From: a virus
Reading direction: 5' to 3' (one strand)
Virus record (IMG/VR): IMGVR_UViG_3300020428_000019
Span: 1-48,864 of that record
Length of the DNA stretch: 48,864 nt
Program-made: the position numbers and the translations under genes
The notes under the pieces: model-generated
The model's input: only the letters and a program-made list of their open reading frames with translations
Told to the model about the DNA's origin: nothing
Databases searched by the model: none
Part shown: positions 1 to 48,864 of the stretch, in pieces
Position numbering within the stretch: the stretch's first letter is position 1
Layout: each line of letters opens with the position of its first letter

Positions 1-1073
1 CAGATGAGTTTTTCGCATCTGTATATCCTACTATCTCTGCTGGTGAGACAACAAAGATTCTATTGACATCTACGCCACTGGGATATAATCATTTCTGGAA
101 ATTTTGGAATGAGTCGGAGAAAGGTGCGAATGGGTTTGAGAATATGTTCATCCCATACACTGATATTCCAGGCCGTGATGATGCGTGGGCAGAGGAACAA
201 TTCAAACTTTTAGGTGAGGTAAAGTACAACCAAGAAGTTTTGTGTGAGTTCTTGGGTTCAACCAATACATTGATTAGTGGTAAAGCTTTGTCTATGATGT
301 CATCCATAGACCCGATTTATAAAAAGGATGGACTAGACATCTATGAAGAACCTCAAGAGAATAAATACTATGTAGTGACTGTTGATACTTCTAGGGGTAT
401 CGGTGGTGACTTTTCAGCATTTGTCATAATTGACATTACTGAAATGCCTTTCAAAGTTGTAGGCAAATACAAGGACAACAAGGTATCGCCACTCTTGTTC
501 CCTGATTACATAGCAAAAGTGGCCCGAGATTACAACAACGCTTATGTTCTAATAGAAAATAATGACATAGGCCAACAAGTAGTAGATATCCTACATCAAG
601 AACTAGAGTATGAAAATATATTTTCCACAGTCCAAGAGAAAAATAAACAATATGTTTCGCCTGGCTTTGGAAAACAAACTACTCTGGGGGTTAGGACATC
701 AAAAGCAGTGAAGAGACAGGGGTGTCTCTCACTAAAAAGTCTAGTCGAAGAAACCAAATTTTTGATATGGGACGCTGATTGCATTAGTGAACTGTCTACG
801 TTTGTAGAAAGAAGTGGAACCTTTGCATCAGATGAGGGATACCATGATGATTTGGCCATGTGTATGGTCTTATTTGCGTGGTTATCCACACAAATGTTTT
901 TCAAGGACTTGACGGACGTTAACATCAGAGAGGGTTTGTATAACTCTCAAACGAGAATGATAGAAAATGATTTAACACCATTTGGTTTTGTAGAGGATGG
1001 AACTGAACCAGAGGCTGAAGTGATAGATGGAGACTACTGGATGTGGACGGACGAGAGAAAACATTTTTTATAA
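1..1073 (+). CDS. gp17: Terminase large subunit gp17 (5' end missing)
   Basis: This is the C-terminal part of the DNA-packaging motor; the reading frame is open from base 3, so the true start lies upstream of the window. A DE pair right at the window edge fits the end of the ATPase Walker B. The following LLTSTPLGYNHF stretch matches the T4 gp17 segment after the ATPase. The nuclease domain shows its expected acidic residues: VDTSRG near base 384, IENND near base 555 and GYHDDLA near base 846. In the T4 family this protein docks on the portal, cuts concatemeric DNA and translocates it. An in-frame TTG at 63 is not a real start, because homology continues upstream of it. Confidence 0.96.
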   Translation, partial: DEFFASVYPTISAGETTKILLTSTPLGYNHFWKFWNESEKGANGFENMFIPYTDIPGRDDAWAEEQFKLLGEVKYNQEVLCEFLGSTNTLISGKALSMMSSIDPIYKKDGLDIYEEPQENKYYVVTVDTSRGIGGDFSAFVIIDITEMPFKVVGKYKDNKVSPLLFPDYIAKVARDYNNAYVLIENNDIGQQVVDILHQELEYENIFSTVQEKNKQYVSPGFGKQTTLGVRTSKAVKRQGCLSLKSLVEETKFLIWDADCISELSTFVERSGTFASDEGYHDDLAMCMVLFAWLSTQMFFKDLTDVNIREGLYNSQTRMIENDLTPFGFVEDGTEPEAEVIDGDYWMWTDERKHFL

Positions 1074-1076
1074 ATA
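1069..1076 (+). promoter_or_regulatory. T4-type late promoter for gp18
   Basis: A perfect TATAAATA overlaps the gp17 stop codon. It lies 56 bases before the gp18 ATG, which has its own AAGGAG ribosome site, so a leader of about 50 bases is expected. In T4 this octamer is read by the gp55 sigma factor, and a gp55 gene is present at 13257. Confidence 0.85.
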
Positions 1077-1132
1077 ATTGTCAGGAACACTATTTTTAGT
1101 AACATAAAAACCGAATTACGAAGGAGAACAAC

Positions 1133-3061
1133 ATGGCTTTCCAATTATCGCCGGGAGTTTTAGTCCAAGAGAAAGACCTCACGAATGTTGTCCCAGCTGT
1201 TGCCACTACGGTTGGTGGCATAGTGGGAGATTTTCAGTGGGGGCCTGCTCATGAGATCATATCAATTGACTCCGAAAACAATTTAGTTGATAGGTTTGGC
1301 AAACCAACAGCATCTGTATACACAGACTTTTTAGTCGCGTCTAGTTTCTTGGCGTATGGGTCTAATTGTTTAACAATAAGAGAAATCGGAGCTGCTGCTA
1401 GAAATGCGGTATCAGAAGGAACCGCTGTACAAATCAAAAACGATACCCAATATGAAGCAAGTTATGATGGAGGTGAAGCAAGTGTAGGGCCGTGGGCGGC
1501 AAAGTATGCAGGCACGTTGGGTAATTCACTCAAAGTTTCTATCGCTGACATTGGTTCTTCTACAGTAACTAGTATCGCTTCCATTGCGTTAGACTCTACC
1601 GACAGTGCTGGTGACAGAAGTTCTGCTACAGTGGCAATCGCTGCTCCTCCTGCTGGCGGGGTTCAGGCAACTGCAACCGCTACTATTGCTGGAGGCAACG
1701 TAACCGCAATCACAGTTACAAACCCAGGCTTTGGATATATCGGTGCGCCTGCTGTTACTATTACTGCTAATGGTACAGGATCAGTCGCCGCTACTGCTAC
1801 AATGGCAACTCAGTGGACTTATCTAGATGATTTTGAATCCACACCCACCACTACAACGTGGGCAACTGCAAATGGAGCAACATTTGATGAGATTCATGTT
1901 ATAGTTATTGACGAAGACGGTGCAATAACTGGAACTGCTGGAACAGTTCTTGAAAAATTTGCTGGATTGTCAAAAGCATCTGACGCAAAAGACGATGTAA
2001 ACCAAACAAACTATTACAAAGAAGTAATAAATCAAAGGTCTCAATGGATTCGCTGGATGGATCATCCTACCGCATGGACGAATGCTGGAACTTCAAGTTC
2101 TGGTTCGACAGTGTATGGTATTCTACTCGCAGGCGCAACAGACCAGATTATAAGTCTCATTAATGGTGTAGACGCCTCACCAGCAGCTGGTGATGTTCAG
2201 TCAGGATATGCATTGTTTGCTAACGATGAGTTAGTTGATGTCTCGTTAGTTATGGCATCTAATCACGGAACTACATCTGGTGATTATATCATCGATAATG
2301 TTGCAGAGATACGAAAAGATTGCATGATATTCCTTTCACCTCAAAGAGCTAGTGTAGTAAACAACGAGGGTAGTGAGGTAACAAGTATCACTGCTACTGG
2401 AGACTTTGGTGCATATACTCGTTCATCTTTCGCTGTTATGGACAGTGGATGGAAATACATGTATGACCGATACAATGACCGATATGTTTACGTTCCTTTG
2501 AACGGTGACACTGCCGGAACTTGTGTTGTGACAGATAACACAGATGACCCTTGGTTCTCTCCTGCTGGATTGAACAGAGGACAAATTAAAAATGCGATTA
2601 AACTCGCATGGTCACCTAAGAAAGCAGATAGAGATAGTCTGTATTCAAAAGGTATCAACCCTGTAATCAACACTCCAGGCCAAGGTATACTTTTGTTTGG
2701 TGACAAGACTATGCTAGATAAACCATCTGCATTTAACAGAATCAATGTTCGTAGATTGTTTATTGTCTTAGAGAAGGCAATCGCAACTGCTGCTAAATTC
2801 CAACTGTTTGAGTTCAATGACGCCTTCACAAGGGCACAGTTTGTTGCACTAGTTGAGCCGTTCTTGCGTGACGTACAAGGCCGAAGGGGAGTTTATGACT
2901 TCCGAGTTGTTTGTGATGAAACGAACAACACAGCGGCAGTCATAGATGCAAACGAATTTAGGGCTGATATATTTGTTAAACCTGCCAAGTCTATAAACTT
3001 CATCACCTTGACGTTTGTTGCTACTAGAACTGGTATATCGTTTGAAGAACTTGGTGCTTAA
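1133..3061 (+). CDS. gp18: Tail sheath protein gp18
   Basis: Contractile sheath subunit, 642 residues, close to the size of T4 gp18 (659). The start (MAFQLSPGVLVQEKDLTN) matches the conserved sheath N-terminus, and an AAGGAG ribosome site precedes the ATG. The C-terminal third (RGVYDFRVVCDETNN ... KSINFITLTFVATRTG) is the classic sheath signature that wraps the tube. Residues about 145-226 form a Thr/Ala/Gly-rich insert with a GFGYIGAPAVTI motif of the kind found in phage surface beta-repeats, probably an outward-facing domain. Upstream of gp19 and gp20, as in T4. Confidence 0.96.
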   Translation: MAFQLSPGVLVQEKDLTNVVPAVATTVGGIVGDFQWGPAHEIISIDSENNLVDRFGKPTASVYTDFLVASSFLAYGSNCLTIREIGAAARNAVSEGTAVQIKNDTQYEASYDGGEASVGPWAAKYAGTLGNSLKVSIADIGSSTVTSIASIALDSTDSAGDRSSATVAIAAPPAGGVQATATATIAGGNVTAITVTNPGFGYIGAPAVTITANGTGSVAATATMATQWTYLDDFESTPTTTTWATANGATFDEIHVIVIDEDGAITGTAGTVLEKFAGLSKASDAKDDVNQTNYYKEVINQRSQWIRWMDHPTAWTNAGTSSSGSTVYGILLAGATDQIISLINGVDASPAAGDVQSGYALFANDELVDVSLVMASNHGTTSGDYIIDNVAEIRKDCMIFLSPQRASVVNNEGSEVTSITATGDFGAYTRSSFAVMDSGWKYMYDRYNDRYVYVPLNGDTAGTCVVTDNTDDPWFSPAGLNRGQIKNAIKLAWSPKKADRDSLYSKGINPVINTPGQGILLFGDKTMLDKPSAFNRINVRRLFIVLEKAIATAAKFQLFEFNDAFTRAQFVALVEPFLRDVQGRRGVYDFRVVCDETNNTAAVIDANEFRADIFVKPAKSINFITLTFVATRTGISFEELGA

Positions 3062-3096
3062 AAAGACGAATAAATAAAGTTAGGAGATAAGAGTCG

Positions 3097-3612
3097 ATGA
3101 ATATTGAAGAGTTTAAGGCAAGACTAGGCGCCGGTGGTGCCAGACCTAACCAGTTTCGGGTGAAACTTGCGTTCCCCGCTTATGTGGTTGGTGCTGACCC
3201 ATCTTATAGTCTGCTAGTAACAGGCGCTGCTCTTCCAGCATCTAATGTCAATCCTGCTATCATACAATATCGTGGTAGGGAGTTGAAGCTTGCTGGAGAA
3301 AGAATATTTGATCCTTGGACAATAACTGTCGTTAATGACTCAGAGTTCAGTTTGCGAGCTCCTTTTGAAGATTGGATGAACGGTATGAATGACCGCCAAA
3401 CCAATGAAGGAACGCTTACTCCTCGTGACTATCAAACCGACATAGTTGTTGAACATCTAGATAGAAATGACAAAGTGCTTCCGCGAGGAACATACACATT
3501 GCGTAACGCATTTCCTATCCAGATGTCTGAGATTGCATTGAATTATGCACAAAATGATATTTTTGAAGAATTTACGGTGACTTGGCAATACACACATTAT
3601 GATGTAGAGTAA
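3097..3612 (+). CDS. gp19: Tail tube protein gp19
   Basis: Inner tail tube subunit, 171 residues against 163 in T4. The NQFRVKLAFP start, the REL-x-LAGER segment near residue 55 and the C-terminal FEEFTVTWQYTHY are typical of the gp19 family. It stacks as hexameric rings inside the sheath. The gene lies directly after gp18, with an AGGAG ribosome site. An imperfect late-type octamer, AATAAATA, lies at 3069-3076, so it may have its own weak late promoter. Confidence 0.95.
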   Translation: MNIEEFKARLGAGGARPNQFRVKLAFPAYVVGADPSYSLLVTGAALPASNVNPAIIQYRGRELKLAGERIFDPWTITVVNDSEFSLRAPFEDWMNGMNDRQTNEGTLTPRDYQTDIVVEHLDRNDKVLPRGTYTLRNAFPIQMSEIALNYAQNDIFEEFTVTWQYTHYDVE

Positions 3613-3636
3613 TCTACAGTTGTGAAGGGATAAATT

Positions 3637-5145
3637 ATGGAATTGTTTGGATACAAGATAGAGCGTAAAGGCTCATCGAAGGGAGAAAAGTCTTTTGTTG
3701 CTCCCTATGACGAGGGCTCGTTAGAAAGTATAAAGGCTGGTGGTTACTACGGAACCTACTTTGATATAGAAGGAACCGCGAATAACGAAAGCCAGTTAAT
3801 TAAAAGATACAGGGACATCTCCATGATGGGTGATGTCGATGCTGCTATAGAGGATGTCGTAAATGATTCGATATCTAATTTAGATGACGAAAAACCTGTA
3901 GTCTTAGATTTGGATGCTCTGAATCAGTCGGCAACAGTGAAAAAAGCTATTGCCGCTGAGTTCGACAGTATCTTGACTCTGTTAGATTTTAACACAAGAG
4001 CTCAAGATTACTTTAGGAGATGGTATATCGATGGCCGAATTTACTTTCATAAAGTAATTGACCAAGATAAACCGAAAGATGGACTTAAAGATATAAGGTA
4101 TGTTGACCCAAGGAAAATCCGAAAGGTCAGAGAAGTAAAAAAAGAAAAAGATAAAAAGACACAAGTAACTCTAGTCAGAGATGTTTTAGAATATTTTGTA
4201 TATGATGAAAAAGGTATTGCCTTACAAGGTGGACAACAGTATAAAACTGATGTAGTAAATGATAAGGCAATCAAGGTTAGTAAAGACGCTGTGTGTTATT
4301 GCACATCTGGTTTGGTTGACCAAGATAAAAACATACCATTGTCTTATCTACACAAAGCGATACGCCCTGCTAACCAATTGAGAATGATGGAGAACGCAGT
4401 GGTGATTTATCGTATCACACGTTCCCCCGAAAGAAGAATTTTTTATATAGATGTTGGTAATCTGCCCACAGGAAAGGCGGAACAATATCTAAAAGATGTT
4501 ATGAACAGATATCGGAATAAACTGGTTTATGATTCTGATACTGGTGAGATAAGAGATGACAAGAAGTTTATGTCAATGCTTGAAGACTTCTGGTTGCCAA
4601 GAAAAGAAGGTGGCAGAGGAACAGAAATTCAAACATTGCCAGGCGGTCAGAACTTAGGTGAGATTGAAGATGTAGTTTACTTCCAAAAGAAGTTATATCA
4701 ATCTCTAAACGTACCTGTTTCAAGATTGGAACAACAAGCAGGACTGAACTTTGGTCGGTCTGCTGAGATTACAAGAGATGAACTTAAATTTACAAAGTTC
4801 ATTGGGAAGTTGAGAAGGAGATTTACAGGCATCTTTGATGACCTACTCAAGTCTCAACTAATCCTCAAAGGAGTCATTCAAGAAGGTGAGTGGCCAGAAA
4901 TTAAAGAGGATTTGATGTATAAGTTTGCTTCAGATGCATACTACACTGAGTCGAAAGACCAAGAAGTTTTGAGAAGTAGACTAGAGATTTTAAACAGTGT
5001 TGCCCCATTTGTGGGACAAATGTTTAGTAAGGAGTATGTGCAGAAAAATATCTTGCGGTTCTCCGATGATGAAATCGCATTAATAGATTCACAACTGGCA
5101 GCTAGTACGCCACAAGATAATGATATAGGAGACAATAATGAGTGA
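3637..5145 (+). CDS. gp20: Portal vertex protein gp20
   Basis: Dodecameric portal at the unique head vertex, 502 residues (T4 about 524). Conserved segments include the DVDAAIEDVVNDS stretch near residue 67, IRYVDPRKIRKVR in the middle, and LEDFWLPRKEGGRGTEIQTL near 310-330. The latter is the hallmark region often used to detect T4-like phages in the sea. It serves as the nucleus for prohead assembly and the docking site for gp17. AGGGATAAATT before the ATG provides the ribosome site. The end overlaps the next gene by 8 bases. Confidence 0.96.
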   Translation: MELFGYKIERKGSSKGEKSFVAPYDEGSLESIKAGGYYGTYFDIEGTANNESQLIKRYRDISMMGDVDAAIEDVVNDSISNLDDEKPVVLDLDALNQSATVKKAIAAEFDSILTLLDFNTRAQDYFRRWYIDGRIYFHKVIDQDKPKDGLKDIRYVDPRKIRKVREVKKEKDKKTQVTLVRDVLEYFVYDEKGIALQGGQQYKTDVVNDKAIKVSKDAVCYCTSGLVDQDKNIPLSYLHKAIRPANQLRMMENAVVIYRITRSPERRIFYIDVGNLPTGKAEQYLKDVMNRYRNKLVYDSDTGEIRDDKKFMSMLEDFWLPRKEGGRGTEIQTLPGGQNLGEIEDVVYFQKKLYQSLNVPVSRLEQQAGLNFGRSAEITRDELKFTKFIGKLRRRFTGIFDDLLKSQLILKGVIQEGEWPEIKEDLMYKFASDAYYTESKDQEVLRSRLEILNSVAPFVGQMFSKEYVQKNILRFSDDEIALIDSQLAASTPQDNDIGDNNE

Positions 5146-5404
5146 AACAGCAGAAGCACAGGACATTGAAGTCAACGTAGCAGATCATACGGCGACTCAA
5201 GAAGGTATCAGGAAGATGATGGATCAGTGGGCGGATGGTGACCTCACCAGTGCCAACGATACATTCAACTCTCTGATTGGACGTAAGGCCGATGACATGG
5301 TGGCCCAACGTAAAGCCGAAATTTTACCTGGCCTGTTTGGTGATGCGGAAGAAGCTGCAGAAACAGAAGAAGAAAACGAAGGGGTTTCAGATGAGGACAT
5401 TTAG
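5138..5404 (+). CDS. Prohead core protein, gp67/gp68-like
   Basis: Small acidic protein of 88 residues in the place of T4 genes 67 and 68, between portal and protease. The central segment DLTSANDTFNSLIGRKADDM followed by AQRKAEI resembles the gp68-type core motif (a short helix pair with an RK-x-E-I end). The C-terminus is almost all Glu, Asp and Ala, as in prohead core proteins that are degraded by gp21 before packaging. It overlaps gp20 by 8 bases. Function is inferred from position and composition; which T4 gene it equals is uncertain. Confidence 0.75.
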   Translation: MSETAEAQDIEVNVADHTATQEGIRKMMDQWADGDLTSANDTFNSLIGRKADDMVAQRKAEILPGLFGDAEEAAETEEENEGVSDEDI

Positions 5405-5741
5405 ACAATTTAGGGAAGAAGCAGTACCAGTAGAAAAAGCTAGTAAAGATAAAGCTACTGCAAACCATCCCGCTGAAGACGGTATAGAGGGAGATGTAAC
5501 TCCACCTAAACAGGGTAGTTCTCAAGACCCTAAACTCACACACATGTGTGCTACAAAGGTCATTCACCCCAAATTTGGTGAAGGTAAACCCATGATGGGA
5601 GAACATGCAGAACCAGACAGTATCGGATATGTTGGTTGGTATCGTGTAATGTTTGAACATGGAATAGAAACATGTGAGACATATGCGTTGGAGGTTCTTG
5701 AAGAAGCTTCGCATGGCAATCACAAGAAAAAAGGATATTAG
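5391..5741 (+). CDS. Conserved marine T4-like protein in head operon
   Basis: A 116-residue protein, taking the ATG at 5391 as start. That start overlaps the previous gene by 14 bases and gives the MRTFRQFREE opening that is common in marine T4-like phage proteins. A longer version starting near 5277 would overlap the core gene almost fully and is unlikely. The C-terminal half has a compact pattern (VIHPKFGEGK ... GWYRVMFEHGIE ... LEEASHGNHKKK) that I recognise from proteins in the same position of cyanophage genomes. It may form a small beta domain. No known role; the head-operon position suggests a virion or assembly part. Confidence 0.72.
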   Translation: MRTFRQFREEAVPVEKASKDKATANHPAEDGIEGDVTPPKQGSSQDPKLTHMCATKVIHPKFGEGKPMMGEHAEPDSIGYVGWYRVMFEHGIETCETYALEVLEEASHGNHKKKGY

Positions 5742-5751
5742 GAGAAACTAG

Positions 5752-6141
5752 ATGGCAGTCGTAGTTGATGTTTTAAAACTTACTCAGACACAAGGAGTGG
5801 TTGCCGTTCGTGGGGACGATGCGACTGGCACAATTGCTCTTGCTACCACTCTGAAGAAAAGTACGGAGACCCAAAGTTCCCCTAAAGCTAATATCAGAGG
5901 AATCCAGTGGACACTAGCTAATTCAACAGCCGCAACAGTACAACGTAACAGTGTGGTTTTATACCGACTTACCGAGTCTGGGTCACTTGACTTCAATGGG
6001 TTCAGTGACGCTGACGAAAATGCTTCTGATGTAGAAGTTGTACTTGCCGGCGGAAATGGTGGAACAGTCATAGTTAATCTTGCTAAAGTTGATGGATATG
6101 GCTCACAACAACACCAAGACGCAGATGGAGACTTAGGATAA
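5752..6141 (+). CDS. Hypothetical protein in head operon
   Basis: 129 residues, preceded by AGGAGAAACTAG. The sequence is rich in Thr, Val, Ala and Gly with alternating hydrophobic residues and no charged helices, so a beta-rich fold is likely. It sits between the prohead core genes and the protease and overlaps the gp21 start by one base. I do not recognise the family. A minor capsid or decoration role is possible from position and composition only. Confidence 0.7.
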   Translation: MAVVVDVLKLTQTQGVVAVRGDDATGTIALATTLKKSTETQSSPKANIRGIQWTLANSTAATVQRNSVVLYRLTESGSLDFNGFSDADENASDVEVVLAGGNGGTVIVNLAKVDGYGSQQHQDADGDLG

Positions 6142-6794
6142 TGAAGTTAATTACAGAGGTATCTGAAGATATACAATATATAACTGAGGAAGTAGGCGGT
6201 AAGAAAAACCTGTACATAGAAGGTGTATTTCTTCAGTCAAATTTAAAAAATCGAAACGGCAGAGTATACCCCAAGGGGATTATGGAAAAGGAAGTTAAAA
6301 GATATACTTCTGAAGCTATCGATAAAAAGAGGGCGATGGGAGAACTAGGACACCCAGATGGCCCCACGCTCAATCTAGATAGAGTTTCCCATATGATTAC
6401 TTCTCTCAAAGAGAGTGGAAACAACTGGATTGGTAAGGCAAAGATTTTAGACACTCCGATGGGTAATATCGTAAAGAACCTAATCGATGAGGGTGCATCT
6501 CTTGGTGTTTCATCCAGAGGACTTGGTTCCTTGAAGGAAAGAGATGGAGTCAATGAGGTGCAAGAAGATTTTGTCCTTTCAACTGCTGCTGACATAGTTG
6601 CAGACCCCTCGGCCCCTGATGCATTTGTAAGAGGTATCATGGAACACAGAGAGTGGGTTATGGTTGAAGGTGTTTGGATGGAAAAAGATATTGAACAAGC
6701 TTACAAATCTATCAAGAGGGCTTCGACTCGTGAACTAGAGGAAGCTAAGATGGAAGTGTTCAGTTCATTCTTAAATAAGCTGTCCAAAATCTAA
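6141..6794 (+). CDS. gp21: Prohead core protease gp21
   Basis: Serine protease (S77 family) that cuts the scaffold and capsid proteins during head maturation; 217 residues, T4 gp21 is 212. The start motif NLYIEGVFLQSNLKNRNGR matches the family. The catalytic histidine is in MGELGHPDGP near residue 70 and the serine in LGVSSRGLGS near residue 123. An acidic AADIVADPSAPDAFV segment follows. It sits between the core proteins and the gp22 scaffold, as in T4. Confidence 0.95.
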   Translation: MKLITEVSEDIQYITEEVGGKKNLYIEGVFLQSNLKNRNGRVYPKGIMEKEVKRYTSEAIDKKRAMGELGHPDGPTLNLDRVSHMITSLKESGNNWIGKAKILDTPMGNIVKNLIDEGASLGVSSRGLGSLKERDGVNEVQEDFVLSTAADIVADPSAPDAFVRGIMEHREWVMVEGVWMEKDIEQAYKSIKRASTRELEEAKMEVFSSFLNKLSKI

Positions 6795-6799
6795 AAGTT

Positions 6800-6807
6800 T
6801 ATAAATA
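6800..6807 (+). promoter_or_regulatory. T4-type late promoter for gp22
   Basis: A perfect TATAAATA lies 37 bases before the gp22 ATG, giving a predicted leader of about 32 bases that contains a GGAG ribosome site. Confidence 0.85.
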
Positions 6808-6844
6808 ATTAACAGTAACGCAAAATCAAACATGGAGAACTAAC

Positions 6845-8074
6845 ATGAGCGTAGAAAGCAAAGTCAGAGAACTCCTCTCTAAAGGCCGAGAAGTTGAAGA
6901 GGCACTTAACGAGGAAGTTCAAGAACTGGATGAGGCTGGAGCTGCAGAAAACTTGAAGCCAAATGCTACAAGTTCTGACAAGACCAACCCTACACAGGGT
7001 AATTCTAATCCTAATCCAGAAATTCAAGATTTAAGTGGAACTGGTGACAAACATGGTGGATTGACTTCTGCTATTGGCCCCGCTTCCGCATCAAAAATTG
7101 GTGACTCCCCTAGACCTGCCAACCAAGGCGCTGGTGATGCTCCTAACTACGAAGATGGAGAAGACCCCAAAAAAGTAGTGGCACAAAAATCCTCACAAGG
7201 GATTCGTGCTCAGGAAGAAGTCGAGGCGGATGAAGAAGAAGAAGTCATCGAAGAAGAGGAAGAAGTAGTAGACGAGGAAGAATTGGTCGCTGAAGAAGAA
7301 GAGGCAGAATCAGAGGAAGAGTCCGAAGAGGAAGCAGAAGAAGAAACTCTCTTTGAGAACGACATTCAAAATCTTTTCGCTGACGAAGAACACCTCTCAG
7401 AAGATTTTAAAGTTAAGGCTGCATCGTTATTTGAGACAGTAGTAACTGCTCGTATTGCTAACGAAATGGAGACAATTCAAAAAGAACTCCAAGAAGAAGT
7501 AGCTGCAGAACAAGAAACATTTAAGGAAGAACTAGTTCAAAAGATTGATTCTTACATGAACTATGTTGCCGAAAATTGGATGAAGGAGAACGAACTTGCT
7601 ATAGAACGTGGTCTCCGCACCGAAATTACCGAAGACTTTATCAAGTCTTTGCGTGGTGTTTTCTCCGAACATTATATTGATGTTCCAGAAGACAAGTATG
7701 ATGTCCTTGGTGAGATGCAAAATGAAATCGAAGAACTCAAGGGTAAACTTAATGACCAACTTGCTGAGTCTGTCTCTCTTAAAGAAGAGAAAGAAAGCAT
7801 TTTGCGAGAGAAGGTTATCACTGAAGTCTCCGAAGACATGACAGTCACCGAAAGGGAAAAACTTACTAGTCTGTTGGAAGAAGTTCCATTTGGAACAACT
7901 GACATGTTCGTTGAAAAGGTTTCCGTAGTAAAGGACAACTACTTCCCCAAACAATTAACGGAAACGGTTGAGTCGGAAAAGTTGACCGATACTGTTGATG
8001 AGGCGTACCTACAAGAATCAGGGTCGTATATCAACAAGTATGCTCAGGCGATTTCCAAACAAGTTAAAAAGTAA
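6845..8074 (+). CDS. gp22: Prohead core scaffold gp22
   Basis: Major internal scaffold of the prohead, 409 residues and longer than T4 gp22 (269). Residues about 125-175 are an unbroken acidic run of Glu/Asp. The remainder is predicted helical coiled coil, including the LFADEEHLSEDFKVKAASLFE segment near 180-200, the most recognisable gp22 motif in marine relatives. The N-terminal 120 residues are Gly/Pro/Asn-rich and low in complexity. It is placed between gp21 and gp23 and would be destroyed by gp21 after shell assembly. Confidence 0.92.
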   Translation: MSVESKVRELLSKGREVEEALNEEVQELDEAGAAENLKPNATSSDKTNPTQGNSNPNPEIQDLSGTGDKHGGLTSAIGPASASKIGDSPRPANQGAGDAPNYEDGEDPKKVVAQKSSQGIRAQEEVEADEEEEVIEEEEEVVDEEELVAEEEEAESEEESEEEAEEETLFENDIQNLFADEEHLSEDFKVKAASLFETVVTARIANEMETIQKELQEEVAAEQETFKEELVQKIDSYMNYVAENWMKENELAIERGLRTEITEDFIKSLRGVFSEHYIDVPEDKYDVLGEMQNEIEELKGKLNDQLAESVSLKEEKESILREKVITEVSEDMTVTEREKLTSLLEEVPFGTTDMFVEKVSVVKDNYFPKQLTETVESEKLTDTVDEAYLQESGSYINKYAQAISKQVKK

Positions 8075-8080
8075 AATTTT

Positions 8081-8088
8081 TATAAATA
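8081..8088 (+). promoter_or_regulatory. T4-type late promoter for gp23
   Basis: A perfect TATAAATA sits just after the gp22 stop and 36 bases before the gp23 ATG, whose ribosome site is TAGGAG. Confidence 0.87.
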
Positions 8089-8124
8089 AATACAGGTAAC
8101 AAAAACCAAATAGGAGACTACCAA

Positions 8125-9387
8125 ATGTATCTTTCTGAAGAAATCCAAAAGAAGTGGAGTCCAGTTCTTGACCATCCTGATTTACAGGAGATTGCAGATC
8201 CGTATCGTAAGTCTGTAACTGCTGTAATTCTTGAGAACCAAGAGAAGGCCCTCCAAGAAGAAAAAGGTATCACGGAAGCCGTGCATGCCAATAACATGTC
8301 ATCTGCAATTGACACTTATGACCCCATCCTCATCAGTCTAGTTCGCCGTGCGCTGCCTAACCTGATGGCATATGATGTCTGTGGTGTTCAACCTATGACT
8401 GGCCCTACAGGTCTTATCTTTGCCATGAAGTCGCATTATACTTCACAAACTGGCACAGAAGCTCTGTTCAACGAAGCGGATACTGATTTCGCTGGAACAG
8501 GAACCCACGCTGGTTCAAACCCTGTTGATGGAACATATACAACAGGAACAGGTATTACTCGTGACAACGCTGAGTTGTTGGGTGATACTGTAACTCTTAA
8601 CCAAATGGCATTCTCAATTGAGAAAACCACTGTGACTGCAAAGTCTCGTGCATTGAAGGCAGAATATACTGTTGAATTGGCGCAAGACCTCAAGGCAGTT
8701 CACGGTCTTGACGCTGAGTCAGAATTGTCAAACATTCTTTCTCAAGAGATTCTTGCTGAAATTAACCGCGAAGTAATCCGAACAATCTACAAGGTTGCTA
8801 AGACAGGTGCTGCTTCAACTGCAACTGCTGGTACTTTTGACCTTGACGTTGACTCAAATGGTCGTTGGTCGGTTGAACGATTCAAAGGTCTTCTCTTCAA
8901 CATTGAAAGAGATGCCAACGTAATCGCACAAGATACTCGTAGGGGTAAAGGTAACTTCATTATCTGTTCTTCAGATGTTGCTTCTGCACTCTCTATGGCT
9001 GGTGTTCTTGATTACACTCCTGCTCTCTCAACAAACTTAAATGTTGATGACACAGGTAACACGTTCGCTGGAACACTTAATGGTCGATATAAAGTATACG
9101 TTGACCCATATAGTGCAAACACTGGTGCTGCTTCTCAGTTCTACTGTGTAGGATACAAGGGAACTTCACCTTATGACGCTGGACTCTTCTACTGTCCTTA
9201 CGTTCCTTTGCAAATGGTTCGTGCAATTGACCCATCTACTTTCCAACCTAAGATTGGATTCAAGACTAGATACGGTATGATTGCTAACCCATATGTGGTT
9301 CAATCTGATGGTACTACTGACGCAGATACATTTACTGCTGACCGTAACCAATACTATCGTTCTGTTAAGGTGACAAACCTTATGTAA
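8125..9387 (+). CDS. gp23: Major capsid protein gp23
   Basis: HK97-fold capsid protein, 420 residues, shorter than T4 gp23 (521) and like other marine T4-likes. The motifs YDPILISLVRRALPNLMAYD, GVQPMTGPTGLIFAMKS and RGKGNFIICSSDVASAL are diagnostic. A likely gp21 cleavage site is ITE, ending at residue 51 (near base 8277), which would remove the scaffold-binding N-terminus. Codon choice looks more C-ending than in neighbouring genes, which fits strong expression. It is followed at once by a terminator. Confidence 0.97.
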   Translation: MYLSEEIQKKWSPVLDHPDLQEIADPYRKSVTAVILENQEKALQEEKGITEAVHANNMSSAIDTYDPILISLVRRALPNLMAYDVCGVQPMTGPTGLIFAMKSHYTSQTGTEALFNEADTDFAGTGTHAGSNPVDGTYTTGTGITRDNAELLGDTVTLNQMAFSIEKTTVTAKSRALKAEYTVELAQDLKAVHGLDAESELSNILSQEILAEINREVIRTIYKVAKTGAASTATAGTFDLDVDSNGRWSVERFKGLLFNIERDANVIAQDTRRGKGNFIICSSDVASALSMAGVLDYTPALSTNLNVDDTGNTFAGTLNGRYKVYVDPYSANTGAASQFYCVGYKGTSPYDAGLFYCPYVPLQMVRAIDPSTFQPKIGFKTRYGMIANPYVVQSDGTTDADTFTADRNQYYRSVKVTNLM

Positions 9388-9415
9388 AAGAGTTGAGTTA
9401 ATCAACCAATTTTAG

Positions 9416-9441
9416 AGGGAGTCTTAGGACTCCCTTTTTTT
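9416..9441 (+). terminator. Intrinsic terminator after gp23
   Basis: A 7-bp perfect stem (GGGAGTC / GACTCCC) with a TTAG loop is followed by seven T. It separates the strongly expressed capsid gene from the next late unit, whose TATAAATA starts only 7 bases after the T run. Confidence 0.92.
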
Positions 9442-9447
9442 ATGCGT

Positions 9448-9455
9448 TATAAATA
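9448..9455 (+). promoter_or_regulatory. Late promoter giving a leaderless mRNA
   Basis: A perfect TATAAATA is followed by exactly 5 bases and then the ATG at 9461. In T4 the octamer covers about -13 to -6, which puts +1 on the A of the start codon. There is no ribosome site between box and ATG. Confidence 0.83.
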
Positions 9456-9460
9456 GATAT

Positions 9461-10054
9461 ATGGCTTACACACCTACATTATCAGTTGGCGAAGGCACCT
9501 ATACGGCTCAGACTTCTCAGGAGTTGAACTACTTACGTCCTAATGGATTTAAGTTTCAAGTTCACAACATGCCGAATGTGTCGTTCTTCTGCCAAGGCGC
9601 AAACATCCCAGACATATCGATGGGATTCCCTATACAAGCGACACCGCTTGCAGACATTCCATACCCAGGCGAGAAGATAAGTTTTGGTGATTTGATTATA
9701 CGATTCCTCATACAAGAGGACATGACAAACTACAAAGAATTGTATAATTGGTTGATAGGGTTGGGTTCGCCAGAGAGGTCTTCACAGTACACAGACTTTA
9801 TTGACAAACAACAATACAGGACTCCCTTGGGTTCTGGGTCTACGTCTGATAAATCTGCTGGAACGGCTCAAGTGAGTGATGCTAGTTTGTTTGTTTTAGA
9901 CTCAAACGACAATCCCAATGTTGAAATTAAATTTAAAGACATGTTTCCAACCTCACTGTCTGGATTAGACTTTGATTTATCTGGTGGGGATTCCCCATAC
10001 TTTGTTGGTTTGGCATCCTTTAAATACAGGATATATACTATAAAAAATATTTGA
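9461..10054 (+). CDS. Tail-tube-fold virion protein (gp19-like paralogue)
   Basis: 197 residues. The N-terminal half (NGFKFQVHNMPNVSFFCQGANIPDI ... DIPYPGEKISFGDLIIRFLIQED ... YNWLIGLG) has the order of elements seen in gp19-type tube proteins. It is a family found in most marine T4-likes and usually annotated as a structural or tail-tube-like protein. The C-terminus ends with a beta strand (FKYRIYTI). It is a separate late unit after the capsid terminator. The mRNA is predicted to be leaderless. It could be a tail or baseplate-hub tube component; the exact T4 counterpart is unclear. Confidence 0.78.
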   Translation: MAYTPTLSVGEGTYTAQTSQELNYLRPNGFKFQVHNMPNVSFFCQGANIPDISMGFPIQATPLADIPYPGEKISFGDLIIRFLIQEDMTNYKELYNWLIGLGSPERSSQYTDFIDKQQYRTPLGSGSTSDKSAGTAQVSDASLFVLDSNDNPNVEIKFKDMFPTSLSGLDFDLSGGDSPYFVGLASFKYRIYTIKNI

Positions 10055-10067
10055 TTAGGTTTTTATT

Positions 10068-10511
10068 ATGGCAACTTTGAATGAACTACAGAACATGTGG
10101 TCTGAGGACTGCAAGATTGATGACTTGGATTTAGGTTCTGAATCTACTAGAACTCCTATCTTACACTCCAAATATGTAATACACTTATCAAATGCAAAAC
10201 TGCAATTGAGAAAGGCCTATGCAGATTTGAAAAGATTGGAGTCTGTTAAGTCCGACTACTATCGCGGTGAACTATCAAAACAAGAATTAGATGCTCTTGG
10301 ATGGGAACCTTGGAGAAAAAATGCCGTTCTTAGAACAGATATGCGTGACCACTTGCAAAGTGACCCTGACATTATCAAGCAGTCAGACAAAGTGGTCTAC
10401 TTGGAAACTGTTGTTGACTTTCTCGACAGGGTTTTGAGAAGTTTAAATAGTAGAACTTGGGACATCAAAAACGCAGTGGAATGGAATAAGACGCAATCAG
10501 GCCTAATATGA
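10068..10511 (+). CDS. uvsY: Recombination mediator UvsY
   Basis: 147 residues (T4 UvsY 137). UvsY loads the UvsX recombinase on ssDNA coated by gp32. The recognisable parts are the N-terminal helix with LHSKYVIHLSNAKLQLRKA, the SDYYRGELSKQELDALGWEPW segment near residue 64, and the C-terminal VVYLETVVDFLDRVLRSLNSRTWDIKNAVEW. The gene end overlaps uvsW by the ATGA arrangement, so the two are translated together, as in T4 where uvsY and uvsW are also neighbours. Confidence 0.93.
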   Translation: MATLNELQNMWSEDCKIDDLDLGSESTRTPILHSKYVIHLSNAKLQLRKAYADLKRLESVKSDYYRGELSKQELDALGWEPWRKNAVLRTDMRDHLQSDPDIIKQSDKVVYLETVVDFLDRVLRSLNSRTWDIKNAVEWNKTQSGLI

Positions 10512-11989
10512 TATGGGTTAAACAAAAAGACAATGTGCATGTCTACGTTGAATCGGAAGATAGCACTTGCCGAGAAATTTCCGACTTTTTTACATTTGAA
10601 GTGCCAGGAGCTAAGTTTATGCCTTCCTATCGCAATAGGTATTGGGATGGCAAAATAAGATTGTTCAATGTAAACAAAAGAGAACTTTATATTGGTCTCA
10701 TACCTCACCTCATAAAGTTTGCAAAACAACTAGAGTATAAAATACAAATTGATATTGACCCCATAGGTGAAAAGTTTTCACATGCAGAGGTCACAGAATT
10801 TAGTAATGTTCTCAAACTACACAGTGATAAGAAACCCCTACAAATAAGAGACTATCAAAAGGACGCCATTCACGAGGCAGTGAACACTGGTAGAACTCTA
10901 CTTCTATCACCGACTGCTAGTGGTAAGAGTCTTATCATATACAATCTAGTCAGATACCATCACGCACTAGGCCGAAAACAATTGATAGTTGTACCCACCA
11001 CATCACTGGTAGAACAGATGTACGGTGACTTCAGAGACTACTCTACTCACAATGGGTTTAAGGTTGCAAAACATTGTCACAGGATCTACGGTGGCAAAGA
11101 AAAATCAAACGCCGCCGATGTTGTGATATCCACATGGCAATCTATCTACAAATTTCCGCAAGAATGGTTCAACCAATTTGATGTAGTGTACGGTGACGAA
11201 GCTCACCTATTCAAAGCAAAGTCTTTGATGACTCTCATGGACAAATGTAAAAACGCTCGTTTCAGAATTGGTACTACAGGAACACTAGATGGCACAAAGA
11301 CACATAGACTCGTGTTGGAAGGAGTATTCGGCCCAGTGTTTAAGGTTACATCAACCAAAAAACTGATGGATGATAAACAACTCGCTGAATTAAAAATAGT
11401 GTGCATGTTGGTTGGTTATGAGGATGAACAAAGAAAATTTGTATCAAAGATGAACTATCAAGAAGAAATGGACTTCCTAGTATCCAACCAAAAAAGGAAC
11501 GACATACTGGCGCAGCTGGCGGTCTCTCAGAGGGGCAATACGCTGGTTTTATATCAGTATGTAGAGAAACATGGGGAACCGTTGTTCAAACAGATAGACA
11601 GTATGACTGATAAGAAAGTATATTTTGTACACGGTGGAACAGAAACAGACCAACGAGAACAGATACGGGCATTGACAGAGAAGTCAGATAATACTATAAT
11701 TGTTGCTTCTTATGGTACTTTTTCTACAGGTATAAATATTAAGAAGTTAAACAATATAGTATTTGCATCTCCCTCAAAAAGTAGAATAAGAATTCTACAG
11801 TCTTTAGGCAGAGGCCTACGAAAAAGTGAACTCAAAACAAAGTGTAATTTGTTTGATATTGGTGATGACCTTTCATGGAAAGAAAAGAAAAACTATACTC
11901 TAAACCATGTCCTTGAAAGAATCAAAATGTACAACGAAGAAAAATTTAACTATAAGGTAGTAAGGATGAACATAAATGGAACCACATGA
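10508..11989 (+). CDS. uvsW: ATP-dependent helicase UvsW
   Basis: Superfamily 2 helicase, 493 residues (T4 UvsW 502), that unwinds R-loops and branched DNA and shuts off origin-dependent replication. Visible motifs are the N-terminal DNA-binding domain (FMPSYRNRYWDGKIRLFN), RDYQKDAI, Walker A SPTASGKSLI near residue 138, the DEAH box in VVYGDEAHLFKAKSL near 235, GTTGTL, and the late QSLGRGLRKS motif VI. It overlaps uvsY and the following gene. Two promoter-like signals lie within its 3' part. Confidence 0.96.
   Translation: MIWVKQKDNVHVYVESEDSTCREISDFFTFEVPGAKFMPSYRNRYWDGKIRLFNVNKRELYIGLIPHLIKFAKQLEYKIQIDIDPIGEKFSHAEVTEFSNVLKLHSDKKPLQIRDYQKDAIHEAVNTGRTLLLSPTASGKSLIIYNLVRYHHALGRKQLIVVPTTSLVEQMYGDFRDYSTHNGFKVAKHCHRIYGGKEKSNAADVVISTWQSIYKFPQEWFNQFDVVYGDEAHLFKAKSLMTLMDKCKNARFRIGTTGTLDGTKTHRLVLEGVFGPVFKVTSTKKLMDDKQLAELKIVCMLVGYEDEQRKFVSKMNYQEEMDFLVSNQKRNDILAQLAVSQRGNTLVLYQYVEKHGEPLFKQIDSMTDKKVYFVHGGTETDQREQIRALTEKSDNTIIVASYGTFSTGINIKKLNNIVFASPSKSRIRILQSLGRGLRKSELKTKCNLFDIGDDLSWKEKKNYTLNHVLERIKMYNEEKFNYKVVRMNINGTT
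11672..11700 (+). promoter_or_regulatory. Perfect sigma70-type promoter inside uvsW
   Basis: TTGACA at 11672-11677 and TATAAT at 11695-11700, spaced by exactly 17 bases. It lies in the 3' part of uvsW, about 275 bases before the Sm-like gene at 11976. It is in coding sequence, so function is not proven, but both hexamers are exact. Confidence 0.5.
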
Positions 11990-12344
11990 AAAACCAAGTC
12001 TTATAAGGTTGGACAATGGAGAACAAATTGTTGCCATAATTATTTCCGAGTCTGAACAAACCTTGACTGTCACGTTCCCCCTAGAACTAGTTCGATTTCC
12101 AATTGGCCCAAACATGGAAACTACATCAATAAGACCTTGGGCAACATGGACTGACGATAAAGAATTTCATATTCGCCAAAATAAAATTATATCCATCTCC
12201 AATTTAAAAGAAGAATATGTGGACGGATATTTAAAAATATTATGGAACGAAACAAATCCAGGCTTACTAGACGAAGAAGAAGATGAAGATATAGAAAGAT
12301 GGCTTGAAGAACATGGTACTGACGAAAAGGTAATACTACATTAA
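11976..12344 (+). CDS. Sm-like small protein, conserved in marine T4-likes
   Basis: 122 residues. The N-terminal part (SLIRLDNGEQIVAIIISESEQTLTVTFPLELV) has the strand-turn-strand pattern of an Sm/LSm-type beta barrel: a Leu-x-Asn/Asp-Gly turn followed by long hydrophobic strands. The C-terminus is very acidic (DEEEDEDIERW). It overlaps uvsW by 14 bases. I recognise it as a conserved hypothetical of marine T4-like phages. RNA binding is a guess from the fold-like pattern only. A second protein with a similar strand pattern is at 32836. Confidence 0.75.
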   Translation: MEPHEKPSLIRLDNGEQIVAIIISESEQTLTVTFPLELVRFPIGPNMETTSIRPWATWTDDKEFHIRQNKIISISNLKEEYVDGYLKILWNETNPGLLDEEEDEDIERWLEEHGTDEKVILH

Positions 12345-12373
12345 GCCTTATTATTCTTAAAGGGCACATACCT

Positions 12374-12402
12374 AGTATAATGATTTTTCGGGCAGTTGTC
12401 AA
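12374..12402 (-). promoter_or_regulatory. Antisense sigma70-type promoter
   Basis: Read on the minus strand: TTGACA (12402-12397), 17 bases, then TATACT (12379-12374). It points left into the Sm-like gene and uvsW, where only + strand genes exist. Its -35 region, TTGACAACTG, is identical to that of the rightward promoter at 12426. Confidence 0.55.
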
Positions 12403-12425
12403 TAGTGTTTTTAGAAAATATACCC

Positions 12426-12455
12426 TTGACAACTGGGAACACTATGTGTTAGAAT
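12426..12455 (+). promoter_or_regulatory. Sigma70-type promoter before sugar-nucleotide dehydrogenase
   Basis: TTGACA at 12426-12431, 18 bases, TAGAAT at 12450-12455, in the gap ahead of the gene at 12479. The preceding CCC makes the CCCTTGACA form seen in other intergenic promoters of this genome. Confidence 0.72.
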
Positions 12456-12478
12456 GATTGAAATTGTAGGAATATATT

Positions 12479-13276
12479 ATGCAACAAGAAGGCAAAATGA
12501 GAGTTGGCGTAGTCGGGTGTGGATTTGTAGGTGGCGCCGTGGAGTATGCATTTACTCATCCAAATGTGGATAAGTGTTTAGTTGACCCAAAGTTGTGGTC
12601 TGACATCGATGACCTTTTAAATTTTGACCCCCACTTCACCTTCATATGTCTTCCCGCTCCTACTGATAACAAGGGTGTGGATGACAGACTCATTTGGGAT
12701 TATGTAGGCCCTTTACTAGAACTTACTGGTAGTACCATATCAATTAAGTCTACACTAACACCAGACCTTGTGGATACATTATGTCAACACAGGAGAGTTG
12801 TTTACAATCCAGAGTTCCTAATTCAATCAAATGCAAAAGAACAGTTCGTCAACGCTAAGTATCATATTTTTGGCGGAGAAGAATATTCGTGTAAGGCTTT
12901 AGAATATCTCTATAGGAATTACTCTATCTGCATTGCAGATGAATATGTCCACATGACACCAGCTGAAGCATCTTTTGTTAAGTATGGAGTCAATTCCTTT
13001 TTGTCAACAAAAGTAACTTTCTTTAATCAATTGTTCGATTCAATAAAAAGTTTTGAGTTTGCAAATCCCAGTGTAGTTATTAATACTATTGGTAAAGACC
13101 CTCGTATTGGCCACGGACATACTCGTGTGCCTGGCCATGACCGCAAACAGGGATACGGTGGTTCTTGTTTTCCAAAGGATACAGATGCATTTACGAAATT
13201 TGACAAGAACCTAACACTGATTAAAAAGAGTATAGAAATTAATAAGGATTATCGCAATGGCGAAGAAAACAACTAA
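12479..13276 (+). CDS. UDP-glucose/nucleotide-sugar 6-dehydrogenase-like
   Basis: 265 residues. N-terminal Rossmann fold with GVVGCGFVGGAV; then FICLPAPTDNKG, SIKSTLTPD, YNPEFLIQ, the central KYGVNSF helix, and the active-site Cys in YGGSCFPKDTDAF near residue 233. This is the order of UDP-glucose dehydrogenases, which oxidise the sugar 6-OH to an acid with NAD+. The usual C-terminal domain (about 130 residues) is absent, so the protein is a short form; such forms are common in marine phages. ATG at 12497 (after AGAAGG) is an alternative start. It may supply a sugar acid for glycan or capsule modification together with the glycosyltransferase-like gene at 15954. Confidence 0.88.
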   Translation: MQQEGKMRVGVVGCGFVGGAVEYAFTHPNVDKCLVDPKLWSDIDDLLNFDPHFTFICLPAPTDNKGVDDRLIWDYVGPLLELTGSTISIKSTLTPDLVDTLCQHRRVVYNPEFLIQSNAKEQFVNAKYHIFGGEEYSCKALEYLYRNYSICIADEYVHMTPAEASFVKYGVNSFLSTKVTFFNQLFDSIKSFEFANPSVVINTIGKDPRIGHGHTRVPGHDRKQGYGGSCFPKDTDAFTKFDKNLTLIKKSIEINKDYRNGEENN

Positions 13277-13844
13277 CAAACACTATGTCAACAATAAGGA
13301 CTTCCTTCATGCTATGACAGAGTATAGGACTTTAAGACTAGAAGCAGAAGAGGCTGGGGAACCCAAACCTCGTGTCTCTAATTATATCGGGGAGTGTTTT
13401 GTTAAGATTGCAAATCACCTCGCATACAAATCTAATTTTGTAAACTACACGTTCAGAGAAGAAATGATTTTGGATGGTATAGAGAATTGTATTACATACA
13501 TCGATAACTTTAATCCAGAGAAATCCAAGAATCCTTTTGCTTACTTTACTCAGATTACCTACTATGCTTTTTTGCGTAGAATCCAGAAAGAAAAGAAACA
13601 ACTTGATACCAAGTACAAGTACATTCAGAGTCTAGATACTCAGGCACTGATGGACGAGGCTTCTGGTGAACAGGGTTCTGGAGAGTTTATCGAATACATG
13701 AAGAAACAGATAGACGAAGCAGAGAAACACAATCAGAAGTACAAGGAAGAGAATAAAAAGATTCCTAAGAGGCGTCCCAAGTATCTAAATGACAAGGAAG
13801 CCCTTGAGTTAGCTAAGGAAAAGGGTGTTCTTGAGAAAAAGTAA
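13257..13844 (+). CDS. gp55: Late-transcription sigma factor gp55
   Basis: 195 residues (T4 gp55 185). It binds host RNA polymerase and recognises TATAAATA. Typical parts: IGECFVKIANHLAYKSNFVNYTF near residue 45, and the sigma region 2-like stretch DGIENCITYIDNFNPEKSKNPFAYFTQITYYAFLRRIQKEKKQ. The latter holds the core-binding and -10-reading helix. At least ten TATAAATA boxes in this window fit its presence. It overlaps the upstream dehydrogenase gene by 20 bases and so belongs to that early/middle transcript. Confidence 0.95.
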   Translation: MAKKTTNKHYVNNKDFLHAMTEYRTLRLEAEEAGEPKPRVSNYIGECFVKIANHLAYKSNFVNYTFREEMILDGIENCITYIDNFNPEKSKNPFAYFTQITYYAFLRRIQKEKKQLDTKYKYIQSLDTQALMDEASGEQGSGEFIEYMKKQIDEAEKHNQKYKEENKKIPKRRPKYLNDKEALELAKEKGVLEKK

Positions 13845-13851
13845 AACACCC

Positions 13852-13880
13852 TTGACACCAGCAGAGATGTTTGGTATTAT
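13852..13880 (+). promoter_or_regulatory. Sigma70-type promoter before the gene at 13914
   Basis: TTGACA at 13852, 17 bases, TATTAT at 13875-13880, with a GG before the -10. The AACACCCTTGACA context starts right after the gp55 stop and is shared with the promoters at 26130 and 33264. AACACCCTT (13845-13853) is also the right arm of a 9-bp inverted repeat with AAGGGTGTT at 13821-13829. Confidence 0.75.
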
Positions 13881-13913
13881 AGTTAGTATGCAAATTATAT
13901 TATGAGAAAGTGA

Positions 13914-14453
13914 ATGAACATATTTTACCTACACGAAATACCATCAATATCAGTAAAACACCATTGTGACAAACATGTCGTAAAGATGGTTATTGAATAC
14001 GCTCAATTATTGTCTACTGCTCACAGAATGTTGGATGGTACACAATGGACTGATGCATCCAGTGGTAGGAGAATCAAACGGTGGCGACTAGAAGATTCAG
14101 AAATGGATGGTGTCTTATACAAAGCCTCGCATATCAATCACCCATCAGCAATATGGGTTCGTAAAAATGTCTCACACTATCAGTACATGTACAAAATGTT
14201 TTATCTATTGTGTGATGAGTACACACATAGATATGGTAAAATACACATGACTGATTGTAAGTTGCGTGTTCCGTTGAATCAACCGCCAAAGAATATACCA
14301 CAAGGTGAGTTTGCAGAACCACCACAGTGTATGCCAGATTACTGTAAACAACCCAACGCTCTTGATGGGTACAAAACTTATTACAGAGAAGAAAAGAAAG
14401 GGTTCGCTAAGTGGACTAAACGCGAAGTACCAGAGTTTATGAATGTAGCATGA
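13914..14453 (+). CDS. Conserved phage protein of unknown function
   Basis: 179 residues. The pattern MNIFYLHEIP ... CDKHVVKMVIEYAQLLSTAHRMLDG ... NHPSAIWVRKNVSHYQYMYKMFYLLCDEYTHRYGK ... PPKNIPQGEFAEPPQCMPD ... YKTYYREEK is that of a family I have seen in many tailed phages of aquatic bacteria, without a known role. It is rich in His, Tyr, Trp and Cys, and the conserved CDKH and HR positions could bind a metal. It has its own sigma70-type promoter and is joined by ATGA to the next gene. Confidence 0.78.
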   Translation: MNIFYLHEIPSISVKHHCDKHVVKMVIEYAQLLSTAHRMLDGTQWTDASSGRRIKRWRLEDSEMDGVLYKASHINHPSAIWVRKNVSHYQYMYKMFYLLCDEYTHRYGKIHMTDCKLRVPLNQPPKNIPQGEFAEPPQCMPDYCKQPNALDGYKTYYREEKKGFAKWTKREVPEFMNVA

Positions 14454-15562
14454 TTCTATCCAAAGAAGATACGATATATGCAAGTAAATTAGTTGTCGAT
14501 TATTTCTCTAAGTTTGAGAGAATCGATGACTATTTTCGTGCCAGAAAGATAGACAGGGTGAAGGCATTGCCTCCGCCTCTTTTTGGTATGTCGATTGAAG
14601 ATGATATGTTTCAAGGATGGGATATACCACCAGAAGAAATGAATTTTCAAGTTGCTCAGATGAACAACGAAATCTTTGATCAAATGTTGGAGATGACTGC
14701 ATCGTTTTCTCCAGACGAGGCTCCAGGCAAATCACTCAAGTTGATTGTCAAAGAAACTAATACAAACAAGGCGGTTGGTTTTATCAAGATGGGTTCCCCA
14801 CTCATCAACTCCAAACCCAGAAATGACTTCCTTGGTGGGGTGCCTGACCTCGGCATTTTTAATCAACGTGCAATCATGGGATTCAACATTGTCCCTGTTC
14901 AACCGTTTGGATTCAATTATCTGGGCGGTAAACTTATGGCCGCAATCTGTTGTTCCCATGATGTGCGTAGAATGTTGAACAAGAAATATGATACAGAGTT
15001 TTGTTTATTTGAGACAACATCTTTGTATGGTAATATCAAGGGTTCTTCCATGTATGATGGCATGAAACCCTTTCTGAGATATAAGGGTGACACCATGTCA
15101 TCTTTTCTTTTGACTATGGGTGAGGATATCTATTTTCATTTGCGTGATTGGTTTGAAGAAAAGAATGACGGAGAACCACTGATACACAAGGGCGCATCAA
15201 GTAGGAAACTGAAGTATCAAACCAAGATGATACAAATACTCAAGGCCTCATTGAAGGAACATGATACAAAGGGGTATGAATTGTTTCGTGATGTAATCAA
15301 CAAGTCAACTGATGTCACAACACAGAAAAGATTTTACATGAGTCAGTATGGATACAGCAATACTCGTGAAGTTCTTCTTGGTGAAACAGATACACTAGTG
15401 AAGGCAGAAAATTTTGACAGGTTTGAACTGCCTGAGATTATCAAGTGGTGGAAAAAACTGGCAACTAAACGACACAACAATCTCATGTCGGATGGACGTA
15501 TTCGTAAAGAGTTGGAAGTGTGGAACAGTGAAACTATAAACAAGATTGATATAATAAGATGA
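14450..15562 (+). CDS. DUF4338/DruA-like protein (tentative)
   Basis: 370 residues. The middle region (VGFIKMGSPL ... FNQRAIMGFNIVPVQPFGFNYLGGKLMAA ... KYDTEFCLFETTSLYG ... YDGMKPFLRYKG) follows the order of segments I associate with DUF4338. That family includes DruA of the Druantia defence system: a G-x-hydrophobic-GS start, a hydrophobic PV-x-x-x-LGGKL helix, then an L-x-E-T-T segment. The match is by eye and partial. The C-terminal third is basic and helical. It overlaps genes on both sides by ATGA. If the relation is wrong, this is a conserved hypothetical of marine myoviruses. Confidence 0.72.
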   Translation: MILSKEDTIYASKLVVDYFSKFERIDDYFRARKIDRVKALPPPLFGMSIEDDMFQGWDIPPEEMNFQVAQMNNEIFDQMLEMTASFSPDEAPGKSLKLIVKETNTNKAVGFIKMGSPLINSKPRNDFLGGVPDLGIFNQRAIMGFNIVPVQPFGFNYLGGKLMAAICCSHDVRRMLNKKYDTEFCLFETTSLYGNIKGSSMYDGMKPFLRYKGDTMSSFLLTMGEDIYFHLRDWFEEKNDGEPLIHKGASSRKLKYQTKMIQILKASLKEHDTKGYELFRDVINKSTDVTTQKRFYMSQYGYSNTREVLLGETDTLVKAENFDRFELPEIIKWWKKLATKRHNNLMSDGRIRKELEVWNSETINKIDIIR

Positions 15563-15957
15563 AAATAGGATTTACTTGTGGTGCATTTGATTTACTACAC
15601 GCTGGCCATGTAGTTATGCTTGAAGAAGCAAAAGACAATTGTGACTTTTTGATGGTGGGATTACAAACAGACCCCACCCTAGACAGGTCAGATAAAAATA
15701 AACCAGTGCAAAGTATATACGAGAGATACATTCAGTTGTATGGTCTCAGATATGTGGATGAGGTTATCCCATATGATAGGGAAACTTGTTTGATGGATGT
15801 CCTAACCACAAAAAGTATCGATGTAAGATTTGTTGGTGAAGAGTATAAAGATAAAATGTTCACAGGTTCACATTTACCTATAGAAATTTATTACACTAGT
15901 AGAACTCATAGTTTCTCATCAACTGATTTGAGAAAGAGAGTAAAGGCGGCAAAATGA
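15559..15957 (+). CDS. Glycerol-3-phosphate cytidylyltransferase-like (TagD family)
   Basis: 132 residues, the full length of a single nucleotidyltransferase domain. GAFDLLHAGHVVML carries the HxGH motif (residues 14-17), and HSFSSTDLRKR near the end matches the R/H-x-x-x-SST-x-x-x-R motif of TagD-like CTP transferases. It activates a phosphorylated alcohol or sugar as a CDP derivative. ATGA overlaps join it to the gene before and to the glycosyltransferase-like gene after, suggesting one route for glycan or lipid-head modification. Confidence 0.9.
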   Translation: MKIGFTCGAFDLLHAGHVVMLEEAKDNCDFLMVGLQTDPTLDRSDKNKPVQSIYERYIQLYGLRYVDEVIPYDRETCLMDVLTTKSIDVRFVGEEYKDKMFTGSHLPIEIYYTSRTHSFSSTDLRKRVKAAK

Positions 15958-16949
15958 ATATCACATGTGCTAGATTGAGGTCTAACGTAAAGTATGAAGG
16001 CCCACTGCAAACAGTTCTAGATAGTTTTTTGGAGAACTATGTAAGGTGGATGAAGGATAATCCTCAACATACCTATGATACATATAACATATCGTTTGAT
16101 GGTACTAGACCCAAGAGGACACCAGAGACCATAGAGTCGGCAGATGTCATTGTCATTCCCAGTGACAGTGAGTTTAGATATCACGGTGAGTTACAGATGA
16201 ACCCAAAAGACTTGGAGAAGTCTCAATCTCATATGGATAAAATTATTCCGTTCTTTGAGAACAAACATGTGATAGTGTTGCGTTCAGATAGGGGTGACAC
16301 AGAAAGCCTATATAGAGAACACACTTTAAAAAATACATCACTAAAATCTTATACCGAAATTGATGAGATAGATTTCCCCGCTAATATACATGGCATGAAA
16401 TATCATTTCATCACTGAGAAATTTGACAATGCCATCTCTGAGTGGTTCCCCAAAGAATATCGTTATGATTTTGGGTATTGGGGTAGAATGAAGACAGGGT
16501 GTGACAGAGATAAACTTTTAAGAAAGATTTATCGTGACCATGACATATCAACCGTTTTGATTGGTGGGTTTCCCTCTGGTGTGCAGAGACAGGCTTCGTG
16601 GATAAAATCTTGGGATGACTTATATCCCTTGTTAGAGGGGTGTAAGGCGACATTGTGTTTCAATTGGAAAGACCCTACTGCCACAACGTCTAGATATCCA
16701 GAGGCTCTTGCTATTGGGATGATACCTTTTGTATACAGGGATTATGATAAGAACAACACATACAATATCACCGACTGGCAAAGAGTCGAGGACTTTGATG
16801 ACTTCAAAAAGAAAATCGGTGAGTTGAAAAATTTACAATACCTAAAAAGAAAGTTAGATATCATAACACACAATTACAAACAGAAGTTGATATCTAAAAA
16901 TGGATACTACGATATTTTTAAATCAAAGATGAACAAGGCTATTGCATGA
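15954..16949 (+). CDS. Glycosyltransferase-like protein
   Basis: 331 residues. The C-terminal half (LIGGFPSG ... WDDLYPLLEGCKATLCFNWKDPTATTSRYPEALAIGMIPFVYRDYD) looks like the donor-binding half of a GT-B glycosyltransferase: an invariant E in the RYPEALA helix, followed by an IPF strand. The N-terminal half starts with a possible Rossmann-like strand and is weakly conserved. It is joined by ATGA to the cytidylyltransferase upstream and to gp47 downstream. Donor and acceptor are unknown. Confidence 0.68.
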   Translation: MNITCARLRSNVKYEGPLQTVLDSFLENYVRWMKDNPQHTYDTYNISFDGTRPKRTPETIESADVIVIPSDSEFRYHGELQMNPKDLEKSQSHMDKIIPFFENKHVIVLRSDRGDTESLYREHTLKNTSLKSYTEIDEIDFPANIHGMKYHFITEKFDNAISEWFPKEYRYDFGYWGRMKTGCDRDKLLRKIYRDHDISTVLIGGFPSGVQRQASWIKSWDDLYPLLEGCKATLCFNWKDPTATTSRYPEALAIGMIPFVYRDYDKNNTYNITDWQRVEDFDDFKKKIGELKNLQYLKRKLDIITHNYKQKLISKNGYYDIFKSKMNKAIA

Positions 16950-17998
16950 AGATTGCTCTGATTAATGATACTCATTTTGGTGCTAGGTCAGACAGTCTAC
17001 CCTTTGATGCATACTTTAGAAAATTTTATGATGAATTCTTTTTCCCTACGTTGGTGGAGAGAGACATCAAAACCATCATGCATTTGGGTGATGTGTTTGA
17101 TAGACGAAAGTATATAAATTATAATACACTAAAGTCATGCAGAAAATACTTTTTTGAAAAGGCAGAATCTTTGGGTATAGATATGTACATGGTGCCTGGC
17201 AACCACGATACATATTTCAAAAATACTAATGAAGTAAACTCACCAGAGTTACTTCTACAGGACTACAAGAATGTCAAAATATTCCCAGATGTTACCGAGC
17301 TTGAGTTTGATAAAAGAAAAATCTTATTCGTTCCTTGGATCTGTTCTGGCAATTACGACAGTGTTATGGAAACCGTTGATAACACGGACGCCTCAGTTTG
17401 TTTTGGACACTTTGAATTTTCTGGTTTCCAGATGTATAAGGGTGTTCCAAATCCTCACGGCATGGACGTTGAGCCTTTTTCTGATTTTGAGCTTGTTTGT
17501 TCTGGGCACTTTCACCATCGCAGTATGGCTGGTAACGTGGTTTATCTCGGCAATCCGTATGAAATAACTTGGAGTGATTACAATGACGAAAGAGGCTTCA
17601 CTATTTACGATACTCAGGACAATTCTCTTGAGTTCCAAAAGAATCCTTACAGAATGTTCCATAAAATATTCTATAATGATGTCGATGGAGTCAGTGATTT
17701 TGATCTTACTGATTTTGTGGGTTCTTGCATCAAACTTATCGTGGTAAAGAAAGAAAATTTTGCCAAGTTTGATAAGTTAGTTGACAAACTGTATTCTTGT
17801 AATCCAGTTGAGTTAAAAATAATCGAAGACTTTTCTGAGTTTGAAGACAATGCGGTGGGTGAAGTAGAACTAAAACTTGATGACACTATCACATTGTTGA
17901 ATGATTATGTAGATAATACAGTCACCGATGTAGATAAAGATAAATTGAAAAATGTGCTACGAACACTTTATGTAGAGGCACAGCACGCTGAGAATTAA
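16946..17998 (+). CDS. gp47: Recombination endonuclease subunit gp47 (SbcD/Mre11-like)
   Basis: 350 residues (T4 gp47 339). Metallophosphoesterase motifs are clear: NDTHFGARSD, HLGDVFDRRKYINY, VPGNHDTYF, and the later CSGHFHHRS. With gp46 it resects DNA ends to start recombination-dependent replication and degrades host DNA. It is directly upstream of gp46 with a 3-base gap, as in T4. Confidence 0.96.
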   Translation: MKIALINDTHFGARSDSLPFDAYFRKFYDEFFFPTLVERDIKTIMHLGDVFDRRKYINYNTLKSCRKYFFEKAESLGIDMYMVPGNHDTYFKNTNEVNSPELLLQDYKNVKIFPDVTELEFDKRKILFVPWICSGNYDSVMETVDNTDASVCFGHFEFSGFQMYKGVPNPHGMDVEPFSDFELVCSGHFHHRSMAGNVVYLGNPYEITWSDYNDERGFTIYDTQDNSLEFQKNPYRMFHKIFYNDVDGVSDFDLTDFVGSCIKLIVVKKENFAKFDKLVDKLYSCNPVELKIIEDFSEFEDNAVGEVELKLDDTITLLNDYVDNTVTDVDKDKLKNVLRTLYVEAQHAEN

Positions 17999-18001
17999 TT
18001 T

Positions 18002-19672
18002 ATGATAATATTTGAAAAGTTGCGGTGGAAAAATTTTCTATCCACTGGGAACTCTTTTACTGAAATTGATTTTGTTAGACACCCAACCACACTTATTGTC
18101 GGTGAGAATGGTAGTGGTAAGTCAACGTGTCTGGATGCCCTTTGTTTTGGATTGTTCAATAAACCATTCAGAAACATAAACAAGCCTCAGTTAGTAAATT
18201 CTATCAACAATAAAAAGATGCAAGTTGAGGTAGAGTTTAAGATAGGGTCAAAAAAATACAAAGTCATTCGTGGAATGAAACCACACATCTTTGAAATATA
18301 TTGTGATGGTGCTTTTATTGACCAAGACGCTGCTGCTCGTGACACACAGAAGTATCTAGAAGATAGTATACTCAAACTTAATTACAAGTCTTTCACGCAG
18401 ATTGTAATCTTGGGGTCTGCTTCGTTCACACCTTTCATGCAGTTAGGCCAATCTACCAGAAGAGAAATCATTGAAGACATTTTAGATATTCAGATTTTCA
18501 CCACCATGAATAGTTTGTTGCGTGAAAAGACTGCTGCTTTAAAGTTGGAAATATTACAGATAGAATCGGAATTAGAACTCGCCAAACATAAAACTAATGT
18601 TCAGAAAGAATATATAGATACGTTGGAGAGTGATAAAAGTAAAAAACTTAAAAATTTGGAGGCACAAATTGAAGAACTCGTTGAGGAAATTGAATCAAAC
18701 CAGAAGACGATTGACTCAAGGGAGGCGAAGAAACTGGCTCTTGGCAACCCAAAACAAGAACAACGAGATTTGGAAACCCACAGAAATTCCTTTAAATCTC
18801 AAATCATCCAAGCTGAAAGAGAGTTAGACTTTTATGAAAACAACGAGGACTGTCCAACCTGTAAGCAGGGCATACCCCACGAACACAAAGAAGAAGTCAA
18901 ACAAAGAAAATCAAAAGAAATTCAAGACTTATCTAAAGCAACAAAAGGACTCGACAAACAATATGAAAAGGTAGTCAGTACCCTTGAAAAGTTTGTAGAG
19001 ATATCAGATGAGATACAAGAGTTACAAACTGAGATAATTTCTCAGGAGAGGTACAGGAATACTCTTCAGTCTGATTTGAATTCTGCCAAGGAAAACAGAG
19101 GCAATATAGATGATGAGAACAAGAAACTAAAGTCTATGGCCAGAGAGGTAGTTGATAAGAATACTCTCAGGTCAGAGAAGAATGAAGACCAACACTTCAA
19201 TACGGTGGCTGGTATCTTACTAAAAGATACTGGTATCAAGACTAGAATTATTAGACAATATTTGCCTGCCATTAATAAATTGGTGAATAAATACTTGGCT
19301 GCTATGGATTTCTTTGTTCACTTTGAGTTGGATGAGAAGTTCAATGAGACTATCAAGTCCAGACACAGAGACAGATTTAGTTACGCCTCATTTAGTGAGG
19401 GTGAGAAACAACGTATCGACTTGGCACTGTTGTTCACATGGAGAACTATTGCTAAGATGAAGAACAGTGCAAGTACCAATCTATTACTGTTGGATGAAGT
19501 GTTTGACAGTTCCCTAGATAATAATGGTGTTGACTATGTGATGAATTTATTGGATACTATTGGTGACCAGACAAATGTGTTTGTGATTAGTCACAAGGGT
19601 GACCAATTATTTGATAAGTTCAGAGGTCAAATTAAATTTGAGAAAAAACAAAATTATAGTGTGATAACATGA
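18002..19672 (+). CDS. gp46: Recombination endonuclease subunit gp46 (SbcC/Rad50-like)
   Basis: SMC-like ATPase, 556 residues (T4 560). Walker A GENGSGKS is at residues 34-41. Two long coiled-coil arms flank a zinc hook, CPTC at 284-287. The ABC signature FSEGEKQRIDLALLF and Walker B NLLLLDEVFDSSLD lie near the C-terminus, followed by the VISHKGD H-loop. It partners gp47. Stop and the next start overlap by ATGA. Confidence 0.97.
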   Translation: MIIFEKLRWKNFLSTGNSFTEIDFVRHPTTLIVGENGSGKSTCLDALCFGLFNKPFRNINKPQLVNSINNKKMQVEVEFKIGSKKYKVIRGMKPHIFEIYCDGAFIDQDAAARDTQKYLEDSILKLNYKSFTQIVILGSASFTPFMQLGQSTRREIIEDILDIQIFTTMNSLLREKTAALKLEILQIESELELAKHKTNVQKEYIDTLESDKSKKLKNLEAQIEELVEEIESNQKTIDSREAKKLALGNPKQEQRDLETHRNSFKSQIIQAERELDFYENNEDCPTCKQGIPHEHKEEVKQRKSKEIQDLSKATKGLDKQYEKVVSTLEKFVEISDEIQELQTEIISQERYRNTLQSDLNSAKENRGNIDDENKKLKSMAREVVDKNTLRSEKNEDQHFNTVAGILLKDTGIKTRIIRQYLPAINKLVNKYLAAMDFFVHFELDEKFNETIKSRHRDRFSYASFSEGEKQRIDLALLFTWRTIAKMKNSASTNLLLLDEVFDSSLDNNGVDYVMNLLDTIGDQTNVFVISHKGDQLFDKFRGQIKFEKKQNYSVIT

Positions 19673-20211
19673 ATCCAGATGACTTAAAATTACTACCGAT
19701 AGACCACCCGATGTTGAAAGTTCTACCAGAGGAGTTTGACGATTGGGACAACGCAGAGAATTTTTGCTTTGCATTATTCAAGAGACAATTAGATTTGGGC
19801 GGTATAGGATTGTCTGCTAACCAAGTGGGACTGAACGCTTCTGTGTTTACTATGGGAACAGGCAAGGATGGTAAGGCGTGGAACATTATCAATCCAGATG
19901 TAATCACGGTCAGTGAGGAATGTGATACGATGGAAGAGGGATGTTTGAGTGCGCCTGGCCTTATGCTGAAGGTTAAGAGACCGACTAAGATATCCGTAAG
20001 TTATCAAAATACAGATGGTGACCCAGTATTAGAAGAGTTTGACGGTATCTGGGCAAGAGTCTTCCTACATGAGTATGACCACATGTTAGGACAGAATTTT
20101 TTGCAAAGAGTGTCCAAGTTAAAACTAGATAGGGCCCTCAAAAAATATAAAAAATTGCACAAAAAAGGTTTGTTTAATGATGTCATTGAGCAAAAAGTAA
20201 ACTACCACTAA
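19669..20211 (+). CDS. def: Peptide deformylase
   Basis: 180 residues, normal length. All three signature motifs are present: GIGLSANQ (Q52), EGCLS with the metal ligand Cys92, and HEYDH with H134, E135 and H138. It removes the formyl group from new proteins. Phage deformylases are known from marine myoviruses and have been proposed to favour turnover of host or phage membrane proteins; no photosynthesis gene is seen here. It overlaps gp46 by ATGA and precedes the late promoter of iscU. Confidence 0.95.
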   Translation: MNPDDLKLLPIDHPMLKVLPEEFDDWDNAENFCFALFKRQLDLGGIGLSANQVGLNASVFTMGTGKDGKAWNIINPDVITVSEECDTMEEGCLSAPGLMLKVKRPTKISVSYQNTDGDPVLEEFDGIWARVFLHEYDHMLGQNFLQRVSKLKLDRALKKYKKLHKKGLFNDVIEQKVNYH

Positions 20212-20219
20212 TATAAATA
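20212..20219 (+). promoter_or_regulatory. Late promoter giving a leaderless iscU mRNA
   Basis: A perfect TATAAATA overlaps the end of the deformylase region (stop at 20209-20211) and lies exactly 5 bases before the iscU ATG. The T4 rule puts +1 on the A of ATG. No ribosome site fits in between. Confidence 0.82.
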
Positions 20220-20224
20220 CTAGT

Positions 20225-20611
20225 ATGGCATACTCTGACAAAGTTATAGACCACTACGAGAACCCACGGAATGTGGGTAAATGGGATCCCAAGACAGATG
20301 GTGTGGGAACAGGAATGGTTGGCGCTCCTGCTTGTGGTGATGTTATGAGATTGCAAATAAAAGTTGAAGACAATTACATTGTAGATGCGAAGTTTAAAAC
20401 ATATGGTTGTGGTTCTGCCATTGCATCGTCTTCATTATTAACCGAGTGGGTAAAAGGCAGAACTCTAGAAGATGCGAGCGAAATAAAAAACGTAGAGATT
20501 GCTGAAGAACTTGCTTTACCTCCTGTGAAAATTCACTGTAGTGTACTGGCAGAAGATGCTATCAAAGCAGCAATCAGCGATTACAGGGAAAAATATGCTG
20601 GAGATAACTGA
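20225..20611 (+). CDS. iscU: Iron-sulfur cluster scaffold IscU-like
   Basis: 128 residues, full length. The three cluster-binding cysteines are C37 in APACGD (with D39), C62 in YGCGSAIASSS and C105 in KIHCSVLAEDAI. The N-terminal YSDKVIDHYENPRNVG is the family start. The host co-chaperone HscA normally binds an LPPVK motif, and LPPVK is present at 98-102, just before C105. The protein is thus likely to work with the host IscS/HscA system. Its late promoter implies use late in infection. It overlaps the IscA-like gene by 17 bases. Confidence 0.95.
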   Translation: MAYSDKVIDHYENPRNVGKWDPKTDGVGTGMVGAPACGDVMRLQIKVEDNYIVDAKFKTYGCGSAIASSSLLTEWVKGRTLEDASEIKNVEIAEELALPPVKIHCSVLAEDAIKAAISDYREKYAGDN

Positions 20612-20915
20612 CAACGCTAAGTCATATTGGAAGAATCTTATTGACCAGAATCCTGGCGCTAAGTATGTCCGACTATCTATCAAGGGTGGCGGATGTGCTG
20701 GGTTCTCATATGAATGGCAGTATACGGACAATGATGACAGGGGTACACTTGTTGATGACATTGTTGTTGTAGATGACATCGCCTCAACAGCAGTTATCGG
20801 TAGCAGTGTTGATTTTGTTGAGAATCTAGGCGGTTCTCACATAGAACTTACTAATCCAAATGAAGCAAGCTCTTGTGGATGCGGTGAAAGCATTCAATTT
20901 GTTTCTGCAATGTAG
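20595..20915 (+). CDS. A-type Fe-S carrier (IscA/ErpA-like)
   Basis: 106 residues with the ATG at 20595 (MLEITDNAKSYWKNL); longer in-frame versions would run deeper into iscU. The three conserved cysteines are C34 in GGGCAGFSY, and C94 and C96 in the SSCGCG tail. VDFVENLGGSHIELTNPN is the typical C-terminal half. The carrier passes clusters from IscU to target proteins. Overlap with iscU makes a two-gene Fe-S operon. Possible clients in this window are not obvious; elsewhere in the phage, ribonucleotide reductase or a radical SAM enzyme could be. Confidence 0.94.
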   Translation: MLEITDNAKSYWKNLIDQNPGAKYVRLSIKGGGCAGFSYEWQYTDNDDRGTLVDDIVVVDDIASTAVIGSSVDFVENLGGSHIELTNPNEASSCGCGESIQFVSAM

Positions 20916-20922
20916 GAGTTAG

Positions 20923-21072
20923 ATGAACGAGAAAGAACTTGAGCAGTGGGTAATTGATAATCCAATTTTGGCCAATGCAGTATTTCCAACATGTGTGGTT
21001 TTGGGGGCGTTGACCTTAATGACAGGAATGATATTTTTTATTGATTGGATGTTATATATCCATTCATTCTAG
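20923..21072 (+). CDS. Small single-span membrane protein
   Basis: A 49-residue ORF starting with ATG at 20923 after TAGGAGTTAG, which also contains the stop of the gene before. A charged N-terminus (MNEKELEQW) is followed by a hydrophobic segment, residues about 19-47 (FPTCVVLGALTLM ... FFIDWMLYI). One membrane span is likely, with the N-terminus inside. Good ribosome site and tight spacing to the following gene support it as real. No family recognised. Confidence 0.68.
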   Translation: MNEKELEQWVIDNPILANAVFPTCVVLGALTLMTGMIFFIDWMLYIHSF

Positions 21073-21081
21073 GAGAAACAA

Positions 21082-21444
21082 ATGACAGATGATTTTGATT
21101 TTGGTTTTACCGCAGTAGATGAGATTCCTGCTAGTGAAACTAAACAACCTGTTCAGGCAGAAGTTTCATCTGATCAGATGGACTCTATCATGGACAAACT
21201 GGAACAACTTGAGTCGAGAATCCTATCAGCAGACAATTCTGGTATGATTAATGAACACCGAGCTTTACTGGAACAAGATGTTGCTAGTAAATTGAAGGAT
21301 GTGGAGAACCTAGTTTTGCCTCTACTATACAACCTAAAGAAAAACCCAGAGAAAGACTACATCCACTGGCCTAACAGAGTTACTATTATAGATAAACAGA
21401 TTGAGAAGATACAGTCAGTTACCCGATACTTTGAGAGGATATGA
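21082..21444 (+). CDS. Conserved marine T4-like protein (DFDFGFTAV family)
   Basis: 120 residues after AGGAG. The opening DDFDFGFTAVDE and the ending LVLPLLYNLKKNPEKDYIHWPNR ... IDKQIEKIQ are the two blocks of a family present in nearly all cyanophage and related T4-like genomes. The middle is helical with heptad-like spacing (MDSIMDKLEQLESRIL). No role is known. It overlaps the next small gene by the ATGA arrangement. Confidence 0.85.
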   Translation: MTDDFDFGFTAVDEIPASETKQPVQAEVSSDQMDSIMDKLEQLESRILSADNSGMINEHRALLEQDVASKLKDVENLVLPLLYNLKKNPEKDYIHWPNRVTIIDKQIEKIQSVTRYFERI

Positions 21445-21596
21445 TGACCGAAGATAACCGCGATTTATTGATAGAAGTTGAACATCAGGCGCAGAAAACC
21501 AAGTTTCAGAAGAAAACTATAGAAGATCAGGCGGATGAGATAGAAGATCAGCGAAAAATTATCGCTGAATTGCAGAAAAAAAGCGAAAAAAATTAA
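21441..21596 (+). CDS. Small coiled-coil protein
   Basis: A 51-residue ORF starting at ATG 21441 (or 21444), coupled to the stop of the gene before. The sequence is nearly all charged helix (KFQKKTIEDQADEIEDQRKI and on), predicted to form a short coiled coil. Small proteins of this kind follow the DFDFGFTAV protein in related phages. Function unknown. Confidence 0.65.
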   Translation: MMTEDNRDLLIEVEHQAQKTKFQKKTIEDQADEIEDQRKIIAELQKKSEKN

Positions 21597-21657
21597 ACTT
21601 TTTTTGTGTTTCCTTATAAATCAATGGCTTAGAACTCTAATTATTTTACGATTTTCC

Positions 21658-21689
21658 TTGACATTTGCTTAGAAAGCTGTCATGATCAT
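21658..21689 (+). promoter_or_regulatory. TTGACA/TTTGCTT/TCATGATC promoter element 1
   Basis: TTGACA at 21658, then TTTGCTTAG, then CATGAT (21681-21686) at a 17-base spacing, inside the palindrome ATGATCAT (21682-21689). It is ahead of the metallopeptidase/VWA gene. It shares its parts with the elements at 24134 and 40343. Confidence 0.65.
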
Positions 21690-21711
21690 ATAGTAAATGA
21701 GAGATGAGTCT

Positions 21712-24084
21712 ATGAATATAAATTCCAAATCAAAACTTGCGAAGTTACTTGCGACAGAGGATATTTCTCTGGAACATCGCAATGTACCTACCGCATATTT
21801 TGATCTAAAAGAACGTAAGGTTGTTCTTCCCAACTGGAAAGACATGCCTGTTTTCCTACAAGACCTACTCATTGGCCATGAAATTGGTCACGCTCTTGTC
21901 ACTCCACAAGAAGGATGGCATGATGCGGTTTGTGAGTCAGGCGCTGCCTTCAAAAGTTATCTTAATGTTATTGAAGATGCTCGTAATGAGAGACTAGTCA
22001 AACAAAGATACCCAGGCCTCGCCAAGTCATTCTATCAAGGTTATCAATTACTTTTCAAGAAAAAGTTCTTTGGTGAAATCGATAACCCCAATTCCCTTTT
22101 ATTGATTGACCGAATCAATCTTCACTACAAGGTTGGTTCTTTTCTCAACATTCAGTTCTCTGATGCTGAAAGAGTTTTCCTAGACGCTATTGATGTTGCT
22201 GTGGAGTGGGATGAAGTAGTCGATATCGCAAAAGCGTTATTCAATGCTGCTAAAGAACAACAGTCCCAAACCGACAAGAGTGTTGGCCAACCCACTGCTT
22301 TTCAACAAGATAGTGAGGATGAGTTAGAGGAACAAGAGTCTGCTGAGGGCAGTGCTCCTAGTGATGATGATGGTGACTTTGACCAAGATGAAAATGGTGA
22401 ATGGTCAGAATCGCCTTATGGTGAAGAGGATTCTGGTGAGGGTGAGTTTGAAGAAACTGAATCTGATGACGAACCTACTGGTGCTAGTGATGAGACTACC
22501 GAATCAGAACAGGGCGAATCAGAAGATTATCAAGATGACCAAGATGGTTCTGCTGAAGAATTCGGTGCGATGGATATCGATGAGTCCATTCAAACAAGTG
22601 GTGATGAGGTAATTTCTTCTGCCACTGACAGGGCGTTCCGAGCGAATGAGTCTAGATTGGTTGATGATACCAACGAAAGTTGTGTCGATACTGCTTACAT
22701 GCCTAAGTTCTACAAAAAAGAACGATTTGTTTTCCCTGCTTCAAAAGTTTGGGATTCCAAATTTGAGTGGATGATGCTTGGAGGCAAGACTGTCAAAGAA
22801 ATCGAAACCAAACTTTACAATGACTTCATGTCTCGTAATCGTGATGCAGTCAATCAACTAGTTATGCAGTTTGAGATGAAGCGAAAGGCTTCTGAGTTGA
22901 GAAAGACTCAAATCCACAATACTGGTAAGTTGAATGAAGATAAGTTGTGGGCATACAAGTTGACCGAAGATTTATTTTTGTCCAGTGAAGTGACTCCAAC
23001 TGGTAAGAACCACGGTATGTACATGCTTGTGGATATGTCTGGTTCGATGCATGGTCACATGGCAGGAACCATTGAACAAACTTTGATTCAAGTTGCCTTT
23101 TGTAAAAAAGTCGGTATTCCATTCAGAGTGATGGGTTTTACTGGTTGCACTCAAAGACTTCTTGGCGATGACTTTTACGGTGAGAACCACAATACAATGG
23201 TTGCCGCTGCTCAGTCTCATAATGAGAACGAAATTCAGTTCTCATTGGGTACTGGTTTGATAGAATTGATTTCTTCTGAGTGTGGTTCCGCTCTCTATGA
23301 CAAGGCATTCAAAATGATGTTGCAATGGAAAAGTTCTTTCCAATGGTCAGACGGTGCTTACATTAACTATTATAGTCAACCTAGTCATTTGCAGTTGGGT
23401 TGTACTCCGCTGAGTCAAGGATTGTTACTCGCTGTCGAGGATGCTAACAAGTTCAAGTTTGACAATCAAGTCGAGATATTGAACACCATTGTTCTTTCTG
23501 ATGGTGGCGGTACTGACAATATACAGATTATTAAAGGCGATAGTGTTTATAGTTCTCTTAGGGAGACCACCAAACTGATTATCAAGTCTGGTATCACTTC
23601 TGTCAAGTCCGAAGGGCCTCTCAGTAATGGCGGACACAAATCTCATTATGGGTCTCGCCGATACCCTACTGGAGTAAACAATGTGTTCAGTGCTCATGCT
23701 GCCCTTGCTTTCTACAAAGAAATGACTGGCTCTAGAATGATACAGTTCTGGATTGAGACCAGAACCAAAAAGCAGATAAAAGAAGCATACTGCTGGTTGA
23801 CATACCAAGACAGTTGGGGGTTTTATGATGGTGCTGATGGTGAGTTCGGAAGGGCTTACAAAAATCAAATGTTGAAATCTGGTTTCATGGAAGTTGAGAA
23901 TGATGCTTGGGGATATGATTCCTGTTTCATTATCGCTGGTGGTAAAACACTGAATGATACCGAAAATGAGTTGACCGTCAAGTCTGAAAAGAAGGCGGAC
24001 ATTTTGAGAGGATTCAAGTCTTTTCAGAAGAAAAAGTCTACTTCTCGACAGTTTCTTAATCGATTTGTTGAGAGGGTGGCCTAA
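21712..24084 (+). CDS. Metallopeptidase / VWA-domain protein (CobT-like)
   Basis: 790 residues from ATG 21712; ATG 21697 is an alternative, but it would leave almost no leader after the promoter. The N-terminal domain has HEIGHAL (residues 56-60), a zinc-peptidase-like HExxH, with a further Glu in NVIEDARNE. An acidic Glu/Asp/Ser linker (about 200-295) follows, then a von Willebrand A domain with the MIDAS motif DMSGSMHG near 441 and the later VLSDGGGTDN. This design matches the CobT-type partner of MoxR/CobS ATPases. Such pairs remodel or insert metal into protein complexes. Cobalamin synthesis itself is unlikely, as no other cob gene is near. The substrate is unknown. Confidence 0.9.
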   Translation: MNINSKSKLAKLLATEDISLEHRNVPTAYFDLKERKVVLPNWKDMPVFLQDLLIGHEIGHALVTPQEGWHDAVCESGAAFKSYLNVIEDARNERLVKQRYPGLAKSFYQGYQLLFKKKFFGEIDNPNSLLLIDRINLHYKVGSFLNIQFSDAERVFLDAIDVAVEWDEVVDIAKALFNAAKEQQSQTDKSVGQPTAFQQDSEDELEEQESAEGSAPSDDDGDFDQDENGEWSESPYGEEDSGEGEFEETESDDEPTGASDETTESEQGESEDYQDDQDGSAEEFGAMDIDESIQTSGDEVISSATDRAFRANESRLVDDTNESCVDTAYMPKFYKKERFVFPASKVWDSKFEWMMLGGKTVKEIETKLYNDFMSRNRDAVNQLVMQFEMKRKASELRKTQIHNTGKLNEDKLWAYKLTEDLFLSSEVTPTGKNHGMYMLVDMSGSMHGHMAGTIEQTLIQVAFCKKVGIPFRVMGFTGCTQRLLGDDFYGENHNTMVAAAQSHNENEIQFSLGTGLIELISSECGSALYDKAFKMMLQWKSSFQWSDGAYINYYSQPSHLQLGCTPLSQGLLLAVEDANKFKFDNQVEILNTIVLSDGGGTDNIQIIKGDSVYSSLRETTKLIIKSGITSVKSEGPLSNGGHKSHYGSRRYPTGVNNVFSAHAALAFYKEMTGSRMIQFWIETRTKKQIKEAYCWLTYQDSWGFYDGADGEFGRAYKNQMLKSGFMEVENDAWGYDSCFIIAGGKTLNDTENELTVKSEKKADILRGFKSFQKKKSTSRQFLNRFVERVA

Positions 24085-24133
24085 GTTGTTGATTTTAAAT
24101 GAAAAGAAATTTCAATTATTTTCGCCGTGGCCC

Positions 24134-24166
24134 TTGACTTTTGCTTCAGAATATGAGATCATGATC
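24134..24166 (+). promoter_or_regulatory. TTGACT/TTTGCTTCA/GATCATGATC promoter element 2
   Basis: TTGACT at 24134, TTTGCTTCA right after it (fits the T4 MotA box WWTGCTTYA), and the 10-base palindrome GATCATGATC at 24157-24166. It lies 46 bases ahead of the AAA+ gene. It is almost identical over about 40 bases to the element at 40343. Confidence 0.75.
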
Positions 24167-24211
24167 CTGTAATTGAGAGTTTAATGAGTTTTTTGAGAGA
24201 GGTTATTTATT

Positions 24212-25393
24212 ATGAGTATTAAACAGAAAGACCAGTTGTTGTCTGCCCTTGCCGAGTCCGATAATGTGTCGGGCATATTTTCCAAATCGGAAGTATTACA
24301 GGTTGCTGAGGCATCTGGTTTATCAAAACCCATGTGGTTTTTCAAGGCGGCCAAAGTTGGTCGGAATCAATTCAATCCATCTATGGTGGGTCAGGTTGTG
24401 ACAATGCCTGTCCAGAACAACACGCCCCAAAAAGTTGCTCCGCTTGAGACAATTCAGTCCCAACCAGAATCCGCCAAGATATTAACTCAGGCGAAACTTG
24501 CTGTGGAAATAGAAAATTTAGTTCCCGAAAAGGATGATACCTATGTTCCTTTTGGGTTTTATACTGACCTCACAAAAATTGTGAAGTCTGGAATGTTTTA
24601 TCCTGTTTTCATTTGTGGTCTCTCTGGTAACGGTAAGACTATGATGGTGGAACAGATTGCTGCTCGCCAGAAACGAGAGGCGATTCGTGTTAACATCTCT
24701 ATCGAAACTGATGAGGATGATTTGATTGGTGGTAATACGCTGGTCGATGGTAATGTGGTCTATCGTGAAGGCCCTGTTCTCACTGCCATGAAGCGTGGTG
24801 CGCTTCTCATTCTGGATGAGATTGATAGAGGTTCTAACAAGTTGATGTGCCTTCAGGCAATCCTTGAAGGGAAACCCTACTTCAATAAGAAGTCTGGTGA
24901 AGTTATCCATCCTACCGCTGGTTTCAATATCATCGCCACTGCCAATACTAAGGGTCGAGGTTCCGATGACGGTAAGTTTATGGGTGCTCAAGTTCTGGAT
25001 GAGGCGTTCCTAGAACGATTCGCTATCACGGTTGAACAGGAATATCCTTCCGCTAATCAAGAAAAGAAAATCATTCTCAACAAAATGGCAGTTGCCAATT
25101 GTGTCGATGATGAGTTCGCTGACAAGTTAGTCACTTGGGCTGATGTGATTCGTAAAACTTTCTATGAGGGTGGAATTGAAGAGTTGGTTTCGACTCGCCG
25201 TCTGGAACACATTGTCAAGGCATTTGCCATGTTCAGTGACCGCCTCAAGGCGATTCAGTTGTGTGTCAACCGATTCGACACTGACACCAAGTCTGCCTTC
25301 ATTGACCTTTACACTAAGGTTGATGCTGGTGTTGACCTTGATGCAGTACAAAACGATGTAGAAACTGAAGAGGAAGATGAAGTTGATTTCTAA
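24212..25393 (+). CDS. AAA+ ATPase, MoxR/CobS-like
   Basis: 393 residues, with a GAGAGAGG ribosome site upstream. N-terminal small helical domain, then Walker A CGLSGNGKT near residue 133, NISIETDEDDLIGG, Walker B ALLILDEIDRG near 197, sensor FNIIATANTKGRG, and arginine-finger and sensor 2 regions (FLERFAIT, STRRLEHIV). This is a MoxR-type ATPase, usually named CobS in marine phages. With the VWA protein upstream it forms the standard ATPase plus adaptor pair, and both genes carry the same kind of promoter element. The C-terminus is acidic and overlaps the next gene by 17 bases. Confidence 0.94.
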   Translation: MSIKQKDQLLSALAESDNVSGIFSKSEVLQVAEASGLSKPMWFFKAAKVGRNQFNPSMVGQVVTMPVQNNTPQKVAPLETIQSQPESAKILTQAKLAVEIENLVPEKDDTYVPFGFYTDLTKIVKSGMFYPVFICGLSGNGKTMMVEQIAARQKREAIRVNISIETDEDDLIGGNTLVDGNVVYREGPVLTAMKRGALLILDEIDRGSNKLMCLQAILEGKPYFNKKSGEVIHPTAGFNIIATANTKGRGSDDGKFMGAQVLDEAFLERFAITVEQEYPSANQEKKIILNKMAVANCVDDEFADKLVTWADVIRKTFYEGGIEELVSTRRLEHIVKAFAMFSDRLKAIQLCVNRFDTDTKSAFIDLYTKVDAGVDLDAVQNDVETEEEDEVDF

Positions 25394-25670
25394 ACCTATT
25401 GACTACAAATACAATGAGGGTCAGTTAATCGCTGACCTTCAAAAGTATATTGATGCCACTTATGGTGAACACTATTCCCAGAACCAATATCAGGCAACCG
25501 AATTTATTATCGATGGTGGCCATGGTGAGGGGTTCTGTATCGGAAACATTCTGAAGTATGCCCAACGATATGGCAAGAAAGATGGATACAACCGAAAAGA
25601 TTTGATGAAAGTTTTGCACTACGCTATCATTGCTTTGTATGTGCATGACTATGAGGATAAAGATAATTAA
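25377..25670 (+). CDS. DUF3310-like small protein
   Basis: 97 residues. The end part, GFCIGNILKYAQRYGKKDGYNRKDLMKVLHYAIIAL, is the pattern of DUF3310 (phage SaV-type) proteins: a GN-x-x-KY-x-x-R helix followed by a hydrophobic K-x-x-HY helix. These are nucleotide-kinase-like in some annotations, without proof. Translation is coupled to the AAA+ gene. It is the last gene before the GC-rich hairpin, so it probably ends this transcript. Confidence 0.82.
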   Translation: MKLISKPIDYKYNEGQLIADLQKYIDATYGEHYSQNQYQATEFIIDGGHGEGFCIGNILKYAQRYGKKDGYNRKDLMKVLHYAIIALYVHDYEDKDN

Positions 25671-25676
25671 CGGTTT

Positions 25677-25736
25677 CCGGCAACCGCCGGCGGGGCAGGC
25701 GGCCTCTCTCTCACTCTCTCTCAACCGCCTGCCCCG
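25677..25736 (+). terminator. GC-rich double hairpin, probable terminator
   Basis: A small stem CCGGC/GCCGG (25677-25690) is followed by a perfect 12-bp stem, CGGGGCAGGCGG (25691-25702) with its complement at 25725-25736. The loop is 22 bases of CT repeat. The DNA after it is ATTTATTTG, weakly T-rich. It separates the AAA+ operon from a late unit. GC content here is far above the rest of the window. Confidence 0.6.
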
Positions 25737-25745
25737 ATTTATTTG

Positions 25746-25753
25746 TATAAATA
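25746..25753 (+). promoter_or_regulatory. T4-type late promoter for the gene at 25787
   Basis: A perfect TATAAATA lies 33 bases before the ATG, with an AAGGGAG ribosome site in the leader. Confidence 0.84.
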
Positions 25754-25786
25754 GGAGAGAGAATATTTTCACAAGGGAGAATAAAA

Positions 25787-26122
25787 ATGGCTTACAGAAT
25801 CACGAGTCGGTTTGTGAGACCTGACACCGAAACTGACTTACCAATGTTGAATCTAGTTGACTCTGACTACAATGCTAGAACAACAAATTACTTAACATGG
25901 CTTGACGGTAGGTCTGATACCACCACTAGTACATGGTCTAGTGAAGACGGATTGACATTTGAGTTTAGGTTTGATTTTACTGATGAAGCATCTGCACTGG
26001 CATTTAAGTCGGCATACGATGCTCTTGACAAATCTACCCATGACCCACAGGACTCATCAGCATATAAAACTTATATGACCGATAACAATATCACTTATAC
26101 TACAGTCATGGCTGAGGTATAA
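25787..26122 (+). CDS. Hypothetical late protein
   Basis: 111 residues between a late promoter and the gp45 promoter. It begins MAYRITSRFVRPDTETDLPM, contains TSTWSSEDGLTFEFRFDF and ends in a mixed helix. The composition is Thr/Asp/Ser-rich and soluble. I do not know the family. Late control suggests a virion, assembly or lysis role, but nothing in the sequence settles it. Confidence 0.75.
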   Translation: MAYRITSRFVRPDTETDLPMLNLVDSDYNARTTNYLTWLDGRSDTTTSTWSSEDGLTFEFRFDFTDEASALAFKSAYDALDKSTHDPQDSSAYKTYMTDNNITYTTVMAEV

Positions 26123-26129
26123 AACACCC

Positions 26130-26159
26130 TTGACACCCACCTAGTATTTGTGGTATTAT
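26130..26159 (+). promoter_or_regulatory. Sigma70-type promoter before gp45
   Basis: TTGACA at 26130-26135, 18 bases, TATTAT at 26154-26159, in the AACACCCTTGACA and GGTATTAT contexts shared with 13852. It starts the replisome transcript. Confidence 0.78.
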
Positions 26160-26188
26160 TTTATTATGAATTTTGATTGGAGTATATT

Positions 26189-26842
26189 ATGAAAGTATCA
26201 AAGGAAACTCTTGAGCAACTCAAGAACTTTGCAACCATCAACACAAACTTGATGGTCAAAGAAGGCAACCAACTTGCCACAGTTGCAAACTCAATGAACA
26301 TCTTGGCAAAGGCGAATGTGTCAGAAACATTCCCAAGAGAGTTCGCTATCTATGACCTAAATCAGTTTCTTGCATTGCTCACCATGAGTGATGATACTGA
26401 ACTGTCATTCGGTGATGAATCCGTGACAGTGAACATGGGAGCGGGTTCCTTTGAGTATTACTATGCTGAACCCTCAGTCATTAAAGCAGCGCCTGACAGG
26501 GAAATTGAGGTCGAGGCAAAGTATCAGACTACCCTTGATGGAGATTCCATCATCAAAATACAGAGAGCTGCCTCTGCTATCTCTGCGCCATTCTTGAGTA
26601 TTGTTTCTCGTGATGGTTCAGTGTCAGTCAATGTTGGTGACCCCAACACCCCCAAGAGCAATAGCTTCTCAACGATGATTGGAACTTCCGATGTGGAGTT
26701 TGATGCTCGACTCTCTATTGAGTCACTAAAAGTTATACCCGACACTTACGAAGTCACCGTAGGAACTAAACCTGTTCTTATGTTCAAGAACGACAAGAGA
26801 ACCTATTGGTTGGCTTTAGACCCATCTTCACAGACCAGTTAG
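26189..26842 (+). CDS. gp45: Sliding clamp gp45
   Basis: 217 residues from ATG 26189 (T4 gp45 228), with TTGGAG upstream; a TTG four codons earlier is a less likely start. MKVSKETLEQLKNFATINTNLMVKEGNQLATVA and the C-terminal KPVLMFKNDKRTYWLALDP match the clamp family. The trimer tethers polymerase to DNA and also activates late transcription with gp55 and gp33. It is the first gene of a replication operon. Confidence 0.95.
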   Translation: MKVSKETLEQLKNFATINTNLMVKEGNQLATVANSMNILAKANVSETFPREFAIYDLNQFLALLTMSDDTELSFGDESVTVNMGAGSFEYYYAEPSVIKAAPDREIEVEAKYQTTLDGDSIIKIQRAASAISAPFLSIVSRDGSVSVNVGDPNTPKSNSFSTMIGTSDVEFDARLSIESLKVIPDTYEVTVGTKPVLMFKNDKRTYWLALDPSSQTS

Positions 26843-26853
26843 GAGAAAAATAA

Positions 26854-27483
26854 ATGAAGGTTGAAGTAGGACAACGAGTCCCGATGGATGTCGTATGGAA
26901 TGTACGAGTCCGTTCAGAAGAGATGGTTGCTGCTGGTGAGGAAAATCCTTACAAGTGGCAGTTGTTTTCTTCTGGAGATTATTTTGCAGGCAAACGAGTA
27001 ATTGTTTTTGCTTTGCCTGGAGCATTTACACCAACATGTTCGGCAAAACAATTGCCTGGCTATGAACAAAACTACAAAGCTTTCCGTAAAGCAGGAGTCG
27101 ATGAAATTTACTGTTTGTCAGTCAACGATAGTTTTACTATGAACGCTTGGTTTAGATATCAACGAATTGAAAATATCAAACCGATTGGTGACGGTTCTGG
27201 CCAATTCACTGAACAGATGGGTGCTTTGGTTGATAAACATAACTTAACTTTTGGTAAGAGGTCATGGCGATACTCCATGCTTGTTAATGATGGTATTGTT
27301 GAAACTGCATTTGTTGAAGCTGGTTTCCAAGATAATTGCCCAACAGATCCATTTGAAATTTCTGATGCTGCTACTATGTATGATTACGTTACCAATAAAA
27401 GTTCAGTGGTGAATGAAACAAAAGGAAGGCAACTAGAGTTAGAGTTGCATGACAGCACAAAGAAGTCTGAAAAGTTTGGATAG
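26854..27483 (+). CDS. Peroxiredoxin (Prx5-like) with C-terminal extension
   Basis: 209 residues, AGGAG ribosome site. The active site PGAFTPTCSAKQLPGY holds the peroxidatic Cys62 and is typical of the Prx5 group. Cys87 (EIYCLSVND) is the other conserved-looking cysteine; whether it resolves is unknown. The last 40 residues after the normal fold end are Lys/Glu-rich and extra. The enzyme reduces peroxides, so it may protect the phage's replication machinery from oxidative stress. It is placed between clamp and clamp loader, an unusual spot for a redox gene. Confidence 0.9.
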   Translation: MKVEVGQRVPMDVVWNVRVRSEEMVAAGEENPYKWQLFSSGDYFAGKRVIVFALPGAFTPTCSAKQLPGYEQNYKAFRKAGVDEIYCLSVNDSFTMNAWFRYQRIENIKPIGDGSGQFTEQMGALVDKHNLTFGKRSWRYSMLVNDGIVETAFVEAGFQDNCPTDPFEISDAATMYDYVTNKSSVVNETKGRQLELELHDSTKKSEKFG

Positions 27484-28236
27484 ATGAATCAAAAAATTGT
27501 TATGGTGTCTGGTGGGTTTGACCCACTACACGGTGGACATATCGCACTACTAGAAGCGGCAAAGAAACTTGGTGATACTTTAGTGGTCGGTTTGAACAGT
27601 GATGAATGGTTATTCAGAAAAAAGGGTAAACCGTTCATGGACTTTTCACAAAGATTAGATATCATGGCAAACTTAAAGATGATTGATCACGTTGTCCCAT
27701 TTGATGATGATGATGGGACGGCGAATCAATTTATTAAAGATTGTATGAGGGTTTATGGCCCTGACTGTCATTACATTTTTGCTAATGGCGGTGACCGAAA
27801 CGGTAGTAACATACCAGAGGATGTTAGTGGTGTATGTTGGTACAGTGGAGTAGGTGGCGAGAACAAAAGAAACTCCAGTTCTAATCTCAATAGAACAAGA
27901 AGGCATTGGGGATTCTTTGATGAGGTGTTAAAGTACACTGATGCGAAGGTAAAAGTTTTGGAACTTGAACCTTACAAAAAGATATCTTATCAGAGACATT
28001 TTTATCGTGGCGAGTTCTGGTTTATTTTACAGGGCGAATGTCTGATAAAACACAGTGTCGGCCCGAGTGGTAATTACAAACATTTCACCTTGACAAAACA
28101 CGATAGTTTTAGTATAATGCCATATCATTGGCATCAAGTTGAGAACATTGGTAATGAACCTTTGAGAATTTTAGAAATACAGTATGGTAGTTATCTTGAA
28201 GAAGATGACATTGAACGTGAGGAGATAATGCATTGA
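27484..28236 (+). CDS. Nucleotidyltransferase-cupin fusion
   Basis: 250 residues directly after the peroxiredoxin stop. Residues 1-145: cytidylyltransferase fold with SGGFDPLHGGHIALL (HxGH) and NSDEWLFRKKGKPF, closest to HldE/RfaE-type enzymes. Residues about 155-245: a cupin, as in mannose-6-phosphate isomerase/GDP-mannose enzymes (HFYRGEFWFILQGECLIK ... MPYHWHQVENIGNEPLRILEIQYG), with His and Glu ligands. The pair would activate and isomerise a sugar phosphate. It belongs with the sugar genes at 12479, 15559 and 15954 by theme. An internal perfect promoter is listed separately. Confidence 0.87.
   Translation: MNQKIVMVSGGFDPLHGGHIALLEAAKKLGDTLVVGLNSDEWLFRKKGKPFMDFSQRLDIMANLKMIDHVVPFDDDDGTANQFIKDCMRVYGPDCHYIFANGGDRNGSNIPEDVSGVCWYSGVGGENKRNSSSNLNRTRRHWGFFDEVLKYTDAKVKVLELEPYKKISYQRHFYRGEFWFILQGECLIKHSVGPSGNYKHFTLTKHDSFSIMPYHWHQVENIGNEPLRILEIQYGSYLEEDDIEREEIMH
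28090..28118 (+). promoter_or_regulatory. Perfect sigma70-type promoter before clamp loader genes
   Basis: TTGACA at 28090-28095, exactly 17 bases, TATAAT at 28113-28118, inside the cupin part of the preceding gene. It lies 115 bases before the small gene at 28233 and about 290 before gp44, so it could raise clamp-loader expression independently of gp45. Confidence 0.62.
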
Positions 28237-28409
28237 AGAAAAAGAATGTGACCCAAAGACGCCTCGTTGCTTTGGAAAATTTGAGGAAGTCAAAGTTCTT
28301 CCCTAAGAAGATTCGGTCTGGTAAAAAATTACAAGACCGTTCTCAAGAGACTTGGGAGGCAAACAAGCTTGCCCAGATAGAAATCCTTGAGAAAAGGACT
28401 CGCACATGA
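28233..28409 (+). CDS. Small basic protein, TTG start
   Basis: 58 residues, starting with TTG at 28233 coupled to the stop of the gene before (TTGA) and preceded by GAGGAG. It ends by ATGA overlap with gp44. The sequence (MKKKNVTQRRLVALENLRKS, then FFPKKIRSGKK) is strongly basic, followed by a charged helix. The coupling on both sides supports translation. A nucleic-acid-binding role would fit its charge, but no family is recognised. Confidence 0.68.
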   Translation: MKKKNVTQRRLVALENLRKSKFFPKKIRSGKKLQDRSQETWEANKLAQIEILEKRTRT

Positions 28410-29335
28410 AGGAGTTCTTGTGGGTAGAAAAATACAGGCCTGACACAATCTTGGATTGTGTTTTGCCTGATAGGTTGAAGAGTGTTTTTGATGACATAGT
28501 GGCACAAGGTGAGATACCAAACATGTTACTGTGTGGAACTGCCGGCACAGGTAAGACCACTGTTGCTAAGGCATTGTGTAGAGAACTTGGTGTTGATTAT
28601 ATTCTCATCAATGGTTCTGATGAATCTGGTATCGATGTATTGAGAACAAAGATAAGAGACTTTGCTTCCACTGTTAGTTTTGGTGGGCAGACCAAAGTTG
28701 TTATCTTGGACGAGGCAGACTACCTTAATCCCAACTCAACACAACCCGCTCTCAGGGCATTCATCGAAGAGTTTTCTGCCAACTGTCGGTTCATCTTTAC
28801 ATGTAATTTCAAGAACCGTATCATCGAACCACTGCATAGTCGAACTACTGTGATTGATTTCAAACTCAACAAGGGTGAGAAACAAGTCATGGCTACTAAG
28901 TTCATGCAACGAATGAAAACAATCCTTGGTAGAGAACAGATTGAGTTCTCTGATAAAGTGATTGCTGAGTTGTTGATGAAGTATTTTCCAGACTATCGCC
29001 GTGTTCTAAACGAACTCCAACGGTATTCAAGGTCTGGTGTTATCGATGAGGGTATCCTAAGTAACATCGCTGAGGTCAACATGAAGGGACTCTACGATGC
29101 GCTCAAGGAGAAAGACTGGCGAAAGATGCGTATGTGGGTTGTCAACAATATAGACAATGACCCCACTGGATTGTATCGTAAAGTTTATGATGGTCTCGTG
29201 GATAAAGTAAAACAAGTGCCACATCTCGTGTTGTTGATTGCAGACTATCAATACAAGTCTGCTTTTGTTGCTGACCAAGAAATCAACATGACTGCTTGTC
29301 TCACAGATATCATGGCCAGTTGCGAATTTAAATGA
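28406..29335 (+). CDS. gp44: Clamp loader large subunit gp44
   Basis: AAA+ ATPase of 309 residues (T4 319). It has WVEKYRP, Walker A GTAGTGKT near residue 44, Walker B VVILDEADYLN near 99 and sensor FTCNFKNRIIEPLHSR. With gp62 it opens the gp45 clamp onto primed DNA. Gp62 is not adjacent as in T4; three genes for an oxygenase and small proteins and one glycosyltransferase-like gene lie in between. Confidence 0.95.
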   Translation: MKEFLWVEKYRPDTILDCVLPDRLKSVFDDIVAQGEIPNMLLCGTAGTGKTTVAKALCRELGVDYILINGSDESGIDVLRTKIRDFASTVSFGGQTKVVILDEADYLNPNSTQPALRAFIEEFSANCRFIFTCNFKNRIIEPLHSRTTVIDFKLNKGEKQVMATKFMQRMKTILGREQIEFSDKVIAELLMKYFPDYRRVLNELQRYSRSGVIDEGILSNIAEVNMKGLYDALKEKDWRKMRMWVVNNIDNDPTGLYRKVYDGLVDKVKQVPHLVLLIADYQYKSAFVADQEINMTACLTDIMASCEFK

Positions 29336-30126
29336 TTAGTTTTGACCTAGACCTCAAAAATGCCACTGACGAAGATGCTCGATTAATAACTGAAGCCGTT
29401 TTGAGTGACGGAGTTGTGGTGATAAGGAATCAAGTGTTGACTCCCGATGAAGAGGTTGATTTTTGTGAACGTATCGGCAACTGCCAAGAGTACACTGATG
29501 TCGATAGAACCAAGCATATTGCTTGTCACTCAAAAATTTTAAGGGTCACTGGTGAAAAAGATGAACATGGCGAGGAAGGTTTGTTTGGTCATACCAGTGC
29601 TTTAGATTGGCATGCCAATCAGGCAAGTAACTATGAACGTGCGCCATTGATTTGGTTGTATGGTGTCAAGGGAACTGAAGGTAGTTGTACAAGTTGGATT
29701 GACATGCAGGCTGCGTACAATGATTTACCAAAATCTGAACAAGAAGAACTATCCGATATACAAATCACACTAGGGTATAAGTCTGGTTCTTATTCTGATA
29801 GTAAATTCTTTGTGGAACATCATGCCACTGACAGACCTTTCAATTTGGTTCATACTAATGATGCTGGCAAAACTGGATTCTATTTTCCATTCCTTCAGAT
29901 ATTTGGCATAGTGGGAATGGGAGAGTGGGGATTTGAGACTACGATGGAATACTTGAAACAACATGTCTTACAGGAAAAGTATAGATATGATCATTACTGG
30001 AAAGATGGCGATATAGTCATAAGCGAACAGTGGTTGACCATTCATAAGAGACATGAATTCGATAACATGGATACAAGATTATTGCATAGGATAGCTTTCG
30101 ACTATGAGAGATATAGCAGACAGTGA
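29332..30126 (+). CDS. TauD-like dioxygenase with altered metal site
   Basis: 264 residues, ATGA-coupled to gp44. TauD/TfdA pattern: GVVVIRNQVLTPDE, then LDWHANQ at the place of the iron-binding W-H-x-D, a second His at 238 (LTIHKRHEF) and the 2OG-binding R253 (LLHRIAFDYERY). The acidic ligand is replaced by Asn96 (H94-A-N96). My memory of cyanophage homologues is that they show a similar HxN, so it may be a subclass rather than a dead copy. The substrate is unknown. Confidence 0.83.
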   Translation: MISFDLDLKNATDEDARLITEAVLSDGVVVIRNQVLTPDEEVDFCERIGNCQEYTDVDRTKHIACHSKILRVTGEKDEHGEEGLFGHTSALDWHANQASNYERAPLIWLYGVKGTEGSCTSWIDMQAAYNDLPKSEQEELSDIQITLGYKSGSYSDSKFFVEHHATDRPFNLVHTNDAGKTGFYFPFLQIFGIVGMGEWGFETTMEYLKQHVLQEKYRYDHYWKDGDIVISEQWLTIHKRHEFDNMDTRLLHRIAFDYERYSRQ

Positions 30127-30286
30127 GTGCGGATTTTCAAATCGTGATGATGCTTTGAGAAGAATCAGGTCTTGTTTGAATGCTTCTGCTCGAGCTCAGA
30201 ACGAGGGGTTTGCCAAATTTTGGTATGAAGTTGCAAATATTATTGCGATACGCAATGAAGTGAACATCAAGGAGATTGTAAATTGA
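30104..30286 (+). CDS. Small conserved protein
   Basis: 60 residues starting at ATG 30104, overlapping the dioxygenase by 23 bases. Helical sequence: NRDDALRRIRSCLNASARAQNEGFAKFWYEVANIIAIRN. Similar short proteins are found near the clamp-loader genes of marine T4-likes by my recollection; no function known. It ends by coupling to the TTG-start gene that follows. Confidence 0.66.
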   Translation: MRDIADSECGFSNRDDALRRIRSCLNASARAQNEGFAKFWYEVANIIAIRNEVNIKEIVN

Positions 30287-30384
30287 AAAACAAATGTGAA
30301 TGTGGCGGCAGACGCAGAAATAGTATCGCCCTCATGGTTGTATTGATTTTGTTTGCAATATTTTATACCGTACCTGTGATATGA
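30283..30384 (+). CDS. Tiny membrane protein with CxC motif, TTG start
   Basis: 33 residues from TTG 30283, preceded by AAGGAGATTG and coupled to the gene before. The N-terminus, MKNKCECGGRRRN, carries a Cys-x-Cys and four basic residues; the rest (IALMVVLILFAIFYTVPVI) is one membrane span. The stop overlaps the next start by ATGA. Coupling on both sides and a strong ribosome site support it despite its size. Confidence 0.58.
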   Translation: MKNKCECGGRRRNSIALMVVLILFAIFYTVPVI

Positions 30385-31376
30385 GTGGCCCTTTACCAAA
30401 TTGGGGTAACCCAGAGTACATGGGTGTACTTGTAGATGAAGTCTGGTTACCTTTGCACACGCACAAAGATAAGTTGATGGACGGCACTTGGAAAGATAAA
30501 GATGTCGTAGTCTACAATCCTGTGGAGTGTAGAATTCCAGATACTATTGGAGAACGTGGACTGACGATACCATACTTTAGTTACAATGATTTGGATGTAA
30601 AGTCGTTCAAAGAATATAATGCTTCAATCAACAGCACAATACCAAACATTGCTGATAACATTTCCATAGAAGGTTGGCCATGGCATTGGGCGTGGATGAC
30701 AGCGATGATTGGTGCTAGACAAATGAATGGTAAACCAGATTGGATTGAACCGCCAACAGGAGACTTCACCTGTCTTAATAACAAGATAAAACCACACAGA
30801 GATTTGATGTGGAATCTATTGAGTGACCGTGGACTTCTAAATGATAGTTGTACATATGTTTATCGTGGAGTTACGGTAGACGTTGTGGGTGACGCTATAC
30901 CAGACTTGGGTGAGATTATGATTCCAGAGTTCTATAGATACTCACTGATAGATTTAGTCAATGAGTCAGACGTAGAACAAATATTTCTTACAGAAAAAAC
31001 TTGGAGGGCAGTGTTGATGGGTAAGATTCCATTGGTCTTTGCTGCTCCAAATTTTTATCACGCATTTCAACAATTGGGATTTCAACTACATGATGAGATT
31101 GATTACTCGTTTGACCATATCACTGACGATGGTTTTAGGGCTGATAGAATAGTAGACCAGTTGACTGCACTCAGAGACTATGATATAATAGACCTACATC
31201 ACAGGACTCTAGATGTTAGAGAAAATAATTTTAATAGATTGATGGATGTCTTCATGCAAGAAAGACTACCAGATTGGATGTTGGGGGATATTACCCCATT
31301 CAAATACATGAAAGAAAATAGAAAGGAATTTGCTGATATGGCAAGAGGATGGAAGGATCAACATCGTGATAGATGA
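30381..31376 (+). CDS. Glycosyltransferase-like protein
   Basis: 331 residues. The segment FLTEKTWRAVLMGKIPLVFAAPNFYHAFQQLGFQLHDEIDYSFDHITDD matches the end of fucosyltransferase-like glycosyltransferases of marine phages: invariant TEKT, then PLV or PFI, then LGF. The sequence LNNKIKPHRDLMWNLLSDRGLL is another shared block. It could modify phage or host glycans. It lies inside the replication operon between the small membrane protein and gp62. Confidence 0.7.
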   Translation: MSGPLPNWGNPEYMGVLVDEVWLPLHTHKDKLMDGTWKDKDVVVYNPVECRIPDTIGERGLTIPYFSYNDLDVKSFKEYNASINSTIPNIADNISIEGWPWHWAWMTAMIGARQMNGKPDWIEPPTGDFTCLNNKIKPHRDLMWNLLSDRGLLNDSCTYVYRGVTVDVVGDAIPDLGEIMIPEFYRYSLIDLVNESDVEQIFLTEKTWRAVLMGKIPLVFAAPNFYHAFQQLGFQLHDEIDYSFDHITDDGFRADRIVDQLTALRDYDIIDLHHRTLDVRENNFNRLMDVFMQERLPDWMLGDITPFKYMKENRKEFADMARGWKDQHRDR

Positions 31377-31815
31377 GTTGGGCCCAGCAAAGAAAACATA
31401 TGATGCTGAAGATTATGTTGTCAAAAAGAAAGGTATCAGTCCCTTTGATTTCGTGAAGAGCATACACGATACAAAGGAAGATCTAATGGTTGATGATTGG
31501 GCTGAGAAACAGTACAGTTCTTTTATTATCAACAAGGCATTGTCTCATGGTGCGGATACAGTTGTCCCAGCAAACGAGATGAATTCCAGACCTCACATTG
31601 ATGCTAGGTTGCAGTATGATTTTCTCAGGGGAATCATCCGTAAGAAAAGGCGGTTCAACAAGTGGTTGAAACCAGAACGCGAAGAGAACATAGAATTAGT
31701 CAAGGAGTATTTTGGATATAACAATGTCAAAGCTATGGAAGCACTTAGGATTCTGAGAGAATCTGACCTAGAACAAATGAAGTTATCTCTTAGAAAGGGT
31801 GGCAAAAACGCATAA
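31366..31815 (+). CDS. gp62: Clamp loader small subunit gp62
   Basis: 149 residues from GTG 31366 with GGAAGG upstream; a TTG at 31330 would add 12 residues and overlap the gene before more deeply. SPFDFVKSIHDTKEDLM, YSSFIINKALSHGADTVVPANEMN and DFLRGIIRKKRRFNKWLKPE match gp62 of marine T4-likes (T4 gp62 187). The small subunit holds the gp44 tetramer together. It is followed by the regA late promoter. Confidence 0.88.
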   Translation: MIDELGPAKKTYDAEDYVVKKKGISPFDFVKSIHDTKEDLMVDDWAEKQYSSFIINKALSHGADTVVPANEMNSRPHIDARLQYDFLRGIIRKKRRFNKWLKPEREENIELVKEYFGYNNVKAMEALRILRESDLEQMKLSLRKGGKNA

Positions 31816-31817
31816 TT

Positions 31818-31825
31818 TATAAATA
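31818..31825 (+). promoter_or_regulatory. T4-type late promoter before regA
   Basis: A perfect TATAAATA lies 42 bases before the regA ATG. Late control of regA in addition to read-through from the replication operon is suggested. The leader contains an AAAGG ribosome-site candidate. Confidence 0.8.
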
Positions 31826-31859
31826 ATCTTTATTGAATTAAAAAATAAAGGTTATTATA

Positions 31860-32273
31860 ATGAGTGCATTTTTTGACATTGATTACCCAGATTATAAACC
31901 AGTGGAAATAAAATTAAAAAGTGATGATGATTTTTTGAAGGTGAGAGAAACACTATCAAGAATAGGTGTCGCATCCAAGAAAGATAAAATTCTTTATCAA
32001 TCCTGTCACATTCTACATAAACAGGGCCGATATTTTATTACCCACTTCAAAGAACTTTTTGCTTTGGATGGCAAAGAAGCAGACTTAAGCGATTCGGATT
32101 TACAAAGAAGAAACGCAATTGCAAAACTTTTGAGCGATTGGGGTTTGATAGAGTTGTTAGATTCCGAAGTTGTTACGGAGACTGCTCCTATGAGTCAGAT
32201 AAAAATTCTCCCATACAAAGAAAAAGATGAGTGGACTTTAGTGACCAAGTATAATATTGGTAGAAAAAAGTAA
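31860..32273 (+). CDS. regA: Translational repressor RegA
   Basis: 137 residues (T4 RegA 122). The core reads DDFLKVRETLSRIGVASKKDKILYQSCHILHKQGRYFITHFKELFALDG and RRNAIAKLLSDWGLIE, nearly colinear with T4 RegA. RegA binds start regions of early phage mRNAs and blocks translation. There is an extra segment of about 14 residues at the N-terminus (SAFFDIDYPDYKPV) that T4 lacks. It sits between gp62 and gp43, as in T4. Confidence 0.95.
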   Translation: MSAFFDIDYPDYKPVEIKLKSDDDFLKVRETLSRIGVASKKDKILYQSCHILHKQGRYFITHFKELFALDGKEADLSDSDLQRRNAIAKLLSDWGLIELLDSEVVTETAPMSQIKILPYKEKDEWTLVTKYNIGRKK

Positions 32274-32283
32274 CACTTACCTC

Positions 32284-32312
32284 TTGACATTTCTATAAAG
32301 AAGTGTTATATA
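32284..32312 (+). promoter_or_regulatory. Sigma70-type promoter before hsp20
   Basis: TTGACA at 32284-32289, 17 bases, TATATA at 32307-32312, in the gap between regA and hsp20. It leaves a leader of about 55 bases with an AAAGGAG site. Confidence 0.68.
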
Positions 32313-32375
32313 TAGATCAGAGTTCGCCGAAAGGGTTCTCTTATTTTAATCTTGCTTAAAAAAAAGGAGACTACA

Positions 32376-32828
32376 ATGGTTACAGCTAGATTTACAGCAT
32401 CCGATTTAGATGCTTTCTTTCGCCCCTTCTCAATAGGATATGACAAAGTTTTTGATAATTTACATACCGTAAAAGATATTGCAAACAACTATCCCCCTTA
32501 CAACATTATCAAATCAGACTCCGACTCTTGGAGTATTGAGATGGCTTGTGCTGGATTCAAGGAAGACGAATTTAACATTCATCTTGTCCCAGAAGGCAAC
32601 AAGTTAGTTGTTCAAGGCGTTCAAGATAGAGGCGAAGACAAAACAGAATATGCCTACAAAGGTATCGCTGCTAGGAACTTCACGAGGACATTTGCTCTGA
32701 CTGATAATACTAAAGTTGTTGGTGCTGATTATGTAGATGGCATGCTGAATATTTCTCTAGTCAGAGAGATACCAGAGGAACAAAAACCACAAGAAATAAA
32801 GGTGGGGAAACAATTCTTACAGGAGTGA
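32376..32828 (+). CDS. hsp20: Small heat-shock protein Hsp20
   Basis: 150 residues from ATG 32376, with AAAAGGAG upstream. Alpha-crystallin domain: PPYNIIKSDSDSWSIEMACAGFKEDEFNIHL ... GNKLVVQG ... GIAARNFTRTFAL, ending in DGMLNISLVREIPEEQKPQEIKV with the IxV-type tail. It is a holdase chaperone like IbpA. It is a nearly constant gene in marine T4-likes, probably helping assembly of virion proteins or protecting replication. It is followed by the Sm-like gene and gp43. Confidence 0.94.
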   Translation: MVTARFTASDLDAFFRPFSIGYDKVFDNLHTVKDIANNYPPYNIIKSDSDSWSIEMACAGFKEDEFNIHLVPEGNKLVVQGVQDRGEDKTEYAYKGIAARNFTRTFALTDNTKVVGADYVDGMLNISLVREIPEEQKPQEIKVGKQFLQE

Positions 32829-32835
32829 TTTCGTA

Positions 32836-33258
32836 ATGGCGAAGAAAAAAGGTGAAGAGACTGTCGAGGCCAATATTGGCCAAGAAGTTGAAATAAATTT
32901 TGATGATGTTGCTGAGAATAATGGATACGGTAAAACTAGTTTAATCGGTATTCGTTTAGTATCTAATCAGTATTCTGATTTGATTGGTCATCTAACTGAT
33001 GACAAAGAGGGTGGAAGATATGTCCTACAGAACCCAGCTGAGATAAAATACAAGGAAGTTACTGAAGGTGATATGAAAGGCAGATACTCTATTGTATTTG
33101 TTCCTTTTGCTCCATCTAGTGACGGAACAGTGTTTGTCCCATATGGCCAAGTTGGATTTGTATTTGAACCCAAATCTGATATCAAAAAAGAATATCTGTC
33201 TAAGTTTCAACATACGCAGTCTACTGGAGTCAAGACTCAACCAAAATTTGAAGGGTAA
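32836..33258 (+). CDS. Conserved Sm-like protein upstream of gp43
   Basis: 140 residues. TSLIGIRLVSNQYSDLIGHLTDD, YVLQNPAEIKYK and YSIVFVPFAPSSDGTVFVPYGQVGFVFEP give the strand pattern of an Sm-type barrel. It is a conserved hypothetical in the same place (hsp20 to gp43) of cyanophage genomes. The N-terminus is Lys-rich. An RNA-linked role is possible but not shown. Confidence 0.8.
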   Translation: MAKKKGEETVEANIGQEVEINFDDVAENNGYGKTSLIGIRLVSNQYSDLIGHLTDDKEGGRYVLQNPAEIKYKEVTEGDMKGRYSIVFVPFAPSSDGTVFVPYGQVGFVFEPKSDIKKEYLSKFQHTQSTGVKTQPKFEG

Positions 33259-33263
33259 CACCC

Positions 33264-33292
33264 TTGACATACACCCTTGGTTATGTTAATAT
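33264..33292 (+). promoter_or_regulatory. Sigma70-type promoter before gp43
   Basis: TTGACA at 33264-33269, 17 bases, TAATAT at 33287-33292. It has the AACACCCTTGACA context. AAGGGT-AAC-ACCCTT (33251-33265) forms a small inverted repeat over the stop codon and the -35 box. Confidence 0.74.
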
Positions 33293-33321
33293 GTTACTTG
33301 ATCACAATTTTGGTATGATGA

Positions 33322-35823
33322 ATGTCGAACTTTTACACTTACGCCTGGCAATACGGTAATTCAATCCTGACAAGAGGAGTGAGGAATGGCAAACGGTTCA
33401 CCGAACGCCATCCCTTCACCCCAACCTTGTTCGTTAAGTCAAAGGATAGGTCTGAGCATACTTCCATTGATGGGCAGTATCTCAAACCTATCGTCTTTGG
33501 CGACAACTCTGACTGCAAAGAGTTTATTGATAATTACGCCAAGGTAGAAAACTATCCTATATTTGGTCAGACTGACCTGACCTATCAATACCTATCAACT
33601 ATGTATCCCGAAGACATTAATTTTGATATGTCACAGATGCGGATATTCTCAATAGATATTGAGACAACTGCCGAACACGGTTTCCCAGATACAGAGAACC
33701 CGATTGAAGAAGTTCTTCTTATCACCATAGTAGACAATCAAACCAAAGAGATATTTACATGGGGGTCTGGTGAGTGGAAGCCTGGCGAAGAAACTAAAGA
33801 CCTTAATGTCAACTACACCTATTGTTCTGATGAGATGGATTTGTTGCAGAACTTTATGACTTGGTGGGCCAACGATTATCCAGATGTCATTACAGGTTGG
33901 AACTTAGAATTATTTGACATGCCGTATCTGGTCGGCAGGATTGACAGAATCTTTGGCGACTCTGCTAAGAACACTCTCAGTCCATATAACATGACTCGCA
34001 AAAAGACAGTTCGTGGGCACAACAGAGAATTGCTCAAGACTGATATCAAAGGTATCATTCAACTTGACTACATGGACTTGTACAAGAAGTTCACTTACAC
34101 TTTCCAAGAGAGTTATCGACTAGACTACATCGCTCAGGTAGAACTCGGCAAGAAAAAACTTGAGTCTGGATTTGAAACATTCCGCGAGTTCTATGAGAAT
34201 GATTGGAATCGATTCATTGACTACAATATCATCGATACGGTTCTGGTTGACGAGCTTGATGACAAGATGAAATTCTTGGAACTCATCATCACGATGGGAT
34301 ACGACTGTAAATGTAATTACAATGATATCTTTTCATCCGTGAGAACTTGGGATTGTCTGTTATACAATCACTTGTTACAGAAGAACATTATGTTGCCTCA
34401 GAAAAAGGAGAACTTCTCTGAGGGATTTCCAGGCGGGTATGTTCAAGAACCAAAGACAGGGAAATACAAGTGGGTGGTATCCGTGGATGCTACTTCCCTG
34501 TATCCGTCTATTATTATGCAACACAATCTATCACCTGAGATGTTGGCGCAGAATCACAAACCAATTGATTGCACAGTTGATAGTGTATTGGAACGCAAAC
34601 ACAAACTTAAACTCAAAGATGCCAATTTGTCCATGGCTGCGAATGGATATCTGTTCCGCAAAGACAAACAGGGTTTCATGGCAGAGATTACTCAGAAGTT
34701 TTTCGATGACCGCCAAAGATACAAGAAGTTGATGAAGGAGGCAGAACAAGAGTATGAGGATACCAAGAATCCTAAACTCAAGAATGATATCGCCAAGTAT
34801 CACAACTTTCAGATGGCAAGAAAGATTCAGTTGAACTCTTTGTTTGGTGCAATAGGTAACAAGTGGTTCCGTTTCTTTGATGAGAGGATTGCAGAGGCAA
34901 TCACTTTGAGTGGTCAGTTAATCATCCGTGACACTGGGAAGGTGGTAGATGAGTTTATGAACAAGTTCATGGACACTGAAGGTGAGGTCTATTCATTCTA
35001 TACCGATACCGATTCTTGTTATGTGACCTTGGACGCGATGGTTGATAAACATCTAAAGGGTAAGTCTCGTGATGAGATAATCAATATCATTGATAGGTTC
35101 ACAGAAGACAAGTTGGTGCCAGCAATCAATGGACGCATGGCTGACTTGGGTGAGTACATGAATGTATTTCAACCCAAGATAGAATTCAAACGAGAGGCAA
35201 TTTCTGACTCTGCTATCTGGGTTGCAAAGAAAAGATATGCGATGAATGTCTGGGACAACGAAGGTGTTCGATACAAGACTCCTAAGTTGAAGGTGATGGG
35301 ATTGGAGATTGTGAGGTCTTCTACACCAGCACCTATCCGTGAGAGTTTGCGAGAGGCCGTGGCATTGTGTCTCAACGAAGGGGAGAAGGAACTCCAGAAT
35401 TTTGTTGAGGAATCATGGCAGTCTTTTAAAAAGATGACTCCAGAGGAGATGGCATTTCCTCGTGGATGTAATAACATAGAAAAGTATTCCTCTCGTGAGA
35501 CAGTGTATACCAAAGGAACTCCTATGCATGTTCGTGGTGCTTTGATTTACAATCATCTTGTGAAGACACAGAAGATTGAGAATAAGTATCAAGTCATCCA
35601 AGACGGTGATAAGATTAAGTTCTTGTATCTCAAAGAACCAAACCATGTGCGTGAGAACACAGTGGCATTTAATGGGTTGATGCCAAAAGAGTTCGACTTG
35701 CACAGATACATTGACTATGAACTCATGTTTGAGAAAGCATTTTTAGACCCACTAAACACAATCGTGGACAGTCTCAATTGGAAGACTAGACCAGTAGCAA
35801 CATTGGAGGATTTATTTGTATGA
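33322..35823 (+). CDS. gp43: DNA polymerase gp43 (family B)
   Basis: 833 residues (T4 898). Exonuclease motif FSIDIETT near residue 109 and DVITGWNLELFDMPYL; polymerase motif A VSVDATSLYPSIIMQHN, motif B KIQLNSLFGAIGN and motif C YTDTDS near 558. The C-terminal end carries a clamp-binding-like LEDLF tail, as in T4. It replicates the phage genome with proofreading. Joined to uvsX by ATGA. Confidence 0.97.
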   Translation: MSNFYTYAWQYGNSILTRGVRNGKRFTERHPFTPTLFVKSKDRSEHTSIDGQYLKPIVFGDNSDCKEFIDNYAKVENYPIFGQTDLTYQYLSTMYPEDINFDMSQMRIFSIDIETTAEHGFPDTENPIEEVLLITIVDNQTKEIFTWGSGEWKPGEETKDLNVNYTYCSDEMDLLQNFMTWWANDYPDVITGWNLELFDMPYLVGRIDRIFGDSAKNTLSPYNMTRKKTVRGHNRELLKTDIKGIIQLDYMDLYKKFTYTFQESYRLDYIAQVELGKKKLESGFETFREFYENDWNRFIDYNIIDTVLVDELDDKMKFLELIITMGYDCKCNYNDIFSSVRTWDCLLYNHLLQKNIMLPQKKENFSEGFPGGYVQEPKTGKYKWVVSVDATSLYPSIIMQHNLSPEMLAQNHKPIDCTVDSVLERKHKLKLKDANLSMAANGYLFRKDKQGFMAEITQKFFDDRQRYKKLMKEAEQEYEDTKNPKLKNDIAKYHNFQMARKIQLNSLFGAIGNKWFRFFDERIAEAITLSGQLIIRDTGKVVDEFMNKFMDTEGEVYSFYTDTDSCYVTLDAMVDKHLKGKSRDEIINIIDRFTEDKLVPAINGRMADLGEYMNVFQPKIEFKREAISDSAIWVAKKRYAMNVWDNEGVRYKTPKLKVMGLEIVRSSTPAPIRESLREAVALCLNEGEKELQNFVEESWQSFKKMTPEEMAFPRGCNNIEKYSSRETVYTKGTPMHVRGALIYNHLVKTQKIENKYQVIQDGDKIKFLYLKEPNHVRENTVAFNGLMPKEFDLHRYIDYELMFEKAFLDPLNTIVDSLNWKTRPVATLEDLFV

Positions 35824-36878
35824 GTGTTTTAGATAAATTAAAAAAGAACAGCACAATCAAAGAAGCATCTATCTTGAGTAAGTCAAAGTTTTTCAATCAG
35901 AAAGACTTTGTTCAGACTACGGTGCCTGCTTTGAACGTGGCTTTGTCTGGACAGTTGGATGGAGGCGTCAGTTCTGGACTGACAGTATTTGCTGGGCCGT
36001 CCAAACATTTCAAAACTGCATTTGCCATGTTACTTGCAAAAGCATATTTGGATAAATATGATGATGCAGTGATATTGTTTTATGACTCTGAGTTTGGTGC
36101 TCCACAGGGTTACTTTGATAGTTTTGGAATAGACACCGAAAGAGTCATTCACTCGCCCATTGCAGATATCGAACAACTAAAACATGATGTCATGTCCCAG
36201 ATGAATGGTCTGGAGCGTGGTGATAAAGTTATGATAATTGTCGATTCTGTTGGTAACTTGGCTTCTAAGAAAGAAGTTGATGATGCCATAGATGGTAAGT
36301 CTGTTGCAGACATGACTCGAGCGAAACAAATGAAATCCCTGTTTCGTATGATTACACCACATCTAACTATGAAAGACTTCCCCGCTGTGGTGGTAAATCA
36401 CACATACAAAGAAATTGGTATGTTCCCCAAAGATATTGTCTCTGGTGGAACTGGTATTTATTATTCCGCTGATAATATTTTTATCATTGGAAGACAACAA
36501 GAAAAACAGGGAAAAGATGTTGTCGGTTACAACTTTATTATTAATGTTGAAAAGTCCAGATACGTCCGTGAAAAATCCAAGATACCAATTGAAGTATCGT
36601 GGGAGGGTGGCATCAGCAAGTGGTCTGGTCTTCTTGATATGGCTCTTGAGTCAGGTCATGTGGTCAAACCTTCAAACGGATGGTATGCGAAATCTGGCGA
36701 AGACGATGCGAAGAAATATCGAACTAAGGACACATATACAAAGGAGTTCTGGTTGCCCATTCTCACAGACCAAAGTTTTATAAGTTGGATTGAGAAGAGA
36801 TACATGATTTCATCTGATGCTATCATGCAAGCAGAAGTCAGCGAAGCAGACATAGAAGATGCCTACGAAAATCTGTGA
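35820..36878 (+). CDS. uvsX: RecA-like recombinase UvsX
   Basis: 352 residues (T4 391). Walker A GPSKHFKTAF near residue 58, then FYDSEFGAPQGYFDSFGID, Walker B MIIVDSVGN and VVVNHTYKEIGMFP with loop 2 region. It works with UvsY in strand exchange for recombination-dependent replication. It sits between gp43 and gp41, with the start coupled to gp43. Confidence 0.96.
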   Translation: MSVLDKLKKNSTIKEASILSKSKFFNQKDFVQTTVPALNVALSGQLDGGVSSGLTVFAGPSKHFKTAFAMLLAKAYLDKYDDAVILFYDSEFGAPQGYFDSFGIDTERVIHSPIADIEQLKHDVMSQMNGLERGDKVMIIVDSVGNLASKKEVDDAIDGKSVADMTRAKQMKSLFRMITPHLTMKDFPAVVVNHTYKEIGMFPKDIVSGGTGIYYSADNIFIIGRQQEKQGKDVVGYNFIINVEKSRYVREKSKIPIEVSWEGGISKWSGLLDMALESGHVVKPSNGWYAKSGEDDAKKYRTKDTYTKEFWLPILTDQSFISWIEKRYMISSDAIMQAEVSEADIEDAYENL

Positions 36879-37035
36879 CCGATGTGGGGGTCAAATTGAC
36901 CTTGACAAAGACGGTGCAATATGTTTTAATAATGGTGCAGATGAGTGTTATTTGTGCGAACCGTGTATAGAAGAAGTGAAGCGAGAATTTTACGATGAGA
37001 TTAGAGAAACAGATACTATCGAATCTTATAAATGA
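36859..37035 (+). CDS. Small zinc-ribbon protein
   Basis: 58 residues from ATG 36859, overlapping the end of uvsX by 20 bases and the start of gp41 by 41 bases. Two Cys pairs, CDRC (residues 6-9) and CEPC, plus Cys22 and Cys30, fit a zinc knuckle or ribbon, and the C-terminal helix is acidic. The clear Cys pattern makes it a likely real gene in spite of the double overlap. No family assigned. Confidence 0.62.
   Translation: MPTKICDRCGGQIDLDKDGAICFNNGADECYLCEPCIEEVKREFYDEIRETDTIESYK
36902..36930 (+). promoter_or_regulatory. Possible sigma70-type promoter before gp41
   Basis: TTGACA at 36902-36907, 17 bases, TTTAAT at 36925-36930, 65 bases ahead of the gp41 ATG and inside the small zinc-ribbon gene. 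It is one mismatch from the -10 consensus. Confidence 0.45.
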
Positions 37036-38377
37036 CGAAACTTATGTAAGAGGAACTATCGCATTTCTAAAAGAAGATTATTTTTTAGAACAATTCGATA
37101 GGGAAGTCTTCAAAGTCATTCGTGATTATATAAACAAATACAATACAGTGCCTTCCAAAAATGCGTTGCTAATTTCCCTACAGGAAAACAAACGCATCGA
37201 TGAAAACACATACGCAAAGTGTGAAGAGTTGGTCAATAGTCTGGTGTACATGGAGTCTGACTTTGAGTGGATGATAGACCAGACAGAGAAGTTTTGCAAA
37301 GACAAGGCACTATACAATGCAGTAATGCAATCAATACAAATCATCGATGGCCAAGACAAGGCACACAATGTCGATGCTTTGCCTCACATCTTATCCGATG
37401 CCCTCAGTGTTGGTTTTGACAATCACATTGGACACGATTATGTTGGTGACGCTGAGTCCCGATATGATTTCTATCATAGAGTAGAGGAAAGAATTCCCTT
37501 TGACCTTGAGTATTTCAACAAGATTACTGAAGGTGGACTAGTAAACAAGACGTTGAATGTTGCACTCGCTGGAACAGGTGTAGGTAAATCCTTGTTCATG
37601 TGTCACATGGCTGCTGCTTGTATTGAGCAGGGCAAGAATGTTTTGTATGTCACTCTAGAGATGTCAGAGGAGAGAATCGCAGAACGTATTGATGCTAACA
37701 TGTTAGATATTTCCATTCAAGATTTGAAAGGGTTATCTAAAAAGATGTACACTGACCGCATTGATAAAATCAAAACAAAAATTGATGGTAGATTAATTAT
37801 CAAAGAATATCCAACTGCCTCAGCACATACAGGTCATATCAGAACTTTGGTAGAAGAGTTAAAAATCAAACAAACCTTTGCACCAGATATTATCTTTGTA
37901 GATTATCTAAATATTTGTATAAGTCAAAGGTTGCGTGGTAATCATGGTGCAAATAGTTACACCATTGTCAAGGCAATCGCTGAGGAGATGCGTGGTCTCG
38001 CGGTGGAGTATGATTTGCCTATCGTGACTGCAACACAGACCACTCGTGGTGGATATAACAATAGTGATGTTGACTTGACAGACACCTCAGAGAGTTTTGG
38101 TCTTCCTGCCACTGCTGACTTAATGTTCGCCCTTATCAGTACAGAGGAACTAGAACAACAGGGACACATCATGGTGAAACAATTGAAGAATCGATACAGT
38201 GACCCAACAAGAAACAAGAGGTTCATGGTTGGCGTTGACAGGGCGAAGATGAGATTGTATGATTTGGAAGCTGATGCCCAAAATAACATCCATGACTCTG
38301 GACAAGACGATGATACCCCAGTATTTGATAGAGGTAATTTTGGCGGCAGAGAAAATTTGTCTTCTATAAAAGTATAA
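36995..38377 (+). CDS. gp41: Replicative helicase gp41 (DnaB-like)
   Basis: 460 residues (T4 475). N-terminal helical domain, then Walker A AGTGVGKSLF near residue 194, Walker B IIFVDYLNIC, TQTTRGGYNNSD (motif H3-like) and the GLPATADLM segment. It unwinds DNA ahead of the fork and recruits the gp61 primase, which is not in this window. The gene ends at a late promoter. Confidence 0.95.
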   Translation: MRLEKQILSNLINDETYVRGTIAFLKEDYFLEQFDREVFKVIRDYINKYNTVPSKNALLISLQENKRIDENTYAKCEELVNSLVYMESDFEWMIDQTEKFCKDKALYNAVMQSIQIIDGQDKAHNVDALPHILSDALSVGFDNHIGHDYVGDAESRYDFYHRVEERIPFDLEYFNKITEGGLVNKTLNVALAGTGVGKSLFMCHMAAACIEQGKNVLYVTLEMSEERIAERIDANMLDISIQDLKGLSKKMYTDRIDKIKTKIDGRLIIKEYPTASAHTGHIRTLVEELKIKQTFAPDIIFVDYLNICISQRLRGNHGANSYTIVKAIAEEMRGLAVEYDLPIVTATQTTRGGYNNSDVDLTDTSESFGLPATADLMFALISTEELEQQGHIMVKQLKNRYSDPTRNKRFMVGVDRAKMRLYDLEADAQNNIHDSGQDDDTPVFDRGNFGGRENLSSIKV

Positions 38378-38380
38378 ATA
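38373..38380 (+). promoter_or_regulatory. Late promoter giving a leaderless mRNA
   Basis: A perfect TATAAATA overlaps the gp41 stop and lies exactly 5 bases before ATG 38386. It starts the lysis-related unit, so the first gene is predicted to be leaderless. Confidence 0.82.
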
Positions 38381-38385
38381 GAGTT

Positions 38386-38766
38386 ATGAGTAAGATATTA
38401 CTAGGATTATTATTTGGTTGCGGTATAATAGGATACTTCTATTATAACGATACCCAGCGGGAACTCACCGAATTGCGTGAGTTGAACATGGCTATGGAAC
38501 TACAAGTTGCAACCCAAAATGATACTATAGATAAAATGCAGACACAGTACGAAACTCAAGCACAAGCGTTAGGTGAGTTGACTGCTGCCAATGCTGATAT
38601 ACAGGCAGAAAGAGATAGATATCTGGATATATTTCGTAGACATGATTTATCTAGACTTGCTGCCGCTAAGCCTGGCCTAATTGAACCAAGAGTGAACAAT
38701 GCGACAAAACAAGTTTTTGACAGTTTGGAAATCGATAGCGATTACAACAACTCTACTAGTCCTTAA
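38386..38766 (+). CDS. Inner-membrane spanin-like protein (Rz-like)
   Basis: 126 residues. One N-terminal membrane helix (ILLGLLFGCGIIGYFYY), then a coiled coil (TELRELNMAMELQVATQNDTIDKM and on) and a C-terminal ERDRYLDIFRRHDLSRLAAAKPGLIEPRVN block common in marine phage i-spanin candidates. The next gene, a lipoprotein, begins within it in another frame. This is the classic Rz/Rz1 arrangement, in which the two bridge inner and outer membrane and fuse them at lysis. Confidence 0.82.
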   Translation: MSKILLGLLFGCGIIGYFYYNDTQRELTELRELNMAMELQVATQNDTIDKMQTQYETQAQALGELTAANADIQAERDRYLDIFRRHDLSRLAAAKPGLIEPRVNNATKQVFDSLEIDSDYNNSTSP

Positions 38767-39229
38767 TGGATGTGCTTTTTTAAATCCGCCTCCTAGAGAG
38801 GTCGAGATAAAGACAGTAGAAGTTCAGATACCAATACAACATCCTGTATTGCCTAGACCTATTGACATGAAAGAACCCAAGTGGTATGTTGTCTCCAACA
38901 AAAATCTCGATCAATTCTTAGAACGTATAGAAAAAGAATCTGGTTCTATGGTCTTTGTGGCCATGTCAGTTCCAGATTATGAACTCATGGCTTACAACCT
39001 TCAAGAGATTAAACGGTTTGTGAAACAAACCAAAGAAGTGATAGTATATTATAAAAATGTGACTGACCCTGATAATGATGAGAAAAAAGATGATTCATTA
39101 GAGGAGAAGTATTTCTCTGATGAAGAAAAACAATCAGAGAAGACTCCCCCCAAACAGGAGAGCTCTTTTCTAGACACATTAAAGGAGAGGGTTTTTGTCG
39201 GAGGAAGAAAAGAAGATTCTGCCAGCTGA
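38699..39229 (+). CDS. Outer-membrane lipoprotein, o-spanin candidate
   Basis: 176 residues, starting 68 bases inside the previous gene in a different frame. Signal MRQNKFLTVWKSIAITTTLL with lipobox LNGC at residues 22-25 gives a lipoprotein. Proline-rich segment (FLNPPPREVEIKTVEVQIPI), then a marine-phage block (LMAYNLQEIKRFVKQTKEVIVYYKNVT) and an acidic end. It is longer than a minimal Rz1 but the embedded start, lipobox and neighbours fit the outer spanin. It overlaps the next start. Confidence 0.78.
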   Translation: MRQNKFLTVWKSIAITTTLLVLNGCAFLNPPPREVEIKTVEVQIPIQHPVLPRPIDMKEPKWYVVSNKNLDQFLERIEKESGSMVFVAMSVPDYELMAYNLQEIKRFVKQTKEVIVYYKNVTDPDNDEKKDDSLEEKYFSDEEKQSEKTPPKQESSFLDTLKERVFVGGRKEDSAS

Positions 39230-39512
39230 TGTAAACGGTGATGGCAAAGTTGATGACGAAGAAAAAAAGTTATACATGGAATTCAAGAGAAGGGAACTTG
39301 AAGACCAAGATGCTATGCGAGACAGTCAACGGAAGATGGCGTGGTTTGCCTTGGGAGGTATGCTACTCTATCCATTTGCTGTTGTCCTCGCTGTTCTCAT
39401 GGGATTGGAACAAGCAAGTAAAATATTGGGCGACATGGCAGCCACATATTTTGTTGCTGTTGCTGGTATCGTAGCTGCTTTCTTTGGTGCTCAGGCGTTT
39501 ACCAAGAAATAG
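39195..39512 (+). CDS. EF-hand, two-span membrane protein (holin candidate)
   Basis: 105 residues from TTG 39195 with GGAGAGGG upstream. Residues 12-23 (DVNGDGKVDDEE) form a complete EF-hand-type calcium loop with D12, N14, D16, D20 and E23. After a charged helix come two membrane spans (about 49-70 and 82-101). Size, two spans and placement after the spanin pair make it a holin candidate; the calcium loop faces one side of the membrane. Similar EF-hand plus membrane proteins occur in cyanophages. Confidence 0.76.
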   Translation: MSEEEKKILPADVNGDGKVDDEEKKLYMEFKRRELEDQDAMRDSQRKMAWFALGGMLLYPFAVVLAVLMGLEQASKILGDMAATYFVAVAGIVAAFFGAQAFTKK

Positions 39513-39513
39513 C

Positions 39514-39714
39514 ATGGGCGGTTCAGTAACACCCATACCGCCAGTATCAAGTGTCACGAGCAGCTGGTCTGATAGAACAGTGGTGACCAGAACTTATGAT
39601 GCTGGTGAGGGACAAATTAGAGTAAAACATGACGTATACAATGTGACTGTATACGATAGTAACGGGCACAAACAATCGGTGACTAACTCACACACTGTTG
39701 ATTATTTGGTATGA
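39514..39714 (+). CDS. Small hypothetical protein
   Basis: 66 residues from ATG 39514, two bases after the previous stop; a GTG at 39484 is an alternative start. Thr/Val/Ser-rich with beta pattern (TVVTRTYDAGEGQIRVKHDV ... VTVYDSNGHKQSV). It ends by ATGA overlap with the oxygenase. No family recognised; it may be a virion or envelope-facing protein. Confidence 0.65.
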   Translation: MGGSVTPIPPVSSVTSSWSDRTVVTRTYDAGEGQIRVKHDVYNVTVYDSNGHKQSVTNSHTVDYLV

Positions 39715-40334
39715 TTTATTTCAAGACATCGCTCGTCATGTCAGAGAACATGAGGGGCGAATTTAATGCTGTATTAGAAGAAAGTCAAGAACTGCTGTAT
39801 CGTCACACGGCACAGAGTGTGATAAAAAATAAAAGTGGTTTTGACGAAGTGGTTGACCATGCTTTAGACATACTGTTTATGACTCAATCGAATGGTGTTG
39901 GTGCCATCGAACCCAATCCAATCCACGAGAACCTAGTCCAGAGATGTGTGGATATCATGCATCCAGATGTCCCATTGTCACCCCAGAAGGTGACTATAAT
40001 GCATGTAGAACCGCATGGCGTAGTGCCAGAACATGCAGATTCACCGCAATATGGACGTAGAACCTCTATTGTATTCCCCCTGAGACCATACAATCCTACT
40101 GATTGGGCGGTCTGTAGAGCGGGAGAGGAGTCGCCTGATACCGTTTGTGAGTGGCATCCGTGTTATGCTTTCTCCACGGAGGCCAGACACGAGGTCTACA
40201 ATAACGGATTTGACCGCTCTGCCGTGCAGATTTGGGTCGATTTGACCACCTCAGAGGCCTACGATAGGTATAAAAAAGATCAACTTTTTTGTAAGCCCTT
40301 GAATTCTAACGACTTTTATTTTCAAAAAAGTTAA
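39711..40334 (+). CDS. 2OG-Fe(II) oxygenase-like protein
   Basis: 207 residues. The iron site reads H108-x-D110 (VPEHADS) and H160 (ARHEVYNNG), with R169 (DRSAVQIWVD) for the 2OG carboxylate. This spacing and the double-stranded helix pattern (TSIVFPL ... VQIWVDL) fit the aspartyl hydroxylase/prolyl hydroxylase-like group. Unlike the TauD-like protein at 29332, the full HxD...H triad is present. The protein or nucleic-acid substrate is unknown. Its 3' end precedes the palindromic promoter element. Confidence 0.78.
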   Translation: MIYFKTSLVMSENMRGEFNAVLEESQELLYRHTAQSVIKNKSGFDEVVDHALDILFMTQSNGVGAIEPNPIHENLVQRCVDIMHPDVPLSPQKVTIMHVEPHGVVPEHADSPQYGRRTSIVFPLRPYNPTDWAVCRAGEESPDTVCEWHPCYAFSTEARHEVYNNGFDRSAVQIWVDLTTSEAYDRYKKDQLFCKPLNSNDFYFQKS

Positions 40335-40342
40335 AAAAGTTC

Positions 40343-40375
40343 TTGACTTTTGCTTCAGCCTATGAGATCATGATC
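40343..40375 (+). promoter_or_regulatory. TTGACT/TTTGCTTCA/GATCATGATC promoter element 3
   Basis: TTGACT at 40343, TTTGCTTCA after it and GATCATGATC at 40366-40375, nearly base-for-base the same as the element at 24134 (two differences between TTGACT and the end of the palindrome). It lies 30 bases ahead of the LPD29-like gene. Confidence 0.75.
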
Positions 40376-40404
40376 CTGTAATCAATTGAGAGAGTAAATA
40401 AATT

Positions 40405-40767
40405 ATGGCTTATGTATCACAAGAAATGAAAAAAGAACTTGCCCCTACTATCAAGGGTGTTCTGAAAAAGTACGGTATGAAGGGTTCCATTGCGGTTCAG
40501 AATCATTCAACTCTGGTTGTTAATCTGAAGTCTGGTGCAATTAAGTTTGAACACACTCATGGTGAGGGTTATACACAGGTTAATACCTATTGGATAGAGA
40601 GACACTACAAGGGCAAGGCAAAGAAGTTCTTGAGTGAGTTACTTGCTGCCATGAAGGGCCCTAAGTATTTCTGTGAGGACGATATACAGACTGATTACTT
40701 CCACCGTAGTCACTATACAGATATCAACATTGGTCAGTGGAACAAACCTTATGAGGTGACTGCTTAA
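40405..40767 (+). CDS. LPD29-like protein
   Basis: 120 residues. MAYVSQEMKKELAPTIKGVLKKYGMKGSIAVQNHSTLVVNLKSG and the end DDIQTDYFHRSHYTDINIGQWNKPYEV match the domain called LPD29 (large polyvalent protein-associated domain) in my memory. It is common as a free-standing gene in T4-like phages and mobile elements. Role unknown, perhaps dealing with host defence or protein modification. Expression is set by the palindromic element shared with the AAA+/VWA genes. Confidence 0.82.
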   Translation: MAYVSQEMKKELAPTIKGVLKKYGMKGSIAVQNHSTLVVNLKSGAIKFEHTHGEGYTQVNTYWIERHYKGKAKKFLSELLAAMKGPKYFCEDDIQTDYFHRSHYTDINIGQWNKPYEVTA

Positions 40768-40970
40768 TGATTGCTTACTGTGATAAAATCGCCTCTGTTT
40801 GCCGAAAATCGTTGTTGGGGTATGACCCCGACAACATTATTGGTTTGATTGGCCCAATCAAAACAGATTTACATCCGACTGAAGGTTACTTTCAGTCCAC
40901 TACTAAAACCATTGAACTTACTGATATGAATGGTAAGGAATATGTAATCACGATTCAAGAAAAGGAGTAA
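40767..40970 (+). CDS. Small hypothetical protein
   Basis: 67 residues, ATG overlapping the stop of the LPD29-like gene (TAATG). Sequence MIAYCDKIASVCRKSLLGYD ... FQSTTKTIELTDMNGKEYVITIQEKE; the C-terminal half looks like two beta strands. Translated together with its neighbours in a run of small coupled genes. No family recognised. Confidence 0.68.
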   Translation: MIAYCDKIASVCRKSLLGYDPDNIIGLIGPIKTDLHPTEGYFQSTTKTIELTDMNGKEYVITIQEKE

Positions 40971-40971
40971 T

Positions 40972-41229
40972 ATGTCAGAACATATGCAAACTATCGCCGA
41001 CAAATTGTCGGCGTTCCCCGATGAGGATGAAGCAATTGCTCAAAACATCCTAGATGCTTATCGATTAATCTACCGATTGTTAGACCCAGAAGGATTTGGT
41101 TTTGCTGTATCCGCTGAGGTTCGTGATGCCGCTCGGGTGGTGGTTGGACTTCAACCAGTTGAACAAGGATTGTACACGGAGAAGAAGTCTCAGATTTTTT
41201 TTCAAGGTGATTTGGCAGAGGGTTCTTAA
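40972..41229 (+). CDS. Small hypothetical protein
   Basis: 85 residues after AAAAGGAG. Helical and acidic at the N-terminus (MSEHMQTIADKLSAFPDEDE), then AIAQNILDAYRLIYRLLDPEGFGFAVSAEVRDAARVVVGL. Coupled to the next gene (TAATG). Unknown role; part of the early/middle run that starts at 40405. Confidence 0.68.
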   Translation: MSEHMQTIADKLSAFPDEDEAIAQNILDAYRLIYRLLDPEGFGFAVSAEVRDAARVVVGLQPVEQGLYTEKKSQIFFQGDLAEGS

Positions 41230-41549
41230 TGGGTATGATGAACATGGGTGGCAGCCTACGATATGATATGAATGGGCGAAAGCGCAAGAACTACAAGAAA
41301 AACAATCCCCCAAAACAAAAGAACAAGTTTGTCGAAAGTAAACCTCTAGTTGTCAAGAAAACATATATAGATGAACATCGCATCAAGTATCCATCGAAGA
41401 GTGATTTCTCTGGTACTGGTGGTACTAAAAATGATAGTTGGATACGAGAGAAACAAGAAATTTCAGCTGGATACACTGTCGCACCAGCATACAACAAAGG
41501 TGCTTATCAAGTTATCGGCAAATCTAACATTAAGGATATCGGAAAGTGA
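41229..41549 (+). CDS. Basic hypothetical protein
   Basis: 106 residues starting MGMMNMGGSLRYDMNGRKRKN. The first half is Lys/Asn/Arg-rich (KNYKKNNPPKQKNKFVE), so nucleic acid binding is possible. The C-terminal half (IKYPSKSDFSGTGGTKNDSW ... GYTVAPAYNKGAYQVI) is compact and Gly/Tyr-rich. It overlaps the GTG of the next gene. No family recognised. Confidence 0.7.
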   Translation: MGMMNMGGSLRYDMNGRKRKNYKKNNPPKQKNKFVESKPLVVKKTYIDEHRIKYPSKSDFSGTGGTKNDSWIREKQEISAGYTVAPAYNKGAYQVIGKSNIKDIGK

Positions 41550-41869
41550 ATTGGTGGCAAAGAATGTCTAAAGATACTAAAGAGTGGGCCGAGGAAGAGA
41601 TTGCAAATTCCAAAAGAATCTTCAAATCTGCCACGCCTAAATATACATTAGATTGGTATGTAAAATGGGGAGCCTCTATTTTAATACTAATCGCTTTAAC
41701 TATTCGAGCTGCCGACTACCCACGAGAGTGGGATATGTGGTTTGGTTTTTTTGGTATGATTGGTTGGACTTTGGTAGGATACTTATGGAACGATAGGGCC
41801 ATTCTAGTGCTTAATGCAGTTAGTCTTGCTCTACTGGCAGTTGGTCTGCTTAATTTCTATAGACCTTAG
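41546..41869 (+). CDS. Multi-span membrane protein, conserved in marine T4-likes
   Basis: 107 residues from GTG 41546, coupled to the previous stop. N-terminal amphipathic charged helix (MSKDTKEWAEEEIANSKRIFKS), then spans at about 37-53 (YVKWGASILILIALTIR), 60-80 (FFGMIGWTLVGYLW) and 85-103 (AILVLNAVSLALLAVGLL). Its pattern matches a membrane protein family common in cyanophages. Role unknown. Confidence 0.76.
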   Translation: MNWWQRMSKDTKEWAEEEIANSKRIFKSATPKYTLDWYVKWGASILILIALTIRAADYPREWDMWFGFFGMIGWTLVGYLWNDRAILVLNAVSLALLAVGLLNFYRP

Positions 41870-41881
41870 ATACAGGAGAAA

Positions 41882-42175
41882 ATGGTGCCAATATATCAAT
41901 TTGAAAACACGGAGACAGGAGAACAATTTGAACTCTTTTGTAAGTTAGCTGACAGAGAAAAAATATTAGAAAAAAATCCTCACTTCAGGCAACTAGTAAC
42001 ATCTGCTGCCATTATAGGTGGACATGGGGACAGAACTAAAACAGATTCGGGTATGAAAGAGGTATTCAGTAAGATTGCCGATGCACACCCCAATTCTGCA
42101 CTCGCAGATACATATGGTAAGAAGGATGCCAACTCAATACGCCGCCGAGAGTGGGGCAAAAAACTAAGTGAATGA
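41882..42175 (+). CDS. FmdB-like short protein without zinc ligands
   Basis: 97 residues. VPIYQFENTETGEQFELFCKLADREKILEKNP is the FmdB-type start (YxFxx-x-x-G-x-x-F), but the usual CxxC pairs are missing; only one Cys is seen. The end (FSKIADAHPNSALADTYGKKDANSIRRREWGKK) matches a family common in T4-like marine phages. AGGAG precedes the ATG. No role known. Confidence 0.78.
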   Translation: MVPIYQFENTETGEQFELFCKLADREKILEKNPHFRQLVTSAAIIGGHGDRTKTDSGMKEVFSKIADAHPNSALADTYGKKDANSIRRREWGKKLSE

Positions 42176-42944
42176 TATTGATGTCCTCGGAAACTTTGGT
42201 GAGGGATACGATACAACTTTAGAATGGTGGCAAACCGACAGTCATAAGAACTATCTACAAAATCTAACCACCCATCCACAGAACATGGAAAGGTGGAGAG
42301 ATGTAGAAATAAAATACGATATCAATAGATACGCATTTCGTTCAGCCCAGTTTGAAGAGAATACCAAGAACATCATGTTCTTTGGTTGTAGTCATGCAGT
42401 GGGAGTCGGTTTGCCACTTGAGTGGACATTTGCAAAGAAAGTTGCTGATGAACTGGGACTAGAATTATACAATCTAGCAGTCTCTGGTGGTTCTAATGAT
42501 TTCGCTTATAGACTAGCGCAACATTGGATACCAATATTGAAACCAGAGATAGTTGTCTACAAAACAATTGAGGAATCCAGATTTGAAATAAAAATGACTA
42601 ACAATTGGAATGATGGTAAACCAGTGTGGCATGGATTCCTTAACTCCAAGGATAATGTGGCAGTCTTAGGTAAAAATTTTGGTGATTACTATGACCAGTG
42701 GGTGACACACGAATCGAACACCAGTTTGAATAAAGAAAAAAACATTAGGGCAGTTGCTCAAATTTGTTTTGAAAATGATATATCATTTGTTAGACAAGAC
42801 CCATTGTATGCTCCACATGTTAGAGAGTGGTCACAATCTGCTGTAAAAATTTTAGCGAGAGACCAACAACATCCAGGCCGCGCTGAGAATCAATACATCG
42901 CAAATGATATTTTGTTAAAAATTCACACTTTGGATAAATTTTGA
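42168..42944 (+). CDS. SGNH-type hydrolase
   Basis: 258 residues. Block I IMFFGCSHAVGVG (serine in GCSH), block III NLAVSGGSNDF with the catalytic-type Gly/Asn, and a late Asp-x-x-His as RDQQHPGRAENQYIA. This is the SGNH/GDSL hydrolase order, giving esterase or deacetylase activity on sugars, lipids or peptidoglycan. Phage copies often act on host surface glycans or on tail-associated sugars. It overlaps the gene before. Confidence 0.84.
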   Translation: MNDIDVLGNFGEGYDTTLEWWQTDSHKNYLQNLTTHPQNMERWRDVEIKYDINRYAFRSAQFEENTKNIMFFGCSHAVGVGLPLEWTFAKKVADELGLELYNLAVSGGSNDFAYRLAQHWIPILKPEIVVYKTIEESRFEIKMTNNWNDGKPVWHGFLNSKDNVAVLGKNFGDYYDQWVTHESNTSLNKEKNIRAVAQICFENDISFVRQDPLYAPHVREWSQSAVKILARDQQHPGRAENQYIANDILLKIHTLDKF

Positions 42945-42993
42945 TACATACCTTACTAAATATCTATGAGCCCTTTAAACAAGAGGATTTATA

Positions 42994-43905
42994 ATGAAAA
43001 GGTTCGGTATGACTAGTCTTATGATTAGTTTGTTGTTGGTAACTGGATGCGCTACTTCTGGCAACCAGTATTATGAAGCGGTTCAGAGAACCGCAGAGGC
43101 AAATGCCCTCGCTGCTGAAGCGAGGTACAAAGCTCTCTCAGAAGTTGCCCAATCGGGTGACGGTCAAGCTGCTTCTGCAGCTGTCATGGCAATTGCACTG
43201 ACTCAAGAAACAAGAATTACTCCACAGGTGGTTGAGCATGATGCTCTAAAATGGGCTAGGGTTTTGATGCCCGGCTTTTCGACACTTGGGATGGCATGGA
43301 TGCAGACTGACCTTGCTAAAACTCAGTCAAATAATAGCAAAGATATTCAGATGGCCATGCATGGTCATCAAGAGTCTATTCAGTTAGGACAACAAAATAT
43401 GGTTCTTGGTTTGAGTGAGTCTTGGTCAACAGGTGGTGCAGCTAATGCTGATGCTATGCTGACGATGGGTCTTGCCGGATTTGATGCATTGAACACTGCT
43501 GGTGACCAAACAGTGTCCGTAGCCACAACTGGATTCAACACGGTAGATTCTGTTGTAACTACAGGATTTAATACTGTGGATTCAGTCGCTACCACTGGTT
43601 TCACTACTGTTGGTAGTGTTGCTACCACTGGTATGGACAATCTCAATGAGATGGGTCAGTTTGGTATGACCACTGTTGGCGCAGTAGGGATGTACGGTAT
43701 TGATGCAACTGAAACTTTAGGTATTCAAGGTATGTTGGGTATACATGAGACCAATGAAGATTGGTTGAACTATTCTACAACAAGGGATACTAATATCTCT
43801 CAAATTCTTGCAGACTTTAACGCGACAATCAAACAGTTTGGAACGGATTTAGGAACCCCTCTCACATGTAACGCTGATGCAAATGGAGTATTTACTTGCC
43901 AGTAG
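42994..43905 (+). CDS. Lipoprotein with hendecad repeats
   Basis: 303 residues, AGGATT ribosome site. Signal MKRFGMTSLMISLLLVTGC with lipobox VTGC (Cys19). An Ala-rich helical region follows. Residues about 176-252 hold seven 11-residue units with the pattern V-x-T-T-G-h-x-T-V-x-S at first, loosening toward the end. Such 11-mers fit a long right-handed coiled coil. The C-terminus has two Cys (TCNADANGVFTCQ). It may span the periplasm; it is followed by a strong terminator, so it is well isolated. No family recognised; superinfection exclusion or lysis are possible roles. Confidence 0.8.
   Translation: MKRFGMTSLMISLLLVTGCATSGNQYYEAVQRTAEANALAAEARYKALSEVAQSGDGQAASAAVMAIALTQETRITPQVVEHDALKWARVLMPGFSTLGMAWMQTDLAKTQSNNSKDIQMAMHGHQESIQLGQQNMVLGLSESWSTGGAANADAMLTMGLAGFDALNTAGDQTVSVATTGFNTVDSVVTTGFNTVDSVATTGFTTVGSVATTGMDNLNEMGQFGMTTVGAVGMYGIDATETLGIQGMLGIHETNEDWLNYSTTRDTNISQILADFNATIKQFGTDLGTPLTCNADANGVFTCQ
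43519..43749 (+). repeat. Seven 33-bp (11-codon) tandem repeat units
   Basis: Units begin at 43519, 43552, 43585, 43618, 43651, 43684 and 43717. The first four encode VATTGFNTVDS-like units and are clearly related. Units 5-7 keep only Gly and hydrophobic positions. DNA copies differ mostly at third positions, so the repeat is old and kept at protein level. Confidence 0.85.
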
Positions 43906-43927
43906 TTATATTAAAAGTGTGATAAAT

Positions 43928-43952
43928 AAGGGGGTATTGACCCCCTTTTTTT
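43928..43952 (+). terminator. Intrinsic terminator after lipoprotein
   Basis: Stem AAGGGGG / CCCCCTT with a TATTGA loop, in a run of seven T (43946-43952). It ends the unit upstream and directly precedes the GGAG of the next gene. Confidence 0.92.
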
Positions 43953-43964
43953 ATGGAGATGATT

Positions 43965-44396
43965 ATGGAAAAAAAATATGATATGGAAAAGAATTTGATT
44001 GCTGAGAAAGATGACGAATTAAAAACCCCCGCCCAGATTTATGACCACGATTTAAACGCCGAGACAGTCAAGTCACTAGAAGAAGCACTAGCGATAGATT
44101 ACATTGAGAAGTGGAAAGTTCATGCACAGATGAAGTTGTATGAGAGAAACTTTCTCAAAGCTGAAGAGTTGCGAAACAATATAACACAGGCTTGGGATAC
44201 AGTCAACGCCAATCTACAAATCACTTCTCGGAATCTAGAAGAGAAGAAGATTGCTTTGGAGTTTGAGATACAAGAGAAAGAAATACTCAAGGCAACCATC
44301 AAGGAACTACGAGCAGAATTGAAAACGCTTAAAAAAGCTGAAGAGGTTTCAGAGCAAAAGAGCGTGAAAAAAAGTCCCAGGCCAAAAACGCGCTGA
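43965..44396 (+). CDS. Coiled-coil hypothetical protein
   Basis: 143 residues from ATG 43965, with TGGAGATG upstream; an ATG at 43953 would sit on the terminator edge and is less likely. After YDHDLNAETVKSLEEALAIDYIEKWK the sequence is one long charged helix with heptad-like spacing, ending in a basic tail (KSVKKSPRPKTR). Unknown role. How it is transcribed right after a terminator is unclear. Confidence 0.7.
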   Translation: MEKKYDMEKNLIAEKDDELKTPAQIYDHDLNAETVKSLEEALAIDYIEKWKVHAQMKLYERNFLKAEELRNNITQAWDTVNANLQITSRNLEEKKIALEFEIQEKEILKATIKELRAELKTLKKAEEVSEQKSVKKSPRPKTR

Positions 44397-44403
44397 GGAT
44401 TTT

Positions 44404-44411
44404 TATAAATA
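44404..44411 (+). promoter_or_regulatory. T4-type late promoter for DUF6267 gene
   Basis: A perfect TATAAATA lies 31 bases before ATG 44443. The leader has only a weak AAAAGAAAT ribosome-site candidate. Confidence 0.82.
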
Positions 44412-44442
44412 GTCTTGATTATGCAACTTAAAAGAAATTTAA

Positions 44443-45690
44443 ATGATAGGTTTTTCTTCATATTTGACAGAAGATGCCAACGGTAAGAATTTACATCTTG
44501 AACATCTAGAAGATGAAATTATTAACTTTGGTATCGGTGGTGCAAGAGGCGCCATAAACTTCCTACAGTCACTAAGAGATATGTTGGCTGGAAGTTCTCG
44601 CTCGTCTGTAAATATGACAGTTAAGTGGGACGGTGCTCCTGCTATATTTGCTGGTACAGACCCTAGTGATGGCAAGTTCTTTGTGGCAAAAAAATCTGTT
44701 TTCAATAAGACTCCGTTTCTATACAAGTCAACTCAAGAAGTCAACAATGCCAAAGAGTTGCCGGCAGCACTGAAACCACAATTCGTGATTGCATTTCAAG
44801 AATTTTCTAAGTTGGGTATCAAGGGTGTGCTTCAAGGAGATTTGATGTTCACCAATGCAACTTTGGAAACTGATACCATCGATGGAAAAAGATATACAAC
44901 TTTTCAACCTAATACCATCGTATATGCAATTCCTAAAATGTCTGACCTAGAACAAAAGATGAAGGCTGCCAAGATTGGTGTTGTTTGGCACACAACATAT
45001 ACAGGTGATTCATTGCAGAAGATGAAAGCATCTTTCGGTGCCAACATATCCAGACTGAGAAAGAGTAGGTCAGTATGGATGGATGATGCATCTTATAGAG
45101 ATACTAGTGGTGCCTCTACTTTTACAAAACAAGAGACAGATGCCATAACAGCTAAGTTGTCGGTTGTTGGTCGAACTTTTAGGACTATCAATTCCTCACA
45201 ACTCAAACAGTTTTTGAGACTACAAAATTCTTTCACTGGGAAATTTATTGGTGCTGGAATAAAAACATTCTACAACTCAAAGGTTAGATTACAACAAAGT
45301 ATAAACCCAAGTAAAAATGCCTCAGAATATTATGATTGGGTAGAGGCCAAATTTGATACAGAGATAAATAAGTTGAAGACAGAATCTAACAAGAAAAAAT
45401 TAGAATTGAAAAAACAAGAAACACTGAAAGAAGTAAAAAAGTTTCAAGGACTCTTGGCAAATATATTTAAATTTCAAAGTGAGTTAATTGATGCTAAAAT
45501 GATGATAGTTAGAAAGTTGAACGGAGTCAAACAATTAACAGACACTTTTGTTAGAACTAAAGACGGATTTAAAGTTGTCAATCCAGAAGGATACGTTGCC
45601 ATAGATAGAGTATCGGGTAACGCTGTAAAACTTGTAGACCGTATGGAGTTTAGTTTTAACAACTTCACTGCAATCAAGGCATGGGACAGA
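44443..45690 (+). CDS. DUF6267 protein, ligase-like nucleotidyltransferase features
   Basis: 416 residues (stop at 45691-45693). The MIGFSSYLTE ... LHLEHLEDEI start is the DUF6267 pattern of T4-like marine phages. Ligase-like motifs appear in order: K61-x-D-G (VKWDGAPAIF, motif I), GVLQGDLMF at 128-136 (like motif III), GVVWHTTYTG, E382-G (EGYVAID, motif IV) and K396-L (NAVKLVDR, motif V). The space from I to IV is larger than in small RNA ligases and contains a Lys/Glu coiled coil (about 310-350). Adenylylation is inferred, not known. Coupled to the NadM-like gene. Confidence 0.82.
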
Positions 45691-46334
45691 TGAGCAAAGA
45701 CAAACATATGGTGTTCGCATTTGGTAGGATGAACCCACCTACCGCTGGACATAGCAAGTTAGTAGATAAAGTACATTCGGTGGCGAGACAAAACAAAGCA
45801 GACCACAGAGTGATAGTAAGTCACTCACAAGACAAATATAAGAATCCGCTTTCTTCATCTCAAAAAATCAGATACCTTAAGCATGTTCATCCACAGGGTA
45901 AATTTGAAGGTTCTTCTAAATCATCACCAAACTTTTTTTCTCACCTTAGTAAGATGCATCAAGAGGGTCATACACATGTTACTATGGTTGCTGGTTCTGA
46001 TAGAGTCCACGAGTTTCAAAAACTCGCAGACAAATATAATGGCAAAAAGGGAACACATGGATACTATAAGTTCAAACATTTGAAAGTAGTTTCTGCTGGT
46101 GCCCGTGACCCAGATGCAACTGGCGTGGCTGGCATAAGTGGTACAAAAATGCGATCACACGCATCCAACAATGATTACAAATCTTTTAAATCTGGATTGC
46201 ATCACAAGACTTCACATGGTGAAGCAAAAAAATTATTTAACTCCACTAGAAGTGGGATGGGTCTTAAAGAGGGACAACGAAGATTGTCTTTCGGATTATT
46301 TTTAAAGGAAAACAACAATGCAAAAAACCGATAA
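45690..46334 (+). CDS. NadM-like adenylyl/cytidylyltransferase
   Basis: 214 residues from ATG 45690, which overlaps the stop of the gene before (ATGA). FAFGRMNPPTAGHSKLVDKV is the NMN adenylyltransferase-type start with T-x-GH, and GVAGISGTKMRSHA near 150 is the ISST-x-x-R-like motif. The middle reads VTMVAGSDRVHEFQKL. The enzyme would join a nucleotide to a phosphate-bearing substrate, NMN being one option. It always sits next to DUF6267 in the related phages I recall. It overlaps the lysozyme by 17 bases. Confidence 0.85.
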   Translation: MSKDKHMVFAFGRMNPPTAGHSKLVDKVHSVARQNKADHRVIVSHSQDKYKNPLSSSQKIRYLKHVHPQGKFEGSSKSSPNFFSHLSKMHQEGHTHVTMVAGSDRVHEFQKLADKYNGKKGTHGYYKFKHLKVVSAGARDPDATGVAGISGTKMRSHASNNDYKSFKSGLHHKTSHGEAKKLFNSTRSGMGLKEGQRRLSFGLFLKENNNAKNR

Positions 46335-46779
46335 CCAATGGACTAATGTTTATGAACAACTCGCAGAAGACGAAGGCATCGTACTGGAAATCTACAATGA
46401 CCATTTGGGATATGCTACTTTTGGAATTGGCCATCTGATAACAGAGGACGATCCAGAATACGGGCAGGAAGTGGGAACACCAGTATCAGAGGAAAGAGTC
46501 AGGGAATGCTTTGACAACGATATTGTGATTGCTGATGGTGAATGTGTAGGTTTATATGGTATTGAACTCTGGAGTGATCTTCCACAGGAGGTTAGGGAAA
46601 TCTTGATCAATATGATGTTCAATATGGGCCGGCCTAGATTATCCAAGTTCAAAAAAATGAACGCATGGATTGAACAACGGAATTGGATAAATGCGGCCGC
46701 AGAAGGTAGGGATAGCAGATGGTATCAACAAGTACCCAATCGGGCAGAGAGATTGATGAACCGATTAGAGGTAGTTTAA
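46318..46779 (+). CDS. e: T4-type lysozyme (GH24 endolysin)
   Basis: 153 residues (T4 164). Catalytic triad as in T4 lysozyme: E19 (EDEG), D28 (YND) and T34 (YATFGIGHL). The C-terminal half (INMMFNMGRPRLSKFKKMNAWIEQRNWINAA) is the helical lobe. It has no signal peptide, so it needs a holin, for which 39195 is a candidate. AAAGGAAAAC is the ribosome site. Confidence 0.95.
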   Translation: MQKTDNQWTNVYEQLAEDEGIVLEIYNDHLGYATFGIGHLITEDDPEYGQEVGTPVSEERVRECFDNDIVIADGECVGLYGIELWSDLPQEVREILINMMFNMGRPRLSKFKKMNAWIEQRNWINAAAEGRDSRWYQQVPNRAERLMNRLEVV

Positions 46780-46799
46780 ACTAAGAAAAGGAAATCCAA

Positions 46800-47387
46800 A
46801 TGGAGTTTATTATAGACCTTGCCATGCAATTTTGGCAATTTACGATAGCAATAGCAATTATACTCATTGGCGCATTGATAAATGTTATGGACTTGAGGGA
46901 AAATACCAAGTTAACATTTTCCGCAAAAGACATGCCCCAACTGAGACCCTTGCCCTTTAAAACCAAGGGGAAGGGATTCTGGGGAGGAGTTCTCGCTTGG
47001 TTGATGGGTTCTAGACAATGGGAACTACTCAAAGATTGGAATTACATCATTGACGATGTTGAATATGTAGTTCCAAAGGGGTTTCAATTTGATGGTGCCA
47101 GTATACCCAAATTTTTAAGAACTTTTTTCTCTCCAGTTGGCGTTATGCTGATTGGTGGATTAGTGCATGATTACGGATACAAGTATCAGACACTATTGTT
47201 AAAAGGTAAAAAGAAAGACATTGGAATCAAGACTCAAAAGTGGATGGATGAAATATTCAGAGACATCAATATAAATGTTAATGGCTTCTACACTATGAAT
47301 TACCTTGCATATTACACATTGAGATTGGGTGGTTTTATTGCATGGAATGGTCATAGGAAAAGGGACGTAAAAATATCGGAGGAATGA
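46800..47387 (+). CDS. DUF1353 protein with N-terminal membrane anchor
   Basis: 195 residues after AAAGGAAATCC. One membrane helix at about 10-30 (FWQFTIAIAIILIGALINVM). The DUF1353 signature follows: VVPKGFQFDGASIPKFLRTFFSP and GGLVHDYGYKYQTLL. DUF1353 is often found near lysis genes and may act on or bind cell-wall material; the His/Asp in LVHDY suggests an enzyme. It lies right after the lysozyme. Confidence 0.87.
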   Translation: MEFIIDLAMQFWQFTIAIAIILIGALINVMDLRENTKLTFSAKDMPQLRPLPFKTKGKGFWGGVLAWLMGSRQWELLKDWNYIIDDVEYVVPKGFQFDGASIPKFLRTFFSPVGVMLIGGLVHDYGYKYQTLLLKGKKKDIGIKTQKWMDEIFRDININVNGFYTMNYLAYYTLRLGGFIAWNGHRKRDVKISEE

Positions 47388-47644
47388 TGGGGGTTCCAGA
47401 CATGACAGTTTTTCCTATAACGGATGAAATGAGAATTATTGCTAAGTATGAAGATAAACTAAAACAACTTAACCATCTGTACGATTCTGGTATGTTGTCA
47501 TATGATGAATATGATACTCTGGTGAATGATTTTAGAAGTGAAGAAGCTATAATTGAGGATATAAAAAGAACTGATCCATTTCATACATCTTTTGCTAAAA
47601 GTATTGTTCAGGCCTTAACTCCCCTAATCAATCCTTATAAATAG
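47384..47644 (+). CDS. Small hypothetical protein
   Basis: 86 residues from ATG 47384, which overlaps the stop of the DUF1353 gene; GGAGG is the ribosome site. The sequence includes MRIIAKYEDKLKQLNHLYDSGMLSYDEYDTL, a helix pair resembling a short SHOCT-like helix (L-x-x-LYDSG-x-LSYDEY). It ends at a late promoter for the kinase gene. Confidence 0.7.
   Translation: MMGVPDMTVFPITDEMRIIAKYEDKLKQLNHLYDSGMLSYDEYDTLVNDFRSEEAIIEDIKRTDPFHTSFAKSIVQALTPLINPYK
47636..47643 (+). promoter_or_regulatory. Late promoter giving a leaderless mRNA
   Basis: A perfect TATAAATA overlaps the end of the gene before and stands exactly 5 bases before the kinase ATG at 47649. It is the fourth case of this spacing. 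Confidence 0.82.
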
Positions 47645-47648
47645 TGGT

Positions 47649-48864
47649 ATGGAAAAGACACTCACAGACTTCATTCCCATCGAAGAGGGAATAAATGACC
47701 CTGCTATATTCAAGGCAGTTTTCCTTGCCGGCGGGCCTGGTTCTGGCAAATCTTTTATTGTTGGAAAAACTGCCCTCACTACTCTCGGATACAAGGTTGT
47801 CAATTCTGACACGGCATTTGAGAACGCTCTCAAAAAAGAATTCAAAGATAAAGCAAATCCCATGGCTCCCGAAAATATTTTTTCACTCAAGGGACAAAAA
47901 CTGAGGGATCGTGCTACATTCATCACTGCTCAACGTAAGTCTGGTTTTTTGACAGGTAGACTTGGTTTGGTTATTGATGGAACTGGTAAAAACTACGACA
48001 AAATCAAAAAGCAGAAAATCGAAATAGAAAAATTAGGATATGAAACTGCGATGATTTTTGTGAATACTAATCTTGATACTGCTGTTGCCAGAGATAATGA
48101 TCGAGCTAGAACTCTTGGGTCAGTGCAAGTTGGCCAAATGTGGCATTCAGTCCAAAAAAATATTGGACGGTTTCAAAACTTGTTTCGTGATATGTTTATC
48201 GTTGACAACTCTGAAGGTTCTGACTATGAAGCAGCGATTCTCGCAACATACAGGAAAGTTATGGTGTGGACAAGGAAACCGCCTTCTACCCGACAAGCAA
48301 AAGCTTGGATCAAGGATGAAAAACAAAGGAGAAACATCACCAAAGAATCCGTGGATGAGGCATGCTGGGTAGGTTACAAACAAAAGGGCATGAAGAAGAA
48401 GGGAAACCGAATGGTTCCTAATTGTGTCAAAGAAGATGATGTGACAGAAGCAGAATTACCACCACATCTCAAGAGACATTTTGACAAGGACGGAAATGTT
48501 AAGAAAGGTTCTTGGAAATCTGGTGATTGGAAAGCAGATAAGAAACAACCAAAGATAAAGACTACAGTTAAAACTATCAAAGTGCCTGGCTACACAGTAG
48601 ATGAAGACATCAAGAAGATGGATATGGGGGATGTTATCAAAGATTTCTATAAGAGTGATGCACCCCAGTTCAAAGGTAAATCTAAGAAGAAACGCAGAGA
48701 AATGGCAATTGCCGCCAAATTGGATGCCGATGGTGTCAGTGAAGATTTAAGAAAGTGGTTCGGTAAAGGCCCGAAAGGTGATTGGGTTCGCGTAGGCACA
48801 GACGGTAAAATCAAGGGAGATTGTGCAAGAGAGCCTGGCGAGGGTAAACCGAAGTGTATGCCTA
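47649..48864 (+). CDS. P-loop kinase (zeta/AAA_33-like) with basic C-terminal domains, 3' end missing
   Basis: At least 405 residues from ATG 47649; the frame is open to the window end. Residues about 1-210: P-loop kinase with Walker A AGGPGSGKSF (near 27-36), NSDTAFE, GLVIDGTGKN (Walker B-like) and an R-x-x-R lid (ARDNDRARTLG), as in polynucleotide or zeta-type kinases. Residues about 235-260: CWVGYKQKGMKKKGNRMVPNC, a short domain recurring in marine phage proteins. At the end: WVRVGTDGKIKGDCAREPGEGKPKCMP, another recurring Cys-containing basic domain. It may phosphorylate a nucleic acid or small substrate. Confidence 0.85.
   Translation, partial: MEKTLTDFIPIEEGINDPAIFKAVFLAGGPGSGKSFIVGKTALTTLGYKVVNSDTAFENALKKEFKDKANPMAPENIFSLKGQKLRDRATFITAQRKSGFLTGRLGLVIDGTGKNYDKIKKQKIEIEKLGYETAMIFVNTNLDTAVARDNDRARTLGSVQVGQMWHSVQKNIGRFQNLFRDMFIVDNSEGSDYEAAILATYRKVMVWTRKPPSTRQAKAWIKDEKQRRNITKESVDEACWVGYKQKGMKKKGNRMVPNCVKEDDVTEAELPPHLKRHFDKDGNVKKGSWKSGDWKADKKQPKIKTTVKTIKVPGYTVDEDIKKMDMGDVIKDFYKSDAPQFKGKSKKKRREMAIAAKLDADGVSEDLRKWFGKGPKGDWVRVGTDGKIKGDCAREPGEGKPKCMP

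What the first reader, a model, noticed from the sequence alone, without database searches (positions are those of the whole stretch)
9448..9463. Four late promoters placed for leaderless mRNAs
Perfect TATAAATA boxes at 9448, 20212, 38373 and 47636 are each followed by exactly 5 bases and then ATG (9461, 20225, 38386, 47649). Seen directly in the sequence. In T4 the box covers about -13 to -6, so +1 would be the A of ATG in every case. The other six late boxes give leaders of about 26-51 bases, so there are two clear classes. The four genes (tube-like protein, iscU, i-spanin, kinase) share no other feature. Leaderless start is rare in T4-like phages as far as I know, and may set a different translation rate or timing late in infection.
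Basis: partly seen in the sequence, partly recalled or inferred. Interest (0 to 1): 0.8.

Follow-up and report, generated by a model that had tools for sequence, protein, structure and literature searches.

The report
Leaderless late promoters in marine phages
In a group of ocean phages related to phage T4, a set of late genes has its promoter placed so that the messenger RNA should begin exactly at the protein's start codon, leaving out the usual ribosome-binding leader; this spacing is kept across many relatives and looks like a second, so far undescribed way of switching on late genes.

Summary
Of 11 perfect TATAAATA late boxes in the window, four are followed by exactly five bases and ATG (P about 2e-7). 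The pattern recurs outside the window. In ten related genomes or contigs (the window, HTVC008M, Mosig, Melnitz, six IMG/VR contigs) the box-to-ATG distance is sharply bimodal: 30 of 245 boxes at exactly 5 (1.2 expected), a few at 6 or 8, almost none at other distances below 15, then SD-bearing leaders. T4, RB49, Syn9, S-PM2 and P-SSM2 have none. In homologues found by protein similarity alone, spacing 5 is kept while the five bases change (spanin 13 variants, kinase 6, gp25 16 upstream sequences); gp3, gp25 and some spanin homologues with longer spacing usually carry an SD instead. Across IMG/VR, 83% of N5 ATGs open real ORFs, against 37% (N6) and 19% (N4). Many N5 boxes directly follow a terminator, so translational coupling cannot be the general explanation. 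The window encodes gp55 and gp45. Best reading: T4-type late promoters whose +1 is the A of AUG, giving leaderless mRNAs. 5' ends are unmapped. Possible role, inferred: late-only translation of genes such as spanin behind early genes.

The parts
9448..9455 (+). T4-type late promoter box TATAAATA, N5 GATAT, ATG at 9461
   Evidence: N5 kept in L005-L009 with four different N5 sequences
9414..9437 (+). intrinsic terminator just before the 9448 box (10-bp stem, T-run)
   Evidence: terminators precede 29 of 128 N5 boxes surveyed
9461..10054 (+). gp3-like tail completion protein (phrog_45 tail tube), predicted leaderless
   Evidence: leadered homologues with an SD start at the same MAYTPT
20212..20219 (+). 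late box TATAAATA, N5 CTAGT, ATG at 20225; box abuts the stop of the peptide deformylase gene (19669-20211)
20225..20611 (+). IscU/NifU_N, predicted leaderless
   Evidence: PF01592, 6.6e-53
38373..38380 (+). late box TATAAATA, N5 GAGTT, ATG at 38386; the box's TAA is the stop codon of the gp41 helicase gene (36995-38377)
   Evidence: 13 different N5 sequences at spacing 5 in relatives
38386..38766 (+). Rz-like i-spanin, predicted leaderless
   Evidence: phrog_739; 44 of 44 relatives with spacing 5 or 6 lie directly after gp41
47636..47643 (+). late box TATAAATA, N5 GTGGT, ATG at 47649; upstream ORF 47384-47644 ends on the TAG that overlaps the box
   Evidence: six different N5 sequences at spacing 5 in relatives
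47649..48864 (+). AAA_33/zeta-like kinase, cut by the window end, predicted leaderless
13257..13844 (+). gp55-like late sigma factor, expected to read these boxes
   Evidence: phrog_234, 1.9e-61
26177..26842 (+). gp45-like sliding clamp, late transcription activator in T4
   Evidence: phrog_223, 1e-56
6800..6807 (+). example of the second class: late box with an SD-bearing leader, ATG at 6845 (scaffold protein)

Best explanation
The four sites are T4-type (gp55-dependent) late promoters whose transcription start is the A of the start codon, or within a base or so of it, so the late mRNAs of these genes are leaderless and must be started by direct recognition of a 5'-terminal AUG rather than by a Shine-Dalgarno. 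They belong to a class found in a large set of marine T4-like phages, in which each late gene uses one of two layouts: box-N5-AUG without SD, or box plus a leader of about 15 bases or more with SD. Shown: box, exact spacing, its conservation, lack of SD, swap between layouts in homologous genes. Inferred: +1 position, leaderless translation, and the purpose (compact promoters placed at the upstream stop codon or terminator, and a gene translatable only from its own late transcript).
For: Spacing spike: 30 of 245 clade boxes at d=5, 1 in total at d=0-4, 0 at d=7; shuffled octamers 34/6976. Homologues picked by protein similarity: spacing 5 with 13 (spanin), 6 (kinase) and 4 (gp3) different N5 sequences, and 16 distinct gp25 upstream sequences with nothing between d=9 and d=18. 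IMG/VR scans with the same 14 fixed letters: ATG opens an ORF at N5 in 101/121, N6 44/118, N4 23/121. SD strength: N5 class mean -1.7 (gp25 N5 0.0) against -5.65 in leadered clade genes. +1 geometry: T4 box = -13..-6 (PMC1524935); in the clade's leadered promoters box+6 is A in 57/90, and in the N5 class -1 is a pyrimidine in 28/30. N5 genes have weaker 5' structure than inside the gene (-2.1 against -4.3), but leadered genes show the same trend. 29 of 128 N5 boxes directly follow a terminator. gp55 and gp45 are encoded. No GTG or TTG ORF at d=5.
Against: No 5' end has been mapped in any of these phages. The A-rich sequence after leadered boxes weakens the box+6=A argument. Some relatives have spacing 6 or 8 (one spanin clade, some kinases, gp2), which would mean a 1-3 base leader or a shifted start. 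Several other window genes without a box also lack a strong SD, so lack of SD alone is not diagnostic. The IscU site has little conservation of its own. The Caulobacter T4-like Cr30 has no N5 site.
Confidence: 0.85

Rival explanations
1. The genes are co-transcribed with the upstream gene and translated by termination-reinitiation; the box is there only because compact genomes pack promoters at gene ends.
For: In 36 of 128 N5 genes the upstream stop is the box's own TAA (8 bases before ATG, 23 cases) or TAG (4 bases before, 13 cases); true of window sites 38373 and 47636, and 20212 abuts a stop.
Against: 29 of 128 N5 boxes directly follow an intrinsic terminator and 17 have no same-strand ORF end within 150 bases, including window site 9448. 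Upstream stop position varies from 4 to over 100 bases while box-ATG spacing stays at 5. Coupling gives no reason for a fixed box-ATG distance.
Confidence: 0.07
2. TATAAATA-N5-AUG acts in RNA as an AU-rich ribosome-binding element rather than as a promoter placed at +1.
For: Fixed spacing to AUG and lack of SD would also fit an RNA element.
Against: The same octamer serves as a box at 15-60 bases with an SD in the same genomes and the same gene families; it matches the known T4 late promoter; many lie just after terminators; boxes with a changed base at most inner positions show little excess at d=5, while changes at the first base, tolerated by late promoters, still do (10 of 197).
Confidence: 0.04
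3. The true start codons lie elsewhere and the N5 ATG is incidental.
For: The spanin start shifts by one codon among relatives (MSK, MISK, MLSK).
Against: Leadered gp3 homologues with an SD start at the same codon (MAYTPT). When the spanin start shifts by a codon, the box shifts with it so that spacing 5 is kept. N5 ATGs open ORFs in 83% of sampled cases.
Confidence: 0.02
4. Chance coincidence of an AT-rich box and ATG.
For: AT-rich DNA makes both words common.
Against: P about 1e-5 in the window after correction for choice of spacing and 4e-32 in the pooled clade (clade sites are not independent); N4 and N6 controls.
Confidence: 0.01

Closest known systems
T4 late promoter (gp55/gp33/gp45-dependent TATAAATA)
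   Same: Same octamer, presence of gp55 and gp45 genes, use before structural and lysis genes (PMC1524935, PMC2988020).
   Different: In T4, RB49, Syn9, S-PM2 and P-SSM2 the boxes lie 13 or more bases before the ATG; none at spacing 5 opens an ORF.
Leaderless mRNAs of bacteria and of phages such as lambda cI (own knowledge)
   Same: Predicted 5'-terminal AUG, no SD, only ATG starts found at spacing 5.
   Different: Here leaderlessness is tied to one late sigma-type promoter, kept over many gene families, and alternates with SD-led layouts of the same genes.
T4 gene e (lysozyme) late-promoter control
   Same: A lysis gene that should be translated only from its late transcript; in T4, longer early transcripts fold and hide the ribosome site (PMC3014915).
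   Different: Here the proposed lock is the absence of an SD rather than a hairpin; this is inferred, not shown.
Pelagimyophage and methylophage (HTVC008M, Mosig, Melnitz) genomes
   Same: Closest isolates to the window phage by tail sheath (47% identity); they carry the N5 class.
   Different: No description of leaderless late genes was found; one study reports that late-promoter detection failed in pelagimyophages (PMC7029224).

Membership tests
T4-type late promoter | TATAAATA octamer | tested here: met
   perfect at all four sites
T4-type late promoter | phage encodes gp55-like late sigma factor | tested here: met
   13257-13844, phrog_234, 1.9e-61
T4-type late promoter | phage encodes gp45-like sliding clamp | tested here: met
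   26177-26842, phrog_223, 1e-56
T4-type late promoter | gp33 co-activator | not tested
   not searched for; the window is a partial genome
T4-type late promoter | transcription starts about 6 bases after the box | tested here: inconclusive
   A at box+6 in 57/90 leadered clade promoters, pyrimidine before it; no mapped ends
leaderless mRNA | 5' end of the transcript at the start codon | not testable with these tools
   needs 5'-end mapping
leaderless mRNA | no Shine-Dalgarno before the start codon | tested here: met
   anti-SD energies: 0.5 to 3.0 at 9461, 20225 and 47649; class mean -1.7 against -5.65 for leadered genes
leaderless mRNA | AUG, not GUG or UUG, as start | tested here: met
   0 GTG and 0 TTG ORFs at d=5, 30 ATG; few alternatives expected, so weak
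leaderless mRNA | promoter-to-AUG spacing under selection | tested here: met

The most novel reading that the evidence does not exclude
Marine T4-like phages run a two-mode late programme in which a defined set of genes is translated only when its AUG is the 5' end of a late transcript: read-through from early operons makes no protein because there is no SD, so the promoter alone acts as a timing lock for lysis (spanin behind the early helicase gene gp41) and other late genes.
Probability: 0.3. Interest if true: 0.78.

Novelty: new variant of a known kind. Interest (0 to 1): 0.64.

Why it matters
T4 late transcription is a textbook system and its late mRNAs are thought of as SD-led. A whole class of structural, packaging, lysis and metabolic late genes in abundant marine T4-like phages appears to drop the leader. 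That predicts a distinct translation mode late in infection, helps explain why late promoters were missed in pelagimyophages (PMC7029224), improves start-codon calling in thousands of viral contigs, and suggests a simple way to keep a lysis gene silent in early read-through transcripts.

Tried and rejected
Leaderless hosts as the cause: Caulobacter phage Cr30 and Ochrobactrum and Sinorhizobium T4-likes have no N5 site, so host use of leaderless mRNAs alone does not predict the class. Reduced 5' structure as a special mark of N5 genes: present, but leadered genes show a similar trend. SD absence as sufficient proof: rejected, since other window genes also lack one. Literature search for leaderless late genes in T4-like phages or pelagiphages found none in the held library; most subscription papers are not held. 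The N5 matches in T4 and RB49 do not open an ORF of 45 codons or more.

Full report
What is in the sequence. All four sites are exactly as stated: TATAAATA, five bases, ATG. The window has 11 perfect boxes, all on the + strand, against 2.5 expected. Six more precede genes at 31-56 bases with visible SD-like leaders in most cases, and one (11731) is inside uvsW. The reversed pattern occurs 0 times. With the background rate measured on 40 shuffled octamers in ten related genomes and contigs (34 ORF-opening ATGs at d=5 in 6976 sites), four of 11 has P=1.8e-7, or 1.1e-5 after allowing for any spacing.

What the phage is. It is a fragment of a T4-like marine myovirus (tail sheath, scaffold, major head protein, gp3-like, uvsY, uvsW, gp55, gp45, clamp loader, regA, DNA polymerase, gp41, spanins). 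The closest isolates by tail sheath are Pelagibacter phage HTVC008M, Methylophilales phage Melnitz and Pelagibacter phage Mosig, at about 47% identity. It encodes the late sigma factor gp55 and the sliding clamp gp45, so boxes of this kind should be read.

The class is real outside the window. I fetched HTVC008M, Mosig, Melnitz, six related IMG/VR contigs, and T4, RB49, Syn9, S-PM2 and P-SSM2. In the window's clade the distance from TATAAATA to the first ORF-opening ATG has a spike at 5, small numbers at 6 and 8, almost nothing at other distances below 15, and a broad hump at 15-60. In the five T4, RB49 and cyanophage genomes there is nothing below 13. These contigs are not all independent: G001 and G007, and G003 and G004, are close relatives. 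The counts were deduplicated only by identical local sequence, so the pooled P value is only a guide.

Spacing under selection. Homologues fetched by protein similarity, which knows nothing of promoters, give the cleanest test. Spanin: 13 distinct N5 sequences at spacing 5 and two upstream sequences at 6. Kinase: six at 5, two at 8. gp3: four at 5, five with leaders at 22-32, the rest without a perfect box; both of the latter groups usually have an SD. gp25, which is not in the window: 16 distinct upstream sequences at spacing 5, three at 6, one at 4, one at 9, none from 10 to 17, and about 20 at 18-27 that carry SD-like GA-rich stretches. So one gene can use either layout. When the spanin start codon moved by one codon, the box moved with it.

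Breadth. The ATG opens an ORF of at least 60 aa with a nearby upstream stop in 19% (N4), 83% (N5) and 37% (N6). The N5 genes fall into 54 families. The largest are DNA end protector gp2, tail tube/gp3 and gp25; terminase, portal and head-tail adaptor are among the rest. Most identified families are late functions.

Why leaderless. T4 late boxes occupy -13 to -6 (PMC1524935), about one turn upstream of +1 (PMC2988020). Spacing 5 therefore puts +1 on the A of ATG. In leadered promoters of this clade the base six after the box is A in 57 of 90; in the N5 class the base before ATG is a pyrimidine in 28 of 30, as expected at -1. N5 genes have no SD between box and ATG, while leadered ones do.

Why not coupling. 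In 36 of 128 N5 genes the box itself supplies the stop codon of the upstream gene, so coupling could operate there, as at 38373 and 47636. But 29 boxes directly follow a terminator and 17 genes have no same-strand ORF end within 150 bases. Window site 9448 sits 10 bases after a terminator.

Likely purpose (inference). The layout is compact and lets the promoter sit on the upstream stop codon or just after a terminator. It could also act as a lock: an internal AUG without SD in a read-through early transcript should be poorly translated, while the same AUG at the 5' end of a late transcript is read. The spanin fits: all 44 relatives with spacing 5 or 6 lie directly after gp41, and the 19 spanins elsewhere have no box nearby. 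T4 reaches the same end for lysozyme with an early-transcript hairpin (PMC3014915). This is untested.

Limits. No 5' ends are available. Gene calls were mechanical ORFs. The IMG/VR sample required G and T at box+1 and box+2 and T at -1. The IscU site rests mainly on the window and one other contig. The held library lacks most subscription papers, so prior description cannot be excluded.

Verdict. A real, conserved and apparently undescribed layout, best read as leaderless late transcription; a new variant combining two known things, with a sharp experimental test.

Noticed in passing
window 20225-20611: The phage IscU is closest (about 80% identity) to IscU of marine Gammaproteobacteria such as Porticoccus, Halieaceae, SAR92 and HTCC2080, hinting at the gene donor and perhaps the host.
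   Followed up: partly
window 19669-20611: Peptide deformylase and IscU genes lie side by side with a late box between them; some relatives (G002, G005) have an IscA-like A-type carrier gene with an N5 late box instead.
   Followed up: partly
window 43920-43966: GATAAATA followed at once by a GGGGG/CCCCC hairpin with a T-run and then ATGGAG: box, terminator and a possible start codon within 40 bases; the called start at 43953 may be wrong.
   Followed up: no
L436 record (G018, IMG/VR 3300032311_001249, 89.9 kb): Eight TATAAATA-N5-ATG sites in one contig, the highest seen.
   Followed up: no
L166 and L171, just upstream of the spanin gene: Spanin relatives with an N5 ATG out of frame with the gene, followed by GGAG and the true ATG 13 bases later; may be intermediates between the two layouts.
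   Followed up: no
window 26854-27483 and 27484-30126: Host-type genes among replication genes: peroxiredoxin, a heptose/ADP-type nucleotidyltransferase and a taurine-dioxygenase-like protein.
   Followed up: no
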